Positions 1-64,000 of a DNA stretch of 64,000 nucleotides are shown here, in pieces. Each line of letters opens with the position of its first letter. The stretch's first letter is position 1. The translations under genes and the position numbers were made by a program. Below the pieces are notes generated by a model. That model saw only the letters and a list, made by a program, of their open reading frames with translations. It ran no database searches and was not told the DNA's origin. Origin of the DNA: Xanthocytophaga agilis (GTDB lineage: Bacteria > Bacteroidota > Bacteroidia > Cytophagales > 172606-1); NCBI RefSeq assembly GCF_030068605.1, contig NZ_JASJOU010000006.1, positions 1-64,000 on the forward strand. Direction: 5' to 3'.

Positions 1-105
<105 letters not shown>

Positions 106-428
106 ATATGAAGTTTTGTCCTTTATTGCTAAAGGACAGTGTCTGTCCCGATAACTCTCTTATTAAAGGAATCAAGTTGATGATTTGCTCGATTAGCTAC
201 TTTTCTCAAAGTAACCTTTCTGCAAACCTTACCTTGCTTTATTTGCTTGCTATCTTTTGCTTCAATCACTCAAAGAACTTCTCTTCCACTTTTGGAAGAT
301 AGACCTAGTTAACCAGGTATTACTTCTTGTTCACTCTCAAAAAAACCTGTATAAAATTTGGTTTTCTTATTTTGGACTCTTACTTTTACTTTACCACTCT
401 TGTCTTTTCTTCTTTCAGAATCGGGATG
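106..428 (-). other. rRNA operon leader
   Basis: This is the untranslated leader between the rRNA promoters and 16S. Bases 118-137 form a perfect 8-bp hairpin with a GCAA tetraloop on the RNA, 13 nt before the mature 16S end, a likely processing or folding element. At 270-278 the RNA reads GTTCTTTGA, which resembles the boxA antitermination element of rRNA leaders; this is by similarity only. The short reading frames here (108-605) are T-rich noise and are not called genes. Confidence 0.75.
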
Positions 429-459
429 CAAAGGTACGTTTCTTTTTCTTTTCTGTCAA
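429..459 (-). promoter_or_regulatory. rRNA promoter, proximal
   Basis: On the minus strand TTGACA (454-459) is followed after exactly 17 nt by TACCTTTG (429-436), matching the Bacteroidota -33 TTG / -7 TAnnTTTG promoter. The start region downstream reads GCATCCCGATTC, nearly the same as at the middle promoter. Confidence 0.85.
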
Positions 460-583
460 GCGTTTGTGAAAATTTATTTTTTTTATTTTTTCACTACTTG
501 ACTTCCTTACTGCCTCTATCCTTTACTTTATCCTACTTCTTCTGTTTTTATTTCTTTCTTCGCCTTGTCAGCGAATCGGGATG

Positions 584-614
584 CAAAAGTAGAAGTTGTT
601 TTTGATTGCTGCAA
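584..614 (-). promoter_or_regulatory. rRNA promoter, middle
   Basis: On the minus strand TTGCAG (609-614) is followed after exactly 17 nt by TACTTTTG (584-591), then GCATCCCGATTC as at the proximal promoter. Same geometry as the other two promoters of this operon. Confidence 0.85.
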
Positions 615-690
615 GAAAAATCTAAAATTTATTTTCTTCTTTTTTTTCTTACGCTGCTCGTCTTTGACTCTTTATTTGCGAGCAGGGTTA

Positions 691-721
691 CAAAAGTATA
701 TACCCCAATCCTTTTCTCCAA
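691..721 (-). promoter_or_regulatory. rRNA promoter, distal
   Basis: On the minus strand TTGGAG (716-721) is followed after exactly 17 nt by TACTTTTG (691-698). It starts about 50 bp past the stop codon of the upstream DUF2480 gene, so the rRNA operon is insulated only by this short gap; no strong terminator is visible between them. Confidence 0.8.
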
Positions 722-768
722 AATAATTGTGAAATATTTTTCTGCACAGACTAAATGAAAAATAATAA

Positions 769-1290
769 CTAACTGTTTTTGGGCTTCTTATATATAGGAA
801 CAGTACTACAAGGCTCACCATACATAATACTTTGTACAATTGGACGTAATAATCTGGTAATTTCTACATAAGCATATGAAGGTATAGGTAGATCACCACA
901 CCCTTTTACGACAACTTTAGCATTTATATAATTTTCAAGTGTGATTTTTGAAAGTGCATCCTGAAACAGAGCTTGCTCCAAACTTTGAAGATCTCCAAAA
1001 ACAACTTTATTAGCATAAGGCTCAAGATAACTAGTAAGAAGCATATAAGCCCACACTGGAACGATAGCATCTTCAGAACATAGAATGGCTACATTCTTCC
1101 CACTATAGATGCTCCAGTCATGTTCTTTAAGAAATTGGCGAAAATCTTTTTCTTTTAATATTAATCCCTGAAACAAATTATCTTTTAAATCATATATTAT
1201 CCTCTCCCCTGGATGATAATAATCTGCTAGATCTAATGTAAGTAATCCACTATTAGCAACTCGATTTACAATCTCTGCTTCTGCATCCAT
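769..1290 (-). CDS. DUF2480 family protein
   Basis: A 173-residue protein recognised as the DUF2480 family, which is found in Bacteroidota and has no assigned function. It starts MDAEAEIVNRVANSGLLTLDL, typical of the family. No signal peptide or membrane segment is visible, so it is probably cytoplasmic. It lies 16 bp downstream of tsaB on the same strand and is very probably co-transcribed with it. The ATG at 1290 is the first in the frame. Confidence 0.85.
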   Translation of the reverse strand: MDAEAEIVNRVANSGLLTLDLADYYHPGERIIYDLKDNLFQGLILKEKDFRQFLKEHDWSIYSGKNVAILCSEDAIVPVWAYMLLTSYLEPYANKVVFGDLQSLEQALFQDALSKITLENYINAKVVVKGCGDLPIPSYAYVEITRLLRPIVQSIMYGEPCSTVPIYKKPKNS

Positions 1291-1306
1291 AACCAGTTTC
1301 TTTATT

Positions 1307-1987
1307 TTATGATAAAGGTTTAGTACTTACAAATTCTTTTAAATAAAAAGGCTCAAATGTTTCAACATCCTCTACTTGGTTGGTCTGAAAAAATTTCCAG
1401 GCAATCTCCCCTACATATACTGCTGAAGGGATAATAGTATCTATAAATATGGCATTTGGATGGGTTATCTTATCTTTACACTTTATAGCTCCATCACCAA
1501 AAAAGAGTATTTTCTTATTAACTAAGAGATCAATAAAAGAGTTCTCATCAATAATCTTTGCTTCAACAGGTGCAATAACCTCTCCCATTCTATTATATAT
1601 AGCACAAAACACTTCCATTCTTCTGGCATCTATCATGGGACAAAACAGATATTCACTCATAGAAAAAAAGCGTTTTACATCTTCTGTCATTACCTCAAGT
1701 GTATTAACAGCTAACAAAGGCACCTGCAATGCATAACAAAGTCCTTTGGCAGTAGCAATTCCTATACGCAACCCTGTGTATGAACCAGGTCCTTTCGCAA
1801 CAGCAATGGCCTCTAAATTATTCAAGCTATATCCCAAATCTTTTATTATCTGTTCAATTGCAACTGTCAATATCTGTGATGTGGCCTTTTCTACTAGAAA
1901 CTGAGAAATCGCAAGTAATTTACCAGATTGGTGCAATGCCACAGAACATGCTTTGACAGAAGTTTCGATACTTAAAATGAGGGCCAT
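1307..1987 (-). CDS. tsaB: tRNA threonylcarbamoyladenosine biosynthesis protein TsaB
   Basis: TsaB is the scaffold partner of TsaD in making the t6A37 modification of ANN-decoding tRNAs. The protein (226 residues, normal length) has the N-terminal ASKHA-type strand ILSIETSVKACSVAL and the signature GPGSYTGLRIG near residue 67. It heads a minus-strand pair with the DUF2480 gene. A tRNA-Asn gene, whose product is itself a t6A substrate, lies just upstream on the same strand; this is probably a coincidence of position, since a terminator separates them. Confidence 0.95.
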   Translation of the reverse strand: MALILSIETSVKACSVALHQSGKLLAISQFLVEKATSQILTVAIEQIIKDLGYSLNNLEAIAVAKGPGSYTGLRIGIATAKGLCYALQVPLLAVNTLEVMTEDVKRFFSMSEYLFCPMIDARRMEVFCAIYNRMGEVIAPVEAKIIDENSFIDLLVNKKILFFGDGAIKCKDKITHPNAIFIDTIIPSAVYVGEIAWKFFQTNQVEDVETFEPFYLKEFVSTKPLS

Positions 1988-2041
1988 ATCCAGAAAAGAT
2001 AAACACTTGAAACTACAACATAAGAGTTTATGAAGTTGTTA

Positions 2042-2080
2042 GGTCTAAAAACAAAAACCACATCTTCTAAAGATGTGGTT
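2042..2080 (-). terminator. Terminator after tRNA-Asn
   Basis: On the minus strand an 11-bp perfect stem (2056-2080, loop of 3) is followed by a T-rich tract (TTTGTTTTTA). It separates tRNA-Asn from tsaB. Confidence 0.85.
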
Positions 2081-2087
2081 TGTAGGG

Positions 2088-2161
2088 CTCCCGAAGCTGG
2101 GCTCGAACCAGCGACCCTCTGATTAACAGTCAGATGCTCTAACCGACTGAGCTATTCGGGA
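2088..2161 (-). tRNA. tRNA-Asn (GTT)
   Basis: The minus strand folds as a 74-nt cloverleaf: acceptor TCCCGAA/TTCGGGA with discriminator G, D arm AGCTCAGTCGGTTAGAGC, anticodon stem TCTGA/TCAGA with loop CTGTTAA (anticodon GTT), and a T loop GTTCGAGCC. CCA is not encoded. Confidence 0.97.
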
Positions 2162-2173
2162 TTAACAGGGCTG

Positions 2174-2204
2174 CAAAACTAATAAGAGGACCTATATTTG
2201 TCAA
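2174..2204 (-). promoter_or_regulatory. tRNA-Asn promoter
   Basis: On the minus strand TTGACA (2199-2204) is followed after 17 nt by TAGTTTTG (2174-2181), the same TTGnnn-17-TAnnTTTG geometry as the three rRNA promoters. It lies 12 bp before the tRNA 5' end. Confidence 0.85.
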
Positions 2205-2559
2205 GAGGTAGCCCTGTTTTTTTTAATATTTTTTCTTGCCACAGCCACGAAAACCAGACAAATGCCTAATAAACAAATACTTATGCGTTAAAAAAAATTA
2301 CATATTTTTTTATAGTCCAGTCTTTCCTCTACTGAAAATTGGAGTTCTTTCTTGCTTTTCATTCTTCTTATCGGTAGATTACTTACTACTTCATGTATAG
2401 ACTTTATATCACTTTATTCATAAATGCTATAAACTTAACTATTCATTTATTCTTATGTATATAATTAGAAGATAACTATACACGTTTAATGAAATGCGAG
2501 CTTTAGTAGATTAAACTCCGCAATTGGTTTTATTATCCATCCTATTTTCTTTTTGCCTG
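2205..2559 (+). other. Intergenic region before htrA
   Basis: About 355 bp between divergent transcription units (tRNA-Asn and htrA). Very AT-rich; no ORF, RNA gene or clear promoter for htrA is visible. Confidence 0.5.
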
Positions 2560-4071
2560 ATGAATCTGCGTTTATATATTATTAGTTTGTTTTTGTCCTC
2601 TCTATTAGGGGGCGTTGTGGCATTAACTGGTTATAAAATGCTATTTCCTGAAATCGAAAATGAGACAATTGAACAAAAGCAGAATCGTTTTTTTGCATCC
2701 CCTGTATCTAATCACAAAACTGATACCTCTTTTTCTGTGAAAGTACCTGATGGACTTAATTTCGTATATGCCGCAGAAAAAGTAAAGCCCGCAGTTGTAC
2801 ATATTAAAACAAGATATGAGCAGTTGAGTATCTCTTCACCTGAAACTGGCGACGAGAATGAGGAAGGTTCTGATGATTGGTTTCATGACTTTCATGGTTT
2901 TGATGGACCATTCAAAGGATCTATTCCTAGAGAGTCTGCAGGATCAGGAGTAATTATCTCACCAGATGGCTACATTGCAACTAATAACCATGTAATTGAA
3001 AAAGCCTCTGAGATAGAAGTTATTCTGGAAGATAAACGTAGTTATAGTGGTACTGTAATAGGAACAGATCCTACAACTGATCTGGCATTGATAAAAATTG
3101 AAGAAGAGAATCTTCCTTTTGTCAGATATGGAAATACGGATCAATTACATGTAGGTGAGTGGGTTCTTGCAATAGGTAATCCTTTTGATTTAACCTCTAC
3201 TGTTACAGCTGGTATTATAAGTGGAAAAGGAAGGAACATCAATATATTAAAAGACAAAGACAATCTACAAATTGAGTCCTTTATTCAAACAGATGCTGCT
3301 GTAAATCCTGGTAATAGTGGTGGAGCGTTAGTTAATCTGCGTGGGGAGCTTATGGGGATTAACACAGCCATAGCTTCAAACACTGGTATATCACAAGGAT
3401 ATTCATTTGCTGTTCCTGTCTCACTTACCAAAAAAGTAATGGATGATTTGCTTCATTATGGCTCTGTACAGAGAGCACTATTGGGTGTACATATTCGGGA
3501 CGTTGACGCAAAAGAAGCAAAAGAGAATGGCCTAAAACAAGTAAGGGGAGTTTTAGTTGAGGATATAAATGAACAAAGTGCCGCACAGGCTGCAGGTATC
3601 AGATCAGGAGATGTCATCTTCAAAATAGATAATTATGCTATTAATTCTATGACAGAACTACAAAGTATTGTAGGTACTTATCATCCTGGTGACAAGATAG
3701 CTGTGTGGGTTGAACGAGAAGGACAAGAACAAAAAACATGGGTTACATTACGTAATAGTAATGGAAATACCTTATTGCCTAAACCTAAATTTGCTAAAAC
3801 AATAAATATATTTGGAGCCGATATGGCGCCGGCTAGTTCCCAGGAGAAAAAATCTTTGGGCATTGGCAATGGGGTAAAAATTGTCCGAATAGCAGATGGT
3901 CGTATAAAAGATGCAGGGATACGGGTAGGTTTTATCATTACTGAAATGGATAGTCAGCCAGTAAATTCTGCTGAAGAAGTTTTTAAAATTATTAACAACA
4001 GTCAGCGTGCTATAGTAGTAGAAGGAGTATTTCCAAATGGTACTAAAGGCTATCATGCAATAGCTCCCTAG
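2560..4071 (+). CDS. Periplasmic serine endoprotease, DegP/HtrA (Do) family
   Basis: A trypsin-fold periplasmic protease/chaperone of envelope quality control. I chose the ATG at 2560 (503 residues), which gives an N-terminal membrane/signal segment (LYIISLFLSSLLGGVVAL); a TTG at 2524 would add 12 residues. The catalytic triad is complete: H144 (NNHVIE), D174 (TDLALI) and S253 (GNSGGA). Two PDZ domains follow, at about 305-390 and 415-495. A 25-residue acidic/aromatic loop before the catalytic histidine (DDWFHDFHGFDG) is usual for Do proteases. It stands alone, with a hairpin terminator after it. Confidence 0.95.
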   Translation: MNLRLYIISLFLSSLLGGVVALTGYKMLFPEIENETIEQKQNRFFASPVSNHKTDTSFSVKVPDGLNFVYAAEKVKPAVVHIKTRYEQLSISSPETGDENEEGSDDWFHDFHGFDGPFKGSIPRESAGSGVIISPDGYIATNNHVIEKASEIEVILEDKRSYSGTVIGTDPTTDLALIKIEEENLPFVRYGNTDQLHVGEWVLAIGNPFDLTSTVTAGIISGKGRNINILKDKDNLQIESFIQTDAAVNPGNSGGALVNLRGELMGINTAIASNTGISQGYSFAVPVSLTKKVMDDLLHYGSVQRALLGVHIRDVDAKEAKENGLKQVRGVLVEDINEQSAAQAAGIRSGDVIFKIDNYAINSMTELQSIVGTYHPGDKIAVWVEREGQEQKTWVTLRNSNGNTLLPKPKFAKTINIFGADMAPASSQEKKSLGIGNGVKIVRIADGRIKDAGIRVGFIITEMDSQPVNSAEEVFKIINNSQRAIVVEGVFPNGTKGYHAIAP

Positions 4072-4083
4072 AGCTGTCTTAAG

Positions 4084-4138
4084 TTACAGGAGTCATTCCA
4101 AAATGTAAGGACAAGACTCCTGTAAAGCTGATTTTTTA
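4084..4138 (+). terminator. Probable terminator after htrA
   Basis: An 11-bp perfect stem (4084-4094 with 4115-4125, 20-nt loop) followed after a few bases by a run of six T. Confidence 0.6.
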
Positions 4139-4254
4139 TCTGCGCAGAATTTCGTGCAAACTATTTTTTAGCAAGGGCAAGGCAATCTCCTCCATCAATG
4201 AGTAGATTGAGTTTTATTGATAGCTGTTTTGCCTTTAATCACAACTCCGATCAT

Positions 4255-4425
4255 TTTTGTTGCTGTGTATAACTAATCACAGATTTTATTTTGACCGGAA
4301 CTCCGCTCACTTTGTCTCTTGTGCATATCTCATGGCAAAAAAAATATCTGATCGGAATTCACCGCAAGCAAATAGCTGTAGTAAACTATGCGCAACAAAA
4401 CTTTTGCCATGAATTAAACGCAAAT
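4255..4425 (+). repeat. Dispersed intergenic repeat, copy 1
   Basis: Shares an ordered series of blocks with the minus strand of 32939-33110: TTTATTTTGA, then a CTCACTTT/ATCACTTT block, then GTGCATATCTCATGG/GCGCATAACTCACGG, then an identical 18-mer GATCGGAATTCACCGCAA (4350-4367), AACTATGCG (4384-4392) and TGAATTAAACGCA (4410-4422). Spacing is conserved to within 2 nt over the last 70 nt. No ORF is present in it, so it is not a gene fragment I can recognise. The rest of the 4139-4557 gap shows nothing else. Confidence 0.7.
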
Positions 4426-4557
4426 CTTTCTTTGATGTGAATCCAGTACATATTGCTCAGGCAGGCGATTCTCTGGTTAAAATTTGGGATGAATCATGTA
4501 TTTTTGACAACCTAAAATTTATTTTATTATTATTCTACTATCAAGCTTATTTATCTT

Positions 4558-6090
4558 ATGCAGGATTTTTTGAAACAATTGAATATAGATTCTCATAACC
4601 CAGCATATAGTACTGGTTTAAAATGGGGTCCCACTTTATCTAATCAACAAAAGGAAATATTATCTCCTGTCGATAACAAACTCATTGCCTCAGTACAATG
4701 GGCTACACCAGATGAATATAATCATGTGGTTCAAACAGCAGAAGCAGCATTTATACACTGGAGACAGATACCCGCCCCCAAAAGAGGAGAGATAGTACGT
4801 CAGATTGGAGATGAGCTTCGTAAACATAAAACGGCTCTTGGTCGTTTGGTCAGTTATGAAATGGGAAAAATTTACCAGGAAGGATTGGGCGAAGTTCAAG
4901 AAATGATAGATGTGTGCGATTTTGCTGTTGGTCTATCCAGACAATTGTATGGATTAACAATGCATTCAGAAAGGCCTCTCCATCGTATGTATGAGCAATA
5001 TCATCCATTAGGGATCGTTGGAATTATTTCTGCATTCAATTTTCCTGTTGCTGTCTGGTCATGGAATGCTATGTTGGCTGCAGTTTGTGGAAATGTTTGT
5101 ATCTGGAAACCATCTGAAAAAACTCCCTTGAGTGCTATTGCCTGCCAGCGGATTATAAGCAAAGTGCTTACAGAAAACAACTTACCAGAAGGGATTTTCA
5201 ATCTGATATTGGGAGATGCAACTATTGGACATAGTCTTGCATCAGACAAACGAGTTCCTCTTATTTCAGCCACAGGTTCTACTCGGATGGGACGAAAAGT
5301 TGGTGAAACTGTTGCCAATCGTTTAGGAAAATCATTACTGGAACTTGGAGGAAATAATGCGATCATCATTACTCCCAATGCAGATCTGGAAATGGCAATA
5401 CGAGCCGTAACTTTTGGTGCTGTAGGAACATGTGGCCAGCGTTGTACATCTACAAGAAGATTAATTATACATGAATCAATCTATCAAACAGTTGTAGAGC
5501 GGTTAGTAAGTATCTATGTTAAATTACCTATTGGTAATCCATTGGAGGATGGAGTCCTTGTAGGACCGCTTATTGATAAACAGGCTGCTCAAAATTTCAC
5601 TCAAGCACTTAATGAAGTAAAGAAAGCAGGTGGTAAAATCCTGGCTGGTGGAGAAATTTTATCAGGAGAGAAATACAGTACAGGAACTTATGTAACACCA
5701 GCATTAGTAGAAGCACAAAATGATTATGCAATAGTTCAGGAGGAAACATTTGGGCCTATTTTATACCTTATTCAATACAAAGGTAACCTTGAAAATGCTA
5801 TAGCAATTCAGAATAATGTACAGCAAGGCTTATCCTCTGCTATTTTTTCACTTGATTTGCGCGAAGTGGAGATTTTCCTGTCATATGCGGGCTCGGATTG
5901 TGGTATCGCAAATGTCAATATAGGCACTTCTGGTGCTGAAATAGGAGGAGCCTTCGGAGGAGAAAAAGAAACTGGTGGAGGTAGAGAATCCGGCTCTGAT
6001 GCATGGAAAGCCTATATGCGTCGTCAAACAAACACTATTAATTACAGCAACGAACTCCCTCTTGCTCAAGGCATTACATTTGAAGTATAA
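4558..6090 (+). CDS. Aldehyde dehydrogenase, ALDH7 family (aminoadipate-semialdehyde dehydrogenase type)
   Basis: An NAD-dependent aldehyde dehydrogenase of 510 residues, the usual ALDH7 length. Members oxidise alpha-aminoadipate semialdehyde / piperideine-6-carboxylate in lysine breakdown; the exact substrate here is inferred. Catalytic C296 (in GQRCTSTRR), general base E262 (LLELGGNN) and N161 (AFNFP) are present. The C-terminal block GGAFGGEKETGGGRESGSD is characteristic of ALDH7. It is a single gene with non-coding DNA on both sides; no other lysine-catabolism gene is nearby. Confidence 0.92.
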   Translation: MQDFLKQLNIDSHNPAYSTGLKWGPTLSNQQKEILSPVDNKLIASVQWATPDEYNHVVQTAEAAFIHWRQIPAPKRGEIVRQIGDELRKHKTALGRLVSYEMGKIYQEGLGEVQEMIDVCDFAVGLSRQLYGLTMHSERPLHRMYEQYHPLGIVGIISAFNFPVAVWSWNAMLAAVCGNVCIWKPSEKTPLSAIACQRIISKVLTENNLPEGIFNLILGDATIGHSLASDKRVPLISATGSTRMGRKVGETVANRLGKSLLELGGNNAIIITPNADLEMAIRAVTFGAVGTCGQRCTSTRRLIIHESIYQTVVERLVSIYVKLPIGNPLEDGVLVGPLIDKQAAQNFTQALNEVKKAGGKILAGGEILSGEKYSTGTYVTPALVEAQNDYAIVQEETFGPILYLIQYKGNLENAIAIQNNVQQGLSSAIFSLDLREVEIFLSYAGSDCGIANVNIGTSGAEIGGAFGGEKETGGGRESGSDAWKAYMRRQTNTINYSNELPLAQGITFEV

Positions 6091-6454
6091 TACTTTTTTA
6101 AGTATATGGTCAAAATTTAGAGGGAGAAGGCTGTCTTTTATTCAATAAAGTTCTCTCCTTCCCCTTTTAATCATTTCACCTATATTCCAATAAAGTATTT
6201 GTGAATCAGATGAATAAATGTATAGATATTACCTCTTTTTTGTAATTTCCTTGCAATTAATGTTTAAAAAACCATATTTTTGAAAAAAAAGCACCCACTA
6301 ATTATCTGACTATCAACAATATAAATATTAACTTTATTTTTAGGTAATTTTCTCACCTTGTAATGATTTGGCAAAAATTAAACTTTGGAATTGTTACTGA
6401 ATATTATACCTTGTAACCGATTTTAAACCAAGACGCATTAAAATAGTTTTTATT
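6091..6454 (+). other. Intergenic region before the response regulator
   Basis: 364 bp, AT-rich. It contains a candidate promoter near the right end (listed separately) and an imperfect hairpin just after the dehydrogenase stop; nothing else was seen. Confidence 0.5.
6385..6414 (+). promoter_or_regulatory. Candidate promoter of the response regulator
   Basis: TTGGAA (6385-6390), 16 nt, then TACCTTGT (6407-6414), one base off TAnnTTTG. It lies 40 bp before the ATG at 6455. Confidence 0.45.
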
Positions 6455-6874
6455 ATGGCAGAAAATACTCAGAGGTTCAACACCATTATGTTGATTGACG
6501 ACAATGAGATTGATAACCTCATAAACCAGAAGATTATTGAATCGGCAGGTATTGCCAAGCATATTTTTACCCATACTGGTGGAAAAAGTGCAATCGAGTT
6601 TTTGAAGAATATGGAAAAAATTGCTGCCGTAACTAATAATGTAACCTTGCCTGAGTTAATTTTTCTGGATATAGATATGCCCTTGATGGATGGCTTCCAG
6701 TTTCTGGATGAATTTGAGAAATTATCAAAAGAGACTAAAGAATATTGCAAAATCGTGATGCTCACTTCTTCAATAAATCCACAGGATATGAGCAAATCCA
6801 AGAAATATGATTATGTAAAAAAATACGTAAATAAACCTCTCACCCAGGATAGTCTGAAAAAATTAGGAATCTAA
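6455..6874 (+). CDS. Single-domain response regulator (CheY-like)
   Basis: A 139-residue stand-alone receiver domain. The acidic pocket D15/D16, phospho-acceptor D72 (FLDIDMP), T104 (MLTSS) and K127 (NKP) are all present, so it should be phosphorylatable. No output domain follows. Its partner kinase is not in the neighbourhood; the only kinase trace in the window is the decayed one at 38.4 kb. Stand-alone receivers of this kind are common in Bacteroidota. Confidence 0.93.
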   Translation: MAENTQRFNTIMLIDDNEIDNLINQKIIESAGIAKHIFTHTGGKSAIEFLKNMEKIAAVTNNVTLPELIFLDIDMPLMDGFQFLDEFEKLSKETKEYCKIVMLTSSINPQDMSKSKKYDYVKKYVNKPLTQDSLKKLGI

Positions 6875-6902
6875 AGACAGTATCCTGCCAGATACAAAAC
6901 CC

Positions 6903-6933
6903 ACCTGTATTCAATATGAGTACAGGTTTTTTT
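6903..6933 (+). terminator. Rho-independent terminator
   Basis: Stem ACCTGTA/TACAGGT (7 bp) followed by a run of T, just after the response regulator. Confidence 0.8.
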
Positions 6934-6995
6934 ATTGATAGCTATTTTTTACCTACAAATACTATATATCCAAATTCCTTTACAAGACAAGTCGT

Positions 6996-8258
6996 ATGCA
7001 AATACTTTCTCAAACAGCATTTACTAAAAAGACGATAGGCACTACCATTTTTTTACTATTTGTCCTTATTTGTTGCATTATAACAGCAACAGATGGCGGT
7101 GACTTTGATGTATATTTGGATTCAGCACGGAGGTTAAAAAACTTTGAAAATATTTATCAGCCTCCTTTCTTCAAAGGCCTTCAATATTATTATAGTCCTT
7201 TTTTTGCCTTAGTATTAAGTCCTTTTTCTTCTCTTCCTTTTATTATTTCCGAAACTATATGGTCTCTTCTCTCAGCATTTTGGCTTTATCGTATTTGGCA
7301 ATTATCCACTACTTATTTTGATAAAGAGATTCTTATTCAAAAAAACAAATTGAGATGGGTATTGTTAGCATTCTTCTTAATTGTACGTTTTATTATGTAC
7401 AACTTTTCAATGATTCAGGTAACAATATTCTTATTATGGGCAACACTTGAAAGCCTTCATTTATTCAAAGAAGATAAATATATAAAGGGAGGTATATTAT
7501 TGGGTATTGCAACAAATATAAAATTGCTTCCTATTCTATTTTTACCCTATCTTTTATTTCGTAGAGAATTTAAAGGTTTTACTGTAGCAATTATTGTTTT
7601 TCTGTGTTTGCTCTATCTGCCTGCAATCTTTTTAGGTATTGAATACAATCAATTTCTGTTAACTGAGTGGTGGAAAATTATAAATCCTTCAAATAGTGAA
7701 CATACTATTGAAGCCGGACTTGGTGTCCATAGCTTATCCAGTTTGGTTCCTGTATATATTACTGATACAGTAGGTGGACTTCCTATTAAACGTAATTTTA
7801 TTAATCTTAGTTATGAGGTCACACAGTTAGTATTAAATTGTGTAAGATTACTTTTTGTAGTATTTACACTCGTATTTCTCCGAACACTTCCATTTAAAAA
7901 AAACGTGGCTGTCTTAAAAGATTACTGGGAATATACATATCTGTTCATTTGCACTCCACTATTGTTTCCTCACCAGCAAAAATATGCATACATTTATTTG
8001 TTTCCCGCTATTATTTATCTCCTTTATTATTTTATAATACATTTTCAATTTCAAAGAAGCAAAGAGATATACTTCCCTTTGGGAATATTTATTTTAGCAT
8101 CCTTTTTCTTTACACCAATAATTGGGAGCGATATCATTGGAAGATACATTTACGATGTATTGCAGCACTTTCAAATTCTTACTATAGCTGCCATTCTTCT
8201 CGTTCCAGCTTTGCTTATGTGCCCTCCATCTAAAATAGAATCATTAGTTAAAAACTGA
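6996..8258 (+). CDS. GT87 (DUF2029) family membrane glycosyltransferase
   Basis: A 420-residue polytopic membrane protein with about ten hydrophobic segments. The early acidic pair GGDFDVYLDSARRL followed by YYYSPFFALVLSPF is the signature region of GT87/DUF2029 proteins, which use polyprenyl-phosphate sugars as donors (mannosyltransferases in actinobacteria). The actual sugar and acceptor are unknown here. It is followed by a strong hairpin shared with the convergent gene. Confidence 0.82.
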   Translation: MQILSQTAFTKKTIGTTIFLLFVLICCIITATDGGDFDVYLDSARRLKNFENIYQPPFFKGLQYYYSPFFALVLSPFSSLPFIISETIWSLLSAFWLYRIWQLSTTYFDKEILIQKNKLRWVLLAFFLIVRFIMYNFSMIQVTIFLLWATLESLHLFKEDKYIKGGILLGIATNIKLLPILFLPYLLFRREFKGFTVAIIVFLCLLYLPAIFLGIEYNQFLLTEWWKIINPSNSEHTIEAGLGVHSLSSLVPVYITDTVGGLPIKRNFINLSYEVTQLVLNCVRLLFVVFTLVFLRTLPFKKNVAVLKDYWEYTYLFICTPLLFPHQQKYAYIYLFPAIIYLLYYFIIHFQFQRSKEIYFPLGIFILASFFFTPIIGSDIIGRYIYDVLQHFQILTIAAILLVPALLMCPPSKIESLVKN

Positions 8259-8285
8259 TAAGTTGTACTTGATTATATAAAAGAC

Positions 8286-8320
8286 CAAAGCCTCTAACTT
8301 TAAAGCAGTTAGAGGCTTTG
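8286..8320. terminator. Bidirectional hairpin between convergent genes
   Basis: A 14-bp perfect stem (8286-8299 with 8307-8320, 7-nt loop) between the stop codons of the GT87 gene and the convergent gene at 8347. T-tracts are weak on both sides. Confidence 0.7.
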
Positions 8321-8346
8321 ATGTTAATAGGAATAACAATAGTCTT

Positions 8347-9789
8347 TTATGAAGATAATCTTGCAACAAAGCTTTCATCCATTTTAATCAATGTAATCAC
8401 AGTAAAACCTTTTACATTGATTTTTTGTAATTTATCAATTAATCCACGAATCTTAGCAGCTTTTCCGTTTTTGCTATCATATAAGGAAGTCTTCATAATC
8501 TTAGTAAAAACAAGCATATGCTCACACTCATCTTTACCCATAATCCGAATCTGACGCTGGATACTATTAAGAAGCTGACTAAATAATTCATAATCATTCA
8601 GCAAACAATATTGCAATGCTAGCAGCAACTTTACTTCCAAATGGGCAATTGGGTACTTCTTCAAACTCATTTCATTCAACAGATTATTAACCCAACGCGC
8701 TGCCTCATCATATTTTTTAGAGTAATAACAGCAAACAGCTCTATATACTACATATCCTGTATACTTTGGTAAGTCATAGGCATCGGCTTCATAATCCTGG
8801 AATAAACCTTCGTTTTCATCATACATCGTCTGCTCTGTATCCAAGCGAATATGGCGCTGTATCTTAGTGAATAGGAATTGTGCCGGATATGTATATAAAC
8901 TGTAGTTGGTTAATAACGTACTAGCAGCATCGTTTACCTCGTCAAAGTATTTTTCAGCTTTCTTATATACCTTATAGTGTGTATAGTATTCCAGTTTTAA
9001 AAATTCGAATACTAATTTCAAGTGATAGTATACTGTATCCAGATTATATTGCTGGAATATCTTTTCAACATTATTCAATACGTCTTCAATTGGCTCCTGA
9101 TCATCGTCCAGATCTTCTGTATTTTCCACAAACAAACGATGGAAAATACTCATACAGTTCTGATACACATACAAACGGTGTGATTGATACAACTTACACA
9201 CGTTTTCCATCTCTTTGTTGAGGTAAGTCAACTCTAGTTTCTCAGTCTCTGTACCAGAAAGAGTATAGTTACCGTATTTTTTGAAATACTCTGATAATAA
9301 ATCTTCAGCTTTATCTATGGCCAACATGTAGGCCACATGACGGTTATAACTTTGAGAGTAATTGTAGAAGTCAGGCGAATTGATGTGTAATTTTTTAAGA
9401 CTTTTATAAATAATCGTTAATTCGTTAGAAAGATCATAGTCCAACAATTCTTTCTCTAGTTTCTTTAGTGTTGCTACGGCAATAGCCCTCTTTTTTGTAA
9501 AAAGGATTTCAGTAATATTGGCAACTTTCTTCAACAAGTCTGTACGCGGACTCTCCATCTGTTGAAGAAGATATTCTTCAATTTTTTGATTCAGGCGTGA
9601 ACGCAACGTATAATACGCATTGGTATTTACGTCAAGTTGTTCCATAATCTTACTATCAGACAATTGTTTCTCACGCATGAACTTTAGAAGGTAAGCTGAT
9701 TTTTCAGCATTACTTGTCATCAACTGGTTATAGATGGCATCGTAATCTTCCGGAGACAATTGCTTGATAATATTTTTGAGCTTTGCCAT
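8347..9789 (-). CDS. Uncharacterised 480-residue helical protein
   Basis: I do not recognise a named family. The protein has no signal peptide. Residues ~45-80 (LDVNTNAYYTLRSRLNQKIE) look like a helix-turn-helix or a short helical dimerisation unit; the remaining ~400 residues are predominantly helical, rich in Y, L and K, with a TPR-like rhythm and an acidic stretch (NTEDLDDDQEP) near the middle. It ends against the GT87 hairpin and has 800 bp of non-coding DNA upstream. Full-length, clean frame and convergent terminator make it a real gene. Related proteins are probably restricted to Cytophagales, which is inference. Confidence 0.8.
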   Translation of the reverse strand: MAKLKNIIKQLSPEDYDAIYNQLMTSNAEKSAYLLKFMREKQLSDSKIMEQLDVNTNAYYTLRSRLNQKIEEYLLQQMESPRTDLLKKVANITEILFTKKRAIAVATLKKLEKELLDYDLSNELTIIYKSLKKLHINSPDFYNYSQSYNRHVAYMLAIDKAEDLLSEYFKKYGNYTLSGTETEKLELTYLNKEMENVCKLYQSHRLYVYQNCMSIFHRLFVENTEDLDDDQEPIEDVLNNVEKIFQQYNLDTVYYHLKLVFEFLKLEYYTHYKVYKKAEKYFDEVNDAASTLLTNYSLYTYPAQFLFTKIQRHIRLDTEQTMYDENEGLFQDYEADAYDLPKYTGYVVYRAVCCYYSKKYDEAARWVNNLLNEMSLKKYPIAHLEVKLLLALQYCLLNDYELFSQLLNSIQRQIRIMGKDECEHMLVFTKIMKTSLYDSKNGKAAKIRGLIDKLQKINVKGFTVITLIKMDESFVARLSS

Positions 9790-10593
9790 AGTAATTAAAT
9801 TAGTAAAAACGTATGTTATTAGGAGTATTGTTTATCAGGTTCGGATGTAAACGTCTTCAATAAAAGTATGTAAATAAAAAAGTATTTCCGGCCTGAGAAA
9901 CCATTAAATCAGCCAATATATTGATAAAACATTATATTTTAATGAAAGACTTATCTATTAGTATATACAAACATCTTGTTTTACAATAAGTTATAATTTT
10001 GCGATCCAAGTATACTAATTTTTTTTTATTATTTATTCTCTCTCTGTTTTTTATCAAATCTGTCTTAGTCATACCTGCTATCTGTTAACATTTACTACAT
10101 CTTCCTGACTTTTTCTGTTTTGTTTCTGAAAGTTAATAAGTTCATAGGCGTTTGTGCAATTATCACCTCTAAGGTTACTTGTAAGAATATTTTTTTTCTT
10201 TCTATTCTATCAGGTATTTCAAGCAACTTTTTACAAAAAATCATTATTTCAATACATCTCGTTTTTGCGATAACTGTAAAAAATAAGTTACCCCAAAAAA
10301 GCACTATTTATAGTACAAACATAACAAAACTAAGTCAGAACTTTGTTTTATTCATTTACGTTCTTGAGGAAAATAAACACATTTTTTTGAAGAGCTAGTA
10401 CACCATCTGTAAAAACCACTCATTGACTTCAATAAAATACCACAAGTATGACTGCTTTACGTTTAAGATCTATTTAACAATAGATTTGTAAAACCGTTGA
10501 TATTAACTAATTGAGGTATGTTTTCCTTGCTCTTATCAAGCAGCATTCCTCTTTCTTTTATAAATTTGTAATTTCAATCTACTATTTACGACA
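9790..10593 (+). other. Long intergenic region between divergent genes
   Basis: About 800 bp between the 480-residue gene (minus) and mfd (plus). AT-rich, with no convincing ORF. A TAATTTTG element at 9994-10001 followed by GCGATCC resembles the rRNA start region, and TAAATTTG at 10561-10568 lies 26 bp before mfd; neither has a TTG at the usual distance. Confidence 0.45.
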
Positions 10594-13500
10594 TTGAAGA
10601 GTAAAGATTTTCTTCAGTTATACCGCGAAGACAGTCTGATACAGACTATTGAAAGATTGTTCGCATATAATATTCAAAATCCCGTGCATTTGCAATGCAA
10701 AGGGATAGTGGGAAGCCTCGACGCAGTATTGGCAGTAGCTTTATATCTTAGAAAGCCACAAACTCATCTATTTATCTTACATGAGAAAGAAGAAGCCGCT
10801 TATTTTCTAAATGACCTTCAAAATTTACTGCCAGATAAAGAAATTCTGTTTTTTCCAACCTCATATAGAAAGCCATATCAATTTATAGAAACGGACAATG
10901 CCAATATACTCCGTCGAGCAGAAGTACTGAGTCAACTGAGTATGGGAGGCCATGAGCTTATTGTTACCTATCCGGAAGCACTAACAGAAAAAGTAATTAG
11001 TCAAAAATCACTGGTACAAAATACTTTTGTCGCACGTGTAGGTGAAAAACTGGATACCAATTTTATTGCTGAATTCTTGCTTAGCTATGATTTTGATAAA
11101 ACGGATTTCGTTTATGAAGCTGGACAATTTTCTATTCGAGGTGGTATTGTAGATGTTTTCTCTTTTGCAAATGATCTCCCCTATCGGATTGAATTGTTTG
11201 GTGATGAAATTGAAAGTATACGTACTTTTAATCCTGATACTCAATTATCTGTTGCAACCGCATCACAAGTATCTATCGTTCCTAATATACAAAGCAAGAT
11301 AATAGTTGAATCAAGAGAAACTTTTTTGAGCTTTCTTCCTAAAGATGCTGGAATTTGGGCAAAGGATATAGAGCTTACATTAGAAGTAATTGATAAATAT
11401 TTTGAGAAAGCAACTGAAACATATGAAGCAACCAAAGAGCCCAAGCTTATTTCAGAACCAGGAGAATTATTTGATACCCGACGCAATTTTCTCAATCAGC
11501 TAAAAGAAAAACGTGTTATTGAATTCGGGAAAAAATTTTATTTCAAGAATGCACAAAAGATAGAATACCCTGCTTCTGCTCAACCATCCTTTAATAAAGA
11601 CTTTAATCTCTTAGCAACAAACCTTCAGGATAACCTTACCCATGGTTACGTCAATGTCATTGCAGCAGATTCAATCAGGCAACATGAACGCTTGAATACT
11701 ATTTTCCAGGAAATCAGCCCTTATATTAATTATCAATCTCTGAACCTTGCCTTTCGGGAAGGGTTTATAGATCATAATATTAAAATTGCCTGTTATACAG
11801 ATCACCAGATTTTTGATCGGTTCCATAGATACAAGGCAAAAGAACGATTTTCTAAATCAAAGGCAATGACCCTACGGGAATTGCGGACTTTGCAGCCAGG
11901 TGATTATGTCACACATATTGACTATGGTATTGGAAGGTTTGCCGGATTGGAAAAGATAGAAGTGAATGGCAGCCAACAAGAAGCGATCAGACTTGTATTT
12001 AGAGATGATGATCTCTTATATGTGAGTATTTATTCGCTTCACAAAATATCAAAGTATACAGGTAAGGATGGCAATCCCCCACAGATGAGCAAACTTGGCT
12101 CACCAGAATGGGAAAATAAGAAATCCAGGATCAAGAAACAGGTCAAGGATATTGCCAAAGAACTTATCAGCCTGTATGCCAAACGCAAAGCAGCACCTGG
12201 GTTTGCCTATTCCAAAGATAGCTTCTTACAAGCTGAACTAGAATCTTCTTTCTTGTATGAGGATACGCCAGATCAAGCCAAAGCTACTGCAGATGTGAAG
12301 AAAGATATGGAGCAGGCTCATCCTATGGACAGGCTTGTATGTGGTGATGTTGGTTTTGGGAAGACAGAGGTTGCTATTCGGGCAGCATTTAAAGCCGCTA
12401 CAGATGGTAAACAAGTAGCGGTACTGGTACCCACTACTGTACTTGCCATGCAGCATTACAAAACATTTAAAGAACGACTTGAAAAGTTTCCTGTTCGGGT
12501 AGAATATGTCAATCGATTTAAAACTACTCAACAAATCAAGGAAACACTACAAAAAGTAGCGGATGGCAGTATAGATATTCTCATAGGAACACACCGGCTT
12601 GTAGGAAGTGATGTTAAATTTAAAAACCTGGGACTCCTGATTATTGATGAGGAGCAAAAATTTGGTGTCAAAACCAAAGATAAATTAAAGGAAATGCGAG
12701 TGAATGTAGATGTACTCACATTGACAGCAACTCCGATTCCCCGTACTCTTCATTTCTCTTTGATGGGAGCCCGTGATCTTTCTATTATCGCAACGCCACC
12801 ACCAAACCGCCAGCCGGTAACTACAGAAGTTCAGACATTTAGCGAGGAAATGATTCGTGATGCGATCAGTGAAGAACTACGCCGGGGAGGTCAAGTGTTT
12901 TTTGTTCATAATCGTATTAACGATATAGTTGAACTTGGCGATACTATTTTACGATTAGTTCCTGATGCAAAAATTGGTGTAGCTCATGGGCAGATGGAAG
13001 GAAGTAAACTTGAAAAAACCATGCTTAAGTTTATAGATGGAGAGTATGATGTATTACTTTCTACCAATATTATTGAATCTGGCCTGGATATTCCAAATGC
13101 GAATACTATTATTATTGATAGAGCTCATCAGTTTGGATTGGCAGATCTTCATCAGATGCGCGGCCGTGTAGGCCGAAGCAATCGCAAAGCCTATTGTTAC
13201 CTGTTAACTCCTCCTCCTTCCGCACTGAGTTCTGATTCGAGAAAAAGACTACATACTCTTGAGGAATTCTCAGATCTGGGAGATGGATTCAAAATAGCAA
13301 TGCGAGATCTGGATATTCGCGGAGCGGGAAATCTATTAGGAGCAGAGCAGAGTGGATTTATTTCAGATTTGGGCTTTGAAACGTATCATAAAATATTAGA
13401 CGATGCTATTCAGGAATTGAAGGAAGAAGAGTTCAAAGAGCTCTTTGCGGATGAAATCAATGTAAAAGAATTGATAACTGATTGTGTCATTGAATCTGAT

Positions 13501-13944
13501 CTGTCTATTATTATTCCGGAGACCTATGTACCCAGTATTTCAGAAAGACTAAACCTCTATTCACAACTGGATAACATCAAAGAGGAAACAGAGTTGGAGA
13601 AGTTTACAACCGAAATAATTGATCGATTTGGACAGATGCCAGAAGAAGTAAAAGATCTAATTGAAATGGTCCGGCTTCGATGGATAGCAGAGAGATTAGG
13701 TTTTGAGAAACTAACCCTGAAAAACGGAACTATGAAGGGTTATTTTGTCCCTGCAGACAACGAAAAATATTTTAAGTCTGATGTTTTTGGTAATATTTTA
13801 CATTATATTCAACAAAATCCAAGAAAGTGCAGACTCAAAGAGGCAAAGGACAAACTCATCCTAATATTTGATGAAATCAAATCTATTAGTCAGGCTAAGG
13901 AGATATTATCTGTAATAGATGAAAAAGCTAAAATGGTTATATAG
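10594..13944 (+). CDS. mfd: Transcription-repair coupling factor Mfd
   Basis: Mfd removes RNA polymerase stalled at DNA lesions and recruits UvrA. The 1116-residue protein has the UvrB-like N-terminal module (~1-400), the RNA-polymerase-interacting domain (PGDYVTHIDYGIGRF, ~435-450), the SF2/RecG-like translocase with Walker A GFGKTE (~587-592) and DEEQ box (~685), motif VI QMRGRVGRS, and the C-terminal TRCF domain. The start is TTG at 10594; no ATG lies near it and the protein already begins close to the domain, so I accept TTG. Single gene. Confidence 0.96.
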   Translation: MKSKDFLQLYREDSLIQTIERLFAYNIQNPVHLQCKGIVGSLDAVLAVALYLRKPQTHLFILHEKEEAAYFLNDLQNLLPDKEILFFPTSYRKPYQFIETDNANILRRAEVLSQLSMGGHELIVTYPEALTEKVISQKSLVQNTFVARVGEKLDTNFIAEFLLSYDFDKTDFVYEAGQFSIRGGIVDVFSFANDLPYRIELFGDEIESIRTFNPDTQLSVATASQVSIVPNIQSKIIVESRETFLSFLPKDAGIWAKDIELTLEVIDKYFEKATETYEATKEPKLISEPGELFDTRRNFLNQLKEKRVIEFGKKFYFKNAQKIEYPASAQPSFNKDFNLLATNLQDNLTHGYVNVIAADSIRQHERLNTIFQEISPYINYQSLNLAFREGFIDHNIKIACYTDHQIFDRFHRYKAKERFSKSKAMTLRELRTLQPGDYVTHIDYGIGRFAGLEKIEVNGSQQEAIRLVFRDDDLLYVSIYSLHKISKYTGKDGNPPQMSKLGSPEWENKKSRIKKQVKDIAKELISLYAKRKAAPGFAYSKDSFLQAELESSFLYEDTPDQAKATADVKKDMEQAHPMDRLVCGDVGFGKTEVAIRAAFKAATDGKQVAVLVPTTVLAMQHYKTFKERLEKFPVRVEYVNRFKTTQQIKETLQKVADGSIDILIGTHRLVGSDVKFKNLGLLIIDEEQKFGVKTKDKLKEMRVNVDVLTLTATPIPRTLHFSLMGARDLSIIATPPPNRQPVTTEVQTFSEEMIRDAISEELRRGGQVFFVHNRINDIVELGDTILRLVPDAKIGVAHGQMEGSKLEKTMLKFIDGEYDVLLSTNIIESGLDIPNANTIIIDRAHQFGLADLHQMRGRVGRSNRKAYCYLLTPPPSALSSDSRKRLHTLEEFSDLGDGFKIAMRDLDIRGAGNLLGAEQSGFISDLGFETYHKILDDAIQELKEEEFKELFADEINVKELITDCVIESDLSIIIPETYVPSISERLNLYSQLDNIKEETELEKFTTEIIDRFGQMPEEVKDLIEMVRLRWIAERLGFEKLTLKNGTMKGYFVPADNEKYFKSDVFGNILHYIQQNPRKCRLKEAKDKLILIFDEIKSISQAKEILSVIDEKAKMVI

Positions 13945-14587
13945 TTTAACTCATACAATATCTTTTTCTCTATACCTTTACTATCCATTCTAGATACAGA
14001 AAAATCAGACGATCATTTGTGTTTCAGAAAAATATTGGATACAAAAAAGGCAATATCAGGCAGGTAATATTCGTTCCATTGGAGATTAAACAAAACGTCC
14101 ATCCGACTATGCTGCAATTTTTGTAACAAAATCTTAAAATTGCACGTCTTAGGAAGACTAAATTAACTATAGATTCCGTTAATCTATGTAACAAAACCGT
14201 ATTTTTGTCTGGACTCTATTTTGACTATATAGTCAGCTCAAATAGCAGAAACAGATTGATTTACGATAAGTTAAGGTAAGATTCCAATTTACCTCTGCTC
14301 TTTTTTGATAGATGTGATTGGTTTGGAAAAATAGAGGCACCCTATCTGCCAAAATTTATTTTACGGAATTTTAATTTTTATTACATACATCGATTTTCTT
14401 TCGGTAATCAATTTATTATTCCACGAAAACCGTGCATTTTCGTAGCAGAATTAAAAGTGTATTTAATAGTTGTTGTATCATATAGATTCTCTTATAATTA
14501 AAAGTTATCTGGATCCTAGAAATCTGATGAGAAACAATTCTGAAAATAAGTGTTTAATATAATTCATTATTTAACAAAAAACAGGTT
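13945..14587 (+). other. Intergenic region before gldJ
   Basis: 643 bp with no ORF. It carries a TATTTTTG element at 14200-14207 (possible -7, but no TTG at the right distance), a perfect 12-bp palindrome GACTATATAGTC around 14223-14234, and a small 7-bp hairpin around 14169-14187. These could be operators for gldJ; that is inference. Confidence 0.45.
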
Positions 14588-15784
14588 ATGAATAAGCTCT
14601 GGCGTTCAACTACACATGTTATGTTGGCAGGTTCCCTGCTGCTAGCATTAGCATCGTGTAAGAAAGACAAGTATCCTACGGCAGCGAACCCTGGCCAGGA
14701 AAGTACGGCGACTGGCCTTGCATACAATGAAGATGATGGTTTTCAAGTTCCGGACTTTAAAGGACAGCCTCAAGGTCCAAACCTTGTATTCATTGAAGGT
14801 GGACGCTTTGTAATGGGTTCAGCGGAAGAAGATTTAACCAATTCACACGATAATATTGAAAGAACCGTCAGTGTACAATCTTTCTGGATGGACGAGACAG
14901 AGATCGCCAATATTCACTGGTTAGAATACTTATATTATATTCAAAAAGACTCTTCTGAAGAATTTTACCAATCTGCCCTACCAGATACAACAGTATGGAC
15001 AAGCGAACTAGCGTTCAATGACTCGTATCGTGATCACTATCTTCGTTACCCTGGTTTCCGTTACTATCCTATTGTAGGTGTTTCATGGAAACAAGCGGTA
15101 GATTATTCTACATGGCGTACCAACGTTGTAAACAAAAAACTAGCTGAAGATGCAGGTATCGAGCCACCTTCTGATGGTGGAGGACGTATCCCACTTGAAT
15201 CAGGTGTAGTTCTTCCAAATTATCGTCTGCCATCTGAAGCGGAATGGGAATATGCAGCTTACGCTTTAATTGGAGTTCAGTATCTTGATGAAAACCAAAC
15301 AAACAAACGAATTTATCCTTGGGATGGACACGCACTGCGTAACCCTTATGGCAAACAAATGGGACGCTTCCTAGCAAACTTTAAACGCGGTCGTGGCGAC
15401 TATGCTGGTATCGCAGGCAAGCTAAATGATGCAGCGTTGATCACTAGCCAAGTATATGAGAACCCACCAAACGATTTCGGTTTGTATAACATGGCAGGAA
15501 ACGTAAATGAATGGGTATATGACGTATATCGTCCAAACTCTTATCAGGATTTTGATGATTTGAACCCACTTCGTCGTAGTGGTTATTTGGATAAAGCCGA
15601 TAATTATGATAAGAAAAACAACAACTCTCTGATTGATGATCAAGTACGGGTTTACAAAGGAGGTTCTTGGAAAGATGTGGCATATTGGTTATCACCAGGT
15701 ACTCGTCGTTATTTGGAAGAAGATTCAGCAACAGCAACTATCGGCTTCCGTTGTGCAATGATTAATGCAGGTTCTAACCGTTAA
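14588..15784 (+). CDS. gldJ: Gliding motility / type IX secretion lipoprotein GldJ
   Basis: GldJ is an outer-membrane lipoprotein needed for gliding and type IX secretion and for stability of its partner GldK. Signal peptide with lipobox LASC, lipid-bearing C24. A formylglycine-generating-enzyme-like (sulfatase-modifying factor) fold fills residues ~60-395. GldJ-type rather than GldK-type features are GPNLVFIEGGRFVMGS, FWMDETEIANIHWLEYL, NDFGLYNMAGNVNEWV and VYKGGSWKDVAYWL. At 398 residues it is shorter than the Flavobacterium johnsoniae protein, which has an extra internal stretch. No other gld or spr gene is in the window. Confidence 0.9.
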   Translation: MNKLWRSTTHVMLAGSLLLALASCKKDKYPTAANPGQESTATGLAYNEDDGFQVPDFKGQPQGPNLVFIEGGRFVMGSAEEDLTNSHDNIERTVSVQSFWMDETEIANIHWLEYLYYIQKDSSEEFYQSALPDTTVWTSELAFNDSYRDHYLRYPGFRYYPIVGVSWKQAVDYSTWRTNVVNKKLAEDAGIEPPSDGGGRIPLESGVVLPNYRLPSEAEWEYAAYALIGVQYLDENQTNKRIYPWDGHALRNPYGKQMGRFLANFKRGRGDYAGIAGKLNDAALITSQVYENPPNDFGLYNMAGNVNEWVYDVYRPNSYQDFDDLNPLRRSGYLDKADNYDKKNNNSLIDDQVRVYKGGSWKDVAYWLSPGTRRYLEEDSATATIGFRCAMINAGSNR

Positions 15785-15800
15785 TAAAAAGAAAAAATGT

Positions 15801-15831
15801 AAAAAGCCTCCGCTCTCGTGGAGGCTTTTTT
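15801..15831 (+). terminator. Rho-independent terminator after gldJ
   Basis: Stem AAAAGCCTCC/GGAGGCTTTT with an 8-nt loop, ending in a T run. Confidence 0.9.
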
Positions 15832-15874
15832 GTTTCTGCCTATCCAATCTCTTCTCATTTAGACAAAGACCACT

Positions 15875-16507
15875 ATGTTTTCTTTCTTATTTAAAAAGAA
15901 GCCAGAAAATACCTATATCAGGCATTCAGATAAAACCTGGGAAAAGAAAATACATAAATATGAGGCTCTTTGTGAATTATTGGAACAGGAGGTCTATCCC
16001 ATTATTGTTGCATTCTTTCCTAAAACTATACAGGAAGTAAAAAATGTATTGGAGAAACGAGGATTGGCCTTTACACATTTGGAAAGTCTTCAGGAGGATT
16101 TACATGATGAAAAAGCAATTTTATTGCTTTCAGCTGATCTCCTTGCACATCCAAACATTACCAAGGTACTTGGTGCTATCTCAAAAAATCTGACATTCCA
16201 CTTTGCAGAACACTATCCTAAATGGAGTGTAGAATACAACTGTTTATTTCAATTAAATAATTTTAAGGAAAAGCCTGTTGTACAATTTTATAATGCATTG
16301 GAGGAGCCTTTTTTCATTAAATTTGGAGGAGAGCGAATAGCAGAATTATTAACAAAATTTGGCCTTACTGAAAAAGAATGTATCTCTCATACAATGATAG
16401 ATAACTCTATCAAAAATGGTCAGCAGAAGTTAGATAAAAAAGTTGAGATTGAAGTAAAGGCATCCTCTGCAGAAGATTGGTTTAATAAGAATATTCACCC
16501 ATTTTAG
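15875..16507 (+). CDS. Conserved hypothetical protein
   Basis: A 210-residue soluble protein with no family I can name. It begins with a short basic/aromatic N-terminus (MFSFLFKKKPENTY), has an alternating helix-strand pattern (PIIVAFFPKTIQEVKNVL; AILLLSADLLAHP) that suggests a Rossmann-like alpha/beta fold, and a charged C-terminal tail. It lies between the gldJ terminator and a copy of a dispersed repeat, transcribed on its own. No function is proposed. Confidence 0.75.
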   Translation: MFSFLFKKKPENTYIRHSDKTWEKKIHKYEALCELLEQEVYPIIVAFFPKTIQEVKNVLEKRGLAFTHLESLQEDLHDEKAILLLSADLLAHPNITKVLGAISKNLTFHFAEHYPKWSVEYNCLFQLNNFKEKPVVQFYNALEEPFFIKFGGERIAELLTKFGLTEKECISHTMIDNSIKNGQQKLDKKVEIEVKASSAEDWFNKNIHPF

Positions 16508-16649
16508 CCACTTCAACTCTATTTCTATTTATCATGTATGTATGATTGGTATTCTAGCCATCAATGAGATTGAACAAAGCTTTGGTCACCAGAAAAAGTG
16601 AACAAAAGTATAGTCAAACTTCAAACTGACCATTATTCGAATATTTTTG

Positions 16650-16692
16650 TGAAGTGACCAGAATTATGGTCAAACAAAAAAAGTGATTCGAT
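16650..16692 (+). repeat. Dispersed intergenic repeat, short related fragment
   Basis: The stretch AAGTGACCAGAATTATGG followed by TCAAAC and an A run matches the plus strand of 33049-33082 (AAGTGATCGGAATTATGT, TCAAAA) with three substitutions over about 24 nt. It sits in the 262-bp gap between two convergent genes. Weaker than the copy pair at 4.3 and 33.0 kb. Confidence 0.45.
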
Positions 16693-16770
16693 TTCTGTTC
16701 GTTTTTTACTTTGGCTAACAAACATGTGTTACCTTCTTTTATTGAAAGACTGAACAGAATTTTATAGTAA

Positions 16771-17457
16771 CTATTGTGCAGCTGCCAAACAAGCAATACT
16801 TACTTCTTTACACTTTGCTTTTTGCAACGTTAAGATACAGGACTCCAGCGTAGAGCCAGTGGTCACAATATCATCCACTAACAAGATTCGCTTATCTCTC
16901 ACAGACTCATAATCTGCTACTTCAAATATATCTTTAGTATTTTCATACCGCTCCATTCTACTTAATTTTGTCTGGCTAGAAGTATGAATATTTCGTTTCA
17001 AAGCAACCGGATATGCAGCAACCCCCAATTGCAAAGACAGGCCTGTCACAATAGGATCACACTGATTATACCCTCTCTTTTTTAACTTTGATGCATGCAG
17101 CGGTACAGGTATGATACTATCAAATTCTGTATGATATTCTCGTTTTCTTAATTCACTTCCATACCACTTACCCAAAAGTATACCTACATCCTTTTTCCCA
17201 TTATATTTCAAATGATGTAAGACATTCTGTACCTTCCCTCCTTTTGTAAACTTTAAAAACGCCCAGGCATATTTAACATTTACCTTTCCTGCAAACCGTT
17301 GCATCAATGCATTATTTGGATCATTGTGGTAATTAGTTAAAGGTAAGTGATACCTGCAGTATAAACAAATCTGTTTTTCATTCTTTAAAAGACTTCCATT
17401 ACACATAAGACAATATTCAGGAAAGATCAACTCCAGGAAATCTTCGAACAAACTCAT
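16771..17457 (-). CDS. ComF family protein (phosphoribosyltransferase-like)
   Basis: ComF proteins combine a zinc finger with a PRTase fold and are linked to uptake of DNA by natural transformation. Here C16, C19, C31 and C34 form the zinc site, and the PRPP-binding loop ILLVDDIVTTGSTL lies at 191-204. The conserved RGYNQ motif is at 128-132. Length (228) is normal. It is isolated and on the strand opposite its neighbours. Whether this organism is naturally competent cannot be judged from the window. Confidence 0.92.
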   Translation of the reverse strand: MSLFEDFLELIFPEYCLMCNGSLLKNEKQICLYCRYHLPLTNYHNDPNNALMQRFAGKVNVKYAWAFLKFTKGGKVQNVLHHLKYNGKKDVGILLGKWYGSELRKREYHTEFDSIIPVPLHASKLKKRGYNQCDPIVTGLSLQLGVAAYPVALKRNIHTSSQTKLSRMERYENTKDIFEVADYESVRDKRILLVDDIVTTGSTLESCILTLQKAKCKEVSIACLAAAQ

Positions 17458-17600
17458 AGCTATTATATGTTATAATGTATTATCCAACAAATTCTCATTA
17501 AAATAGCAGTACATTGTGTACATTCGCAACCCAAATTCTAAGAAGAATATTACAACATAGACATAGATAACTTTTTTTATTCATTTTATTCCAAATATAT

Positions 17601-17948
17601 ATGGCAGATCCACTTGTAGAAGAATTCAATGCATACCGAAGCCGGATGAACGAACAAATATCTGGCGCAAAAAATCTAATCATTAATAGATTGTTTAACC
17701 TGGATACAAACTGCTATGAACCGGGTACTGTAGATGTAGTAACAAAAGAAATGATTGGGTTAGCATGTTCTATGGTATTACGATGCGACGATTGTGTAAA
17801 ATACCACCTGGGAAAATGCCACGAACTGGGAGTTACAGACCAACAGATATTTGAAGTATTTTCTATTGCTAATCTAATAGGTGGTACGATTGTCATACCA
17901 CATCTTCGCAGAGCAGTAGAATATTGGCAAGCATTAAACAAAAACTGA
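17601..17948 (+). CDS. Carboxymuconolactone decarboxylase family protein (AhpD-like)
   Basis: A 115-residue all-helical protein with the AhpD-like active-site motif C62-x2-C65-x3-H69 (RCDDCVKYHLGKCHELG). The CxxC supports a peroxide-related thiol role rather than decarboxylation, but the substrate is unknown. The next gene starts 13 bp downstream, so the two are likely co-transcribed. Confidence 0.9.
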   Translation: MADPLVEEFNAYRSRMNEQISGAKNLIINRLFNLDTNCYEPGTVDVVTKEMIGLACSMVLRCDDCVKYHLGKCHELGVTDQQIFEVFSIANLIGGTIVIPHLRRAVEYWQALNKN

Positions 17949-17961
17949 GCTCTGATATATT

Positions 17962-18306
17962 ATGGAAGATACACTTGAAGTACAATGGGATCAACTCCTC
18001 ACAAAGCTGGAACAATCTATAGGTAAACGACCCGCTGATTTAAATGGGGTATTATTTTTAATTGGTGTTCAGGAACTAGGCAAAGGGGTATTACATTTTA
18101 CCAAAGAACAGAAACAAGACCTAATGCATATAGGTATATGTAAGGTACTAAGTCAAGTTGGTTATTACGAATTTGATTATAGAGATACCGACGGATGGCC
18201 ACATTGGAAACTAGTGCAAAGACTTCCTTTCTCTGATCTATTATCTCAGGAAAAAATGCTTAAAGAGTATGTGATTAACTATTTCCAGAATGAAGTGGGT
18301 ATATAA
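17962..18306 (+). CDS. Conserved hypothetical protein
   Basis: A 114-residue soluble protein with no named domain that I recognise. It has a hydrophobic helix (LNGVLFLIGVQELGKG) and an aromatic, charged segment (YYEFDYRDTDGWPHWKLV). Placed 13 bp after the AhpD-like gene and likely in the same operon; a role with that protein is only suggested by position. Confidence 0.78.
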   Translation: MEDTLEVQWDQLLTKLEQSIGKRPADLNGVLFLIGVQELGKGVLHFTKEQKQDLMHIGICKVLSQVGYYEFDYRDTDGWPHWKLVQRLPFSDLLSQEKMLKEYVINYFQNEVGI

Positions 18307-18517
18307 CTAATTTGTTTAGTTACCTTTTTATTCTGTTTAATGGATGGATATTAAAGCCCATCTTTTATAAATAGTATAGAGACAATTAATAACCAAGATT
18401 CAAAGATAATTAGTTATTGAAGTCTCCTAGTTTGTTTATAGGCAGTTTTGGAAAAGATATTGTAACACCGATTCCTTATTTGTATGTAAAAGGAAAATAT
18501 GTACCGCATTCCCTTTT

Positions 18518-19288
18518 ATGAAGATTATATCTTTTAATATCAATGGATTACGATCAGGCTTGCAGAAAGGCTTTCTGGAATGGTTAAAGAAAGAACAACC
18601 TGATATCATTTGTTTGCAGGAAGTAAAATTTGATACACCTGAACACCTTAACCCTTTATTTGAAGGATTAGGCTATACCTATACCCATTGGTATCCGGCA
18701 CAAAAAAAAGGATATAGTGGAGTAGCTATTCTAGCTAAACAACCGGCTCTTCAGATCATTCAAGGAAGTGGAATGGAGGAATATGACATAGAAGGACGTA
18801 TACTCCGCTTTGATACAAAAAAGTTTTCTCTAATTAATGTATATGTACCTTCAGGCACATCTGGAGAAATACGCCAATCATTTAAGATGAAATGGCTAGA
18901 TCACTTCAAACAATATGTTGTATCTATTCAGCAAGAGCAAAATAAACCGCTTATACTTTGTGGAGACTTCAATATTGCTCACCAGGAAATTGACATACAT
19001 AATCCTAAAGCCAATCAAAAATCTACAGGTTTCTTACCTGAGGAACGTCAATGGGTAAGTGAGTTTCTGGAAGCTGGTTTTGTAGATACCTTTCGATATA
19101 AGAATCCTCAGAAGCAACAGTATTCATGGTGGACTTACAGAGCTAATGCCAGAGCCAAAAACCTTGGATGGCGCATTGACTATTTCTTTGCCAGTAGATC
19201 AATTGAAGCCAATATACAGGAAGCTGAATTATTAACAGACATTTGTTTTTCAGATCATTGCCCAATTATGATCAAATTGGAGGTTTAA
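18518..19288 (+). CDS. xth: Exodeoxyribonuclease III
   Basis: An AP endonuclease / 3'-5' exonuclease of base-excision repair, 256 residues. Family motifs are complete: FNINGLRSGL (N-terminal Asn), LQEVKFD (metal-binding Glu), CGDFNIAH (catalytic Asp/Asn) and SDHCPI (terminal Asp-His). Starts at ATG 18518. The next gene begins 68 bp downstream on the same strand. Confidence 0.96.
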   Translation: MKIISFNINGLRSGLQKGFLEWLKKEQPDIICLQEVKFDTPEHLNPLFEGLGYTYTHWYPAQKKGYSGVAILAKQPALQIIQGSGMEEYDIEGRILRFDTKKFSLINVYVPSGTSGEIRQSFKMKWLDHFKQYVVSIQQEQNKPLILCGDFNIAHQEIDIHNPKANQKSTGFLPEERQWVSEFLEAGFVDTFRYKNPQKQQYSWWTYRANARAKNLGWRIDYFFASRSIEANIQEAELLTDICFSDHCPIMIKLEV

Positions 19289-19356
19289 TTTCTTAAACCC
19301 TTTGAACCTTTCCCAGGTTTATTAATTTTGCTATCTCAGCAAAATTGAATCTTTTT

Positions 19357-21096
19357 ATGATCAAAAACTTTTCTGTTTATATTTTAATTCTTTTTATCAT
19401 TGCTGGATGCAGACAAACCAGAGATGAACTTATCTTAGTGCCGGCGGCAAAAGGCAATAGTTATTATGGTGGTATCCTTCGTCTTAGTAAAACAGAATAT
19501 ATCCACACACTTTATCCTCCTTCTATCACAGATCCTGTTTCTGCTCAAGTAGCATCCATGATATATGAGGGGCTATTTAAAACAGATCCAAAAACATTGG
19601 AAGTAATACCTTCGCTGGCAGAATCTTATGAAGTAAACAGTGACAGCACTATTTATACATTCCAGATCAAAAAAGGAGTTCGCTTTCATGATGATCCCTG
19701 CTTTCCTAATGGTAAAGGAAGAGAACTGAAAGCAGGAGATATCGTTTATAGTCTTATTCAATTGTGCATAAAATCTGCTGATAATCAAGGATTCATGCTA
19801 TTCAAAGACAGATTAAAAGGAATTAATGAATATTTTGCAACTTCAGATAAAAACAAAAAACTTATCATACCGGAAGCAATCAAACAAATTGATGACTATC
19901 ATTTCCAATTAATTCTGGAAAAACCATACCCGGATATATTATTTCAGTTGGCTAGGCCCCAGGCTTTTATTTATCCTATTGAAGCAATCAATAAATATGG
20001 AACTGTAAGACCTAAAGCAGTAGGGACTGGGCCATTTATGCTTACAGAAGTTGAGCGAGAAATCTCTATCAACTTATCTCGCAATCCGCACTATCACAGA
20101 CATGATGCTCCAGGCAATCAACTTCCTTTTTTAAGTCAAATAAACATTCAGTTTATTCCTGATAAACGTTCGGAGCTGGCAGAATTTAAAAGTGGCAATA
20201 TCCAAATGATGTATCATTTGCCACCAGAACAGTTTATTGAAATAATGAAAATCGAATCAATGGAAAATAAACCAGAAGGATGGGAACATTCTATTCTTGT
20301 TAAAAAACCTGAAATTATTACTCATTATTTAGCATTTAATTGTGCAGATAAATTCTTTAAGAGTCCATCTCTCCGTAAAGCCTTTGCATATAGTATAGAT
20401 AAAACAACTATTTTAAGTACTACACTTAATGGTGAAGGACTAGAAGTAGCAGAACATGGCCTTATTTCACCAGCTTATCCCTCGTATCCAGCGAAGAATG
20501 TTAATGGAATACCTGAACGGCAGGATTCGGCACGAACTCTTTTAGAAGAATCTCCTATCCCATCAGAAAAGCCAACTCTGGCCTTCTACCCTGATGGGTC
20601 CCGAAATACGCTTGTAGCCATTGCGATTGTTGATCAGATTAAGAATACATTAGGCATAGAAGTAAATTTACAACCAATGCCGTTAGCCAGGCTTCAAGAA
20701 GCCTTAACAGAGGGAAAGTTTACCATAGTTTTATTATCTAAAACACCAGACTACGCGAAACCTATAAGTTTCCTGGAAAATTTTTATAGCAGAAATACCA
20801 TTAGTTATGAAGGGAAAACATATCCTAATGTATTTCAATACCAGAGTAAAGTATTTGATGAATGGTATCAAAAAGCCTTGGTTGCGAGACAAGCTACTGA
20901 AGCAAATGCAGCAGTGACTCAGGCAGAACAACATCTGATAAATGAGGCAGTAGTTATTCCATTATGGTACGATGAAAAATATATGTTACTCAAAGACAAT
21001 CTAAAGAATATTCCTTCTCACCCATTAAATATGGATGATTTTTCTGAGGTATATTTTACTCCTGAAGCACCTGTAGAAGAGAAACCTAAAAAGTAA
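19357..21096 (+). CDS. ABC transporter substrate-binding lipoprotein (peptide type, SBP_bac_5)
   Basis: A periplasmic binding lipoprotein for oligopeptides or similar ligands. I start at ATG 19357, giving signal peptide MIKNFSVYILILFIIAGC with lipidated C18; the upstream TTG 19345 would add only four residues. The family segments VASMIYEGLFKTDP, LAESYEV, TYTFQIKKGVRFHDDP and KAFAYSIDK are all present. No permease or ATPase genes are next to it, so the transporter partner must be elsewhere, or the protein acts alone. Confidence 0.92.
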   Translation: MIKNFSVYILILFIIAGCRQTRDELILVPAAKGNSYYGGILRLSKTEYIHTLYPPSITDPVSAQVASMIYEGLFKTDPKTLEVIPSLAESYEVNSDSTIYTFQIKKGVRFHDDPCFPNGKGRELKAGDIVYSLIQLCIKSADNQGFMLFKDRLKGINEYFATSDKNKKLIIPEAIKQIDDYHFQLILEKPYPDILFQLARPQAFIYPIEAINKYGTVRPKAVGTGPFMLTEVEREISINLSRNPHYHRHDAPGNQLPFLSQINIQFIPDKRSELAEFKSGNIQMMYHLPPEQFIEIMKIESMENKPEGWEHSILVKKPEIITHYLAFNCADKFFKSPSLRKAFAYSIDKTTILSTTLNGEGLEVAEHGLISPAYPSYPAKNVNGIPERQDSARTLLEESPIPSEKPTLAFYPDGSRNTLVAIAIVDQIKNTLGIEVNLQPMPLARLQEALTEGKFTIVLLSKTPDYAKPISFLENFYSRNTISYEGKTYPNVFQYQSKVFDEWYQKALVARQATEANAAVTQAEQHLINEAVVIPLWYDEKYMLLKDNLKNIPSHPLNMDDFSEVYFTPEAPVEEKPKK

Positions 21097-21116
21097 AATC
21101 CCTGATTCTTTTTTCA

Positions 21117-21171
21117 CAAGAGAAATAAAAACATTGCAAACTGTAATGCTTTTATTTCTCTTGTTTTTTTT
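21117..21171 (+). terminator. Rho-independent terminator
   Basis: A long stem (CAAGAGAAATAAAA with TTTTATTTCTCTTG, ~19-nt loop) followed by eight T, after the binding-protein gene. Confidence 0.85.
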
Positions 21172-21304
21172 GCCCAAAAAAACTACCTTTTCTCTTTGTT
21201 CGTTATTTTAGTAGATACGACTAAAATTGAAAGTATCTATAGTTAAAACTACATGTACCTATACTGAAAAATCTTCCTAATCATATATTATTATATAAGA
21301 AGCT

Positions 21305-24300
21305 ATGAATATCCTTTTGCAAAAGCTGACAGCTTACAAGAAAAAATATTACCGTAATCTTTTAATCAGAGGATTACTGCTTGGAGGATCACTTATACTG
21401 ACGACTTACCTGATTGTAAATACGGCAGAATTCTTCGGTCGTTTTAATCCGATAATGCGAGCAGGGTTACTATTTACATTTTTAGGAATAACAGGGTATG
21501 TATTATATCAGTACATCATTGATCCTGTGCTAAAACTCAACAATATGAGTAAACCAATATCCAATGAAGAAGCCGCTCGTCAGATTGGCAAATATTTCAC
21601 CAACATTGATGATAAGTTACTCAATACCATTCAGCTTCAAAGTTTAAGTACTTCTCAAAACCAATTATTACTGGCAAGCATTGATCAGCGGACGCAACAA
21701 CTTAGCGTTATTCCATTTACTGATGCAGTTGATCTTAGCCAGAACCGCAGATATTTACGTTATATAGCCCCTCCTGCCCTCATCATATTACTTATTCTTG
21801 CTCGGTTTCCCAAGTTCTTTACAGATAGCTCTCAACGAATCGTCAACTTTCGAAAAGTATATTTGCCAGAAGCCCCATTCTTATTTGAGTTAAAGAATAA
21901 AAATCTGGATGTTTTCAAAAATGAGGATCTAACTGTTACTCTTCATCTGGAAGGAAATTCATTGCCAGAAACAGTTTACTTATATACGAATGGGCGTAAA
22001 CAAAAGATGAATGCAATTGATGCCAGAAACTTCTCATTTACGTTCAGTAAAATACAGAAGGCTTTTGATTTTCATTTTGAGGCAGCAGACTTTCAATCTA
22101 ACGGATACGAAGTTCATTTAATCCCTCGTCCAAGCCTTGAGATATTTTCGGCAAGATTAAAATACCCTGCCTACCTAAAGCGCACAGACGAAACATTAAA
22201 TAATGTAGGCAATTTATTAGTGCCAGAAGGTACTCAGATACAATGGGAATTCAAATCAGCAGATACAGATAGTTTGCTTGTTACCTTTGGCAATGAATCT
22301 AATCCAACGATTGCCGAGCAACCATCAAAAGAGACATTTTTATTCTCTACTAAAGCAAGCAAATCGGAAAATTATCAGGTTAAACTTAAAAATCGTTTTG
22401 GGTCTAACAAAGAAGATATCAATTATTTCCTGGATGTGATTCCAGATCAGTATCCTAAAATTACATTAGAGAGCTTTAAAGATACGACTCTCTTCAATTA
22501 TCTTGTATTTGGAGGAAATATCGCGGATGATTATGGTTTCTCCAAACTTGCTATTGTGTATAGCGTTATTCCTACAGATGAAGAAAACAGATCACAACAC
22601 ACAGGAACTATCCCATTAAATCTTCAAGCCAATCAAACTATTCAGAACTACTATCACCAATGGTCATTGGAAAAGCTACAATTAGCTCCAGGAGACAAAA
22701 TCCAGTACTATGTACAAGTATGGGATAACGATGGCGTAAATGGTCCTAAAGCAGCAAAATCACAGGTATTTACCTTCTCTATTCCAACTGATAAACAACT
22801 GGAAGATAATCAGGAGCAACTATCTAAACAAACCAGTTCGAAAATCAGTAGTGCATTAACAAAAGCATCCAAATTAAAGAAAGAGATAAATACATTAGAA
22901 GACAGGTTAAAGACGAAGAAACAACTGGACTTCCAGGATAAAAAACAAATTGAAGAAGTACTAAAGAAAAGACAAGAGTTAAATGCTGAATTAGAGAAAC
23001 TGCAGGAACAAATGAAAAGTCTGAATCAGCAGCAAAACCGCTTCTCGGAAACGAATCCCCAATTAATGGAAAAAATGGATCAGTTACAGAAGCTAATGGA
23101 TAACCTTTTAGATGAGGAAACCAAAAAGCTTTATGAAGAATTAGAAAAGCTACTGGAAACAAATAAAAACAATTTCAATCTGCTAGATAAACTCAGCCAG
23201 AAGGAAAATACATTGGAGAAAGAAATTGAAAGAGCACTGGAGATGTTTAAACAACTGCAGTTCGAGCAAAAAATGGACAAGCAGATAAATGACTTAAAAG
23301 AGTTAGCTCAAGAACAACAGAAACTGGCGGAAAAGACTGAAGATACAAAAAACAATAACTCTAATGACCCTCAACAAAAAGAGTTAGAAAAAAAACAACA
23401 AGACCTCAATGAGAAGTTTGAAGAACAAAAACAAAATCTCGAAGAGTTAAAAGAAATGGATAAAGAGCTTGAGCAGCCTACAGGCCTTGAACAAATGGAT
23501 CAGGAGGGACAGAAGGAGAAAGATATATCAGAAAAACAAAAACAAAGTTTAGACCAGCTTCAGAATAATCAAAATAAGAAAGCCTCCCAAAATCAAAAAG
23601 ATGCTGCGCAGAAAATGGAGCAGATGGCAAAAGAGATGGAACAAATGCAGGGAGGTATGGAGATGGAGCAAAATCAAGAAAATCTGGATGACCTGAGAGA
23701 CATTTTGGAAAATCTGATCACATTGTCATTTGACCAAGAAAAACTTATGAAAGATTTTAGAAATGTAAATCTTTCAGACCCCAGATTTCCAAAATTAGCC
23801 CAAGAACAGTTGAAATTGAAAGATGATGCAAGAATTATAGAAGATAGTCTGTATTCGTTGGCGAAACGAGTTTTTCAGCTCGAATCCTTTGTAACACGTG
23901 AAGTGACTGAAATGAAACAACACATGGATGAAAGTACAAGAGGTATAAAAGAAAGGCGTCTGAGCCTTGCCACTGGCCAGCAACAACTTGCTATGACATC
24001 TATGAATAACTTGGCATTGATGTTAAATGATGCGTTGAAACAAATGCAGGAACAAATGAAAAATGCGAAGGCAGGAAAAGGCAAACCAAAGCCTAATAAA
24101 AAGCCCCAGCCTGGCATGAGTGAATTACAGCAACAATTAAATAAGCAAATACAAGATCTAAAACAAAGTGGAAAGTCAGGCAGACAACTTTCCGAAGAAT
24201 TAGCAAAAATGGCAGCTCAACAGGAGATGATCCGGAAGGCATTACAACAAATGGAGAAGAGCCGAAATGAAAAAGGAGAAAAACCAGGAGGTATGGATGA

Positions 24301-24619
24301 ATTGTTAAAGAAGATGGAAGAAACAGAAAAAGATCTGGTAAATAAAAATTTATCGCAAGATATGCTCAAAAGGAATCAGGATATTGTAACACGTTTGTTA
24401 GAAGCCGAGAAATCACAGCGAGAAAGAGATGAGGATGAGCAACGAAAAGCCGAGCAAGCAAAGGATGCAAAGCCTTCTGTTCCTCCGGCTTTTGAGCAAT
24501 ACATCAAGAATAAAGAAAAACAAATTGAGTTACTAAAAACCATCCCTCCTGCCCTATCGCCTTATTATAGAAAAGAAGTAGATGAGTATTTTAAAAAGCT
24601 CGGTGGTTCAACAAAATAA
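21305..24619 (+). CDS. DUF4175 family membrane-anchored coiled-coil protein
   Basis: 1104 residues. Hydrophobic segments lie at ~22-41, ~48-68 and ~155-168, followed by an extracytoplasmic beta-rich region (~180-500) and then a very long Gln/Glu/Lys-rich coiled-coil (~510-820 and ~860-1080). This is the Bacteroidota DUF4175 layout; its function is not established. Such proteins are often near Bat/MoxR-type gene sets in the phylum, but here the gene stands alone between two strong terminators. Low-complexity codon use (CAA/GAA/AAA) reflects the coiled coil rather than foreign origin. Confidence 0.85.
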   Translation: MNILLQKLTAYKKKYYRNLLIRGLLLGGSLILTTYLIVNTAEFFGRFNPIMRAGLLFTFLGITGYVLYQYIIDPVLKLNNMSKPISNEEAARQIGKYFTNIDDKLLNTIQLQSLSTSQNQLLLASIDQRTQQLSVIPFTDAVDLSQNRRYLRYIAPPALIILLILARFPKFFTDSSQRIVNFRKVYLPEAPFLFELKNKNLDVFKNEDLTVTLHLEGNSLPETVYLYTNGRKQKMNAIDARNFSFTFSKIQKAFDFHFEAADFQSNGYEVHLIPRPSLEIFSARLKYPAYLKRTDETLNNVGNLLVPEGTQIQWEFKSADTDSLLVTFGNESNPTIAEQPSKETFLFSTKASKSENYQVKLKNRFGSNKEDINYFLDVIPDQYPKITLESFKDTTLFNYLVFGGNIADDYGFSKLAIVYSVIPTDEENRSQHTGTIPLNLQANQTIQNYYHQWSLEKLQLAPGDKIQYYVQVWDNDGVNGPKAAKSQVFTFSIPTDKQLEDNQEQLSKQTSSKISSALTKASKLKKEINTLEDRLKTKKQLDFQDKKQIEEVLKKRQELNAELEKLQEQMKSLNQQQNRFSETNPQLMEKMDQLQKLMDNLLDEETKKLYEELEKLLETNKNNFNLLDKLSQKENTLEKEIERALEMFKQLQFEQKMDKQINDLKELAQEQQKLAEKTEDTKNNNSNDPQQKELEKKQQDLNEKFEEQKQNLEELKEMDKELEQPTGLEQMDQEGQKEKDISEKQKQSLDQLQNNQNKKASQNQKDAAQKMEQMAKEMEQMQGGMEMEQNQENLDDLRDILENLITLSFDQEKLMKDFRNVNLSDPRFPKLAQEQLKLKDDARIIEDSLYSLAKRVFQLESFVTREVTEMKQHMDESTRGIKERRLSLATGQQQLAMTSMNNLALMLNDALKQMQEQMKNAKAGKGKPKPNKKPQPGMSELQQQLNKQIQDLKQSGKSGRQLSEELAKMAAQQEMIRKALQQMEKSRNEKGEKPGGMDELLKKMEETEKDLVNKNLSQDMLKRNQDIVTRLLEAEKSQRERDEDEQRKAEQAKDAKPSVPPAFEQYIKNKEKQIELLKTIPPALSPYYRKEVDEYFKKLGGSTK

Positions 24620-24655
24620 AAGAAGAGCTCTCATTCGAATGAGAGCTCTTCTTTT
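24618..24655 (+). terminator. Rho-independent terminator (38-bp perfect palindrome)
   Basis: AAAAGAAGAGCTCTCATTC and its exact reverse complement adjoin directly, starting at the DUF4175 stop codon and ending in TTTT. Confidence 0.85.
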
Positions 24656-24849
24656 ATACCTTTTAATATAGCTTGCCAATTTTGGTTACACTTACCCATT
24701 GAAAAGTATATACTTATCGTAGGTATAGAATCTTATAGACCATCTTCTTTGAATAGATAACCTATAAGATTAAAATCTATCCTTCTATTAAAACTTTTGA
24801 TTCAGAATTTACGTACGTATATATAAAAAATGGCCTAACACATTTGGAG

Positions 24850-25302
24850 ATGAAAGCTCAGCCTCATAAATTTGATACTGTATCAGGACTATCTTCTTTC
24901 ATGGAATCTATTACTATTCAGATACCTTCGATGGTAGAAAACATTCGTATCATTGAAAGTTTTATTGACAATGCCAAGGAAATCTATAAACTCGATGACG
25001 ATATCTATGGAAACATTCTCATTGCTGTTACAGAAACTGTCAATAATGCTATAAAGCATGGCAACAATGAAGACCCAACAAAGAACGTATCCTTACAGAT
25101 GCATCTGGAAGAAAACTCCGTTCGTTTTATTGTAGAAGACCAAGGGCCAGGATTCGACCACAATCATCTCCCTGATCCAACCGCACCTGAAAGCCTTGAG
25201 AAGATTGGAGGCAGAGGTATCTTTTTGATTCGTCATTTATCTGATGAAGTCCATTTCAGGAATGAAGGCAGAGAGGTTGAGCTTATTTTCTATTTCAATT
25301 GA
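24850..25302 (+). CDS. Anti-sigma-factor-type serine kinase (RsbW/SpoIIAB-like HATPase)
   Basis: A GHKL ATPase domain of 150 residues, alone, as in anti-sigma regulatory factors that phosphorylate anti-anti-sigma partners. N box TETVNNAIKHGN, G1 DQGPGF and G2 GGRGIFLI are intact. I use ATG 24850; a TTG six bases upstream would add two residues. No STAS-domain partner or sigma factor is adjacent, so its target is unknown. Terminators on both sides make it monocistronic. Confidence 0.9.
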   Translation: MKAQPHKFDTVSGLSSFMESITIQIPSMVENIRIIESFIDNAKEIYKLDDDIYGNILIAVTETVNNAIKHGNNEDPTKNVSLQMHLEENSVRFIVEDQGPGFDHNHLPDPTAPESLEKIGGRGIFLIRHLSDEVHFRNEGREVELIFYFN

Positions 25303-25320
25303 TAAAACATACTTTTTATC

Positions 25321-25349
25321 AAAAAAGCCTCTATCAAGAGGCTTTTTTC
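25321..25349 (+). terminator. Rho-independent terminator
   Basis: Stem AAAAAAGCCTCT/AGAGGCTTTTTT with a short loop just after the anti-sigma-type kinase. Confidence 0.9.
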
Positions 25350-25414
25350 TTTCACACCCTTTTAATCTGCTCCCTCTTTTCTATGTATCTTTGTCTTATA
25401 ATTAATAGTGTATT

Positions 25415-25852
25415 ATGGCTTCTATTTCTTATTTTACTGAAGATACGACATTTCAAGTTGCTCAAAAAAGAATGTTGTCAACTTGGATTAAACAAACCAT
25501 CCATGCTGAAGGCTATCAGCTTGAACTCTTAAACTTTATATTTTGTTCCGACAATTACCTGCTATCTATCAACAAGCAATATCTGGATCATGACTACTTC
25601 ACTGATATTATTACCTTTGAACAATCTGAAGATCCATCGACAATTGAAGGAGACATTTTCATAAGTATTGATAGAGTTAAAGAAAACGCAGGTACATTTA
25701 ACACTGCATTTTCACAGGAACTATTTCGAGTAATGATACACGGTGTTCTCCATCTTTGTGGATATACCGACCACACATCCGAAGAGAAAGAACAAATGAG
25801 AAACAAAGAATCCTATTACTTAGACATTCTTTCAAAAAAACATTCCACGTGA
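25415..25852 (+). CDS. ybeY: Endoribonuclease YbeY (16S rRNA maturation)
   Basis: YbeY is a zinc-dependent RNase of 16S 3'-end processing and ribosome quality control. The 145-residue protein has the metal motif HGVLHLCGYTDH, with H109 and H113 as ligands and the third ligand at D119 or H120; the usual motif is one residue shorter (GYDH), and variation at this site is known in Bacteroidota. A TATCTTTG element (25386-25393) lies 21 bp before the ATG, a likely -7. The stop codon lies inside the left arm of the inverted repeat 25837-25906. Confidence 0.95.
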   Translation: MASISYFTEDTTFQVAQKRMLSTWIKQTIHAEGYQLELLNFIFCSDNYLLSINKQYLDHDYFTDIITFEQSEDPSTIEGDIFISIDRVKENAGTFNTAFSQELFRVMIHGVLHLCGYTDHTSEEKEQMRNKESYYLDILSKKHST

Positions 25853-25906
25853 AACATTCGATTTATTTCACAACATTTCACATTAATGTTTCACGTGGAA
25901 TGTTTT
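25837..25906. repeat. 22-bp perfect inverted repeat with parS-like cores
   Basis: Arms 25837-25858 and 25885-25904/25906 are perfect reverse complements around a 26-nt loop. Each arm contains the 16-mer TGTTTCACGTGGAATG (in opposite orientation), which agrees with the ParB site consensus TGTTTCACGTGAAACA at 13 of 16 positions, including the full TTTCACGTG core. It lies between ybeY and mnmG, 10 kb from the proposed oriC. It could be a parS pair, or merely an unusual terminator; the T tract after it is only four bases. Confidence 0.6.
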
Positions 25907-25973
25907 CACAAAACACAGTAGTTTAACAAAAGCACACAAAAAAAAGGACAATCAAAAATCGTTATCAAAAGAT

Positions 25974-27836
25974 ATGTTTCCTAAATATGATATAATAGTA
26001 GTTGGAGCAGGGCACGCAGGTTGCGAAGCAGCAGCAGCAGCGGCAAATATGGGTTCGAAAGTATTGCTCGTAACAATGAACATGCATACAATTGCACAGA
26101 TGTCATGTAATCCAGCAATGGGAGGAGTGGCTAAAGGACAAATAGTAAGAGAAGTAGATGCATTGGGTGGAATGTCGGGAATTATCACAGACAAAAGCAT
26201 GATACAATTCAGAATGCTTAATCGATCGAAAGGAGCTGCAATGTGGAGCCCAAGAGCACAGAATGATAGAATGCGCTTTGCGGAAGAATGGCGTCTTGCA
26301 TTAGAACAAATACCCAATGTAGATTTTTGGCAAGAAATGGTAAGTGGCCTCCTAGTAAAAAATGGGGTAGTATGTGGAGTAAGAACATCAATGGGGTTAG
26401 AAATAGAATCCAAAGCAGTAGTGTTGACCAATGGAACTTTTCTAAATGGTAAAATACATATTGGAGAGAAAAACTTTGGAGGTGGACGAACTGCCGAAAA
26501 AGCAGCAACAGGAATAACAGAACAATTAATTGAGTTAGGATTCGAAGCAGGAAGAATGAAAACAGGAACACCTCCTCGAGTAGATGGAAGAAGCCTGAAC
26601 TATAAGCTAATGGAAGAGCAGCCAGGAGACGAAAATCCAAGTAAATTTTCCTATACGAATACACAACCTCTGTCAAAACAACGTAGCTGCTGGATGACAT
26701 ATACCAATGAAGAGGTACATGAGATACTTCGAACAGGATTTGATAAGTCACCAATGTTTACAGGGAGAATTAAAGGATTGGGACCTCGCTACTGCCCATC
26801 TGTGGAAGACAAGATAAATAGATTTGCAGATAAAGATCGTCACCAAATCTTTGTAGAACCAGAAGGTTGGAACACAGTGGAAGTATATGTCAATGGCTTT
26901 TCAACTTCACTTCCAGAAGAGGTACAATATAAAGCGCTATTAAAGATTCCAGGATTTGAAAATGTACGAATGTTTCGGCCAGGGTATGCAATAGAATATG
27001 ACTACTTCCCTCCTACTCAACTGGAGTTATCAATGGAGACTAAACTCATTAAGAACCTTTTCTTTGCAGGTCAAATAAATGGAACAACCGGATATGAAGA
27101 AGCTGCCTGCCAGGGGTTGATGGCGGGTATCAATGCACACAATAAAATAAATGACAAAGCTCCATTTATTCTAAAAAGATCAGAAGCCTATATAGGTGTG
27201 CTAATTGATGATCTTGTCAATAAAGGTACAGACGAACCGTACAGAATGTTTACCTCACGGGCAGAATATAGAATTTTATTGAGACAAGACAATGCAGATC
27301 TCCGTTTAACAGAAACAGGCTTTAATCTAGGGCTGGCATCTGAAGAACGTCTGGAAAGAATGAAATACAAAAGATCTGAGTCAGCTAGGCTGTTAAATGA
27401 TCTCAAATTTAAAAAATTTGCGCCAGAAGAAATAAATGGAGCTTTGGAAAACCTTGGAACAGCCATTATTCGAGAAAAGAGCTCTTTATATAATCTGCTG
27501 AAACGACCAGAAATTACAATTGACAGATTAAAGTCACTGGACAAAGATCTCGCAATATATCTTGATCAGTATGACACAGAGATGCAGGAACAAGCAGAGA
27601 TTGCAGTCAAATATGAAAGCTATATTGACAAAGAGCAAAAAGTGGCAGATAAGCTATCAGAGTTAGAGAATTATAAGATAAATGAAAACTTTGACTATGA
27701 TCGTGTACAGGCCATTTCAAAAGAAGGTAGAGAAAAATTAAAAAAGATACGACCAATGACGCTAGGCCAAGCCTCCCGAATCAGTGGAGTCTCTCCCTCA
27801 GATGTATCTATATTAATGGTGTATATGGGCAGATAA
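25974..27836 (+). CDS. mnmG: tRNA uridine-5-carboxymethylaminomethyl modification enzyme MnmG (GidA)
   Basis: MnmG, with MnmE, uses FAD to place (carboxymethyl)aminomethyl groups on U34 of several tRNAs. The 620-residue protein has the N-terminal FAD motif [13 protein letters not shown], then [21 protein letters not shown] split over residues ~44-64, [11 protein letters not shown], and [17 protein letters not shown]. The C-terminal helical domain ends with [16 protein letters not shown]. mnmG is a frequent neighbour of the replication origin, which fits the DnaA-box cluster 8 kb away. mnmE is not in the window. Confidence 0.97.
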
Positions 27837-27850
27837 AATATAGCTCAGAA

Positions 27851-27881
27851 AACAGGCGGAGTAAACACCGCCTGTTTTTTT
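27851..27881 (+). terminator. Rho-independent terminator after mnmG
   Basis: Stem AACAGGCGG/CCGCCTGTT with an 8-nt loop and a run of seven T. Confidence 0.92.
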
Positions 27882-29231
27882 ATGTTAGAATCTCTTTCCA
27901 CAAACAATAATATGATCTACGATCACTAAATATGCTTATTATAGATATGCATTAAACAGAAAATAGAGTTGGCTGAGTCAGAACAGGTAAATTCTATCTG
28001 GCAAAATATAGGACATGTTGGTATCAGGAGAAGCATAGAACAGAAAAATCGATCTTTGAAATCGGCTTAAAGTACCTATTCCATTCTCAAAAAAGACCAA
28101 ACTTATCATGTAGCTTACCCAAAATCTATCCAATAATACCTCTACCAACTGTGCCAAAAATAGAAGATAGATTACCTAGGAAATCGACATAAGTCTATCA
28201 TCCTTTATTCAACTACTCCCCCACCCTACTATATTCAACCTTATACGCTCTTCTGTCCTATACATTTTTTAATTCTAAGAGCTTTAAGAAAAAGCCACTT
28301 ATTAAAATAGAAAGGCACAGGTCTGAGCATTTGCAGAAGTGTCTGTCCAATACTTCGCTATATACTTGTTAGGAGATAGAGCTTTTCTTTCCTATAAATC
28401 CAAGCCATCCCTCCTAAAATGAACACTCATCATTATCTCTAAAGAAATCCATTTCACTCCCCTCTCCTTTCGCATACTTTTTCTCTATGTCCTCCAGGAA
28501 GAACTCCTATCTTTTATTCTCCTAGAAGGATCACAATTACACTATCTTCCAGTCTTCCTAATAGGAACTTGATACCCAAGCCTTAGCGTGGCAGACTAAT
28601 GCGTGACATACGTGACAAGACCGACAGCCTTTTCGAGTGGCGATAATTATTTCTCACAGAAACCAAAGATGGCTCTATTTGTCACAAGGTTCTTTCAGAA
28701 GGACACTAAATGAAAGAACAATGATCCTTTCAGGAAGATAGAAAGAAAGCGTATGCAGGAGGAAAAAAGAAAATGGGTTCCTTTCTTTAAAAAGATATAC
28801 TTCTAAATGAAGAATTTCCTGGGGTCTCCGTTAAATTACAATATTAAACAGACGCCTTTTGCACAACATTCAAGTGGATATCTTCAAGCAAATACTCTCC
28901 TCTCCATCAACATATCCCATTTCCCAAAAAAGCAGAATAAAATAAGTCGTACGTTCCGGAACAACTACATAAAGTTTCCTAATTTACAGAAGAGCAAGTA
29001 ATAGAATGTTCAGCAAGTGCGCCATCATATATCTAAGGATGTACAATCCTGCAGTAGATATTGTCAATTTAGGCACGGTACAGAAAATCATTTGTGCCTT
29101 TTGCCGGAATAATGTCAAAAGGCTTCATATTCCATTTGTATAAAATCCATATCAAACACACATTCTTATTTTTTAAGCCTTCTATTTACTAACTTTAGAG
29201 CCATAAACATAAGAATCTCAACACTATCTCC
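27882..29231. other. 1.35-kb gene-free region
   Basis: No ORF with any family resemblance was found on either strand; the 64-codon frame at 28807 is judged random. The plus strand is strikingly rich in C over G (28441-28500: 20 C, 5 G), as expected of a lagging-strand side left of an origin. No RNA gene or terminator was recognised inside it. Confidence 0.6.
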
Positions 29232-30116
29232 ATGTCTGAAAATTTGAAAGGTTGCCCAGTATGCAACGCATTGGTATTTAAACATTTTATAGCTTGCAAA
29301 GATTATACAGTTAGTAAACAAGAGTTTCAGATTTTAAGGTGTGAAAGTTGTGGTTTTAAGTTCACAAACCCTCGTCCTGCAGCCCATGAAATTGGAGCAT
29401 TTTATCAGTCAGAAGACTATATATCACACAGCAATACAAATAAGGGGTTAATTAATAAGGTCTATCAGCTAGTCAGAAATTATACGCTTAAGAATAAATT
29501 AAAGCTAATAGATAAACTCCATACCAAAGGCACATTATTAGATATAGGATGTGGTACAGGTACATTTTTGCAAACATGTAATTCAGCAGGGTGGCAAGTG
29601 AAAGGAACAGAGCCAGACAGCAATGCACGGACGATTGCGAGCTCAAATAATCAAATAATGATTGAACCAGATTTCTTAACAGCTTATCCGGATGAACAAT
29701 TTGATATTATTACTATGTGGCATGTATTGGAACATGTGCATTTATTAAGCGAGACGTTAGATAAACTACGCAGGAACCTTTCTTCAGATGGCAAACTGAT
29801 AATAGCCGTTCCTAATTCGGACTCATATGATGCTAGCTATTATAACCAATATTGGGCTGCGTATGACGTACCGAGACATTTATATCATTTCTCACCAAAA
29901 ACACTTACGCAATTAATAGAGAAGTTTGGCTTTAAAATTGCGGAAATAAAGCCAATGTATTTTGATGCTTTTTATATTTCCATGTTGAGTACAAAATATA
30001 GAGACGGAAAAATAAACTATATAGAAGCGTTATCTAAGGGATTAAAATCAAATTCCTGGGCAAAAAATAATAATAACAACTACTCCAGTTTGATCTATAT
30101 ATTCGAAAAAGTATAG
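29232..30116 (+). CDS. Class I SAM-dependent methyltransferase with N-terminal zinc ribbon
   Basis: 294 residues. C8, C11, C37 and C40 form an N-terminal zinc ribbon; the Rossmann methyltransferase core follows, with SAM motif LLDIGCGTGTFL (~106-117) and the acidic post-II motif in FDIITMWHVLEHV. Proteins of this layout usually act on sugars or polysaccharide precursors, but the substrate is not known here. It is followed 94 bp later by a lipoprotein gene on the same strand. Confidence 0.88.
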   Translation: MSENLKGCPVCNALVFKHFIACKDYTVSKQEFQILRCESCGFKFTNPRPAAHEIGAFYQSEDYISHSNTNKGLINKVYQLVRNYTLKNKLKLIDKLHTKGTLLDIGCGTGTFLQTCNSAGWQVKGTEPDSNARTIASSNNQIMIEPDFLTAYPDEQFDIITMWHVLEHVHLLSETLDKLRRNLSSDGKLIIAVPNSDSYDASYYNQYWAAYDVPRHLYHFSPKTLTQLIEKFGFKIAEIKPMYFDAFYISMLSTKYRDGKINYIEALSKGLKSNSWAKNNNNNYSSLIYIFEKV

Positions 30117-30210
30117 AAACGGTATTACGAATACACAATATTCCTTTACAGAAATACCCAACAAAGTATAGTAAATAATTACCTGAAAGTATTATCCAGA
30201 TCCAAGAAAG

Positions 30211-31941
30211 ATGAAAGTGTTAATGCAACTACAAGTGAATACAAACCTACATACAACTTCAGGGGTCCAACCCTCAGCAAGTATAACAGATACAAAAGCA
30301 CAACATTTTTCTATCATCTTTACTTGTTTAATCTTGATTTTCATTCCGTTTCTCTTTACTCAATGTGCATTGCAAGGAGCACCTAGCGGTGGCCCCAAAG
30401 ATACACTTGCACCAAAATTGGTGAAGGTTATACCCGAGGACAAGAGTCGCAATTATAAAGGAAAGGTTGTAGTCTTTACTTTTGATGAATATATCCAGGT
30501 AGAAAATCTTCAGCAGGAACTAATTGTAACACCTAATGTAGGAACGGAATATGAATACAAAGCCAATAAAAATGGTCTTGTTCTGACATTTAATAAACCT
30601 TTTGATAAACCCAACACTACTTATACTATTAATTTACGAAATGCGATCAAAGACGTTACTGAAAAAAATATAGCGAAAGATGCAAAGGTTGTATTTAGTA
30701 CAGGCTCAGGGCTGGATACATTATCGGTAGAAGGAATCATAAGAGACCTGGAAACAGGACAACCAGTAGAAAATGCAGTAGTTTCACTCTATAGGACAGA
30801 TGACACACTGGATATTGTAAAGGATAAACCTTACTATTTCACAAAAACAGATAAGAAAGGTTATTATCGTCTGGAGAATATACACGAGGACAATTATAAA
30901 ATGTATGCATTAAATGAAAAAGACAATAATCAACGCTATAATCAGGAGAAAGAGAAAATAGGTTTCCTTCCAAAAACGTTACAAATAGCTGATAGTAGTA
31001 AAATAAACTTAGATATTAAAGTAAGTGTAGTAGATGAAAACCCTCCTAAAATAAGCAGCAAATCAGCACAAAGTGATCTTTATAAAATAGAAATGAATGA
31101 AGGATTAATTAATGCAGAAATCCGGATGGATGATTCTAGCAAAAAAATAGCCTACATAATAGATGCAAAGGCGCCAAAAACAATCTACCTATATAATACG
31201 ATACAAGTTTATGATAGTCTCTCCATACAAGTGATAGCACAAGACTCTGCCCAAAACATCGCTCAGATACCTGTAAAAATTAAGTTTGATCAATTAGACG
31301 AAAAACAGCTAAAACGTAAAACTAAATTTCCTTTTGAAGTATCAACGCAACCTAGCAACAGTGAGCCAGTTCTGAAGGATTTTCAATATGTTATTGCCTT
31401 TTCTAAGCCTGTTATGAAATATGATCTTTCTAAAATAAAGGTACTTGCAGATACCCTCACTCCTATTCCACTTGATATCACGAAAGATTTTCAATGGAAT
31501 AACTCATATACTCGATTAACTCTGAATAAGAAAATCGAAGTAAAGACAGGCGTACGGTTTGAAGCTCCCAAAGAAACCTTCTTTAGTGTTGAAAATGATA
31601 CTGCAAAAGCAATTAAAACAGATCATAGCATAAAAGATCCTGAGAAATATGGTACCATGAGTGGAATAGTGAATACAAAAGAAAAATACTTTATAGTCCA
31701 GCTTGTAGACAATAGTGGTAAAGTAGTAGCAGAATCAAGAAATCAACGTAATTATATGTTTCGCTACCTTTCAGCCGGAGATTACAATTTAAGAGTAGTA
31801 ATTGATCAGAATAATAATGGTAAATGGGATCCGGCGAGTTTTAAAGATCGTAGAATAGCAGAGGATATAATTTACAAACCTGAGAAAATAAAACTCAAAG
31901 AAAACTGGGAATTGACAGACCAAAATATATCCACGCTTTAG
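30211..31941 (+). CDS. Ig-like domain lipoprotein of the Bacteroidota
   Basis: 576 residues. A hydrophobic segment (IIFTCLILIFIPFLFTQC) ends in a lipobox with C52, followed by the conserved start GAPSGGPKDTLAPKL. A bacterial Ig-like domain (about 65-165) is followed by a carboxypeptidase-regulatory-like beta-sandwich (about 175-245) and more beta-rich sequence. This family is widespread in Bacteroidota outer membranes without known function. The ATG used gives an unusually long 33-residue leader before the hydrophobic core; the true start may be a non-ATG codon nearer it. Confidence 0.85.
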   Translation: MKVLMQLQVNTNLHTTSGVQPSASITDTKAQHFSIIFTCLILIFIPFLFTQCALQGAPSGGPKDTLAPKLVKVIPEDKSRNYKGKVVVFTFDEYIQVENLQQELIVTPNVGTEYEYKANKNGLVLTFNKPFDKPNTTYTINLRNAIKDVTEKNIAKDAKVVFSTGSGLDTLSVEGIIRDLETGQPVENAVVSLYRTDDTLDIVKDKPYYFTKTDKKGYYRLENIHEDNYKMYALNEKDNNQRYNQEKEKIGFLPKTLQIADSSKINLDIKVSVVDENPPKISSKSAQSDLYKIEMNEGLINAEIRMDDSSKKIAYIIDAKAPKTIYLYNTIQVYDSLSIQVIAQDSAQNIAQIPVKIKFDQLDEKQLKRKTKFPFEVSTQPSNSEPVLKDFQYVIAFSKPVMKYDLSKIKVLADTLTPIPLDITKDFQWNNSYTRLTLNKKIEVKTGVRFEAPKETFFSVENDTAKAIKTDHSIKDPEKYGTMSGIVNTKEKYFIVQLVDNSGKVVAESRNQRNYMFRYLSAGDYNLRVVIDQNNNGKWDPASFKDRRIAEDIIYKPEKIKLKENWELTDQNISTL

Positions 31942-31974
31942 TCTTAAATTAACGTCAGTTCTGTTTTAGAAAAA

Positions 31975-32042
31975 AATAAAGGATTGAGAAAGATAGTCTG
32001 CTATTGTCCAGAGGTAAAACATTATCAACTCAATCCTTTATT
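31975..32042 (-). terminator. Inverted repeat, probable minus-strand terminator
   Basis: Perfect 14-bp arms (31975-31988 and 32029-32042) enclose 40 nt. On the minus strand the hairpin is followed by a run of T, on the plus strand it is not. It may therefore end a transcript entering from the right, out of the gene-free region, although it could also serve the lipoprotein gene just upstream. Confidence 0.45.
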
Positions 32043-32938
32043 CAAGCTCAGGTAATCTCAATAGATTAATAGATCTTTAGTGAATCAGGTAATGTTCTGT
32101 CAAAGCGATACTTCCAGCAAATGAAATCCTCCCCGGCCAATACTCAGTCTGGAGCTATTCTGCTCCTGTACTATCCTAGTTATCTTGAATATCTTTAAAC
32201 TACGAGCCTACTTGATATCTAACCATATTCATATAAAGCCATTTTGATCCCTCAAAGAAAGAAGCTTTATCTTTAGCTCTACCATCACACAATAACGCAG
32301 ATAATTCTCACAATAGATCACTAATCTGACTTTATAAACTAAGGAATGTGATTTGTGAGTCAAATCAAAAACAAATCATCCAATACAATCTAACTACCAA
32401 ATCATAGCTGTATTTGAAAAGAAAGTTGTGATTGAAATAGTTAATAGTTTGCTCTCTTCTATCTATGATCTGGAATATACTCTTATTTGAAAGGGATGAA
32501 CTATACTGGTAAATCTAGTATACAACTTATGTATCAATTTTGAAAAAACAATTTATATCTAACTAAACAGATCCTAAACCGCTGGTACGTTTACGAATCT
32601 CTCCTGCCCTTTCTACCAAGTGATCTATTAGCAGTTGTGTTAAGTGACAGTTAATAGGTTGTATCAGGAATATAGAATCAAATGATGAATCTATATTGAA
32701 AACACCCAAGAAGACAGACTCTAAACAGATTAAAGTTCAATGTATGTAAGCGGAAGTAAGAGTCTATGGAAAAGTAGTGAGACTACATACTTTTAACAAA
32801 TTGAAGAAATATTCTATTTCAATTCTGATCATAGACTTTGGGTTAAACTCAATTGATTTTGTAACATACATCATTTAGATTTATAAGGAGGCTTACCTAC
32901 TGAGTAACGTAACCTGAATTCACTGTGAACTTTATTCA

Positions 32939-33110
32939 TGCGTTTAGTTCACCATACACTGATGCCATTCGCATAGTTCTATGCAAGCAACAGTTTTGCG
33001 GTGAATTCCGATCAAAAAATATAATACCGTGAGTTATGCGCAAATGTAAAAGTGATCGGAATTATGTTCAAAATAAAAAGTTCTGTAAATAATAAGCAAC
33101 TTGTGCATGG
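32939..33110 (-). repeat. Dispersed intergenic repeat, copy 2
   Basis: Minus-strand copy of the element at 4255-4425: the identical 18-mer lies at 32996-33013, followed (reading leftward) by AACTATGCG (32970-32978) and TGAACTAAACGCA (32939-32951), with spacing within 2 nt of copy 1. Homology extends upstream through the TTTATTTTGA block. No coding capacity is evident. Confidence 0.7.
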
Positions 33111-35949
33111 ACTATTGAAATTGACTTACTTCTTCTGAAACAATTTTGCATATAGCTAAACACAAATAAGAAATCTGCGTTAAAGAAGATTCATATTTAC
33201 ATTTGGGATAACTTATATATCTGTAGAAAGTGCTTCGATTAATATCAAAGGCTTCAAAACGTAGATATTCGAGGGCTGTTGATAGCGGATCACCAAGTAC
33301 ATATTTTAGGAGGTCTACCGATTGCCTTTAAGAGCATGAGAAGGTAAATAGAATCTAATGTGGCGAAATTAATACTTTGTTTATATAGTACTTGTGTAAT
33401 CCCTCTTTCGCAGCACTACTCCAAAATCTAATATGCCCACAATTTCTAATTACCATTGAACCAGCCAAAGCCTAACCCCATCAAGTTTTGTTTTATAAGA
33501 CTAAAAGGATATGTTGGCTCAACTTAGCAATAAAGCAGGAGATAAACTGAGTATGCCTTCACTTCTTCTAGGCAAATTTAAAAGAGCATTCTACTATAAA
33601 CAACTTAGAGCACTCCATTTATAGCACATTGCCACTATAACCTAACTTCTTTCATTTCCTTTCATATAGTCATTTTAAAGACTGAATATGAATGCATGCT
33701 ATACAGCCCATGGGTCAAGAGTACATTAACATAGTATCAGAGAAATCACCAGGATACAATCTAATATGGTGAAAGGATCTAGCCATATTAAAGGTAAAAA
33801 ACCAGGCAAATAATCCATCTTCTGCCAAGATTCTTTTCAATTAGAAGATAGCTTTTTAGTCTATATAGGTATAAGTCCAGGTAAAAAATAATGGTAAAAA
33901 ACCATGAAAATAAAAATCATTTCTCTTTGAAAATCAGCAACTTATAAGTATTATTGAAGTACGATTTTAGATTTATCCGATAAAAAAACGCTACTTATAA
34001 AGGCTAAAAGATAATATGACAGATTATTATGGTAGTAAAACGATTCATTATGAGACAATAGAATCAACTAACAAAACAACATAGACTAAATACATTTATA
34101 CTCCTCATAAATAATTAAATAAATCTCTCAAAGAGAATACACATTTAATCTACAAAAAGTCAACAAGAATAGTTTTACTATTACCCTACTTCATAAATCA
34201 AGGGAAGCATATGGGATTTATAGCGTTGACGAGAAGATAACTTATAGGACATTAAAGGAAATATTAAAATGATCAATAGGAAATGGTGTATTTTCTTAAA
34301 GGCTTGTTATTGCCTAAATAAAATAAACTGTCAACTAACCAGCGAAGAATAGTTCTTTTCTTTAAAAAAGTATATATGATAAGAAGATGTGTATGTAAAA
34401 TTTAAAACTACTTCATACTTTATAAAGACAACAAAGATAGGCTTTATTGAAGTTCCTATAGAGTTGAATACAACTGTAGTGGCTTGGCCTATTCTTCAGC
34501 CAATAGCTTAGCATCATACTAAAATCTGCTTAATACCTGTCTTTAAAAGTATACGAAGCAGCTTCTATAAAATATCGAGCTGGCAATGTGAGTTTTTGAT
34601 GAATAAGAAACCCATATATATGGGTATAGTATATGGTTAGCAGTACTGTTAGTTATCAGAGTGTCTTTACAAAAACTGTTAATGTTAAACAGTATTTATT
34701 AATGCAACAAAACTATAGAACAAGACTTCGAAAGATTTCAAAGGCCAGTAATGGTTAAAGGATAGATAGTTTCACCTCTAGAAAGATCTCTCCTGGTGGA
34801 AAAAATGAAGTATTCAAACAATTATGTCACTAAGTATCAATCAATACTTGGAGCAGCAAATTTTGAAATCCTTTTACCTAAGATTAAAAAAGAATAGAGA
34901 GCAAATACAACAAAATGATATTGTAAAAAGAAAATAAGACAATCAATACACACCCACTTGCTGTTTTGTTTATGAACAGAGTGACCCATAACGCTTTTTC
35001 AGAGGTTGTGTAAATTTATTTTGAAGAACTGAGTAGCTGTTGTAATGAGCTAAGTATAAAAAATAGTAAGTCAGTCAAAATATAGACGTAGACATCAGTT
35101 GCGGTTAGAAAATGTATGAAGAACCAGCATATGTATTCTCAATTCTTATGGAGACTTCCTGCTATCTGAGTTTACAATGTATAAGATAGTTTAGATAGTA
35201 CCTGAAAGAAAATTATTGCAACCAGAATTATATCATGTTTAGTAGATCAATGAAGTTTAATATTCATCTAGGAGGCGAGCCAAATTTCAGGAGGCAGAAA
35301 AGGTTATATCTGATAAAGAAATTCATTAACATACTGAAGTGGCAAAAAGTAAGTGAACATAATTACTTTTTATTTTTTCCGAAATCAGCGGCCCTCAAAG
35401 TACTGTACTACCACAAGACGAGTATACAAAAGAAAATGCTCAACAACAGAAATATAGTTGAGATGTTTGCTTGAAATTCTTTATCAAAAGTTCCAAGTGG
35501 ACGCTGCTAGTATGTAATAAGATGTGAAGTTGTAAAATGATATTGTCCATAAAATGAAAATGTAAATAAGCCATTTGGCTCAGAAATTTCATTAGGATGG
35601 TTGGTGATATAAGTAGAGACTTCTAATCTTTGTGTGATAAATCATAATTGCAGAAACTAGAGTTTAAAAATTGATGAGGCGAGCTCACTAGAAATTAATT
35701 ACTCATTTCAATAAAGGTTCGCAAAACAAACACTTTATAACAAACGAACAAAACTGACATATTGACATATTTTAGGTAGATCTACTGATCTTACTCCCAA
35801 AGAAAATTTTGTTTCCTTAAAAAGGAACAAGAACGGCTATTCTATTGAATCAAGGCAACTTCCCACAAATTTTGTTTCCCAAATCCAACTTCAAATTCCA
35901 TTGACAAATCACCATTCCAAACTATATAACTAGAGCAATGAGATGGAGT

Positions 35950-36395
35950 GTTCTAATTTAAGGTCTATTTTTTCTTAGGAAAAAAATAAAACAATGTGGA
36001 TAACTCTGTGGATTAGTGGAAAACTCGAGTGGATAAAGACCCTCTTAATGTTTATCTAACGTTTATCCAGCGCGGATAACCCAGAGCCGATTATTCTATC
36101 CCTATACAAAAGTGGATAAACCCATACTTATCCACAATTTACCCCTATACTTATCCACACATGTGAACAACTTCTTATTCACATGTGAAAAATCAGGAAA
36201 ATGTGTATAACTTATGAAAAATACTGAGAATCTTGTGGAAAACTGTGGATAAATATGTGGATAACACCATACTTATCCACAAACTATCGACACTTGCAAA
36301 GGTATTCTATCCGGTTTTCCACTTTTCCACTTATCCACGGACTAATGGTAGTATTAGATTTTATTTAAAAAAAGAATTAATATTATATATAAGAA
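35950..36395. other. Chromosomal replication origin (oriC)
   Basis: Between 35995 and 36339 are six perfect DnaA boxes TTATCCACA: minus orientation at 35995, 36244 and 36256; plus at 36128, 36151 and 36273. TTATACACA occurs at 36202 (minus). One-mismatch boxes are at 36007, 36028, 36111, 36234 and 36331, and weaker ones at 36063 and 36071. An inverted ACATGTGAA/TTCACATGT pair lies at about 36160-36188. AT-rich tracts flank the cluster (35952-35990 and 36355-36395), either of which could be the unwinding element. mnmG is 8 kb away; dnaA is not adjacent. Confidence 0.9.
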
Positions 36396-36446
36396 AGAAA
36401 GGACTTGAACGGTTATATGAAAAGACACACACACACATTTGGAAAA

Positions 36447-38261
36447 ATGAAAAAACAAGTATTGCTGACACTGACATTTGCGGTATTGTCAGTATTGATG
36501 TGCTGGGGCCAGCAACAGGACATCAAGCTCGCGGATGAATATCTTCAACAGAATGACCCTGAAAAGGCAAGGGAGATTTATCGAAAGTTGATAAAAGAAG
36601 AAAAAGTGATTTCTGTTATACAACGAAAGTATGTTCAGACATTACAAAAATTGCAAGCATGGGATGAAGCTGAGAAGTTTTTAAAGAAGCAAGCAAAGTC
36701 AAGTTCAGAACATCCCATTTATAAAGCAGAGTTAGCCGTGATTCAGGATTTGCAAGGAAAAAAAGATGAGGCTCAGAAGAGTGTGAACCGGTTGATAGAC
36801 GATATTAAAAAGAACCCTCAGCAGATCCACCAGATCGCTCAATATTTGCTCGAGAATCAGCATCCCGACTGGACGGAGAAAATGTATCTAGAGGGCCGTA
36901 AAAGCAGCGGGAACCCTAGTGAGTATGCGTTTCAGTTGGCACATCTTTATAAAAATAGTGGAGAGACGGAAAAGATGCTTGATGAGTATGTCAGTATTGC
37001 AGCAGAAGCACATGATAATTTGGTTGTTGTACAAAATGCAATGCAGGATGATCTGGAGAAACCTGAAGATTTTGAAAAGCTTGAAAAGGTATTACTTGCA
37101 AAACTTCAAAAAGAACCTAATCAAATTGTTTATAATGACCTGCTTATTTGGTTTTATATGCAGCAAAAGGACTTTCATCGGGCATTTTTACAAGCAAGGG
37201 CTATTGATCGTAGGATGAAGATGGAAGGACAGCGATTGATGGAAATAGGGCAAATAAGTTTGCAGAACAAAGATTACAAAGCAGCAAGTGAAATATTTGA
37301 ATATTTAGTGAAGGAATATCCGCAAAGCAACAATTATCCTATGGCAAGACGGTATCTTGTAAATGCTAAAGAAGAACTAGTAAAAAATGCATATCCTGTG
37401 AATAAAGATGCAATACGTTCATTAATAGCAGATTATAAGATTTTGTTAAGTGAGTTAGGAAGGAGCCCTAAAACCATAGAAGCAATGAGAAGTACTGCTT
37501 TGTTATATGGATTTTACTTAAACGAAAAAGATACAGCAATAACTCTTCTTCAAGATGCTATTAAAATTGCTCGAGCGGATCAGCGATTTATCGATAAATG
37601 TAAATTAGATTTGGGGGATATTTATTTATTGAAAAGTGAGCCTTGGGAAGCAACACTAATTTATTCACAAGTTGAGAAAGATGAAAAAGATAGTCCTTTG
37701 GGATATGATGCTAAATTACGGAATGCGCGTTTGAATTATTTTAAGGGTGATTTTCAATTAGCTCAGGAACACCTTGATATATTGAAACTGGCAACATCAC
37801 GTGAGATAGCTAATGATGCTATGTCTTTAAGTATTCTCATACAAGATAATATTGGATTAGATAGTACAGGTGAGGCAATGCGTGAATACGCGAATATTGA
37901 ACTGTTATTATTTCAAAATAGAGATGAAGAAAGTTTAGAAAAACTTAATCAGATGATGACTAAATATGCTGGACATAGTCTGGCTGATGAAATTCTCTGG
38001 CAACAAGCTCAAATTTATATGAAAAGAGGTAATAGTGAAGCTGCCGTTGAGAAACTGCAGAAAATTGTGACAGAGTATGGCTATGATATTTTGAGTGATG
38101 ATGCCGATTTTCTAATAGCAAAGCTGAAAGAAGAAAAGCTTGGAAAGAAAGAAGAAGCTATGGAAATGTACAAAAACTTTTTAGTTAAGTATCCTGGAAG
38201 TATATATGTCGTTGAGGCCAGAAAGAGATATCGTAATCTAAGAGGTGATACTCCACAATAA
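36447..38261 (+). CDS. Tetratricopeptide-repeat protein, secreted
   Basis: A 604-residue protein with signal peptide MKKQVLLTLTFAVLSVLMCWG ending at about residue 21, so exported to the periplasm or outer membrane. At least ten TPR-like helix pairs run through the rest (for example AAVEKLQKIVTEYG and AMEMYKNFLVKYPGS at the end). ATG 36447 is chosen because it gives a clean signal peptide; an upstream ATG 36405 would put 14 polar residues before it. The gene begins about 110 bp right of the last DnaA box and is transcribed away from the origin. Confidence 0.88.
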   Translation: MKKQVLLTLTFAVLSVLMCWGQQQDIKLADEYLQQNDPEKAREIYRKLIKEEKVISVIQRKYVQTLQKLQAWDEAEKFLKKQAKSSSEHPIYKAELAVIQDLQGKKDEAQKSVNRLIDDIKKNPQQIHQIAQYLLENQHPDWTEKMYLEGRKSSGNPSEYAFQLAHLYKNSGETEKMLDEYVSIAAEAHDNLVVVQNAMQDDLEKPEDFEKLEKVLLAKLQKEPNQIVYNDLLIWFYMQQKDFHRAFLQARAIDRRMKMEGQRLMEIGQISLQNKDYKAASEIFEYLVKEYPQSNNYPMARRYLVNAKEELVKNAYPVNKDAIRSLIADYKILLSELGRSPKTIEAMRSTALLYGFYLNEKDTAITLLQDAIKIARADQRFIDKCKLDLGDIYLLKSEPWEATLIYSQVEKDEKDSPLGYDAKLRNARLNYFKGDFQLAQEHLDILKLATSREIANDAMSLSILIQDNIGLDSTGEAMREYANIELLLFQNRDEESLEKLNQMMTKYAGHSLADEILWQQAQIYMKRGNSEAAVEKLQKIVTEYGYDILSDDADFLIAKLKEEKLGKKEEAMEMYKNFLVKYPGSIYVVEARKRYRNLRGDTPQ

Positions 38262-38284
38262 AATATTCTTTCTTCTTTCCTAAT

Positions 38285-38310
38285 CGCAAGTCCAAAACTT
38301 GCGTTTTTTT
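38285..38310 (+). terminator. Rho-independent terminator
   Basis: Stem CGCAAGT/ACTTGCG followed by seven T, after the TPR gene. Confidence 0.85.
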
Positions 38311-38389
38311 GTTGGTATTAAATTATATTTGTATAAGCAGTTATAGCGATCTACTGACTGTAGATAAAAAATAAACAGATTTCCTTGTA

Positions 38390-38812
38390 TTGTTGGATAG
38401 TATCTGGGAAGAACTAGAGTATCTGGAAAATGTAAATCGGTTGGATGTTATAAAAGAATATGGCTATATAGTCCTTTTTAGAATGATAAAAGTCGGCTAA
38501 GAGTGATCTCTGGAAATATTTTTTCAAATGCTATTAAATATTAAAAGATTTGAGAGCAACATCCTTTTTTTAAGATAAAAGTTATAATAAATGAAAATGA
38601 AGCTCTTATTTGAATAGAAGAAGATAATGGAATAGGACATCTGGATAAAGTATCCTATATGTTTTATAGAGAAAGCGCACAATCAAATGGCTCAGGAATA
38701 GGTTTGTATATAGTAAAAGAAACAATTGAAAGACTACAGGGATCTATACAACTTCAATCTAATATGGTAAAGGGACTATTTTTACTATTAGATTACCCAG
38801 TAACAAAAATAA
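38390..38812 (+). pseudogene. Decayed sensor histidine kinase (C-terminal part)
   Basis: Conceptual translation shows a histidine-kinase C-terminus broken across frames. One frame gives LLDSIWEELEYLENVNRLDV. A second, beginning near 38476, gives NDKSRLRVISGNIFSNAIKY (N box), then IEEDNGIGHLDKVSYMFY (G1) and SNGSGIGLYIVKETIERL (G2). Four stop codons interrupt the second frame and a frameshift separates it from the first. The sensor part and the phospho-accepting histidine are missing. Clearly a relic; the short frame 38659-38865 is its last open piece. Confidence 0.85.
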
Positions 38813-39469
38813 TTAACCTCTTCCCTCCCACTCAGTATAAAATTGCTCCAGGAACTGTTCCATAAACAAGTGTCTTTTTTGGGCAAGCTGTTTTCCTGTA
38901 ACTGTATTCATACGATCTTTTAAAAGGAGTAGTTTTTCATAAAAATGATTTATAGTTGGAGCTGCACTCTTTTTATACTCTTCCTTTGACATTTGAAGGT
39001 TAGGCGTAATCTGAGGATTGTATAGTTCTCTATTTTTAAAGCCACCATAATTAAATGCTCTAGCTATGCCAATAGCGCCAATAGCATCAAGTCGGTCCGC
39101 ATCTTGTACTACAGCCAGCTCAGTGGAATGAAATAATGTAGTGAAATTCCCTCCTTTAAAAGATATGTTACGGATAATCTTAACTACATGATCAATAATA
39201 CTTTGATCTAAAGAAAGCGTTTTTAAAAAGAGTGCAGCTTTTCGAGGTCCAATCTCTTCATCCCCATCATGAAATTTAGCGTCTGCAATATCATGGAGAA
39301 GTGCAGCTAGTTCAACTACCAGACTATTAACAGATTCTGTTTGAGAAATAAGCTTTGCATTATTCCATACACGTTCAATATGCCACCAATCATGTCCTCC
39401 TTCGGCATTAGCAAGCTCTTTTTTTACATAGATGATAGTAGTCTCTATAATAAGTTGATTATTCTGCAT
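38813..39469 (-). CDS. HD-domain phosphohydrolase
   Basis: A 218-residue HD-superfamily metal-dependent phosphohydrolase of the YedJ-like type. Metal-ligand motifs are GHDWWHIERVWNNA (first His), ALLHDIADAKF (HD pair) and DADRLDAIGAIGIAR (final Asp). The natural substrate of these proteins is uncertain; nucleotides are likely. CAAAAATA at 39489-39496, which is TATTTTTG on the minus strand, lies 20 bp before the start as a probable -7. Its 3' end touches the decayed histidine kinase. Confidence 0.92.
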   Translation of the reverse strand: MQNNQLIIETTIIYVKKELANAEGGHDWWHIERVWNNAKLISQTESVNSLVVELAALLHDIADAKFHDGDEEIGPRKAALFLKTLSLDQSIIDHVVKIIRNISFKGGNFTTLFHSTELAVVQDADRLDAIGAIGIARAFNYGGFKNRELYNPQITPNLQMSKEEYKKSAAPTINHFYEKLLLLKDRMNTVTGKQLAQKRHLFMEQFLEQFYTEWEGRG

Positions 39470-39526
39470 TTCTATCTAATTTAGGTTTCAAAAATACATT
39501 CTTTTATCATTTAACGTGAATAAATT

Positions 39527-40294
39527 ATGCCGCCACGTCCCTACATACTTGCAGAAACAAATTGGAAAACAGTAAAAGAAACTCCTTATGAAGTAGTGAT
39601 ACTTCCCTGGGGTGCTACAGAAGCACATAATTACCATATGCCCTATGGTACAGATAACTTTCAGTGTGATTATGTTGCCGCTGAATCAGCGCGAGTAGCT
39701 TGGGAGAAAGGTGCCAAGGTTGTAGTTCTACCTACCATACCATTTGGTGTTAATACTGGTCAGCTAGATATAACACTGGATATCAATATGATGCCAAGTA
39801 CACAAATGGCTATTTTGAAGGATGTGATAGACGTTTTAGCTCGGCAGGGTATCCCCAAGCTAGTAATACTAAATGGACATGGAGGTAACAATTTCCAGCA
39901 GATGCTTCGGGAGCTACAAGTACTTTATCCTACAGTATTTTTGTGTACAATTCACTGGTTTAGAGTTATTGATGGACGCAAATATTTTGATGATCCGGGA
40001 GATCATGCTGGTGCCATGGAAACCAGCGCAATGATGCATATAGCACCTGATTGGGTTCTGGATCTTTCAGAAGCAGGAGACGGATCATCGAAACCATTTA
40101 AAATCAAGGGCTTTCAGGAAGGATGGGTTTGGGCACAACGTGAATGGAGTAAGGTAACTGCTGATACAGGTGTTGGAAATCCTTATGAATCTACTCCTGA
40201 AAAAGGAAAGCGATATCTGGAGGCCGCAACAGAAAAAATAGGAAACTTTTTGGTAGAGTTGGCTGCTGCAGATGCAAAAAATATGTATGAATAA
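39527..40294 (+). CDS. Creatininase family protein
   Basis: A 255-residue metal-dependent amidohydrolase of the creatininase fold. Metal ligands lie in WGATEAHNYHMPYGTD, LNGHGGNN and DHAGAMETSAMM. Members hydrolyse creatinine or act in flavin/cofactor-type pathways (FAPy deformylases, MftE); the substrate cannot be assigned here, and no other purine or cofactor gene is adjacent. It is divergent from the HD gene with 57 bp between them. Confidence 0.9.
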   Translation: MPPRPYILAETNWKTVKETPYEVVILPWGATEAHNYHMPYGTDNFQCDYVAAESARVAWEKGAKVVVLPTIPFGVNTGQLDITLDINMMPSTQMAILKDVIDVLARQGIPKLVILNGHGGNNFQQMLRELQVLYPTVFLCTIHWFRVIDGRKYFDDPGDHAGAMETSAMMHIAPDWVLDLSEAGDGSSKPFKIKGFQEGWVWAQREWSKVTADTGVGNPYESTPEKGKRYLEAATEKIGNFLVELAAADAKNMYE

Positions 40295-40307
40295 GTGGAT
40301 ATTAATA

Positions 40308-40332
40308 AACCCCACTGGATATCAGTGGGGTT
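40308..40332. terminator. Hairpin between convergent genes
   Basis: Perfect stem AACCCCACTG/CAGTGGGGTT with a 5-nt loop, without a strong T tract; between the creatininase-type gene and the convergent DUF4468 gene. Confidence 0.55.
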
Positions 40333-40390
40333 AGCGGTTGAAATCTTGGGTTGTAAAGTGGTTTGTTTATATAAATCATTAAATGGATGA

Positions 40391-40984
40391 TTAGTTTCCA
40401 TTTACGCTAAAATTGAATGATAGGTTTTCGTTTAGTAAAGCTTTTTTCAGTGCATCAATATTTTTCTGAATAGACACATCTACCTGTTTACGCATACTTT
40501 CCATATCTTTTTGTTTCCACTCTTTATTTAATTCCTTGTTTTCCACACCACTTACAGTGACAAAACCCAAATCTACAGGATGAGATAATTTAGGATTAGC
40601 TTCATGATAAAAGTTATTAAACTCATACATAAAAATGCCATCCTTTATTAACAGGGTTGCCACATAAACTACCCTTCCATCTGTTGATGCTTTTTTGTTT
40701 GTGTATTCACTGGTAAATGGTACTTCACTACCCATAGAAACCATACCCATCTCCTCACTTATAAAAGAAATCGTGTTTTTGTTACTATTAAGCCAATTTT
40801 GTGCTCTTTCGATAAGTTGAGCTTTACTGACACCTGGAACTTCTATTGTTTCAGAGTAGGCAACTAACCCATTGGATTGTGCCATTTGTAGAGATTGAGC
40901 CCATGAAAAGGAACCACAAAGGAATAAGAATAAACCTACCAGGTTTCTGCAAAAATTTGGGTGGAAGAAAGTATATGCTTTCAT
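40391..40984 (-). CDS. DUF4468 domain protein, secreted
   Basis: I start at ATG 40984 (197 residues), which gives a signal peptide ending at about FSWAQ; the longer frame from 41044 adds 20 residues before it. The mature part resembles the DUF4468 domain (VPGVSKAQLIERAQNWLNSN near its beginning), a TBP-like fold common in Bacteroidota secreted proteins and of unknown function. Single gene. Confidence 0.75.
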   Translation of the reverse strand: MKAYTFFHPNFCRNLVGLFLFLCGSFSWAQSLQMAQSNGLVAYSETIEVPGVSKAQLIERAQNWLNSNKNTISFISEEMGMVSMGSEVPFTSEYTNKKASTDGRVVYVATLLIKDGIFMYEFNNFYHEANPKLSHPVDLGFVTVSGVENKELNKEWKQKDMESMRKQVDVSIQKNIDALKKALLNENLSFNFSVNGN

Positions 40985-41307
40985 ATGGTAAATGAGTAAA
41001 AAACGATTTAGATGTAAGAGTAGTTGCATGTGTTTTGTATACATATATACTTATGCGAAAAAAAAGGTAAACCTTACATGGCAAATAAAAAATAAAAATA
41101 TGTACGTAAAATAATAATATGTTGATTGATAGGTATTTGTGATTTTATGCAATAGATAAAGTACTATAATTCTTACTTGTGTTAGAAAAATGAAAGTCTA
41201 AAAAAAGCAAAATGCAGGGTATACACCTAAAAAAGATAGTATTTTTGAATGCATATTTTTAATAAGATACAACAGGGCATCATTTATCTGCTAACATCAC
41301 AAAAAAA
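40985..41307. other. Intergenic region between divergent genes
   Basis: About 320 bp, very AT-rich. No RNA gene, ORF or clear promoter motif recognised. Confidence 0.45.
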
Positions 41308-42342
41308 ATGGGTCATCAAATCCAAATAGAAAAAAGTATAACTACTTCTCTTACTTCTTTTCTGGAGGTAAATAAATACAGTCAACTTATTGTATTGGTT
41401 GATGAAAATACTAAGAGATACTGTTATCCTTTGGTAAAAGCTACTTTACCTAAGCACACTCTTATTCAGATAAAAAGTGGTGAAGAGCAAAAGCATTTGG
41501 AAACATGTATGATGATCTGGCAGAAAATGACAGATGTTCAATTAGACCGAAAAGCGTTGCTAATCAATCTTGGTGGTGGGGTAATTGGGGATATGGGAGG
41601 ATTTTGTGCGGCAACCTACAAAAGAGGCATCGACTTTATACAGATGCCTACCACATTGCTTTCTCAGGTAGACGCCAGTGTTGGAGGTAAGTTAGGCATT
41701 GATTTTCAGGGTTTGAAAAACCATATTGGGGTTTTTCAAAATCCGAAGGCAGTGTTAATCGCTACTGATTTTCTTCAAACTTTATTGTATGCAGAAGTTC
41801 GTTCTGGCTTTGCGGAAGTGATTAAGCATTGTCTTATTGCAGATAGTCAGATGTGGGATGAAATAAGACGCAAGGATTTGGAAGAACAAAGCTGGAATGA
41901 ATTGGTTAGACATTCTGTGAAGGTGAAAGAGACTATAGTAGAACAGGATCCTACAGAAAAAGGATTGCGGAAGATTCTGAATTTTGGCCATACAATTGGC
42001 CATGCAGTAGAGAGTTATTTTCTGGAAAAACCTAAGCGGAAACTACTTCATGGCGAAGCCATTGCTATTGGAATGATAGCCGAGGCGTATCTATCCTATA
42101 AAAGAAAGCTACTTTCTGAAGAATCGCTCATGCAAATTGAAGAATTTATTTTTTCAATTTATGGGAAAGTAGATATTCAGGAAACTGATATGGAAACAAT
42201 TGCACCGCTAGCATTACAGGACAAAAAAAATGCAGGGGGAAAAATACAGTGTGTATTGTTAAAAGCTATTGGTGAGCCTATCATTGATCAGGCTATTTCC
42301 CTTAAAGATATAAAAGATGGATTGAAATACTATCAAAAATAA
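41308..42342 (+). CDS. aroB: 3-dehydroquinate synthase
   Basis: Second step of the shikimate pathway, NAD-dependent ring closure of DAHP. 344 residues. Family motifs: GGGVIGDMGGFCAATYKRG (NAD site), PTTLLSQVDASVGGKLGID, RSGFAEVIKHCLI, and the metal-binding FGHTIGHAVES and LHGEAIAIGM. Single gene, followed by a bidirectional terminator. Other aro genes are not in the window. Confidence 0.96.
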   Translation: MGHQIQIEKSITTSLTSFLEVNKYSQLIVLVDENTKRYCYPLVKATLPKHTLIQIKSGEEQKHLETCMMIWQKMTDVQLDRKALLINLGGGVIGDMGGFCAATYKRGIDFIQMPTTLLSQVDASVGGKLGIDFQGLKNHIGVFQNPKAVLIATDFLQTLLYAEVRSGFAEVIKHCLIADSQMWDEIRRKDLEEQSWNELVRHSVKVKETIVEQDPTEKGLRKILNFGHTIGHAVESYFLEKPKRKLLHGEAIAIGMIAEAYLSYKRKLLSEESLMQIEEFIFSIYGKVDIQETDMETIAPLALQDKKNAGGKIQCVLLKAIGEPIIDQAISLKDIKDGLKYYQK

Positions 42343-42370
42343 AACCTGATCTAAGTAGATCAGGTTTTGT
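42341..42370. terminator. Bidirectional terminator
   Basis: Perfect stem AAAACCTGATCT/AGATCAGGTTTT between convergent aroB and the E1 beta gene. Confidence 0.88.
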
Positions 42371-42399
42371 GTATAAGTGTTAAGCATTTCTAACTCCTA

Positions 42400-43398
42400 C
42401 TATCGATATAAAACTGAATTAGATGCTTCAATGATTCGCTTGGTACTTGGAAGAATTGCTTCAATTAGGGTTGGTGCATAAGGTAGTGGAAGATCCATAC
42501 TATTTACACGACGAATAGGTGCATCCAGATAATCAAAAGCAAAACGTTGTACATTATAGGCAATCTCTGAAGAGATGGATGCCAATGGCCATGACTCTTC
42601 TACAATAACTAGTCGGTTAGTCTTCTTTACAGAGTTGATAACAGTTTCATAATCAATAGGGCGTACAGTACGTAGATCGATTACTTCTACTGAAATACCT
42701 TGTTTTTCCAGTTCGGCAACAGCGGGCATTACCACACCTCCGGTTTGAGGGTTGTCGCACAACATTTTGCCAAAAGAAACAATAGTAAGATCTTTTCCTT
42801 CTTTTTTAATGTGTGCTTTTCCCAGTGGAATCAAATATTCTTCTTCTGGAACCTCTCCTTTATTTCCGTACATCAATTCTGATTCCATAAATATTACAGG
42901 ATCATTGTCACGGATAGATGACTTTAATAATCCTTTCGCATCATATGGATTAGAAGGAACAACTACTTTCAGACCTGGAGTATTAGCAAACCAGTTTTCA
43001 AAGTTTTGACTATGTTGAGAACTCAACATACCTGCATTTCCAGTAGGTCCACGAAATACAATAGGTACAGAATATTGTCCACCAGACATAGACATCATTT
43101 TTGCCGCACTATTGATAACCTGATCAATTGCAACCAGCGAAAAGTTGAATGTCATAAACTCAATGATAGGACGAAGACCATTTGCTGCTGCTCCTACCCC
43201 AATACCTGCAAAGCCTAATTCAGCAATGGGGGTATCAATCACACGTTTTGCACCAAATTCGTCCAGCATACCTTGGCTTACTTTGTAAGCACCATTATAT
43301 TCTGCAACTTCTTCTCCCATCAAAAACACGTTGGGATCGCGGCGCATTTCTTCAGACATGGCCTCGCGCAAGGCTTCGCGGAATGCAATTTCTCTCAT
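42400..43398 (-). CDS. pdhB: Pyruvate dehydrogenase E1 component, beta subunit
   Basis: The beta half of the heterotetrameric E1 of the pyruvate dehydrogenase complex, 332 residues. Motifs: REALREAMSEEMRRDPNVF, GEEVAEYNGAYKVSQGM, DTPIAELGFAGIGVGAA and GPTGNAGMLSSQHSQ. The sequence best fits pyruvate rather than branched-chain E1, but the two are close. The alpha subunit, E2 and E3 are not adjacent, so the complex is encoded at dispersed sites. Confidence 0.92.
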   Translation of the reverse strand: MREIAFREALREAMSEEMRRDPNVFLMGEEVAEYNGAYKVSQGMLDEFGAKRVIDTPIAELGFAGIGVGAAANGLRPIIEFMTFNFSLVAIDQVINSAAKMMSMSGGQYSVPIVFRGPTGNAGMLSSQHSQNFENWFANTPGLKVVVPSNPYDAKGLLKSSIRDNDPVIFMESELMYGNKGEVPEEEYLIPLGKAHIKKEGKDLTIVSFGKMLCDNPQTGGVVMPAVAELEKQGISVEVIDLRTVRPIDYETVINSVKKTNRLVIVEESWPLASISSEIAYNVQRFAFDYLDAPIRRVNSMDLPLPYAPTLIEAILPSTKRIIEASNSVLYR

Positions 43399-43876
43399 TG
43401 TATGATTTTGAGTTATTCGTTATCTGTTAGTTGGTCATTGGTATACCTTAGAAGGAGAACCAATAGAATAAATGCATTTAGAAGGCAACAAAATTAGACA
43501 GAAACCAGTAATTAGCAAACTGTTTTTATAATGTACCTGTGATACAATAAAATTCTCTGTAAGTAGAGAGCACAAATCGATAAAGGGAGTAACTATAATT
43601 ATTTAGCAGACGAATAAAAACAACTGATATACAGGAAGATTATCAATTGCCTGAGCAGATATGGAAAATTTCACCAGGCTATTTCTAAAAGGTATTTCAT
43701 TGTAAAAACTTTGATGGAAATACAGACTTTACTATTATGCTGATTGTATCAGGATTTTTCCTGAAAATAAGGATTAGGTAAGGTTGTTTTAGTCATTGGT
43801 GTGTCAAAAAAATAGTATATTTCATGCCATAAAATCTTGTTTATATACTGGCATTATACCAGTCTAGTAATACGAT
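43399..43876. other. Intergenic region between divergent genes
   Basis: 478 bp between the E1 beta gene and the SWIM-protein gene. AT-rich; no ORF, RNA or terminator recognised. Confidence 0.45.
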
Positions 43877-45223
43877 ATGAATCAGCTAACGGAAGAACAA
43901 ATTGCTCAGTTATCGCCGGACACAGCTTCTTTGGCTGCTGGAAAAGGACTTGCCGGTACATCCAAATGGGTTTCTTTTGCTTATAATGAACGGGTATTAT
44001 GGGGTGAAATCAAAGGAAGTGGCAGTACCCCTTATCGCAGCCAGATTGATCTTACAAATACTGCATTTAAATGCAGTTGCCCTAGTCGTAAGTTTCCCTG
44101 CAAACATGGACTAGGTCTATACCTGATGTTTACCCGAAATTTTGCAGATTTTACCAAGACTGAAAATGAGCCTGTCTGGGTAAAAGAGTGGATGGATAAA
44201 CGAGCATCCAAGCCTGCTACTACAGAACCTAAACCTGAAGCAGATGTTGAAACAGTTGCTAAACAGGCTAAAGCAAAAGAAAAAAGGCAAAATAAACGAT
44301 TGGAAGAAATTGCTGGTGGGGTTGCAGAGTTGGATCTATGGGTAAAGGATTTGCTACGTGGAGGTTTGTTAGCATTTCCTGAAAAGGGGCCACAGTTCTG
44401 GAAAAAAACGGCAGCCCGGATGGTTGATGCGAAAGCACCAGGATTGGGAAATATGGTCAAAGAATTTCAGGAGATTAATTATTTTTCTGGAAATACCTGG
44501 CAAGGAGAAGCACTACAGCAGGCTACCAAAATATTCATGCTGTTAGAAGGTGTAAAAAATATAGATGCTTTACCTACTTTGGTGCAGGAAGATGTAAAAA
44601 GTTTGATTGGCATTTCTCGTAATCAGAAGGAGCTTTTAGAAGATGCTGCTGCTGAGAAAATTAAAGATATCTGGCTGGTATTAGGCCGACAGCGTGAAGT
44701 AAATGACGAAGACCTAACCATTCAACGCGATTGGCTATATGGTACACAATCCAAACGATTTGCCCTGATTCTAAATTTTGCCTATCGAAGTGCTCCTATT
44801 CAGAATTTGGTAGTGCCGGGTACTGCTACTCAAGCTGAACTGGTTTTTTATCCTGGTAATTATCCTTTGAGAGCAGCTATTAAAATGGTGGGCTCCAACT
44901 CTACACAATTTTCCATTCCTGAAATGTTTGGCAACTGGGATGCAGTTCAGGAATATTACACACAAATTTTGAGCAAGTTTCCCTGGGCTGACAATATTCC
45001 TTTATTTGTAAAGGATTTACTTCCTGTAACACATGCTTCAAAATGGCATCTGAGAGATTCCGATGGATATATTATGCCATTGCCAGCTGACTTTGATATT
45101 CAAAAGCTATATCAGATTCTGGCTATCTCAGGTGGGGCATCTGTGCACATGTCTTTTCTTCGGCAGAAAGATACGGTTGTACCATTAGGGGTTTGGGTAG
45201 ATGGCAAATACAAACTGATCTAA
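43877..45223 (+). CDS. SWIM zinc finger family protein
   Basis: 448 residues. The SWIM zinc finger is near the N-terminus: C66-x-C68, C75-x-H77 (KCSCPSRKFPCKHG). A Lys/Glu-rich linker (~120-145) and a long alpha/beta C-terminal part follow. SWIM fingers bind nucleic acid or protein. In many bacteria such genes adjoin DUF5691, a MoxR ATPase and VWA genes; here the DUF5691 gene is the second gene downstream, but the ATPase and VWA genes are absent from the window. Confidence 0.9.
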   Translation: MNQLTEEQIAQLSPDTASLAAGKGLAGTSKWVSFAYNERVLWGEIKGSGSTPYRSQIDLTNTAFKCSCPSRKFPCKHGLGLYLMFTRNFADFTKTENEPVWVKEWMDKRASKPATTEPKPEADVETVAKQAKAKEKRQNKRLEEIAGGVAELDLWVKDLLRGGLLAFPEKGPQFWKKTAARMVDAKAPGLGNMVKEFQEINYFSGNTWQGEALQQATKIFMLLEGVKNIDALPTLVQEDVKSLIGISRNQKELLEDAAAEKIKDIWLVLGRQREVNDEDLTIQRDWLYGTQSKRFALILNFAYRSAPIQNLVVPGTATQAELVFYPGNYPLRAAIKMVGSNSTQFSIPEMFGNWDAVQEYYTQILSKFPWADNIPLFVKDLLPVTHASKWHLRDSDGYIMPLPADFDIQKLYQILAISGGASVHMSFLRQKDTVVPLGVWVDGKYKLI

Positions 45224-45460
45224 TAAACTTTTCTTTAGTGAACTTTATCAGCTATGATATTAAATCCATATAATGTTAATGAGCAATAAAGAAAAAAGGC
45301 AAACAGTATCTTAATTGCCTGAATTCATATAATGAATATATATATGAAAAGAGTCCGAAGCTACTCTCCTTTGCGGATATTCCTGCCATCATTTATTTGG
45401 CGACAATAGAATGTCTACCTGAAAATAAGCTATAGGAAGTTGCTGTCTAACCAGAAAAGA

Positions 45461-45952
45461 ATGAATTTATATAGGCGAATAAAGAGATTGTTACTCATTG
45501 AAAAAGAGTTTACTGCTGCATTGGGTGAGTATGGGATTCTGGATATTAACTTACAATCAGATGATTATGTAAAGATTATAGATACTACTTTGTTAAATGG
45601 GTATCGTCATGAGGCGAAGGATAAATATGATCCGGTCTTCCTGAATAACACAGATCAGATAAAAGCTGAGATCGGAACTAGCTTTGGAATCAGCTTTTAT
45701 TTCCTGGTAAATAATTCTCACAGAGAGGTCGATATTGAAGTAACTTTGCGTATTCTCCATCCTGAAATGAAAAATTCGCTTACCCGAATGAGTGCAACAA
45801 GTCAAACAGATACATTCATCTATACTACGCCTTATTATCAATACATGCATGTAACATTTGAACATGAGTATGAGTTGGTAAAAGGACAATGGACTTTTCA
45901 GGTATGGAAAACTAGTGAACTAGTAATTGAGAAAATATTTGAGATAATATAA
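45461..45952 (+). CDS. DUF3859-like protein
   Basis: A 163-residue protein (ATG 45461; a TTG 21 bases upstream would add seven residues). The segment IKAEIGTSFGISFYFL and the end QWTFQVWKTSELVIEKIFEI fit the pattern of DUF3859, a small beta-rich family of unknown function; recognition is by eye. It lies between the SWIM and DUF5691 genes on the same strand, 41 bp before the latter, so a link with that system is possible. Confidence 0.65.
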   Translation: MNLYRRIKRLLLIEKEFTAALGEYGILDINLQSDDYVKIIDTTLLNGYRHEAKDKYDPVFLNNTDQIKAEIGTSFGISFYFLVNNSHREVDIEVTLRILHPEMKNSLTRMSATSQTDTFIYTTPYYQYMHVTFEHEYELVKGQWTFQVWKTSELVIEKIFEII

Positions 45953-45993
45953 TCTCCTTAGGGGATATCTCTAAAGACTTAAAAAATAGCTAT

Positions 45994-47637
45994 ATGGCCG
46001 ATTTCTGGAACGATCTGGTAAATACTGCTTTGTTAGGAACAGACAAGCAGACATTTGATGAAAATCTCTTACCAGAAACAATAAAAAACAGTTTATCACA
46101 AATTGATAAGAAGGATAAAGAGGCTTTATTTTATAAGGTAGCTGCACTAGCCTCTTTCTATAGAAAGGCAGGTAATATGCCTGAAAAGTTGGAAGTTACT
46201 GTTGGTCTGCCTGCAGAAACGGAAGTTTTTTCCTATGCTTCTACTCCTGCAATTTCATTATTACGGAAGATATTATCATATGATAGTGGAAATCAGGCTT
46301 TAGTAGAAAAATGGTTAGATGAGGCTATTCGTAAATCATGGATTATCACACCTGATTTATTGTTAGTAATGTTAAATCTGGGGTTGGATAAAAAATACAA
46401 GCATTTGCAAACGAAGATCCGGCAGATTGCAGGTAAGCGGGGATTGTGGATGACTCAGTTTAATTCAGAGTGGAATTACCTGAAAGAAACAAACTATCTT
46501 CTTTTATGGGAAGAAGGGAAAGCAACAGAGAGAAAAACTGCTCTTGAAGAAATTCGGAAAATTAATCCAGCACAGGCACGTGAGCTTTTGGAAAAGTCCT
46601 GGGTACAAGAAACTGCTAAGACAAAGCTGGAGTTGATTGCTGTACTGAAAAATCAGTTGAGTTCAGATGATGAACCTTTTCTGCAGCAAGTATTCGATGA
46701 AATACAAACTGTACGCCAAAAGAAAAAAGACGCTACACCTGATCTACTTAAGCAAGTAGTTGAGTTGTTACTAAGCCTGCCTGAATCGAAGCTAAGCCAG
46801 GAAATCTGGGAAAAAGCGAAACGTTATGTTTATAAGAAAACAGACAAAAAATTGTTGGGACTGGTTTCTGCTGAAAACATAGCTGTAGCCATTCCTGAAA
46901 AAGGAGACGATTTTTTGTGTAAGGAAACTATGTGGGAACGGCTAGGTATTCTGGAAGAAAGCCACAATAAAAATGTGTATGTGGATGTTGAAGGATGGTT
47001 GTATGAAATAATTTCACGTATTCCTCCTCAACTATGGGAACAACATCTGTCAGCCTCTCCTGTCCAGATAATGGAAGCATTTAATAAAGGAGATGGTTTT
47101 ACTAAAAAGAAAGATAAAGCAAAAGAGGATACAATTGCCTTATATACTGTAGCATTGGCGCAGGCAGCATATTATCATAACAATAGTACCTGGGCTAGAA
47201 GCTGGTTAGAATATTATAAAGATGTTTATACTATTCAGCAAACTCATGTGAGTTATTTACTGGGTTATCTATCAGATGCCGAACTGGAAGAGTTTTATCT
47301 CAAACACATAGACTTATCCAATACTGCTACTGACTCACAACGATTGCGAGAAGAGTTACTTAAAAGGAAAGAACATCAGTGGTCATTTGCATTCACACAG
47401 TATGTAGTGAAAGCTATGTGTAGTGATCTTACTTCCTATAATTATGGAAATACAGTGTCTTTTCTGATAGAGTCAATACTACATATGCACCCTGACATTG
47501 TAAAAGAGAATATCTCCGATTATATGTCTGCCAATGCACCTGGCTGGGTAAGAAGCCAATATGATAAAACGATTGTATTCCCATTACAGGAGATGATGGG
47601 TCTCCGAATGGAATTGAATAAGGTATTTGAAGGGTGA
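45994..47637 (+). CDS. DUF5691 family protein
   Basis: 547 residues, mainly helical, HEAT-repeat-like (for example ARELLEKSWVQETAKTKLELI). The N-terminus (FWNDLVNTALLGTDKQ) is the family hallmark. DUF5691 proteins accompany SWIM-finger proteins and MoxR/VWA modules in many phyla; their function is not established. The next gene starts 15 bp downstream and is probably co-transcribed. Confidence 0.82.
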   Translation: MADFWNDLVNTALLGTDKQTFDENLLPETIKNSLSQIDKKDKEALFYKVAALASFYRKAGNMPEKLEVTVGLPAETEVFSYASTPAISLLRKILSYDSGNQALVEKWLDEAIRKSWIITPDLLLVMLNLGLDKKYKHLQTKIRQIAGKRGLWMTQFNSEWNYLKETNYLLLWEEGKATERKTALEEIRKINPAQARELLEKSWVQETAKTKLELIAVLKNQLSSDDEPFLQQVFDEIQTVRQKKKDATPDLLKQVVELLLSLPESKLSQEIWEKAKRYVYKKTDKKLLGLVSAENIAVAIPEKGDDFLCKETMWERLGILEESHNKNVYVDVEGWLYEIISRIPPQLWEQHLSASPVQIMEAFNKGDGFTKKKDKAKEDTIALYTVALAQAAYYHNNSTWARSWLEYYKDVYTIQQTHVSYLLGYLSDAELEEFYLKHIDLSNTATDSQRLREELLKRKEHQWSFAFTQYVVKAMCSDLTSYNYGNTVSFLIESILHMHPDIVKENISDYMSANAPGWVRSQYDKTIVFPLQEMMGLRMELNKVFEG

Positions 47638-47652
47638 AAAATTATCATTACA

Positions 47653-48189
47653 ATGGGGATATCTATAAGTATCGATGCTGATCCAAACTGGGATTATACA
47701 GAAGACTGTGGATCAAATCTTCAATTATCTACATACTGGTTGGTATTAACCCGAAATTATCGTGATTATGAAGATTCGGTGTTTCGACAGATACAGGATA
47801 TTCTTAAGATAAACCTTAAACCTTTTTCGTATCATCTCATGTATTCCGAAATTGCAGAAATGGAAGAAGATGATGATTTTGATGGCTATGAGGCACATGC
47901 AGAAGAATTCAAATATAGAAAGGAACAGAAGGTATATATAAAGAAATGTATGCAAAATCCAGAAAAGGTTTTGAAGGTTGCTGAAAGATTTCAGAAAAAA
48001 ATCATTAATAATCCAGACTTTATCAAGAGTATTGATTGGTACTATGCTATAGAAAAAGAAAATAAAGATATGTATATAGAGTATTTGACAGGAGATCAGT
48101 TTCTGTTAGATATTGCAAACATCATGGAGAGTTTACAGTGTTATTATGATAAAGGTATTGGAAAGGTTTTTTTTCGCGTTAGCACATAA
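47653..48189 (+). CDS. Uncharacterised protein
   Basis: 178 residues, soluble, not recognised. It has an acidic middle (MEEDDDFDGYEAHAEEF) and an overall alpha/beta look. It follows the DUF5691 gene by 15 bp and is probably part of the same transcript, which is the only hint of its role. Confidence 0.7.
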   Translation: MGISISIDADPNWDYTEDCGSNLQLSTYWLVLTRNYRDYEDSVFRQIQDILKINLKPFSYHLMYSEIAEMEEDDDFDGYEAHAEEFKYRKEQKVYIKKCMQNPEKVLKVAERFQKKIINNPDFIKSIDWYYAIEKENKDMYIEYLTGDQFLLDIANIMESLQCYYDKGIGKVFFRVST

Positions 48190-48241
48190 GCTTTAGAAAA
48201 TGCTCAATAAGAGTAAAATATAGACTACTACAACCTAAAAG

Positions 48242-48772
48242 ATGAAAACATTAGATATTGTATTATTAGTACCATTAATCTGGGGAGCATATAATGGATA
48301 TAAAAAAGGATTATTGATGTCATTTGTTGCGATTGCTGCCTTTGTGATAGCAGTCGTTCTTGGATTTCGATTATTACATGCTGGTATAGAATGGCTTGCT
48401 CCTTATCTAAGTGGAGTGCCACGTCGAATACTTCCTTACATTGGTTTTTCAACTTTGTTCTTTCCTATTATATTTCTGGTAACCAAACTGGGGCAAATGC
48501 TGCGTAATGCCTGGAAGTATACTCTGATTGGAAGTTTTGACAGTATTGCAGGAGCTATAGTAGGCCTGACTCTGTGGGCATTTGGTGCAAGTGTAGTGAT
48601 TTGGTTGATTACAGCCATAGGAATCAGAATCCCTGCTGATGCTCAGGAGCATACATTCGTGTATCCAGTTGTAGAACCGATTGCTCCGATAGTGATTAAT
48701 AAAGCTTCGGGATTACTACCAGCTGGCGAAAATTTGTTACAACGCTTAAAAAAACGGATTGATGAAGCATAG
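48242..48772 (+). CDS. cvpA: CvpA family membrane protein
   Basis: 176 residues with four predicted membrane segments. The N-terminal LDIVLLVPLIWGAYNGYKKG is the CvpA signature. CvpA was named for colicin V production in E. coli and is linked to envelope homeostasis; its mechanism is unclear. It converges on yraN with 6 bp between stop codons and no terminator between them. Confidence 0.88.
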   Translation: MKTLDIVLLVPLIWGAYNGYKKGLLMSFVAIAAFVIAVVLGFRLLHAGIEWLAPYLSGVPRRILPYIGFSTLFFPIIFLVTKLGQMLRNAWKYTLIGSFDSIAGAIVGLTLWAFGASVVIWLITAIGIRIPADAQEHTFVYPVVEPIAPIVINKASGLLPAGENLLQRLKKRIDEA

Positions 48773-48778
48773 ACAATA

Positions 48779-49135
48779 TCAATAAAAGGCATCTTCAATA
48801 TGGACAAGCTCTATAGAATTGCCAAGAGTAATTGCAATGATATCAAAACGAATGTCATGCAGCCAGTTGGTATTATGAATATACTCATCAGCTGCTGCAT
48901 GAATTTGGTTTCGTTGTGTAGAGGATACAAATGTTTCAGGCTCGCCAAACTCCGTGCTTGAACGAGTTTTCACTTCTACAAATATCAAACAAGCATCCTT
49001 ACGAACTATCAGATCTATCTCCGCGCGTTTGTATCGAAAATTTCGTGTAACAATTTCAAATCCCTTACTTTGCAACCACTCTACTGCTTGGTCTTCCCCC
49101 CGATTGCCAGTTTGTTTGGTTTTGGAATATTTCAT
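48779..49135 (-). CDS. YraN family endonuclease-like protein (UPF0102)
   Basis: 118 residues, the usual length. The nuclease-fold motifs GNRGEDQAVEWLQSKGFEIV, RAEIDLIV and FVEVKTRSS are intact. Function unknown, probably DNA metabolism. Its start codon is 5 bp from that of the divergent HAD-like gene, so each gene's promoter must lie inside the other's coding region or the two share very little control DNA. Confidence 0.92.
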   Translation of the reverse strand: MKYSKTKQTGNRGEDQAVEWLQSKGFEIVTRNFRYKRAEIDLIVRKDACLIFVEVKTRSSTEFGEPETFVSSTQRNQIHAAADEYIHNTNWLHDIRFDIIAITLGNSIELVHIEDAFY

Positions 49136-49140
49136 AGCTA

Positions 49141-49551
49141 ATGATAAGATTATATCTGGATATAGATGGTGTCTTATTGACCAAAGACCAGAAACTCCCT
49201 GATGGAGTGTATGAGCTGTTGGATTATGTACTTGCTACTTTTGATTGTTATTGGCTTACCACACATTGCAAAGGCCATGCTGATACAGCTATTACATATC
49301 TGTCAAAATTTTATTCGAGTGAATATCTTGAAAAACTAAAACAAGTAAAGCCTACGAACTGGGATACATTAAAAACTGAATGTATTGACTATACTCAGTC
49401 CTTTGTATGGCTAGATGATTTTCCTTTTGAATCAGAGAAAAATAGTTTAGCCAAGAAAGATGTTTTAGACAGACTAATCATAGTGAATTTAAAACAATCC
49501 TTTGCTTTACAAAATCTTTTGATACAACTAAAATCTCTGGCTAATGCCTAA
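49141..49551 (+). CDS. Small HAD-like protein
   Basis: 136 residues. The N-terminal LYLDIDGVLLT supplies the DxD nucleophile motif of HAD phosphatases (D7, D9), and WLDDFP near residue 100 supplies a late acidic motif. The length is short for the superfamily and a cap domain is absent. Its substrate is unknown. Divergent from yraN (see that entry). Confidence 0.8.
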   Translation: MIRLYLDIDGVLLTKDQKLPDGVYELLDYVLATFDCYWLTTHCKGHADTAITYLSKFYSSEYLEKLKQVKPTNWDTLKTECIDYTQSFVWLDDFPFESEKNSLAKKDVLDRLIIVNLKQSFALQNLLIQLKSLANA

Positions 49552-49596
49552 TGCAGATATATACTATAATACGCCTTTACGTAAATAAATTTTAGA

Positions 49597-50595
49597 ATGG
49601 AAGATCTCTTAAAAGGATACTTGAATCAATTGAGGCGTGGATTAGAGCTTGGAAAAGATCTTGTTGTAAAACCACCAGTTAAAGAAATCCGAAATGTAGT
49701 TATTGCAGGTATGGGAGCCTCTGGAACTGGAGCTTCTATAGTTCACTCTGTAACTGCTGATAGTATACAGATACCTGTGGTCTTGCTTCAAAGTTATGAT
49801 CTCCCTGCCTTTGTCAATGAGCATACATTATTTATCGCATCTTCTTTTTCAGGAACAACAGAAGAAGTCATATCTACATTAACTCAAGCTATTGTTCGGA
49901 ATGCAACAATAGTCTGTCTTACTACTGGGGGTAAATTACTCGAAATTGCTCAGCAGAATGGACTTACAATTGCTAAGATTCCATTTAAAGAACTGCATTC
50001 AAGAGCTTTTATTGGATACTCGGTTATCCAATTATTATTTTTGCTTAAACAGTATTCTCTTATTTCAGACTGGTTTATTCCTCAGATTGAAGCAGCTATT
50101 GAATTGATTGATGAAAGAGAATACTTTATTGATGATGGTGCTAAAAATGTGGCTGAATTTTTAAAAGGAAAACTTCCTATAATCTATGGAGATGCGAAGT
50201 TTGGACCTGTATTACATTGGCTTCAGCAACAAATTAATACAACTAGTAAACAGTTTGCCCATACCAATCTAATTCCGGAATTGAATCACAATGAGATAGA
50301 AGGATGGATGCATGCTGCTACACTATTGGAAAGTGCTATGATTGTAATGCTGACTACAACTCTTGATCATCCGCGTATTCAATTACGAATTGATGAAACT
50401 CGTCAGATCATCTATAAACACTCAGCAGGAATCATAGAGGTAATTTTATTATATGGAAATTCTCTATTAGAACAGATGTTATATGCTATTAATCTGTTTG
50501 ACTGGATATCTTTCTATCTGGCAAAGGAAAATAATGTAGATCCGCTAGTGCTAAAAAATATTTCAGAATTAAAAGACCAGATGAGTAAGCAATAA
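49597..50595 (+). CDS. Bifunctional phosphoglucose/phosphomannose isomerase
   Basis: 332 residues with two SIS (sugar isomerase) domains. GMGASGTGASIVHS and SSFSGTTEEVISTL are the phosphosugar-binding loops, and the C-terminal domain (LPIIYGDAKFGPVLHW, LIPELNHNEIEGW) is that of the PGI/PMI family, which interconverts glucose-6-phosphate or mannose-6-phosphate with fructose-6-phosphate. Begins 45 bp after the HAD-like gene on the same strand. Confidence 0.9.
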   Translation: MEDLLKGYLNQLRRGLELGKDLVVKPPVKEIRNVVIAGMGASGTGASIVHSVTADSIQIPVVLLQSYDLPAFVNEHTLFIASSFSGTTEEVISTLTQAIVRNATIVCLTTGGKLLEIAQQNGLTIAKIPFKELHSRAFIGYSVIQLLFLLKQYSLISDWFIPQIEAAIELIDEREYFIDDGAKNVAEFLKGKLPIIYGDAKFGPVLHWLQQQINTTSKQFAHTNLIPELNHNEIEGWMHAATLLESAMIVMLTTTLDHPRIQLRIDETRQIIYKHSAGIIEVILLYGNSLLEQMLYAINLFDWISFYLAKENNVDPLVLKNISELKDQMSKQ

Positions 50596-50737
50596 TTATC
50601 CTAGACAACTTCAATGGCTACAGGTTACACTTTATAGGATTACAATGTTCTATTGTAGCAGAAGTTATACCTTTGTGCAACTTTCAGAAAATGACATATG
50701 TTTTCCTAAGTAAAAGTATCATTATCTATGTGCTTAT

Positions 50738-51490
50738 ATGAATCCAAAAATCAATAAAAGTGTGCAGTATCAGCATTTAGGATTGGCTGATTATCAGAAA
50801 ATATGGGATTATCAAACAGAATTGTTTCAGCAGATCCTGGATGTAAAAACACAGAATCGTGATCTGCCACCAGAAAGCCAATTAGAGACGCCCAATTTTC
50901 TGTTATTTTGTGAACATCCTCATGTGTACACATTAGGACGAAATGGTAAAGCGGATAACTTATTGCATGCAGTAGATACTCTTGCAGACATAGGTGCTAC
51001 CTATTACCATAGTAATCGTGGAGGAGATATTACCTATCACGGACCTGGACAGATTGTTGTATACCCTATTCTTGATCTGGAAAACTTTTTTACCGACATC
51101 CATAAATACATGCGTCTACTCGAGGAGGCGGTTATACGTACATTAGCTTACTATGAAATAGATGCAGGACGAATAACTGGTCTAACAGGAGTATGGATCG
51201 ATTACGTAGAACAAAAGCAACCACGAAAAATATGTGCAATGGGTGTAAAAACCAGTCGTTGGGCTACCATGCATGGCCTTGCACTAAATGTTACTACAGA
51301 TCTTTCTTATTTCAATAACATTATTCCTTGTGGTATTTCTGATAAAGCAGTTACTTCCCTAGCTAAAGAAATTGGTCAGGTACCCAATATGGCTGAAGTT
51401 GAAGCTTTATTACTTAAACATATATCATCCCTTTTCGAAATGGAGTTGACCATGAAAGAATCTGTGTCAATACTTTCCTCTCCAATGTAA
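50738..51490 (+). CDS. lipB: Octanoyl-[ACP]:protein N-octanoyltransferase LipB
   Basis: Moves octanoate from ACP to lipoyl domains, for example of pyruvate dehydrogenase, whose E1 beta gene is also in this window. 250 residues. Motifs: LGRNGKADNLL, RGGDITYHGPGQ, catalytic K164 (RKICAMGVK) and C198 (IIPCGISDKAV), 34 residues apart as in characterised LipB. A TACCTTTG element at 50668-50675 is a likely -7, giving a ~55-nt leader. Confidence 0.95.
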   Translation: MNPKINKSVQYQHLGLADYQKIWDYQTELFQQILDVKTQNRDLPPESQLETPNFLLFCEHPHVYTLGRNGKADNLLHAVDTLADIGATYYHSNRGGDITYHGPGQIVVYPILDLENFFTDIHKYMRLLEEAVIRTLAYYEIDAGRITGLTGVWIDYVEQKQPRKICAMGVKTSRWATMHGLALNVTTDLSYFNNIIPCGISDKAVTSLAKEIGQVPNMAEVEALLLKHISSLFEMELTMKESVSILSSPM

Positions 51491-51499
51491 ATTGAAGTA

Positions 51500-51654
51500 A
51501 TCAGAATTCTGATAAAATATTTGTTGTATGTATCTTATGTCACAAATTAAAAAGAGATCAAAACTCTGATTAATTTATAAAAATATCGAAGTTCTGGTAA
51601 TGATTCGAGGTTATCAGAAATCTGATGGCTTTCGTATACGATCAAATTTTTGAT
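51500..51654. repeat. 28-bp-phased array of 14-bp palindromes
   Basis: Near-palindromes of consensus ATCARAANTCTGAT start at 51500, 51557, 51585, 51613 and 51641. The last four are spaced exactly 28 bp and the first gap is 57, about two periods; a decayed sixth unit may sit at 51528. The 14-bp spacers differ in sequence. The array fills the gap between the convergent 3' ends of lipB and the esterase gene. Function unknown. Confidence 0.7.
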
Positions 51655-51697
51655 ATTTTCTTTGCCTACGCATACTTTGCTGTAGAGAATTCGATTA

Positions 51698-52852
51698 TTA
51701 TTTTAAAAGCTGCATTACTGCATCTTCTCCTATTATCGCATTCTCTGGCCGAGGATGACTTTTATCAAAGACGGCAAGTTGAGTGGCTGATAAAATAGTA
51801 TTCGTGCTTTCATCAACCTGTCCGTCCTTCATTACTTTGTGTAAATCCAGTTTCAAATGTTTAGCAAGAAATGAATAAGCGGATAAACGCTTGGATAGAC
51901 CATAGTCATGTTTTTCATTGGCGAAATGTGCATTTTCAACCAGGTTACCAGCATTATAGTATTGATAGATATTTTGAATATAGGGATATTCTAATTCTGG
52001 AGTATATTTGGTCCAGTCTGCACCATCTGAAACAAGTAACATAGGACGTGGTGCTGCCAGTGCTGCAATTTCTACATTGCTGGTTTGATGAGTAGACCGC
52101 TTGTGTATAGGCATACCACTTTCACAGACACAACCACCAAAAAAATAGCCTGACACCTGAACAACCGGTACAGAAACCGTAATTCGTGGTTCAATAGCCG
52201 TAAGCAAAAAGGCTTGCGTCCCTCCTCCTGATTCACCGGTTATAGCTGTCCGGTTGGGATCTGCTTCTGGCAATGACAATAAAAAATCCAGTGCACGAAT
52301 GCTGTTCCATGTTTGTAATTGCAATGCTTTCGGAATCTTATGTATACACTGCTTTGAATCACCATAACCTATCATATCATAGGCAAATACAAGGGCACCC
52401 ATTCGGGCTAATGTTGCACATCGGTTTTGTAGTTGTTCATGAAATCGCCCATCAGGATTATTCCCATGACCATGAGTACAGAGTATCACAGGCACTTTGC
52501 CTTGTTTTTTTAATGGACGATACAGATTACCTGTTACATAAAAACCAGGCAGACTTTCAAAGGCAATATTCTCCACTGAGTAGCCACTGAGCATTTTTTT
52601 GCTATGGACAATAGGATTTAGTATTGTTTTCTGAGGAAGAGGCGATAGATTCATTCCTTCCAAAATGCCTTTACGGATCAAATTGGCTCGTTGTTCCCAA
52701 GAAGTTTTGTCAGTATATAGTTGGCCAAACTGCTGATGAACCTTCACTGCCTGATCTTCTGTAAAAAAGGCTCCCTGGCAAAGTTCTGGCTTCTCTGGAT
52801 TAAACTGTGCCCATACTTGAGTAGTAAGCAGGAAGAATAAAAGCTTTTTCAT
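51698..52852 (-). CDS. Acetylxylan-esterase-like alpha/beta hydrolase, secreted
   Basis: I use the ATG at 52852 (384 residues), which begins directly with a signal peptide (MKKLLFFLLTTQVWAQ); ATG 52864 would add four residues. The catalytic Ser is in ITGESGGGTQAF, and CTHGHGNNPDGR supplies the oxyanion loop; a late Asp/His pair (SDGADW; ANEKHDYG) completes the triad. The layout resembles acetylxylan-esterase-related hydrolases. Substrate uncertain; polysaccharide deacetylation is plausible. A strong inverted repeat covers the start codon. Confidence 0.85.
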   Translation of the reverse strand: MKKLLFFLLTTQVWAQFNPEKPELCQGAFFTEDQAVKVHQQFGQLYTDKTSWEQRANLIRKGILEGMNLSPLPQKTILNPIVHSKKMLSGYSVENIAFESLPGFYVTGNLYRPLKKQGKVPVILCTHGHGNNPDGRFHEQLQNRCATLARMGALVFAYDMIGYGDSKQCIHKIPKALQLQTWNSIRALDFLLSLPEADPNRTAITGESGGGTQAFLLTAIEPRITVSVPVVQVSGYFFGGCVCESGMPIHKRSTHQTSNVEIAALAAPRPMLLVSDGADWTKYTPELEYPYIQNIYQYYNAGNLVENAHFANEKHDYGLSKRLSAYSFLAKHLKLDLHKVMKDGQVDESTNTILSATQLAVFDKSHPRPENAIIGEDAVMQLLK

Positions 52853-52890
52853 TATTTTCAGCATTAATCCCCTGAAAATAATGAAAAAGC
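52843..52890 (-). promoter_or_regulatory. 19-bp inverted repeat over the esterase start codon
   Basis: Arms 52843-52861 and 52872-52890 are perfect reverse complements separated by 10 nt. On the mRNA the hairpin would bury the ATG at 52852 in its 3' arm, and the ATG at 52864 would sit in the loop at the foot of that arm. It looks like a translational control element or a protein operator; no matching regulator gene is evident. Confidence 0.65.
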
Positions 52891-52970
52891 CGATGAGATG
52901 TTTAACAATTTGGTAAATGAATACACAGTAAAAACAATATCTTTGCGCAGCGAAAACATCTCATTGCATT

Positions 52971-54158
52971 GTGTCTGTTCAATCTCCTGTTATAGAAGAA
53001 CCACGTCTGTTTACAGTTTCCTTTGGTTTACTGTGTTTAAGTTCTTTTCTATTTTTTGCCAGCTTTAATATGATGGTTCCCGAGCTACCTGATTACTTAA
53101 CGGAATTAGGTGGAGCTGAATACAAAGGGTTGATCATCAGTCTATTTACTTTAACAGCATTATTATCCAGACCTTTCAGTGGGAAACTGACTGATACTGT
53201 TGGAAGAGTCCCTATTATGGCATTTGGGTCTCTTGTATGTTTTATTTGTGGATTCCTGTATCCTATTTTCCATACAATTGCTGGTTTTTTGTTATTGCGA
53301 CTAGTTCATGGATTTTCAACAGGATTTAAACCAACCGCAACATCTGCGTATGTAGCAGATATAGTACCTCTTAGTCGACTAGGGGAAGCTATGGGATTAT
53401 TGGGGATGAGTGGTACATTAGGTTCTTCTATCGGACCTGCTATTGGAGATTGGTTTACAATTACCTTTTCACGAAATGTAATGTTCTATTCTTCATCAGG
53501 CCTAGCGCTTATGTCTATTGCCATCCTGATGGGAATGAAAGAAACTTTGATTACAAGAGAGCGTTTTCAATTAAAACATCTGAAGATTTCATGGAAAGAT
53601 ATGTATGAGCCTGCTGTTTTGCGGCCTTCTATAGTCTATTTTCTTTTTTGCTTTTGCTATGGTGCCATTCTGACAATAGGACCAGATTTAAGTAGATATT
53701 TAGGTATCAATAACCGGGGGTTATTTTTTACATGTTTTACTTTATCATCTTTAATAACACGTTTTGGAGCTGGAAGAATCTCAGACCGTCATGGTCGTGA
53801 AAGCGTAATGAAGGTAGGTGTTTCATTAATGGCTTTCTCAATGCTTCTAATCGGCTTAGCAGATTCTCCTTTGTTTTTACTAACAGGTTCTGTTGTATAT
53901 GGGATAGCTTTGGGAATATGCTCGCCTACAGTACAGGCCTGGACTATAGATTTAGCTCCCGAAGATGGCCGTGGACGAGCAGTTGCTACTATGTATATAG
54001 CGTTAGAAGCAGGTATTGGTTTGGGTGCCCTGTTATCTGCTTGGTTATATGACAATGATTCCTCCAAATTTGGAATGGCGTTTTATGTGATGGGCATCAT
54101 TACTTTGGTAGGATGGTTTTATATGGTAAAAACCGGAAAAAAGAAATTACCTCAATAA
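52971..54158 (+). CDS. Major facilitator superfamily transporter
   Basis: 395 residues, twelve predicted membrane segments. The MFS cytoplasmic loop motif appears as SGKLTDTVGRVPIM after helix 2 and again, less well, as AGRISDRHGRESVM in the second half. The start is GTG 52971; the first in-frame ATG would delete half of helix 1. A TATCTTTG element (52938-52945) lies 25 bp before it. The substrate is unknown. The next gene follows after 13 bp. Confidence 0.9.
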   Translation: MSVQSPVIEEPRLFTVSFGLLCLSSFLFFASFNMMVPELPDYLTELGGAEYKGLIISLFTLTALLSRPFSGKLTDTVGRVPIMAFGSLVCFICGFLYPIFHTIAGFLLLRLVHGFSTGFKPTATSAYVADIVPLSRLGEAMGLLGMSGTLGSSIGPAIGDWFTITFSRNVMFYSSSGLALMSIAILMGMKETLITRERFQLKHLKISWKDMYEPAVLRPSIVYFLFCFCYGAILTIGPDLSRYLGINNRGLFFTCFTLSSLITRFGAGRISDRHGRESVMKVGVSLMAFSMLLIGLADSPLFLLTGSVVYGIALGICSPTVQAWTIDLAPEDGRGRAVATMYIALEAGIGLGALLSAWLYDNDSSKFGMAFYVMGIITLVGWFYMVKTGKKKLPQ

Positions 54159-54171
54159 GCCGACTCTCACG

Positions 54172-55041
54172 ATGGAAAAGCAAGCCTTTGAAAATTTTGT
54201 TTGTCAGAACTTCAAAGAAAAGTATCAACAGGTAGCTCTTCAAATGATCAAACCTACAATCCGTTTACACACTGAGGTAAAAAGCGAAGCCGAAATTCCT
54301 ATTGGTTATACTAAAATTGGTGGATATCCAGATTTACCACCGGAGTTTGAATGGCCTACCTCAAAATATACAAATGAACCATTATGGTTTGTCGCTCAAA
54401 TCAAATTAGAGGAAGTAAAAGATTGGGATAAAGAGAAGATGTTACCCATAACTGGCATTTTGTATTTCTTTGCTATATATGATCATGGTCATGTGATGTA
54501 TTTTGATGGCGATACTACAACATTAATACGAAGATCTGCACCTATAGAATCACAGCTAGGGAAAAGAAATTGGTTGCAGCGAATATTTACAAGAGAAGAG
54601 CGGAAAATATTTCCTGCATGTAGTGTGTCAATAAGAACAGAATATACACTTCCTTATTGGCCAGCTTTATATAAAGCTCTTAGTGGAGATTATTCGAAGG
54701 AAGAGGATGTTGTATTGGATATTGACAACTATTTTTATGACCAGGAATTACTACTTAATGAGAAAGAACATATTAGCCGGCATTTACTTCTTGGTTATGC
54801 TACTCCCATTCAATCTGAGTATATTGAATCTGGTCCAGTAACGGAGGTTGTGGATTGGAATAAATTAAGGAATGGAGATATTGCTAAAATTAATCAATGG
54901 TGTCTGCTCTTTCAATTAGATAGTGATGATAATACAAAAATGAATTGGGTTGATGGAGGGCGAATTTACTTTTTAATAGAGAAAGATAAGTTAGCAAAAA
55001 GGGATTTTACAAATGTATATGTGACAATGGAGTGTTATTAA
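54172..55041 (+). CDS. YwqG-like protein (DUF1963)
   Basis: 289 residues, soluble. The core IGYTKIGGYPDLPPEFEWP and LWFVAQIKLEEV are the signature of the DUF1963/YwqG family, of unknown function, and GILYFFAIYD follows as in the family. Probably co-transcribed with the transporter (13 bp gap). Ends 5 bp from the convergent lipoprotein gene. Confidence 0.88.
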   Translation: MEKQAFENFVCQNFKEKYQQVALQMIKPTIRLHTEVKSEAEIPIGYTKIGGYPDLPPEFEWPTSKYTNEPLWFVAQIKLEEVKDWDKEKMLPITGILYFFAIYDHGHVMYFDGDTTTLIRRSAPIESQLGKRNWLQRIFTREERKIFPACSVSIRTEYTLPYWPALYKALSGDYSKEEDVVLDIDNYFYDQELLLNEKEHISRHLLLGYATPIQSEYIESGPVTEVVDWNKLRNGDIAKINQWCLLFQLDSDDNTKMNWVDGGRIYFLIEKDKLAKRDFTNVYVTMECY

Positions 55042-55046
55042 CTTTC

Positions 55047-56426
55047 TTATTTCTCATAAGCCCCGATATCAGGTTTAGAATCCCGGGGTTTTCCTTTAAG
55101 ATCTGATGTCACTCCAAGATTTTCTCCTGCATCAACTAAAGGTGATGCTTCCTGAGGTAAAAAATTGAGTTGTGTAATACTGGTAAAATCCGGATCTATG
55201 GAAAGCAGATTAGTTGCATTATATATCAATGCATTCGCAGGCGTTTTTAGCAGGTTATGTGAAAAATTCTGAGTAAAGGTATAATTTGTATTTTGAACAA
55301 AGTCTACTTCATTGGCCAGAGTACCCCATACAACCGTATTTTTTACTTCACAGAAGAGATTGTTTTCCCGATCAACACTATTAAATTTTACATAGTCAGA
55401 AAAGAGCAATGCTCCATTTTCTCGCTGGAGTAAATAGTATGTACCTACTAACGTACAATGCCATAAACGATAATTTCCTCCTCCTAGCCCTGCAAAATAA
55501 AATTCACCACATTGTGTAATACGTGTATTAATTGCATGTATATCAGATTCAATTCCTAAAATTCCCGACTGGCGAGCATATTGAATAATGGTATTTTGTA
55601 TCGTTACATCTGTTTCAGAATCGGTATCTGGTGAGTCTATAAAGATAGCATTGGTTGCATTACGTATCTGGACAAAATTTAATAAGCTCCCTTTATTTGA
55701 ACCTCGAAATGATAATCCTGTCCATAAACCTGATGCTTCCCTATAGTCACCATCCTGCCGGAATCCCATAAACTGAATAGGTTCACTGATTGTTCCATTG
55801 GCTTTAAGTGTACCATTTACAACCAATGCCGCATTATTGTAAGCATAAATTTTTGCTCCTTTTTCAATAGTTAACTGACAATTCTCAGAAACGATAACAG
55901 AGTCAAATAGTATATAGGGTTTTTCTGCTGTCCAGGTTTGATTACAACTCAGTTGTTTTTCTTTTACAAAAACTGCATCCTGTCCCCATGCGAGTAACTT
56001 AATATTAGGCATAGTATCCTGCATATCAAACATCAGAGAGTCATACAATACAAATGCTTTGGATGAATCTTTGGAAGGAATATCCATCTTAACCATAACG
56101 AGTAAACTATCCCCTCCCCGTAACTCAATATTCTTGGCAGAGGTGATTGGGCGGCCACTTATGATAACAGAGTAAGGTGATGCTGGATTTCCCAAATGTA
56201 CAGACTTTATAAGAACTGCATTTTTATTAGGATTTCGGACAAAGAAGTATTCCGTTGTGGTGGTGAGGGCAGTGAAGACAGTATCAAACACAATGGCATC
56301 TTCTGAAAATGTGACAGGTTTAGGATTGTCGGTCAGAATTTCATCCTGAGGTTTACAAGATACTATACAAAGTGTAAGCAGAATTAATAAGCAAATGTAT
56401 TTCCCGAGAAAACGCATAAGTCTCAC
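55047..56426 (-). CDS. Right-handed beta-helix lipoprotein
   Basis: 459 residues. Signal peptide with lipobox IVSC (C24) after a long hydrophobic segment. An N-terminal beta-sandwich (~35-145) precedes a parallel beta-helix region (~165-400; repeated short strand turns such as ALVVNGTLKANGT), and the end KPDIGAYEK is the usual close of such Bacteroidota surface proteins. A surface or carbohydrate-binding role is likely but not shown. Downstream of prfA on the same strand with a 146-bp gap. Confidence 0.85.
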   Translation of the reverse strand: MRLMRFLGKYICLLILLTLCIVSCKPQDEILTDNPKPVTFSEDAIVFDTVFTALTTTTEYFFVRNPNKNAVLIKSVHLGNPASPYSVIISGRPITSAKNIELRGGDSLLVMVKMDIPSKDSSKAFVLYDSLMFDMQDTMPNIKLLAWGQDAVFVKEKQLSCNQTWTAEKPYILFDSVIVSENCQLTIEKGAKIYAYNNAALVVNGTLKANGTISEPIQFMGFRQDGDYREASGLWTGLSFRGSNKGSLLNFVQIRNATNAIFIDSPDTDSETDVTIQNTIIQYARQSGILGIESDIHAINTRITQCGEFYFAGLGGGNYRLWHCTLVGTYYLLQRENGALLFSDYVKFNSVDRENNLFCEVKNTVVWGTLANEVDFVQNTNYTFTQNFSHNLLKTPANALIYNATNLLSIDPDFTSITQLNFLPQEASPLVDAGENLGVTSDLKGKPRDSKPDIGAYEK

Positions 56427-56572
56427 AAGTATTTTAATTCGAAAATAGCCTAAATATTCGCTGTAGAATAAAAATAGATAGGGTTGAATCGTGGTTTGAT
56501 CGGGAATATACAGTATTATTTTGCTTCGATGCCATTGGAAGAATACATAGTTACTGCATTTCTATGCTTTTC

Positions 56573-57643
56573 TTACACTGCTCCTTCTTTCAATTTTTCA
56601 GCATTATCTGCCATTCGGAGTTGCTCAATAAATGGTAAAATCTCTCCATTCATTACAACAGGCAGATTATAGACTGTGAAGCCAATCCGATGATCTGTTA
56701 CCCGTCCCTGAGGATAGTTATACGTCCGTATTTTCTCAGAGCGGTCACCTGTTGATACAAGGCTTTTCCGATGACTGGCTATCTCCGCTTCCTGTTTCCG
56801 AACTTCTTCTTCATACAACCTGGTACGAAGCATCTGCATCGCTTTTTCACGGTTTCCTAACTGGGAACGTTCTGTTTGGCATACTACAACTGTTCCTGTC
56901 GGAACGTGCGTCAGCATTACCTTTGTTTCTACTTTGTTAACGTTCTGACCTCCTGCTCCACCACTTCGGGCAAACTGCATTTTGATGTCACTTTCTCTGA
57001 GTTCAAAATCAATCTCATCAGCCTCTGGCATCACTACAACTGTTGCAGCTGAAGTATGTACACGTCCTTGAGTTTCTGTATCCGGAACTCGTTGCACCCG
57101 ATGTACACCCGATTCATATTTTAACATTCCGTATACGTCTTCACCTGATATTGTGGCTGTTATCTCTTTATACCCTCCCATAGTTCCTTCTGTAAAGTCT
57201 GCAAGATCTATTTTCCAGCCCTGATTCTCTGCAAAACGTTGATACATACGGAAAAGATCTCCTGCAAAAATAGCTGCTTCATCTCCTCCAGTACCTCCTC
57301 TAATTTCCAGTATGATATTTCGACTATCATTGGGATCTTTTGGAATGAGAAGATTTCGGATATTCTGTTCCATTTCTTCTTTTCTAGGGGAGAGTTCATC
57401 AAGCTCTATTTTGGCCATTTCCCGGAATTCCTCATCTTTTTCTGTCTCCAGTACTTGCTTTGCACTCTCAATATTGCCTAAGAGTGTTTGGTAGGCATGA
57501 TACTCCTTGACAATTTTTTCGAGGTCTTTATATTCTTTGCTGAGTTTGGAAAACCGATGGCGGTCTGCAACTATAGATGGGTCTGTGAGTTGTTGACCCA
57601 CTTCATTAAACCGATGTTCAATAGCTTCTAATTTATCTAACAT
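56573..57643 (-). CDS. prfA: Peptide chain release factor 1
   Basis: Decodes UAA/UAG and triggers peptide release. 356 residues. The GGQ motif is at 231-233 ([16 protein letters not shown]); the anticodon-like tripeptide P187-x-T189 (RVPDTETQG) identifies RF1 rather than RF2. [18 protein letters not shown] is also present. A TAATTTTG element (minus, 57743-57750) 100 bp upstream may be its -7. Confidence 0.97.
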
Positions 57644-57991
57644 AAATAGTATATAAGCTTACTAGTCAGAATGCATAAATCAGGAAAACGAGATCTCCGT
57701 CAAAAATGCTCATGATAAGTAGGATAAGTGATAGATGAAACACAAAATTAATCAATAAACTTTACTTATTGAGGGTGAAATAATACATATATCACCTAAA
57801 ATCTTACGTGCAAAGTACAGATAGTTCATTCACATTTCATTAGAGGAGAGAATCAAAGTATAGATATCAATATCATGCAAAAGAGCAAAAAACTACTACA
57901 GGTAGGTTGGATGATAATAACATGATTTTCGCAAGTAAGTGAACAACTATATTTGTTGTCTAAAAATCAACAACCCTTTTTATTAACGACT
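57644..57991. other. Intergenic region between divergent prfA and the YfiR-like gene
   Basis: 348 bp. Contains -7-like elements facing each way: TAATTTTG (minus) at 57743-57750 and TATATTTG (plus) at 57948-57955. The plus element sits within a small palindrome (ACAAC/GTTGT arms around 57943-57959), a possible operator. Confidence 0.45.
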
Positions 57992-58498
57992 ATGAGAAAA
58001 ACTCTTCTATTATTTGTTTTAATGCTGTTGGCTCTCCCCAACAAACTTTGGGCCCAGGAGAATGATTACCGTATTCATGCTGTATTCTTATATAACTTCA
58101 CCAAGTATGTACAGTGGCCAAGTGCAGGGCAATCAGGAGATTTTGTTATTGGCGTAGTTGGCAACTCATCGATTTATGATGAATTGGTAAAGATAACCAA
58201 TGGCAAAATGGCTGGTACACAAAAGATCGTTGTAACGAAGTTTAAATCAGCTGATGCAATCACTAACTGCCAGATGTTATTTGTTCCTTCTCAGGTTAAC
58301 TTCGAAAATGTGCAATCTAAACTTGCTGGTAAACCTGTGTTGTTAATCACAGAGAAACCGGGGCTTGCTCAAAAAGGTAGTAACATAAACTTTGTAATTA
58401 AAGAAAACAAATGGCGCTTTGAATTGAATGAGAATTCTACCCGCCAGGCCGGATTAAAAGTATCTGCTGAATTGTCTAAGCTAGCTATCAGTGTTTAA
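57992..58498 (+). CDS. YfiR-like periplasmic protein (DUF4154)
   Basis: 168 residues from ATG 57992, which begins a signal peptide (MRKTLLLFVLMLLALPNKLWAQ); the frame is open 13 codons further upstream but that extension would hide the signal. AVFLYNFTKYVQWP and the following alternating strands and helices are typical of YfiR/DUF4154 proteins. YfiR in Pseudomonas restrains a diguanylate cyclase; no cyclase is adjacent here, so that role is not implied. Confidence 0.88.
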   Translation: MRKTLLLFVLMLLALPNKLWAQENDYRIHAVFLYNFTKYVQWPSAGQSGDFVIGVVGNSSIYDELVKITNGKMAGTQKIVVTKFKSADAITNCQMLFVPSQVNFENVQSKLAGKPVLLITEKPGLAQKGSNINFVIKENKWRFELNENSTRQAGLKVSAELSKLAISV

Positions 58499-58567
58499 TC
58501 CCATGTATGTTAGTGGCCCATTAAAACATTTGTATTAGATTGACTTTTCTGAGCAGAAATAATAATA

Positions 58568-58602
58568 AAGCCTCATACATAGTGTATGAGGCTTCTCTTT
58601 TT
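58568..58602 (+). terminator. Rho-independent terminator
   Basis: Perfect 12-bp stem (58568-58579 with 58583-58594) and T-rich tail, between the YfiR-like gene and the convergent FAH-family gene. Confidence 0.85.
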
Positions 58603-58618
58603 AAGAAAAAGAATATGA

Positions 58619-59455
58619 TTACTCAACTATTGTAGTAAGTAGTCCTATAGGTGAAATACTTATCAGGATCTCATCCCCACTATGTAATGTAAACTCATTA
58701 GGGGGAACGATACCTGTACCTGTCATAAGATAACATCCTTGTGGAAAAGAACACTCCCGATAAAGATAGTCAACAAGTTCTGTATGCTGACGTTTCATTT
58801 GATCAAGAGTTATTTTACCATAGAAGACAGGATGATTATCCCGTTTGATCTCCATCTGGATTGCTGTATCTATAGGTAATGGCATTTGAGGTACATATAA
58901 ACAAGGACCTAATCCTGCAGAGCCATCATATACTTTTGCCTGAGGAAGATACAGCGGATTTTCGCCTTCAATACTGCGGGAGCTCATATCATTCCCAATA
59001 GTATATCCTACAATTTTCCCATTTGCATTTATAAAAAGAGTTAGTTCCGGTTCCGGTACATTCCACACAGAGTCTTTTCGAATACGAACCTTTTCATTAG
59101 GGCCTGTAACCCGATAAGGTGTTGCTTTAAAAAATATTTCCGGGCGATCTGCCTCATATACTTTATCATAAAAAGTACCTCCTCCTGAATCTTTGGATTC
59201 TTCCATCCGAGCTACTTTGCTACGAACGTAGGTAACACCAGCTGCCCATACTTCTTGTGTACCAATAGGTGGTAAAATGGTATGTTGATTAAGAATATCA
59301 GAAACCCCTACAGGATATTTATTTTGTATGGTTAATTGTAGAAACTCATACAATTCATCCCTGTTTACCAGAGTATCCCAGTCATGATAAGGTGAATCAT
59401 ATATTATTCCTTCATTTTCAATAAAAATGGCAGTAGTAGTGCGGTAAATCTTCAT
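58619..59455 (-). CDS. Fumarylacetoacetate hydrolase family protein
   Basis: 278 residues with the FAH catalytic fold in the C-terminal half: metal-binding [30 protein letters not shown] and a late TGTGIVPP. The family hydrolyses or decarboxylates beta-keto acids; the middle of the protein suggests a sugar-acid or keto-acid dehydratase/hydrolase rather than tyrosine breakdown. No pathway partner is adjacent. Confidence 0.88.
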
Positions 59456-59574
59456 AAGTAGAGATAGTTTACTTGCAAAAGATACTACTTTAAAAATGCT
59501 CGAGAAAGAATATTATAAAATTTTGATATTTTACTTAACAGAAAGATGATGATAATTATAAAAGCGAATGGTGA

Positions 59575-60408
59575 TTAACTTTTGAGAAAGTCATTTAAAT
59601 TAATCTTTCTGGAAATTGCCAGATAGTTTCCGATTGCAAAAATTTCATAATCATAATTATAAGTAGACATAGGATATAATCCATCGCGCATAATTCGGAA
59701 CAAAGTATAATTATCATTTAATAAATTGAAGAAATCTTCAAAGTATGTTCGAGAATCGATATTCCTGCTTCCAAATTCAAACTGAATAAAATCAATTTGC
59801 TGTGATGCTAAAAGCTCTTTACCTCCTTTAAGTACTGCTAGTTCATTTCCTTCAACATCTATTTTCATAAGATGGATATGAGAGATTGCTTCAGAAGAAC
59901 AAAATTCATTTAAACATTTAATCTCAATTTGTGTTTGTCCATCATACCTATTAACTATGTCATCCCTTTTAGAATACAAGGAATTTAAAGTACTGTCCTG
60001 TGAGCTAGTAAAGAATGTTAAAACTTCAGGGGAATCTCCTAATCCAAATGGATATAAAGAGATATATGGGTAGGAGGAAAGTCTTCGAGAAAGTTTCTGA
60101 AATGTTTCAGGTAAAGGTTCAAAAGATTTCAACTCCATTTTCTCTCCAAAATTCTGAATGAGGCTTTGTGCGTATTGTCCTTCATTTGCTCCAATATCAA
60201 AAATCAGGGGCTTACTGTGATACTTAGTAAAATACTTATGTAGTTTCTTAATTAACCATTCTTCCCCATTGTCATCTATAGAACGGTGTCGGAGATTAAA
60301 ACCTTTGATGCTAATACTATATAACAAACCAAAAAAAGACTGAAATTGCTTCTTCCCATAGATAGGGTTTAGTATTAAATCAATAAGTGAAATAAGTATT
60401 TTCTTCAT
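59575..60408 (-). CDS. FkbM family methyltransferase
   Basis: 277 residues. SAM motif IFDIGANEGQYAQSL (~69-83), then MKSFEP-type motif (LKSFEPLPETF) and MKIDVEGNELAVLKGG, all typical of FkbM O-methyltransferases, which often modify polysaccharides. It is the last gene of the minus-strand cluster that includes two glycosyltransferases and an epimerase, though 203 bp separate it from the gene upstream. Confidence 0.92.
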   Translation of the reverse strand: MKKILISLIDLILNPIYGKKQFQSFFGLLYSISIKGFNLRHRSIDDNGEEWLIKKLHKYFTKYHSKPLIFDIGANEGQYAQSLIQNFGEKMELKSFEPLPETFQKLSRRLSSYPYISLYPFGLGDSPEVLTFFTSSQDSTLNSLYSKRDDIVNRYDGQTQIEIKCLNEFCSSEAISHIHLMKIDVEGNELAVLKGGKELLASQQIDFIQFEFGSRNIDSRTYFEDFFNLLNDNYTLFRIMRDGLYPMSTYNYDYEIFAIGNYLAISRKINLNDFLKS

Positions 60409-60611
60409 AATCTGATCATATACTTCTAGAATATAGGCTGTCTAAATGGGTTTTATAATATTGGAAAAGAAGATCCTAATTTTATAAAATACTACTATAA
60501 AAGTTTTTGCTATAACTTTCTTCTAATCTCCTTGTTGAAGAATGTATATCTGAACAGGTATTTGATTATCCAATTATTTTTTCCTAGTAAAAAAAGAATA
60601 GTTCTTAGATC

Positions 60612-61586
60612 TTAAATTTGAGTAAAGATTAAAGTTTCTTTTATTTTTTTCATCTTTTGCCATATAGATGGAAAATATTTATAGGCGATATTTCTTATAT
60701 TATTTGCGAGATTGAAGGAACGCCTGTGAATAGCTTTATGAAATATATAGGCATCTGCTTTACGATTCAATTTTAATTCGCAAGGGTGGGAGATATAATC
60801 TAGTTCAAAAGAAGGTATATTATCTAATGGATGATTGAGATGTGTAGTATGTGTAGCGTCTGGTGAGAAACCTATATTAGAGACCAGATTTTGATTTGGT
60901 GTAATGCAAATTCCATTATTTTTCCAAATAATATAGGCCCATTGATAATCCCAGGTATCTACCTCATGATTATTTTTATTTTTTACTGTTTGTAATATTC
61001 TAAGCCAATAATCACGTTCTCTTTTGCTTTGGAATATCTCATAACTTTTATTGGCAGCAAATTCATCTAGATTTTCTATTTGTATATTATACCTTGACCA
61101 CGCTCTACGCCAACTAGCCCATCCCCATTCATGAGGGTAAATTGAGAAATAATAAGAATGTACTCCCCTCCTTTTACCAAATTGAAAGCTAGTGCCAGAA
61201 ATATGCATAACCTTTTCATTATCTTGGTATTTTTGCAGTAATTCTTCACAATATGGAAAAAAACTTTGCACGGGAACACAATCATCTTCCAGAATAATCC
61301 CTTGTTCAACATGTTCAAAGAACCAGGTTATTGCTGTTGCAGGACCAAAACCACATCCCAGGTTTTCTTCTTGAAATAATGTTTTAACATTACAATCCCA
61401 ATTAATTCCGTCTAATACAATTTTTTTGACTAATTCACACTTTTCTTTTTCACCTTCTTTATTTAGTCTTGGGGCATCTGCTGCAATAAAAAGGTATTTG
61501 GGCTTGAGTTTTTGAATCTGTTCAAATACTTTTCTAGTTGTATCTGGACGATTAAAAATCAAAAACAAAACGGGTGTTGAAAACAT
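60612..61586 (-). CDS. Glycosyltransferase (nucleotide-diphospho-sugar transferase type)
   Basis: 324 residues of GT-A fold. PVLFLIFNRPDTTRKVFEQI is the N-terminal nucleotide-binding start and ILEDDCVPVQSFF carries the metal-binding DxD-type motif. The middle EWGWASWRRAW is a conserved acceptor-side segment of this family. Starts 8 bp after the preceding glycosyltransferase, so co-transcribed. Confidence 0.85.
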   Translation of the reverse strand: MFSTPVLFLIFNRPDTTRKVFEQIQKLKPKYLFIAADAPRLNKEGEKEKCELVKKIVLDGINWDCNVKTLFQEENLGCGFGPATAITWFFEHVEQGIILEDDCVPVQSFFPYCEELLQKYQDNEKVMHISGTSFQFGKRRGVHSYYFSIYPHEWGWASWRRAWSRYNIQIENLDEFAANKSYEIFQSKRERDYWLRILQTVKNKNNHEVDTWDYQWAYIIWKNNGICITPNQNLVSNIGFSPDATHTTHLNHPLDNIPSFELDYISHPCELKLNRKADAYIFHKAIHRRSFNLANNIRNIAYKYFPSIWQKMKKIKETLIFTQI

Positions 61587-61594
61587 AATAGTAT

Positions 61595-62800
61595 TTAAAC
61601 TTTACTTAAAACAGTTGCAAATTTTTCGTCAAGCCGATCTATACTATGTAATTGACGATATACTTCGAAATTAGCTATAGGAAAAGGCTCTTTTTTTATT
61701 TTATCATACAAAGTTTCTATTGCTTCAATACATTGATCAATATTGCCTGCCTCTACAGTCTCCCCTAATTGATACTTCTTTACATCCTCTCCTACACAAA
61801 ATGTATCCTGAGCTAATACATATTTCTGAAATATAGCGGCTTTAGTGAGCCGATTGCTAGCACTTGTAAAGTTATCATATACTAGGAAAGGAACATCTAA
61901 TGCTGTAAAAACTGCATTATACTGGCTTCCTTCATTTAGCTTATCTAAATAAATGAAGCAATTTTCTGGTAATTCATCAAAGAAAGATGTAATCTGTTGA
62001 AGCTCATTTCCGGGAAATTGAGAGGTTATAAATTGGCCGACAAAAACAAAAAAGAATTTTTCTTTTGACGCTTTTTGAGCAACTTGTAAAAGAGTCAATA
62101 CGCCCTGATGCCTATGAAGCCCAATAGCGCCAATAATGATCCTTCCCTTTGCTTTTTCCTTTATTTGTTTAGCTATTTTTTCATTACTATCGGGTGGAGC
62201 ATCATCTGCGATCTCTGGAAATAAAACTACATCCTTTGATATTCTGGTTTGTAACAACGTAACAATACCTTCATCATGAATAACAACGTTTTGGCAGTGA
62301 TTCGCTGTAAGTGCAATATCTATATCTGAAGGTGATGGTTTTGTCTTTAATGTATGAGCTAATGTTCTTAAATATCTTGGATGAAAATATAGACCCGACC
62401 ATGCATAAGGGAATACTATATCTAAGAAGAAAGGTATCAAATATCCTGACAAATAAGAGTCAAGCCATGCAAGAAAGACAAAAGAAACTTTTTGGTTATA
62501 TTTCTTTTCTGCTTGCCCGATAGTTTTATGTAAATGCCTCCATCGATACAAGATAGAAGCTGGCTCATTAAATCTCTTTAAAGAGATAAATGTCTTATCT
62601 GGTAAACTATAATTGAAATTACGTATTTGGTCCTGAGTCCAATCTGGATGAACATCTGCTATCCACTTCTCTAATGTTTCTTCTACAGGTTTGAAACACC
62701 AAACAGTGTAGCCTTTGTTAATTAACACTTCAGAAAATATTCTAAGATACGCTGTGTGATGTCCTCCCGATAGCGGGTCAACCAATGCAATAATTTTCAT
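61595..62800 (-). CDS. Glycosyltransferase (GT-B type)
   Basis: 401 residues. The N-terminal MKIIALVDPLSGGHHTAYLR and the middle GRIIIGAIGLHRHQGVLTLL are those of GT-B sugar transferases; a late acidic cluster replaces the usual E-x7-E only loosely, so the exact CAZy family is open. It starts 4 bp from the end of the epimerase gene, so the two are co-transcribed. Confidence 0.78.
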   Translation of the reverse strand: MKIIALVDPLSGGHHTAYLRIFSEVLINKGYTVWCFKPVEETLEKWIADVHPDWTQDQIRNFNYSLPDKTFISLKRFNEPASILYRWRHLHKTIGQAEKKYNQKVSFVFLAWLDSYLSGYLIPFFLDIVFPYAWSGLYFHPRYLRTLAHTLKTKPSPSDIDIALTANHCQNVVIHDEGIVTLLQTRISKDVVLFPEIADDAPPDSNEKIAKQIKEKAKGRIIIGAIGLHRHQGVLTLLQVAQKASKEKFFFVFVGQFITSQFPGNELQQITSFFDELPENCFIYLDKLNEGSQYNAVFTALDVPFLVYDNFTSASNRLTKAAIFQKYVLAQDTFCVGEDVKKYQLGETVEAGNIDQCIEAIETLYDKIKKEPFPIANFEVYRQLHSIDRLDEKFATVLSKV

Positions 62801-62804
62801 TATT

Positions 62805-63884
62805 CTATTTTTCTAATTCTACAGACCAACGCTCAACATTAAATTCATAGATCTCCTGTAAGATTCCTTCAACATTATACTTTTGTTTCCATTGTGGATA
62901 ATGTTGAGCAAACTTATTACAATCACTAACCCACCAGATATGATCACCTATTCGATTTTGCTCCGAATATTTCCAGTTTAATTTCTTTTGAGTAATTCTT
63001 TCACAAATTGTAATTCCTTCCAACATAGAGCAGTTGCTAAATCTTCCACCTCCAATATTATATACTTCACCAATACGTGGTGCTTTATAAAATTCGTAAA
63101 AAACATTTATCAGATCTGCACTATGGATATTGTCACGAACCTGCTTGCCTTTGTATCCATAAATAGTGTAAGGGGTTTCCGTTACAGTACACTTCATCAA
63201 GTAAGCTAAAAATCCATGTAATTGAGTACCAGAATGATTTGGGCCCGTAAGGCATCCTCCTCTAAAACATGCTGTATTCATACTGAAATATCTGCCATAT
63301 TCCTGTACAAGTATATCTGCTGCTACTTTCGATGCGCCAAACAGACTGTGTAATGTCTGGTCAATACTCATATCTTCCCTAATACCTGTATGATAGGTGT
63401 GGCTAGGATTTATTTCCCAACGATGCTCCCTTTCTTCCAATGGCAAATGGTTAGGAGTATCACCGTAGACTTTATTGGTAGATGTAAATATGAAAACAGC
63501 ATTAGGTGAAAACTGGCGGGTTGCCTCTAAAAGATTGAGTGTTCCATTTGCATTTACACCAAAATCTGTAAAAGGATCTTTTACTGCCCAGTCATGTGAT
63601 GGTTGGGCTGCTGTATGAATAATCAACTTCAGATCATGTGAATATTTCCTGAAAATAGAGAAGATCTCATCTTTGTTTCGAATATCTACATTGTAATGCT
63701 TGTAATGTCCTTTAAGGTCTTGCTCCAGACGTTGGCGTTGCCATTCAGTTGAAGCCTCCTCCCCGAAGAACTCCTTACGCATGTTATTATCAATACCAAT
63801 TACATCAAATCCTAAACCTGCAAAAAAACGAGTAGCTTCTGATCCAACTAAACCGGCAGAGCCAGTAATGCATACTATACTCAT
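62805..63884 (-). CDS. NAD-dependent epimerase/dehydratase (CDP-paratose 2-epimerase-like SDR)
   Basis: 359 residues, extended SDR. NAD motif [12 protein letters not shown] at the N-terminus; the segment [11 protein letters not shown] (180-190) and [19 protein letters not shown] fit the CDP-paratose/tyvelose epimerase group. The catalytic Tyr of the YxxxK motif is replaced by F182 with K186 kept; as I recall, related proteins share this. First gene seen of the sugar cluster, which may continue upstream beyond the window. Confidence 0.88.
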
Positions 63885-64000
63885 GTAAAAACAATTACTA
63901 AGTGATTAAAATATAATAAGTTACAATAATACTTTATTCTTGTTAAATAGGTTAATGGATGTAGTATAAAATTAAAGTTTGCAAAATCAGGTATTTAGGA

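Follow-up and report, generated by a model that had tools for sequence, protein, structure and literature searches.

A predicted chromosomal replication origin with overlapping tandem DnaA boxes upstream of a TPR-protein gene in Xanthocytophaga agilis

We analysed the 64 kb at the start of contig C6 (hereafter the window) of the X. agilis draft genome, which comprises 9,768,099 bases in 66 contigs, and we are highly confident that the region at 35960-36416 is the replication origin (oriC) of the main chromosome. This prediction is supported by the DnaA boxes and their conservation, by the conserved place of the site, by the GC skew sampled in relatives and by the order of boxes, trio-like triplets and AT-rich DNA. 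The predicted origin is of an ordinary kind, with a layout and a place common to many relatives. Its interest lies in an anchor gene, in overlapping tandem boxes and in origins that have possibly moved in some families.

Composition of the DnaA-box cluster

When we scanned the window for the TTATCCACA box, six exact and seven one-mismatch copies were found within 345 bp (35995-36339; Table 1). An earlier note, made from the letters of this DNA, had claimed six perfect boxes in both orientations, one TTATACACA and at least five one-mismatch boxes in about 345 bp, with AT-rich flanks and at a density beyond chance. Our recount returned the six exact boxes and the TTATACACA box, and six one-mismatch boxes were found besides the latter. 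The flanks reach 93% AT on the right (36361-36400), adjoining the boxes as a predicted unwinding element, and up to 75% on the left (35961-36000). The density also held up: in 200 simulations of 64 kb under an order-3 Markov model, in each of which the best 345-bp segment was scored, the maximum was one exact box and four boxes with up to one mismatch, against the observed 6 and 13.

Table 1. Features of the predicted origin and its surroundings in the window
Feature	Position	Strand	Remarks
16S rRNA gene, 5' end at contig edge	1-105	-	RF00177, 81.1 bits; reads away from the cluster
mnmG (gidA)	25974-27836	+	TIGR00136, 841.7 bits; about 8.2 kb from the cluster
Methyltransferase gene	29232-30116	+	neighbourhood of the predicted origin
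Ig-like/carboxypeptidase-regulatory protein gene	30211-31941	+	left neighbour of the predicted origin in many relatives
Left-border motif AAGGTCTATTTTTTCT	35960-35975	+	first box follows about 20 bp to the right
Exact TTATCCACA boxes	35995(-), 36128(+), 36151(+), 36244(-), 36256(-), 36273(+)
One-mismatch boxes	36007(-), 36028(-), 36111(-), 36175(+), 36202(-), 36234(-), 36331(+)		36202 is TTATACACA
Left group, three reverse boxes	35995-36036	-	35995 exact; 36007 and 36028 one mismatch
Middle group	36111-36183	mixed	36111(-) one mismatch; 36128(+) and 36151(+) exact; 36175(+) one mismatch
Reverse boxes	36202-36264	-	36202 TTATACACA; 36234 one mismatch; 36244 and 36256 exact
Exact forward box	36273-36281	+	best conserved of all boxes
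Tandem co-oriented boxes, 8-bp period (TTTTCCACT, TTTTCCACT, TTATCCACG)	36315-36339	+	proposed loading anchor of the DnaA filament
DnaA-trio-like tract CTA ATG GTA GTA TTA	36342-36356	+	2 bp past the last box
AT-rich DNA unwinding element (predicted)	36357-36416		AT 93% at 36361-36400
TPR-repeat protein gene	36417-38261	+	marker of the predicted origin; probable ATG start 36417; longest frame from TTG 36405

The exact reverse boxes at 36244 and 36256 are spaced 12 bp apart, and the boxes as a whole make internal direct and inverted repeats. The AAGGTCTATTTTTTCT border motif is kept across genera, with AAGGTC in six and GGTC in eight of the nine rows of the alignment described below (by eye). 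The draft genome holds 78 exact copies of TTATCCACA, six of them inside the cluster. The next densest sites contain three (C5:402943-403050) and two (C8:83872-83891), and no site with more than three exact boxes together was found in the draft genome outside the cluster.

The three exact boxes on C5 (L001) lie between SPOR-like and sugar-nucleotidyltransferase-like genes (by eye), and G001, G006 and G007 contain pairs that are spaced alike. At the site on C8 (L004), the two exact boxes are joined by one near box, and a putative ribonucleotide reductase beta gene (by eye) lies about 0.3 kb downstream; the sequence of this box pair is present once in G001. In E. coli, nrd has a DnaA-regulated promoter, and by analogy the boxes on C8 plausibly belong to a promoter of the same kind. 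The window also contains a dispersed repeat, roughly 100 bp long, at 32960-33095 and, on the reverse strand, at 4284-4367. On scoring 40 of 106 candidates, we found at least 52 matches to it in the same genome, itself included; identity is 71-90% in the remaining matches, some of which form adjacent pairs.

Conservation of the site and its gene neighbourhood

Box pairs alone were found in 44 of 98 genomes, many of them at other genes, and we therefore chose the TPR gene, which has a match in 84 of the 98, as the marker across genomes. The loci of relatives were the best 80 of 587 matches to the TPR protein from named organisms, and a cluster was called where at least four boxes with up to one mismatch lay within 1 kb upstream of the TPR gene. 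At this same locus, to which the earlier note had looked for a test of its origin reading, a cluster is present in 50 of these best 80 loci and missing in 30. Among the latter, 23 belong to Pontibacter, Botryobacter, Adhaeribacter or Hymenobacter (hand count), and two (L161 and L202) end short on the upstream side. The exact box was absent in 10 of 30 other TPR loci examined.

Nine genomes were aligned, and identity to the window was scored over seven of them, leaving aside the window's own sequence and G001, which is very close to it. Mean identity was 76% in the box columns and 38% in the linkers. Among single boxes, those at 36273 (98%), 35995 and 36151 (97% each), 36244 (94%) and 36256 (90%) are the most similar, followed by 36128 (81%), 36202 (67%) and 36111 (65%); the boxes at 36175 and 36234 are so poorly conserved (41% and 35%) that they are possibly local to the genus. 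In G078, a member of the same order, the boxes are degenerate and the module GAATCCACAGCCTTAATAATAA is kept, with about 70 bp between it and the TPR gene. Since the locus of G078 also lies near the skew switch, box density and origin function are perhaps partly uncoupled. In L042 (526-1163 and 3663-4048), L192 and several Emticicia loci, clusters flank the TPR gene on both sides, and this arrangement suggests that some relatives may have bipartite origins.

The probable TPR start at 36417 matches an ATG in eight of the nine alignment rows, and the protein shares 95% identity with its counterpart in Xanthocytophaga flavus YF14B1, the nearest named relative among the matches listed. The earlier note was right that mnmG is nearby and that dnaA is not adjacent, the latter being located on another contig (C2:517308). 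On the same strand and no more than 10 kb upstream of the TPR gene, mnmG was found in 47 of the best 80 of 587 loci (hand count); these comprise 44 of the 50 loci with a cluster and 3 of the 30 that lack it, and some loci are too short for this count. The order mnmG, methyltransferase, Ig-like, TPR is seen in 27 of these best 80 loci, 25 of which carry the cluster (hand count).

Between the Ig-like gene and the predicted origin, 4 kb (31942-35950) contain no open reading frame of at least 80 amino acids. X. flavus has a diverged version of this stretch with a better kept block at about 33883-34428 (76%), and in L138, L139 and L140 a gap of only about 0.5 kb separates the Ig-like match from the TPR match. 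In G001, which belongs to the same genus, a 16S gene at a contig edge reads away from the cluster as it does in the window, a direction as expected on a replichore leaving the cluster. The X. flavus contig C61 runs for only 36 kb past the TPR/cluster locus and, like the window, stops at a 16S gene. A 16S search for the orientation of rRNA operons gave matches in one of eight and three of eight genomes, which was too few for use apart from the 16S at the contig edge.

Tandem boxes, triplets and the AT-rich element

The rightmost boxes start at 36315, 36323 and 36331 and jointly read TTTTCCAC; with a period of 8 bp, adjacent 9-mers overlap by one base. CTAATGGTAGTATTA starts two bases past the last tandem box and is followed by the AT tract, and its bottom strand reads 3'-GAT TAC CAT CAT AAT-5'. 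The rule for basal unwinding, as worded in the excerpted text of PMC8287927, requires a box carrying up to two mismatches, a spacer of 0-16 bp and at least three NAN triplets on the opposite strand. In the window, the box TTATCCACG, a spacer of 2 bp and five triplets, the first being 3'-GAT-5', agree with this rule, which is permissive in that about half of shuffled tails pass it. We take the orientation of the box towards the trios to be that of B. subtilis.

In 36 of the 50 cluster-bearing relatives, the last forward box is preceded by a co-oriented one at a distance of 8 bp (32 relatives) or 9 bp (four relatives), whereas none of 312 control boxes of the same quality, taken from the DNA downstream of the TPR gene, has such a neighbour; counts over these relatives are not independent because of common descent. 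The triplet rule is passed in 34 of the 50, against a shuffled mean of 25.6 and maximum of 34, a moderate enrichment, and at least four triplets occur in 22 (shuffled, 11.1; maximum, 20). By itself, the trio tract is a weak discriminator. TAAT is found up to 16 bp past the last box in 30 of the 50 (shuffled mean 14.3, maximum 28), a count that is suggestive only, the pattern having been picked after looking at the sequences. When co-oriented spacings were collected from all boxes with up to one mismatch in these loci, peaks appeared at 8, 12, 21 and 32-33 bp, and those other than 8 bp correspond roughly to helical steps. A strict pattern of the module, searched in whole genomes, matched four of 98, and in three of these four the TPR match follows within 240 bp; the genome of the window was not matched by this pattern, and a control read backwards matched one genome.

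GC skew and other readings of the site

We sampled GC skew in 20-kb stretches of three single-contig genomes: G004, from the same family (39 stretches over 8.98 Mb), and G034 and G078, from the same order (20 stretches each, over 7.03 and 4.43 Mb). A symmetric-origin contrast was calculated with 5000 permutations per position. In G034, the contrast at the locus equals the best one, and no permutation of 5000 reached it. The locus of G078 lies 0.14 Mb off the best position, again with 0 of 5000. In G004, the best symmetric origin is at 3.60 Mb and the locus at 3.67 Mb, and its value was reached by 2 of 5000 permutations. The position of dnaA fits worse than the locus in each genome (3833, 997 and 33 of 5000 in G004, G034 and G078, respectively). 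The skew thus switches at or near the locus in all three genomes sampled, most weakly in G004, where 12% of the grid positions exceed the locus in contrast and the adjoining stretch on its left is wrong-signed (+0.075). These results support the origin reading of the earlier note. Skew at fourfold sites showed no clear pattern in G004, and plain GC skew was therefore used. In 400 kb of the window's own contig, the cumulative minimum is at 2557, and the curve is nearly flat over the first 30 kb and then rises, with only 36 kb available left of the cluster. In G034, taking a single box pair at 0.35 Mb as the origin gave a poorer fit than the locus (40 of 5000).

The cluster directly adjoins the TPR gene on its upstream side, and box pairs also stand at other genes, for example upstream of the putative ribonucleotide reductase beta gene, so the site might be read as a DnaA-regulated TPR promoter or as a titration or reactivation locus like datA and DARS, which serve these roles for DnaA in E. 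coli, with the true origin elsewhere. However, the skew sampled in three single-contig relatives switches at this locus or close by, the AT-rich element and the triplets are present, and elsewhere no more than three exact boxes are found together; we regard such a role as very unlikely. With a large draft genome in 66 contigs, the origin might also be assigned to a secondary replicon, either a chromid or an integrated plasmid. Since mnmG and a 16S gene share the 64-kb window with the cluster, and since G004, G034 and G078 carry the orthologous locus on their sole contig, close to the skew switch or at it, this is highly improbable. A functionless cluster born of chance or of repeats, to which the internal repeats among the boxes might point, can practically be dismissed, as simulated counts never approach the observed ones and the boxes are kept across genera while the linkers diverge.

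Proposed mechanism

Returning to oriC of the main chromosome as the preferred reading, we infer for 35960-36416 that DnaA binds, which way the duplex opens, that helicases load and that replication does start there. DnaA would bind the high-affinity boxes at 35995, 36128-36159, 36244-36264 and 36273 and gather DnaA-ATP there. A DnaA-ATP filament would load from the tandem boxes onto the triplets, strip the bottom strand and melt the 93% AT element, and helicases could then load to give two diverging forks. On this model, the tight box pairing offers a test case for filament loading, and the site may serve as a fragment on which to build vectors that replicate in Xanthocytophaga.

Possibly moved origins in other families

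In G042, a member of family f2, the box cluster is at 2.06 Mb, while the TPR gene, mnmG and dnaA are at 3.22, 3.80 and 0.00 Mb, respectively; in G082 and G027 of the same family, as in G042, box pairs are far from all three genes. In G056, G069 and G094, box pairs, the TPR gene, mnmG and dnaA are on different contigs. The genes beside the box pairs differ between G042 and G069 (by eye). The origin may have moved in family f2 and other relatives.

A broader proposal, which we hold tentatively and at slightly less than an even chance, is that many Cytophagales have a distinct origin variant, in which overlapping boxes with an 8-bp period lead into TAATAATA-type triplets upstream of one TPR gene in several families, and that the origin has moved in f2 and Hymenobacteraceae. 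If this were true, the Cytophagales would provide a natural series on origin relocation and on the seeding of filaments by tight boxes. The site in the window itself gives a marker-gene rule, which places the origin upstream of the TPR gene and a few kb to the right of mnmG, and together with the module this rule can help to find origins in a large group where dnaA is no marker.

Comparison with known origins

The comparisons below extend to the excerpts of the papers cited. The oriC of E. coli is a box array beside an AT-rich unwinding element with gidA/mnmG as a neighbour, and the present site resembles it in all these respects. To our knowledge, E. coli oriC has no tandem 8-bp boxes. In the excerpt of PMC6669920, E. 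coli is treated as diverged from the box-trio plan.

Cytophaga hutchinsonii belongs to the same order, and plasmid tables in the partial sources list its oriC on vectors used in that species. Xu et al. are said to have reported oriC plasmids of C. hutchinsonii in 2012.

The claim of the earlier note that box arrangement in Cytophagales origins is little described was partly right. The arrangement does not appear in the titles and abstract openings of the literature matches listed, a set mostly outside subscription journals. On the other hand, origins in wider Bacteroidetes are in print: they are commonly far from dnaA, with a box cluster at the skew switch (PMC4755523, in excerpt), and two flavobacterial reports predict some next to mnmG (PMC12843772, PMC11278836), although in the excerpt of PMC11278836 the text and a figure legend conflict over which end mnmG marks. 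The Bacteroidetes origins compared here are Ori-Finder/DoriC predictions, which in these excerpts name mnmG alone or no neighbour, whereas the Xanthocytophaga site has the TPR gene immediately to its right.

A close likeness is to the incC/basal unwinding system of B. subtilis oriC, as described in the excerpts of PMC6669920, PMC10721633 and PMC8287927: both have co-oriented boxes, central-A triplets on one strand and a melting region, and the first triplet is 3'-GAT-5' in incC as well. Unlike the B. subtilis origin, the Xanthocytophaga site is not beside dnaA, and its other box groups are in both orientations. Finally, its 9-bp boxes overlap by 1 bp, whereas the published search, as excerpted, takes up to 3 bp between two boxes.
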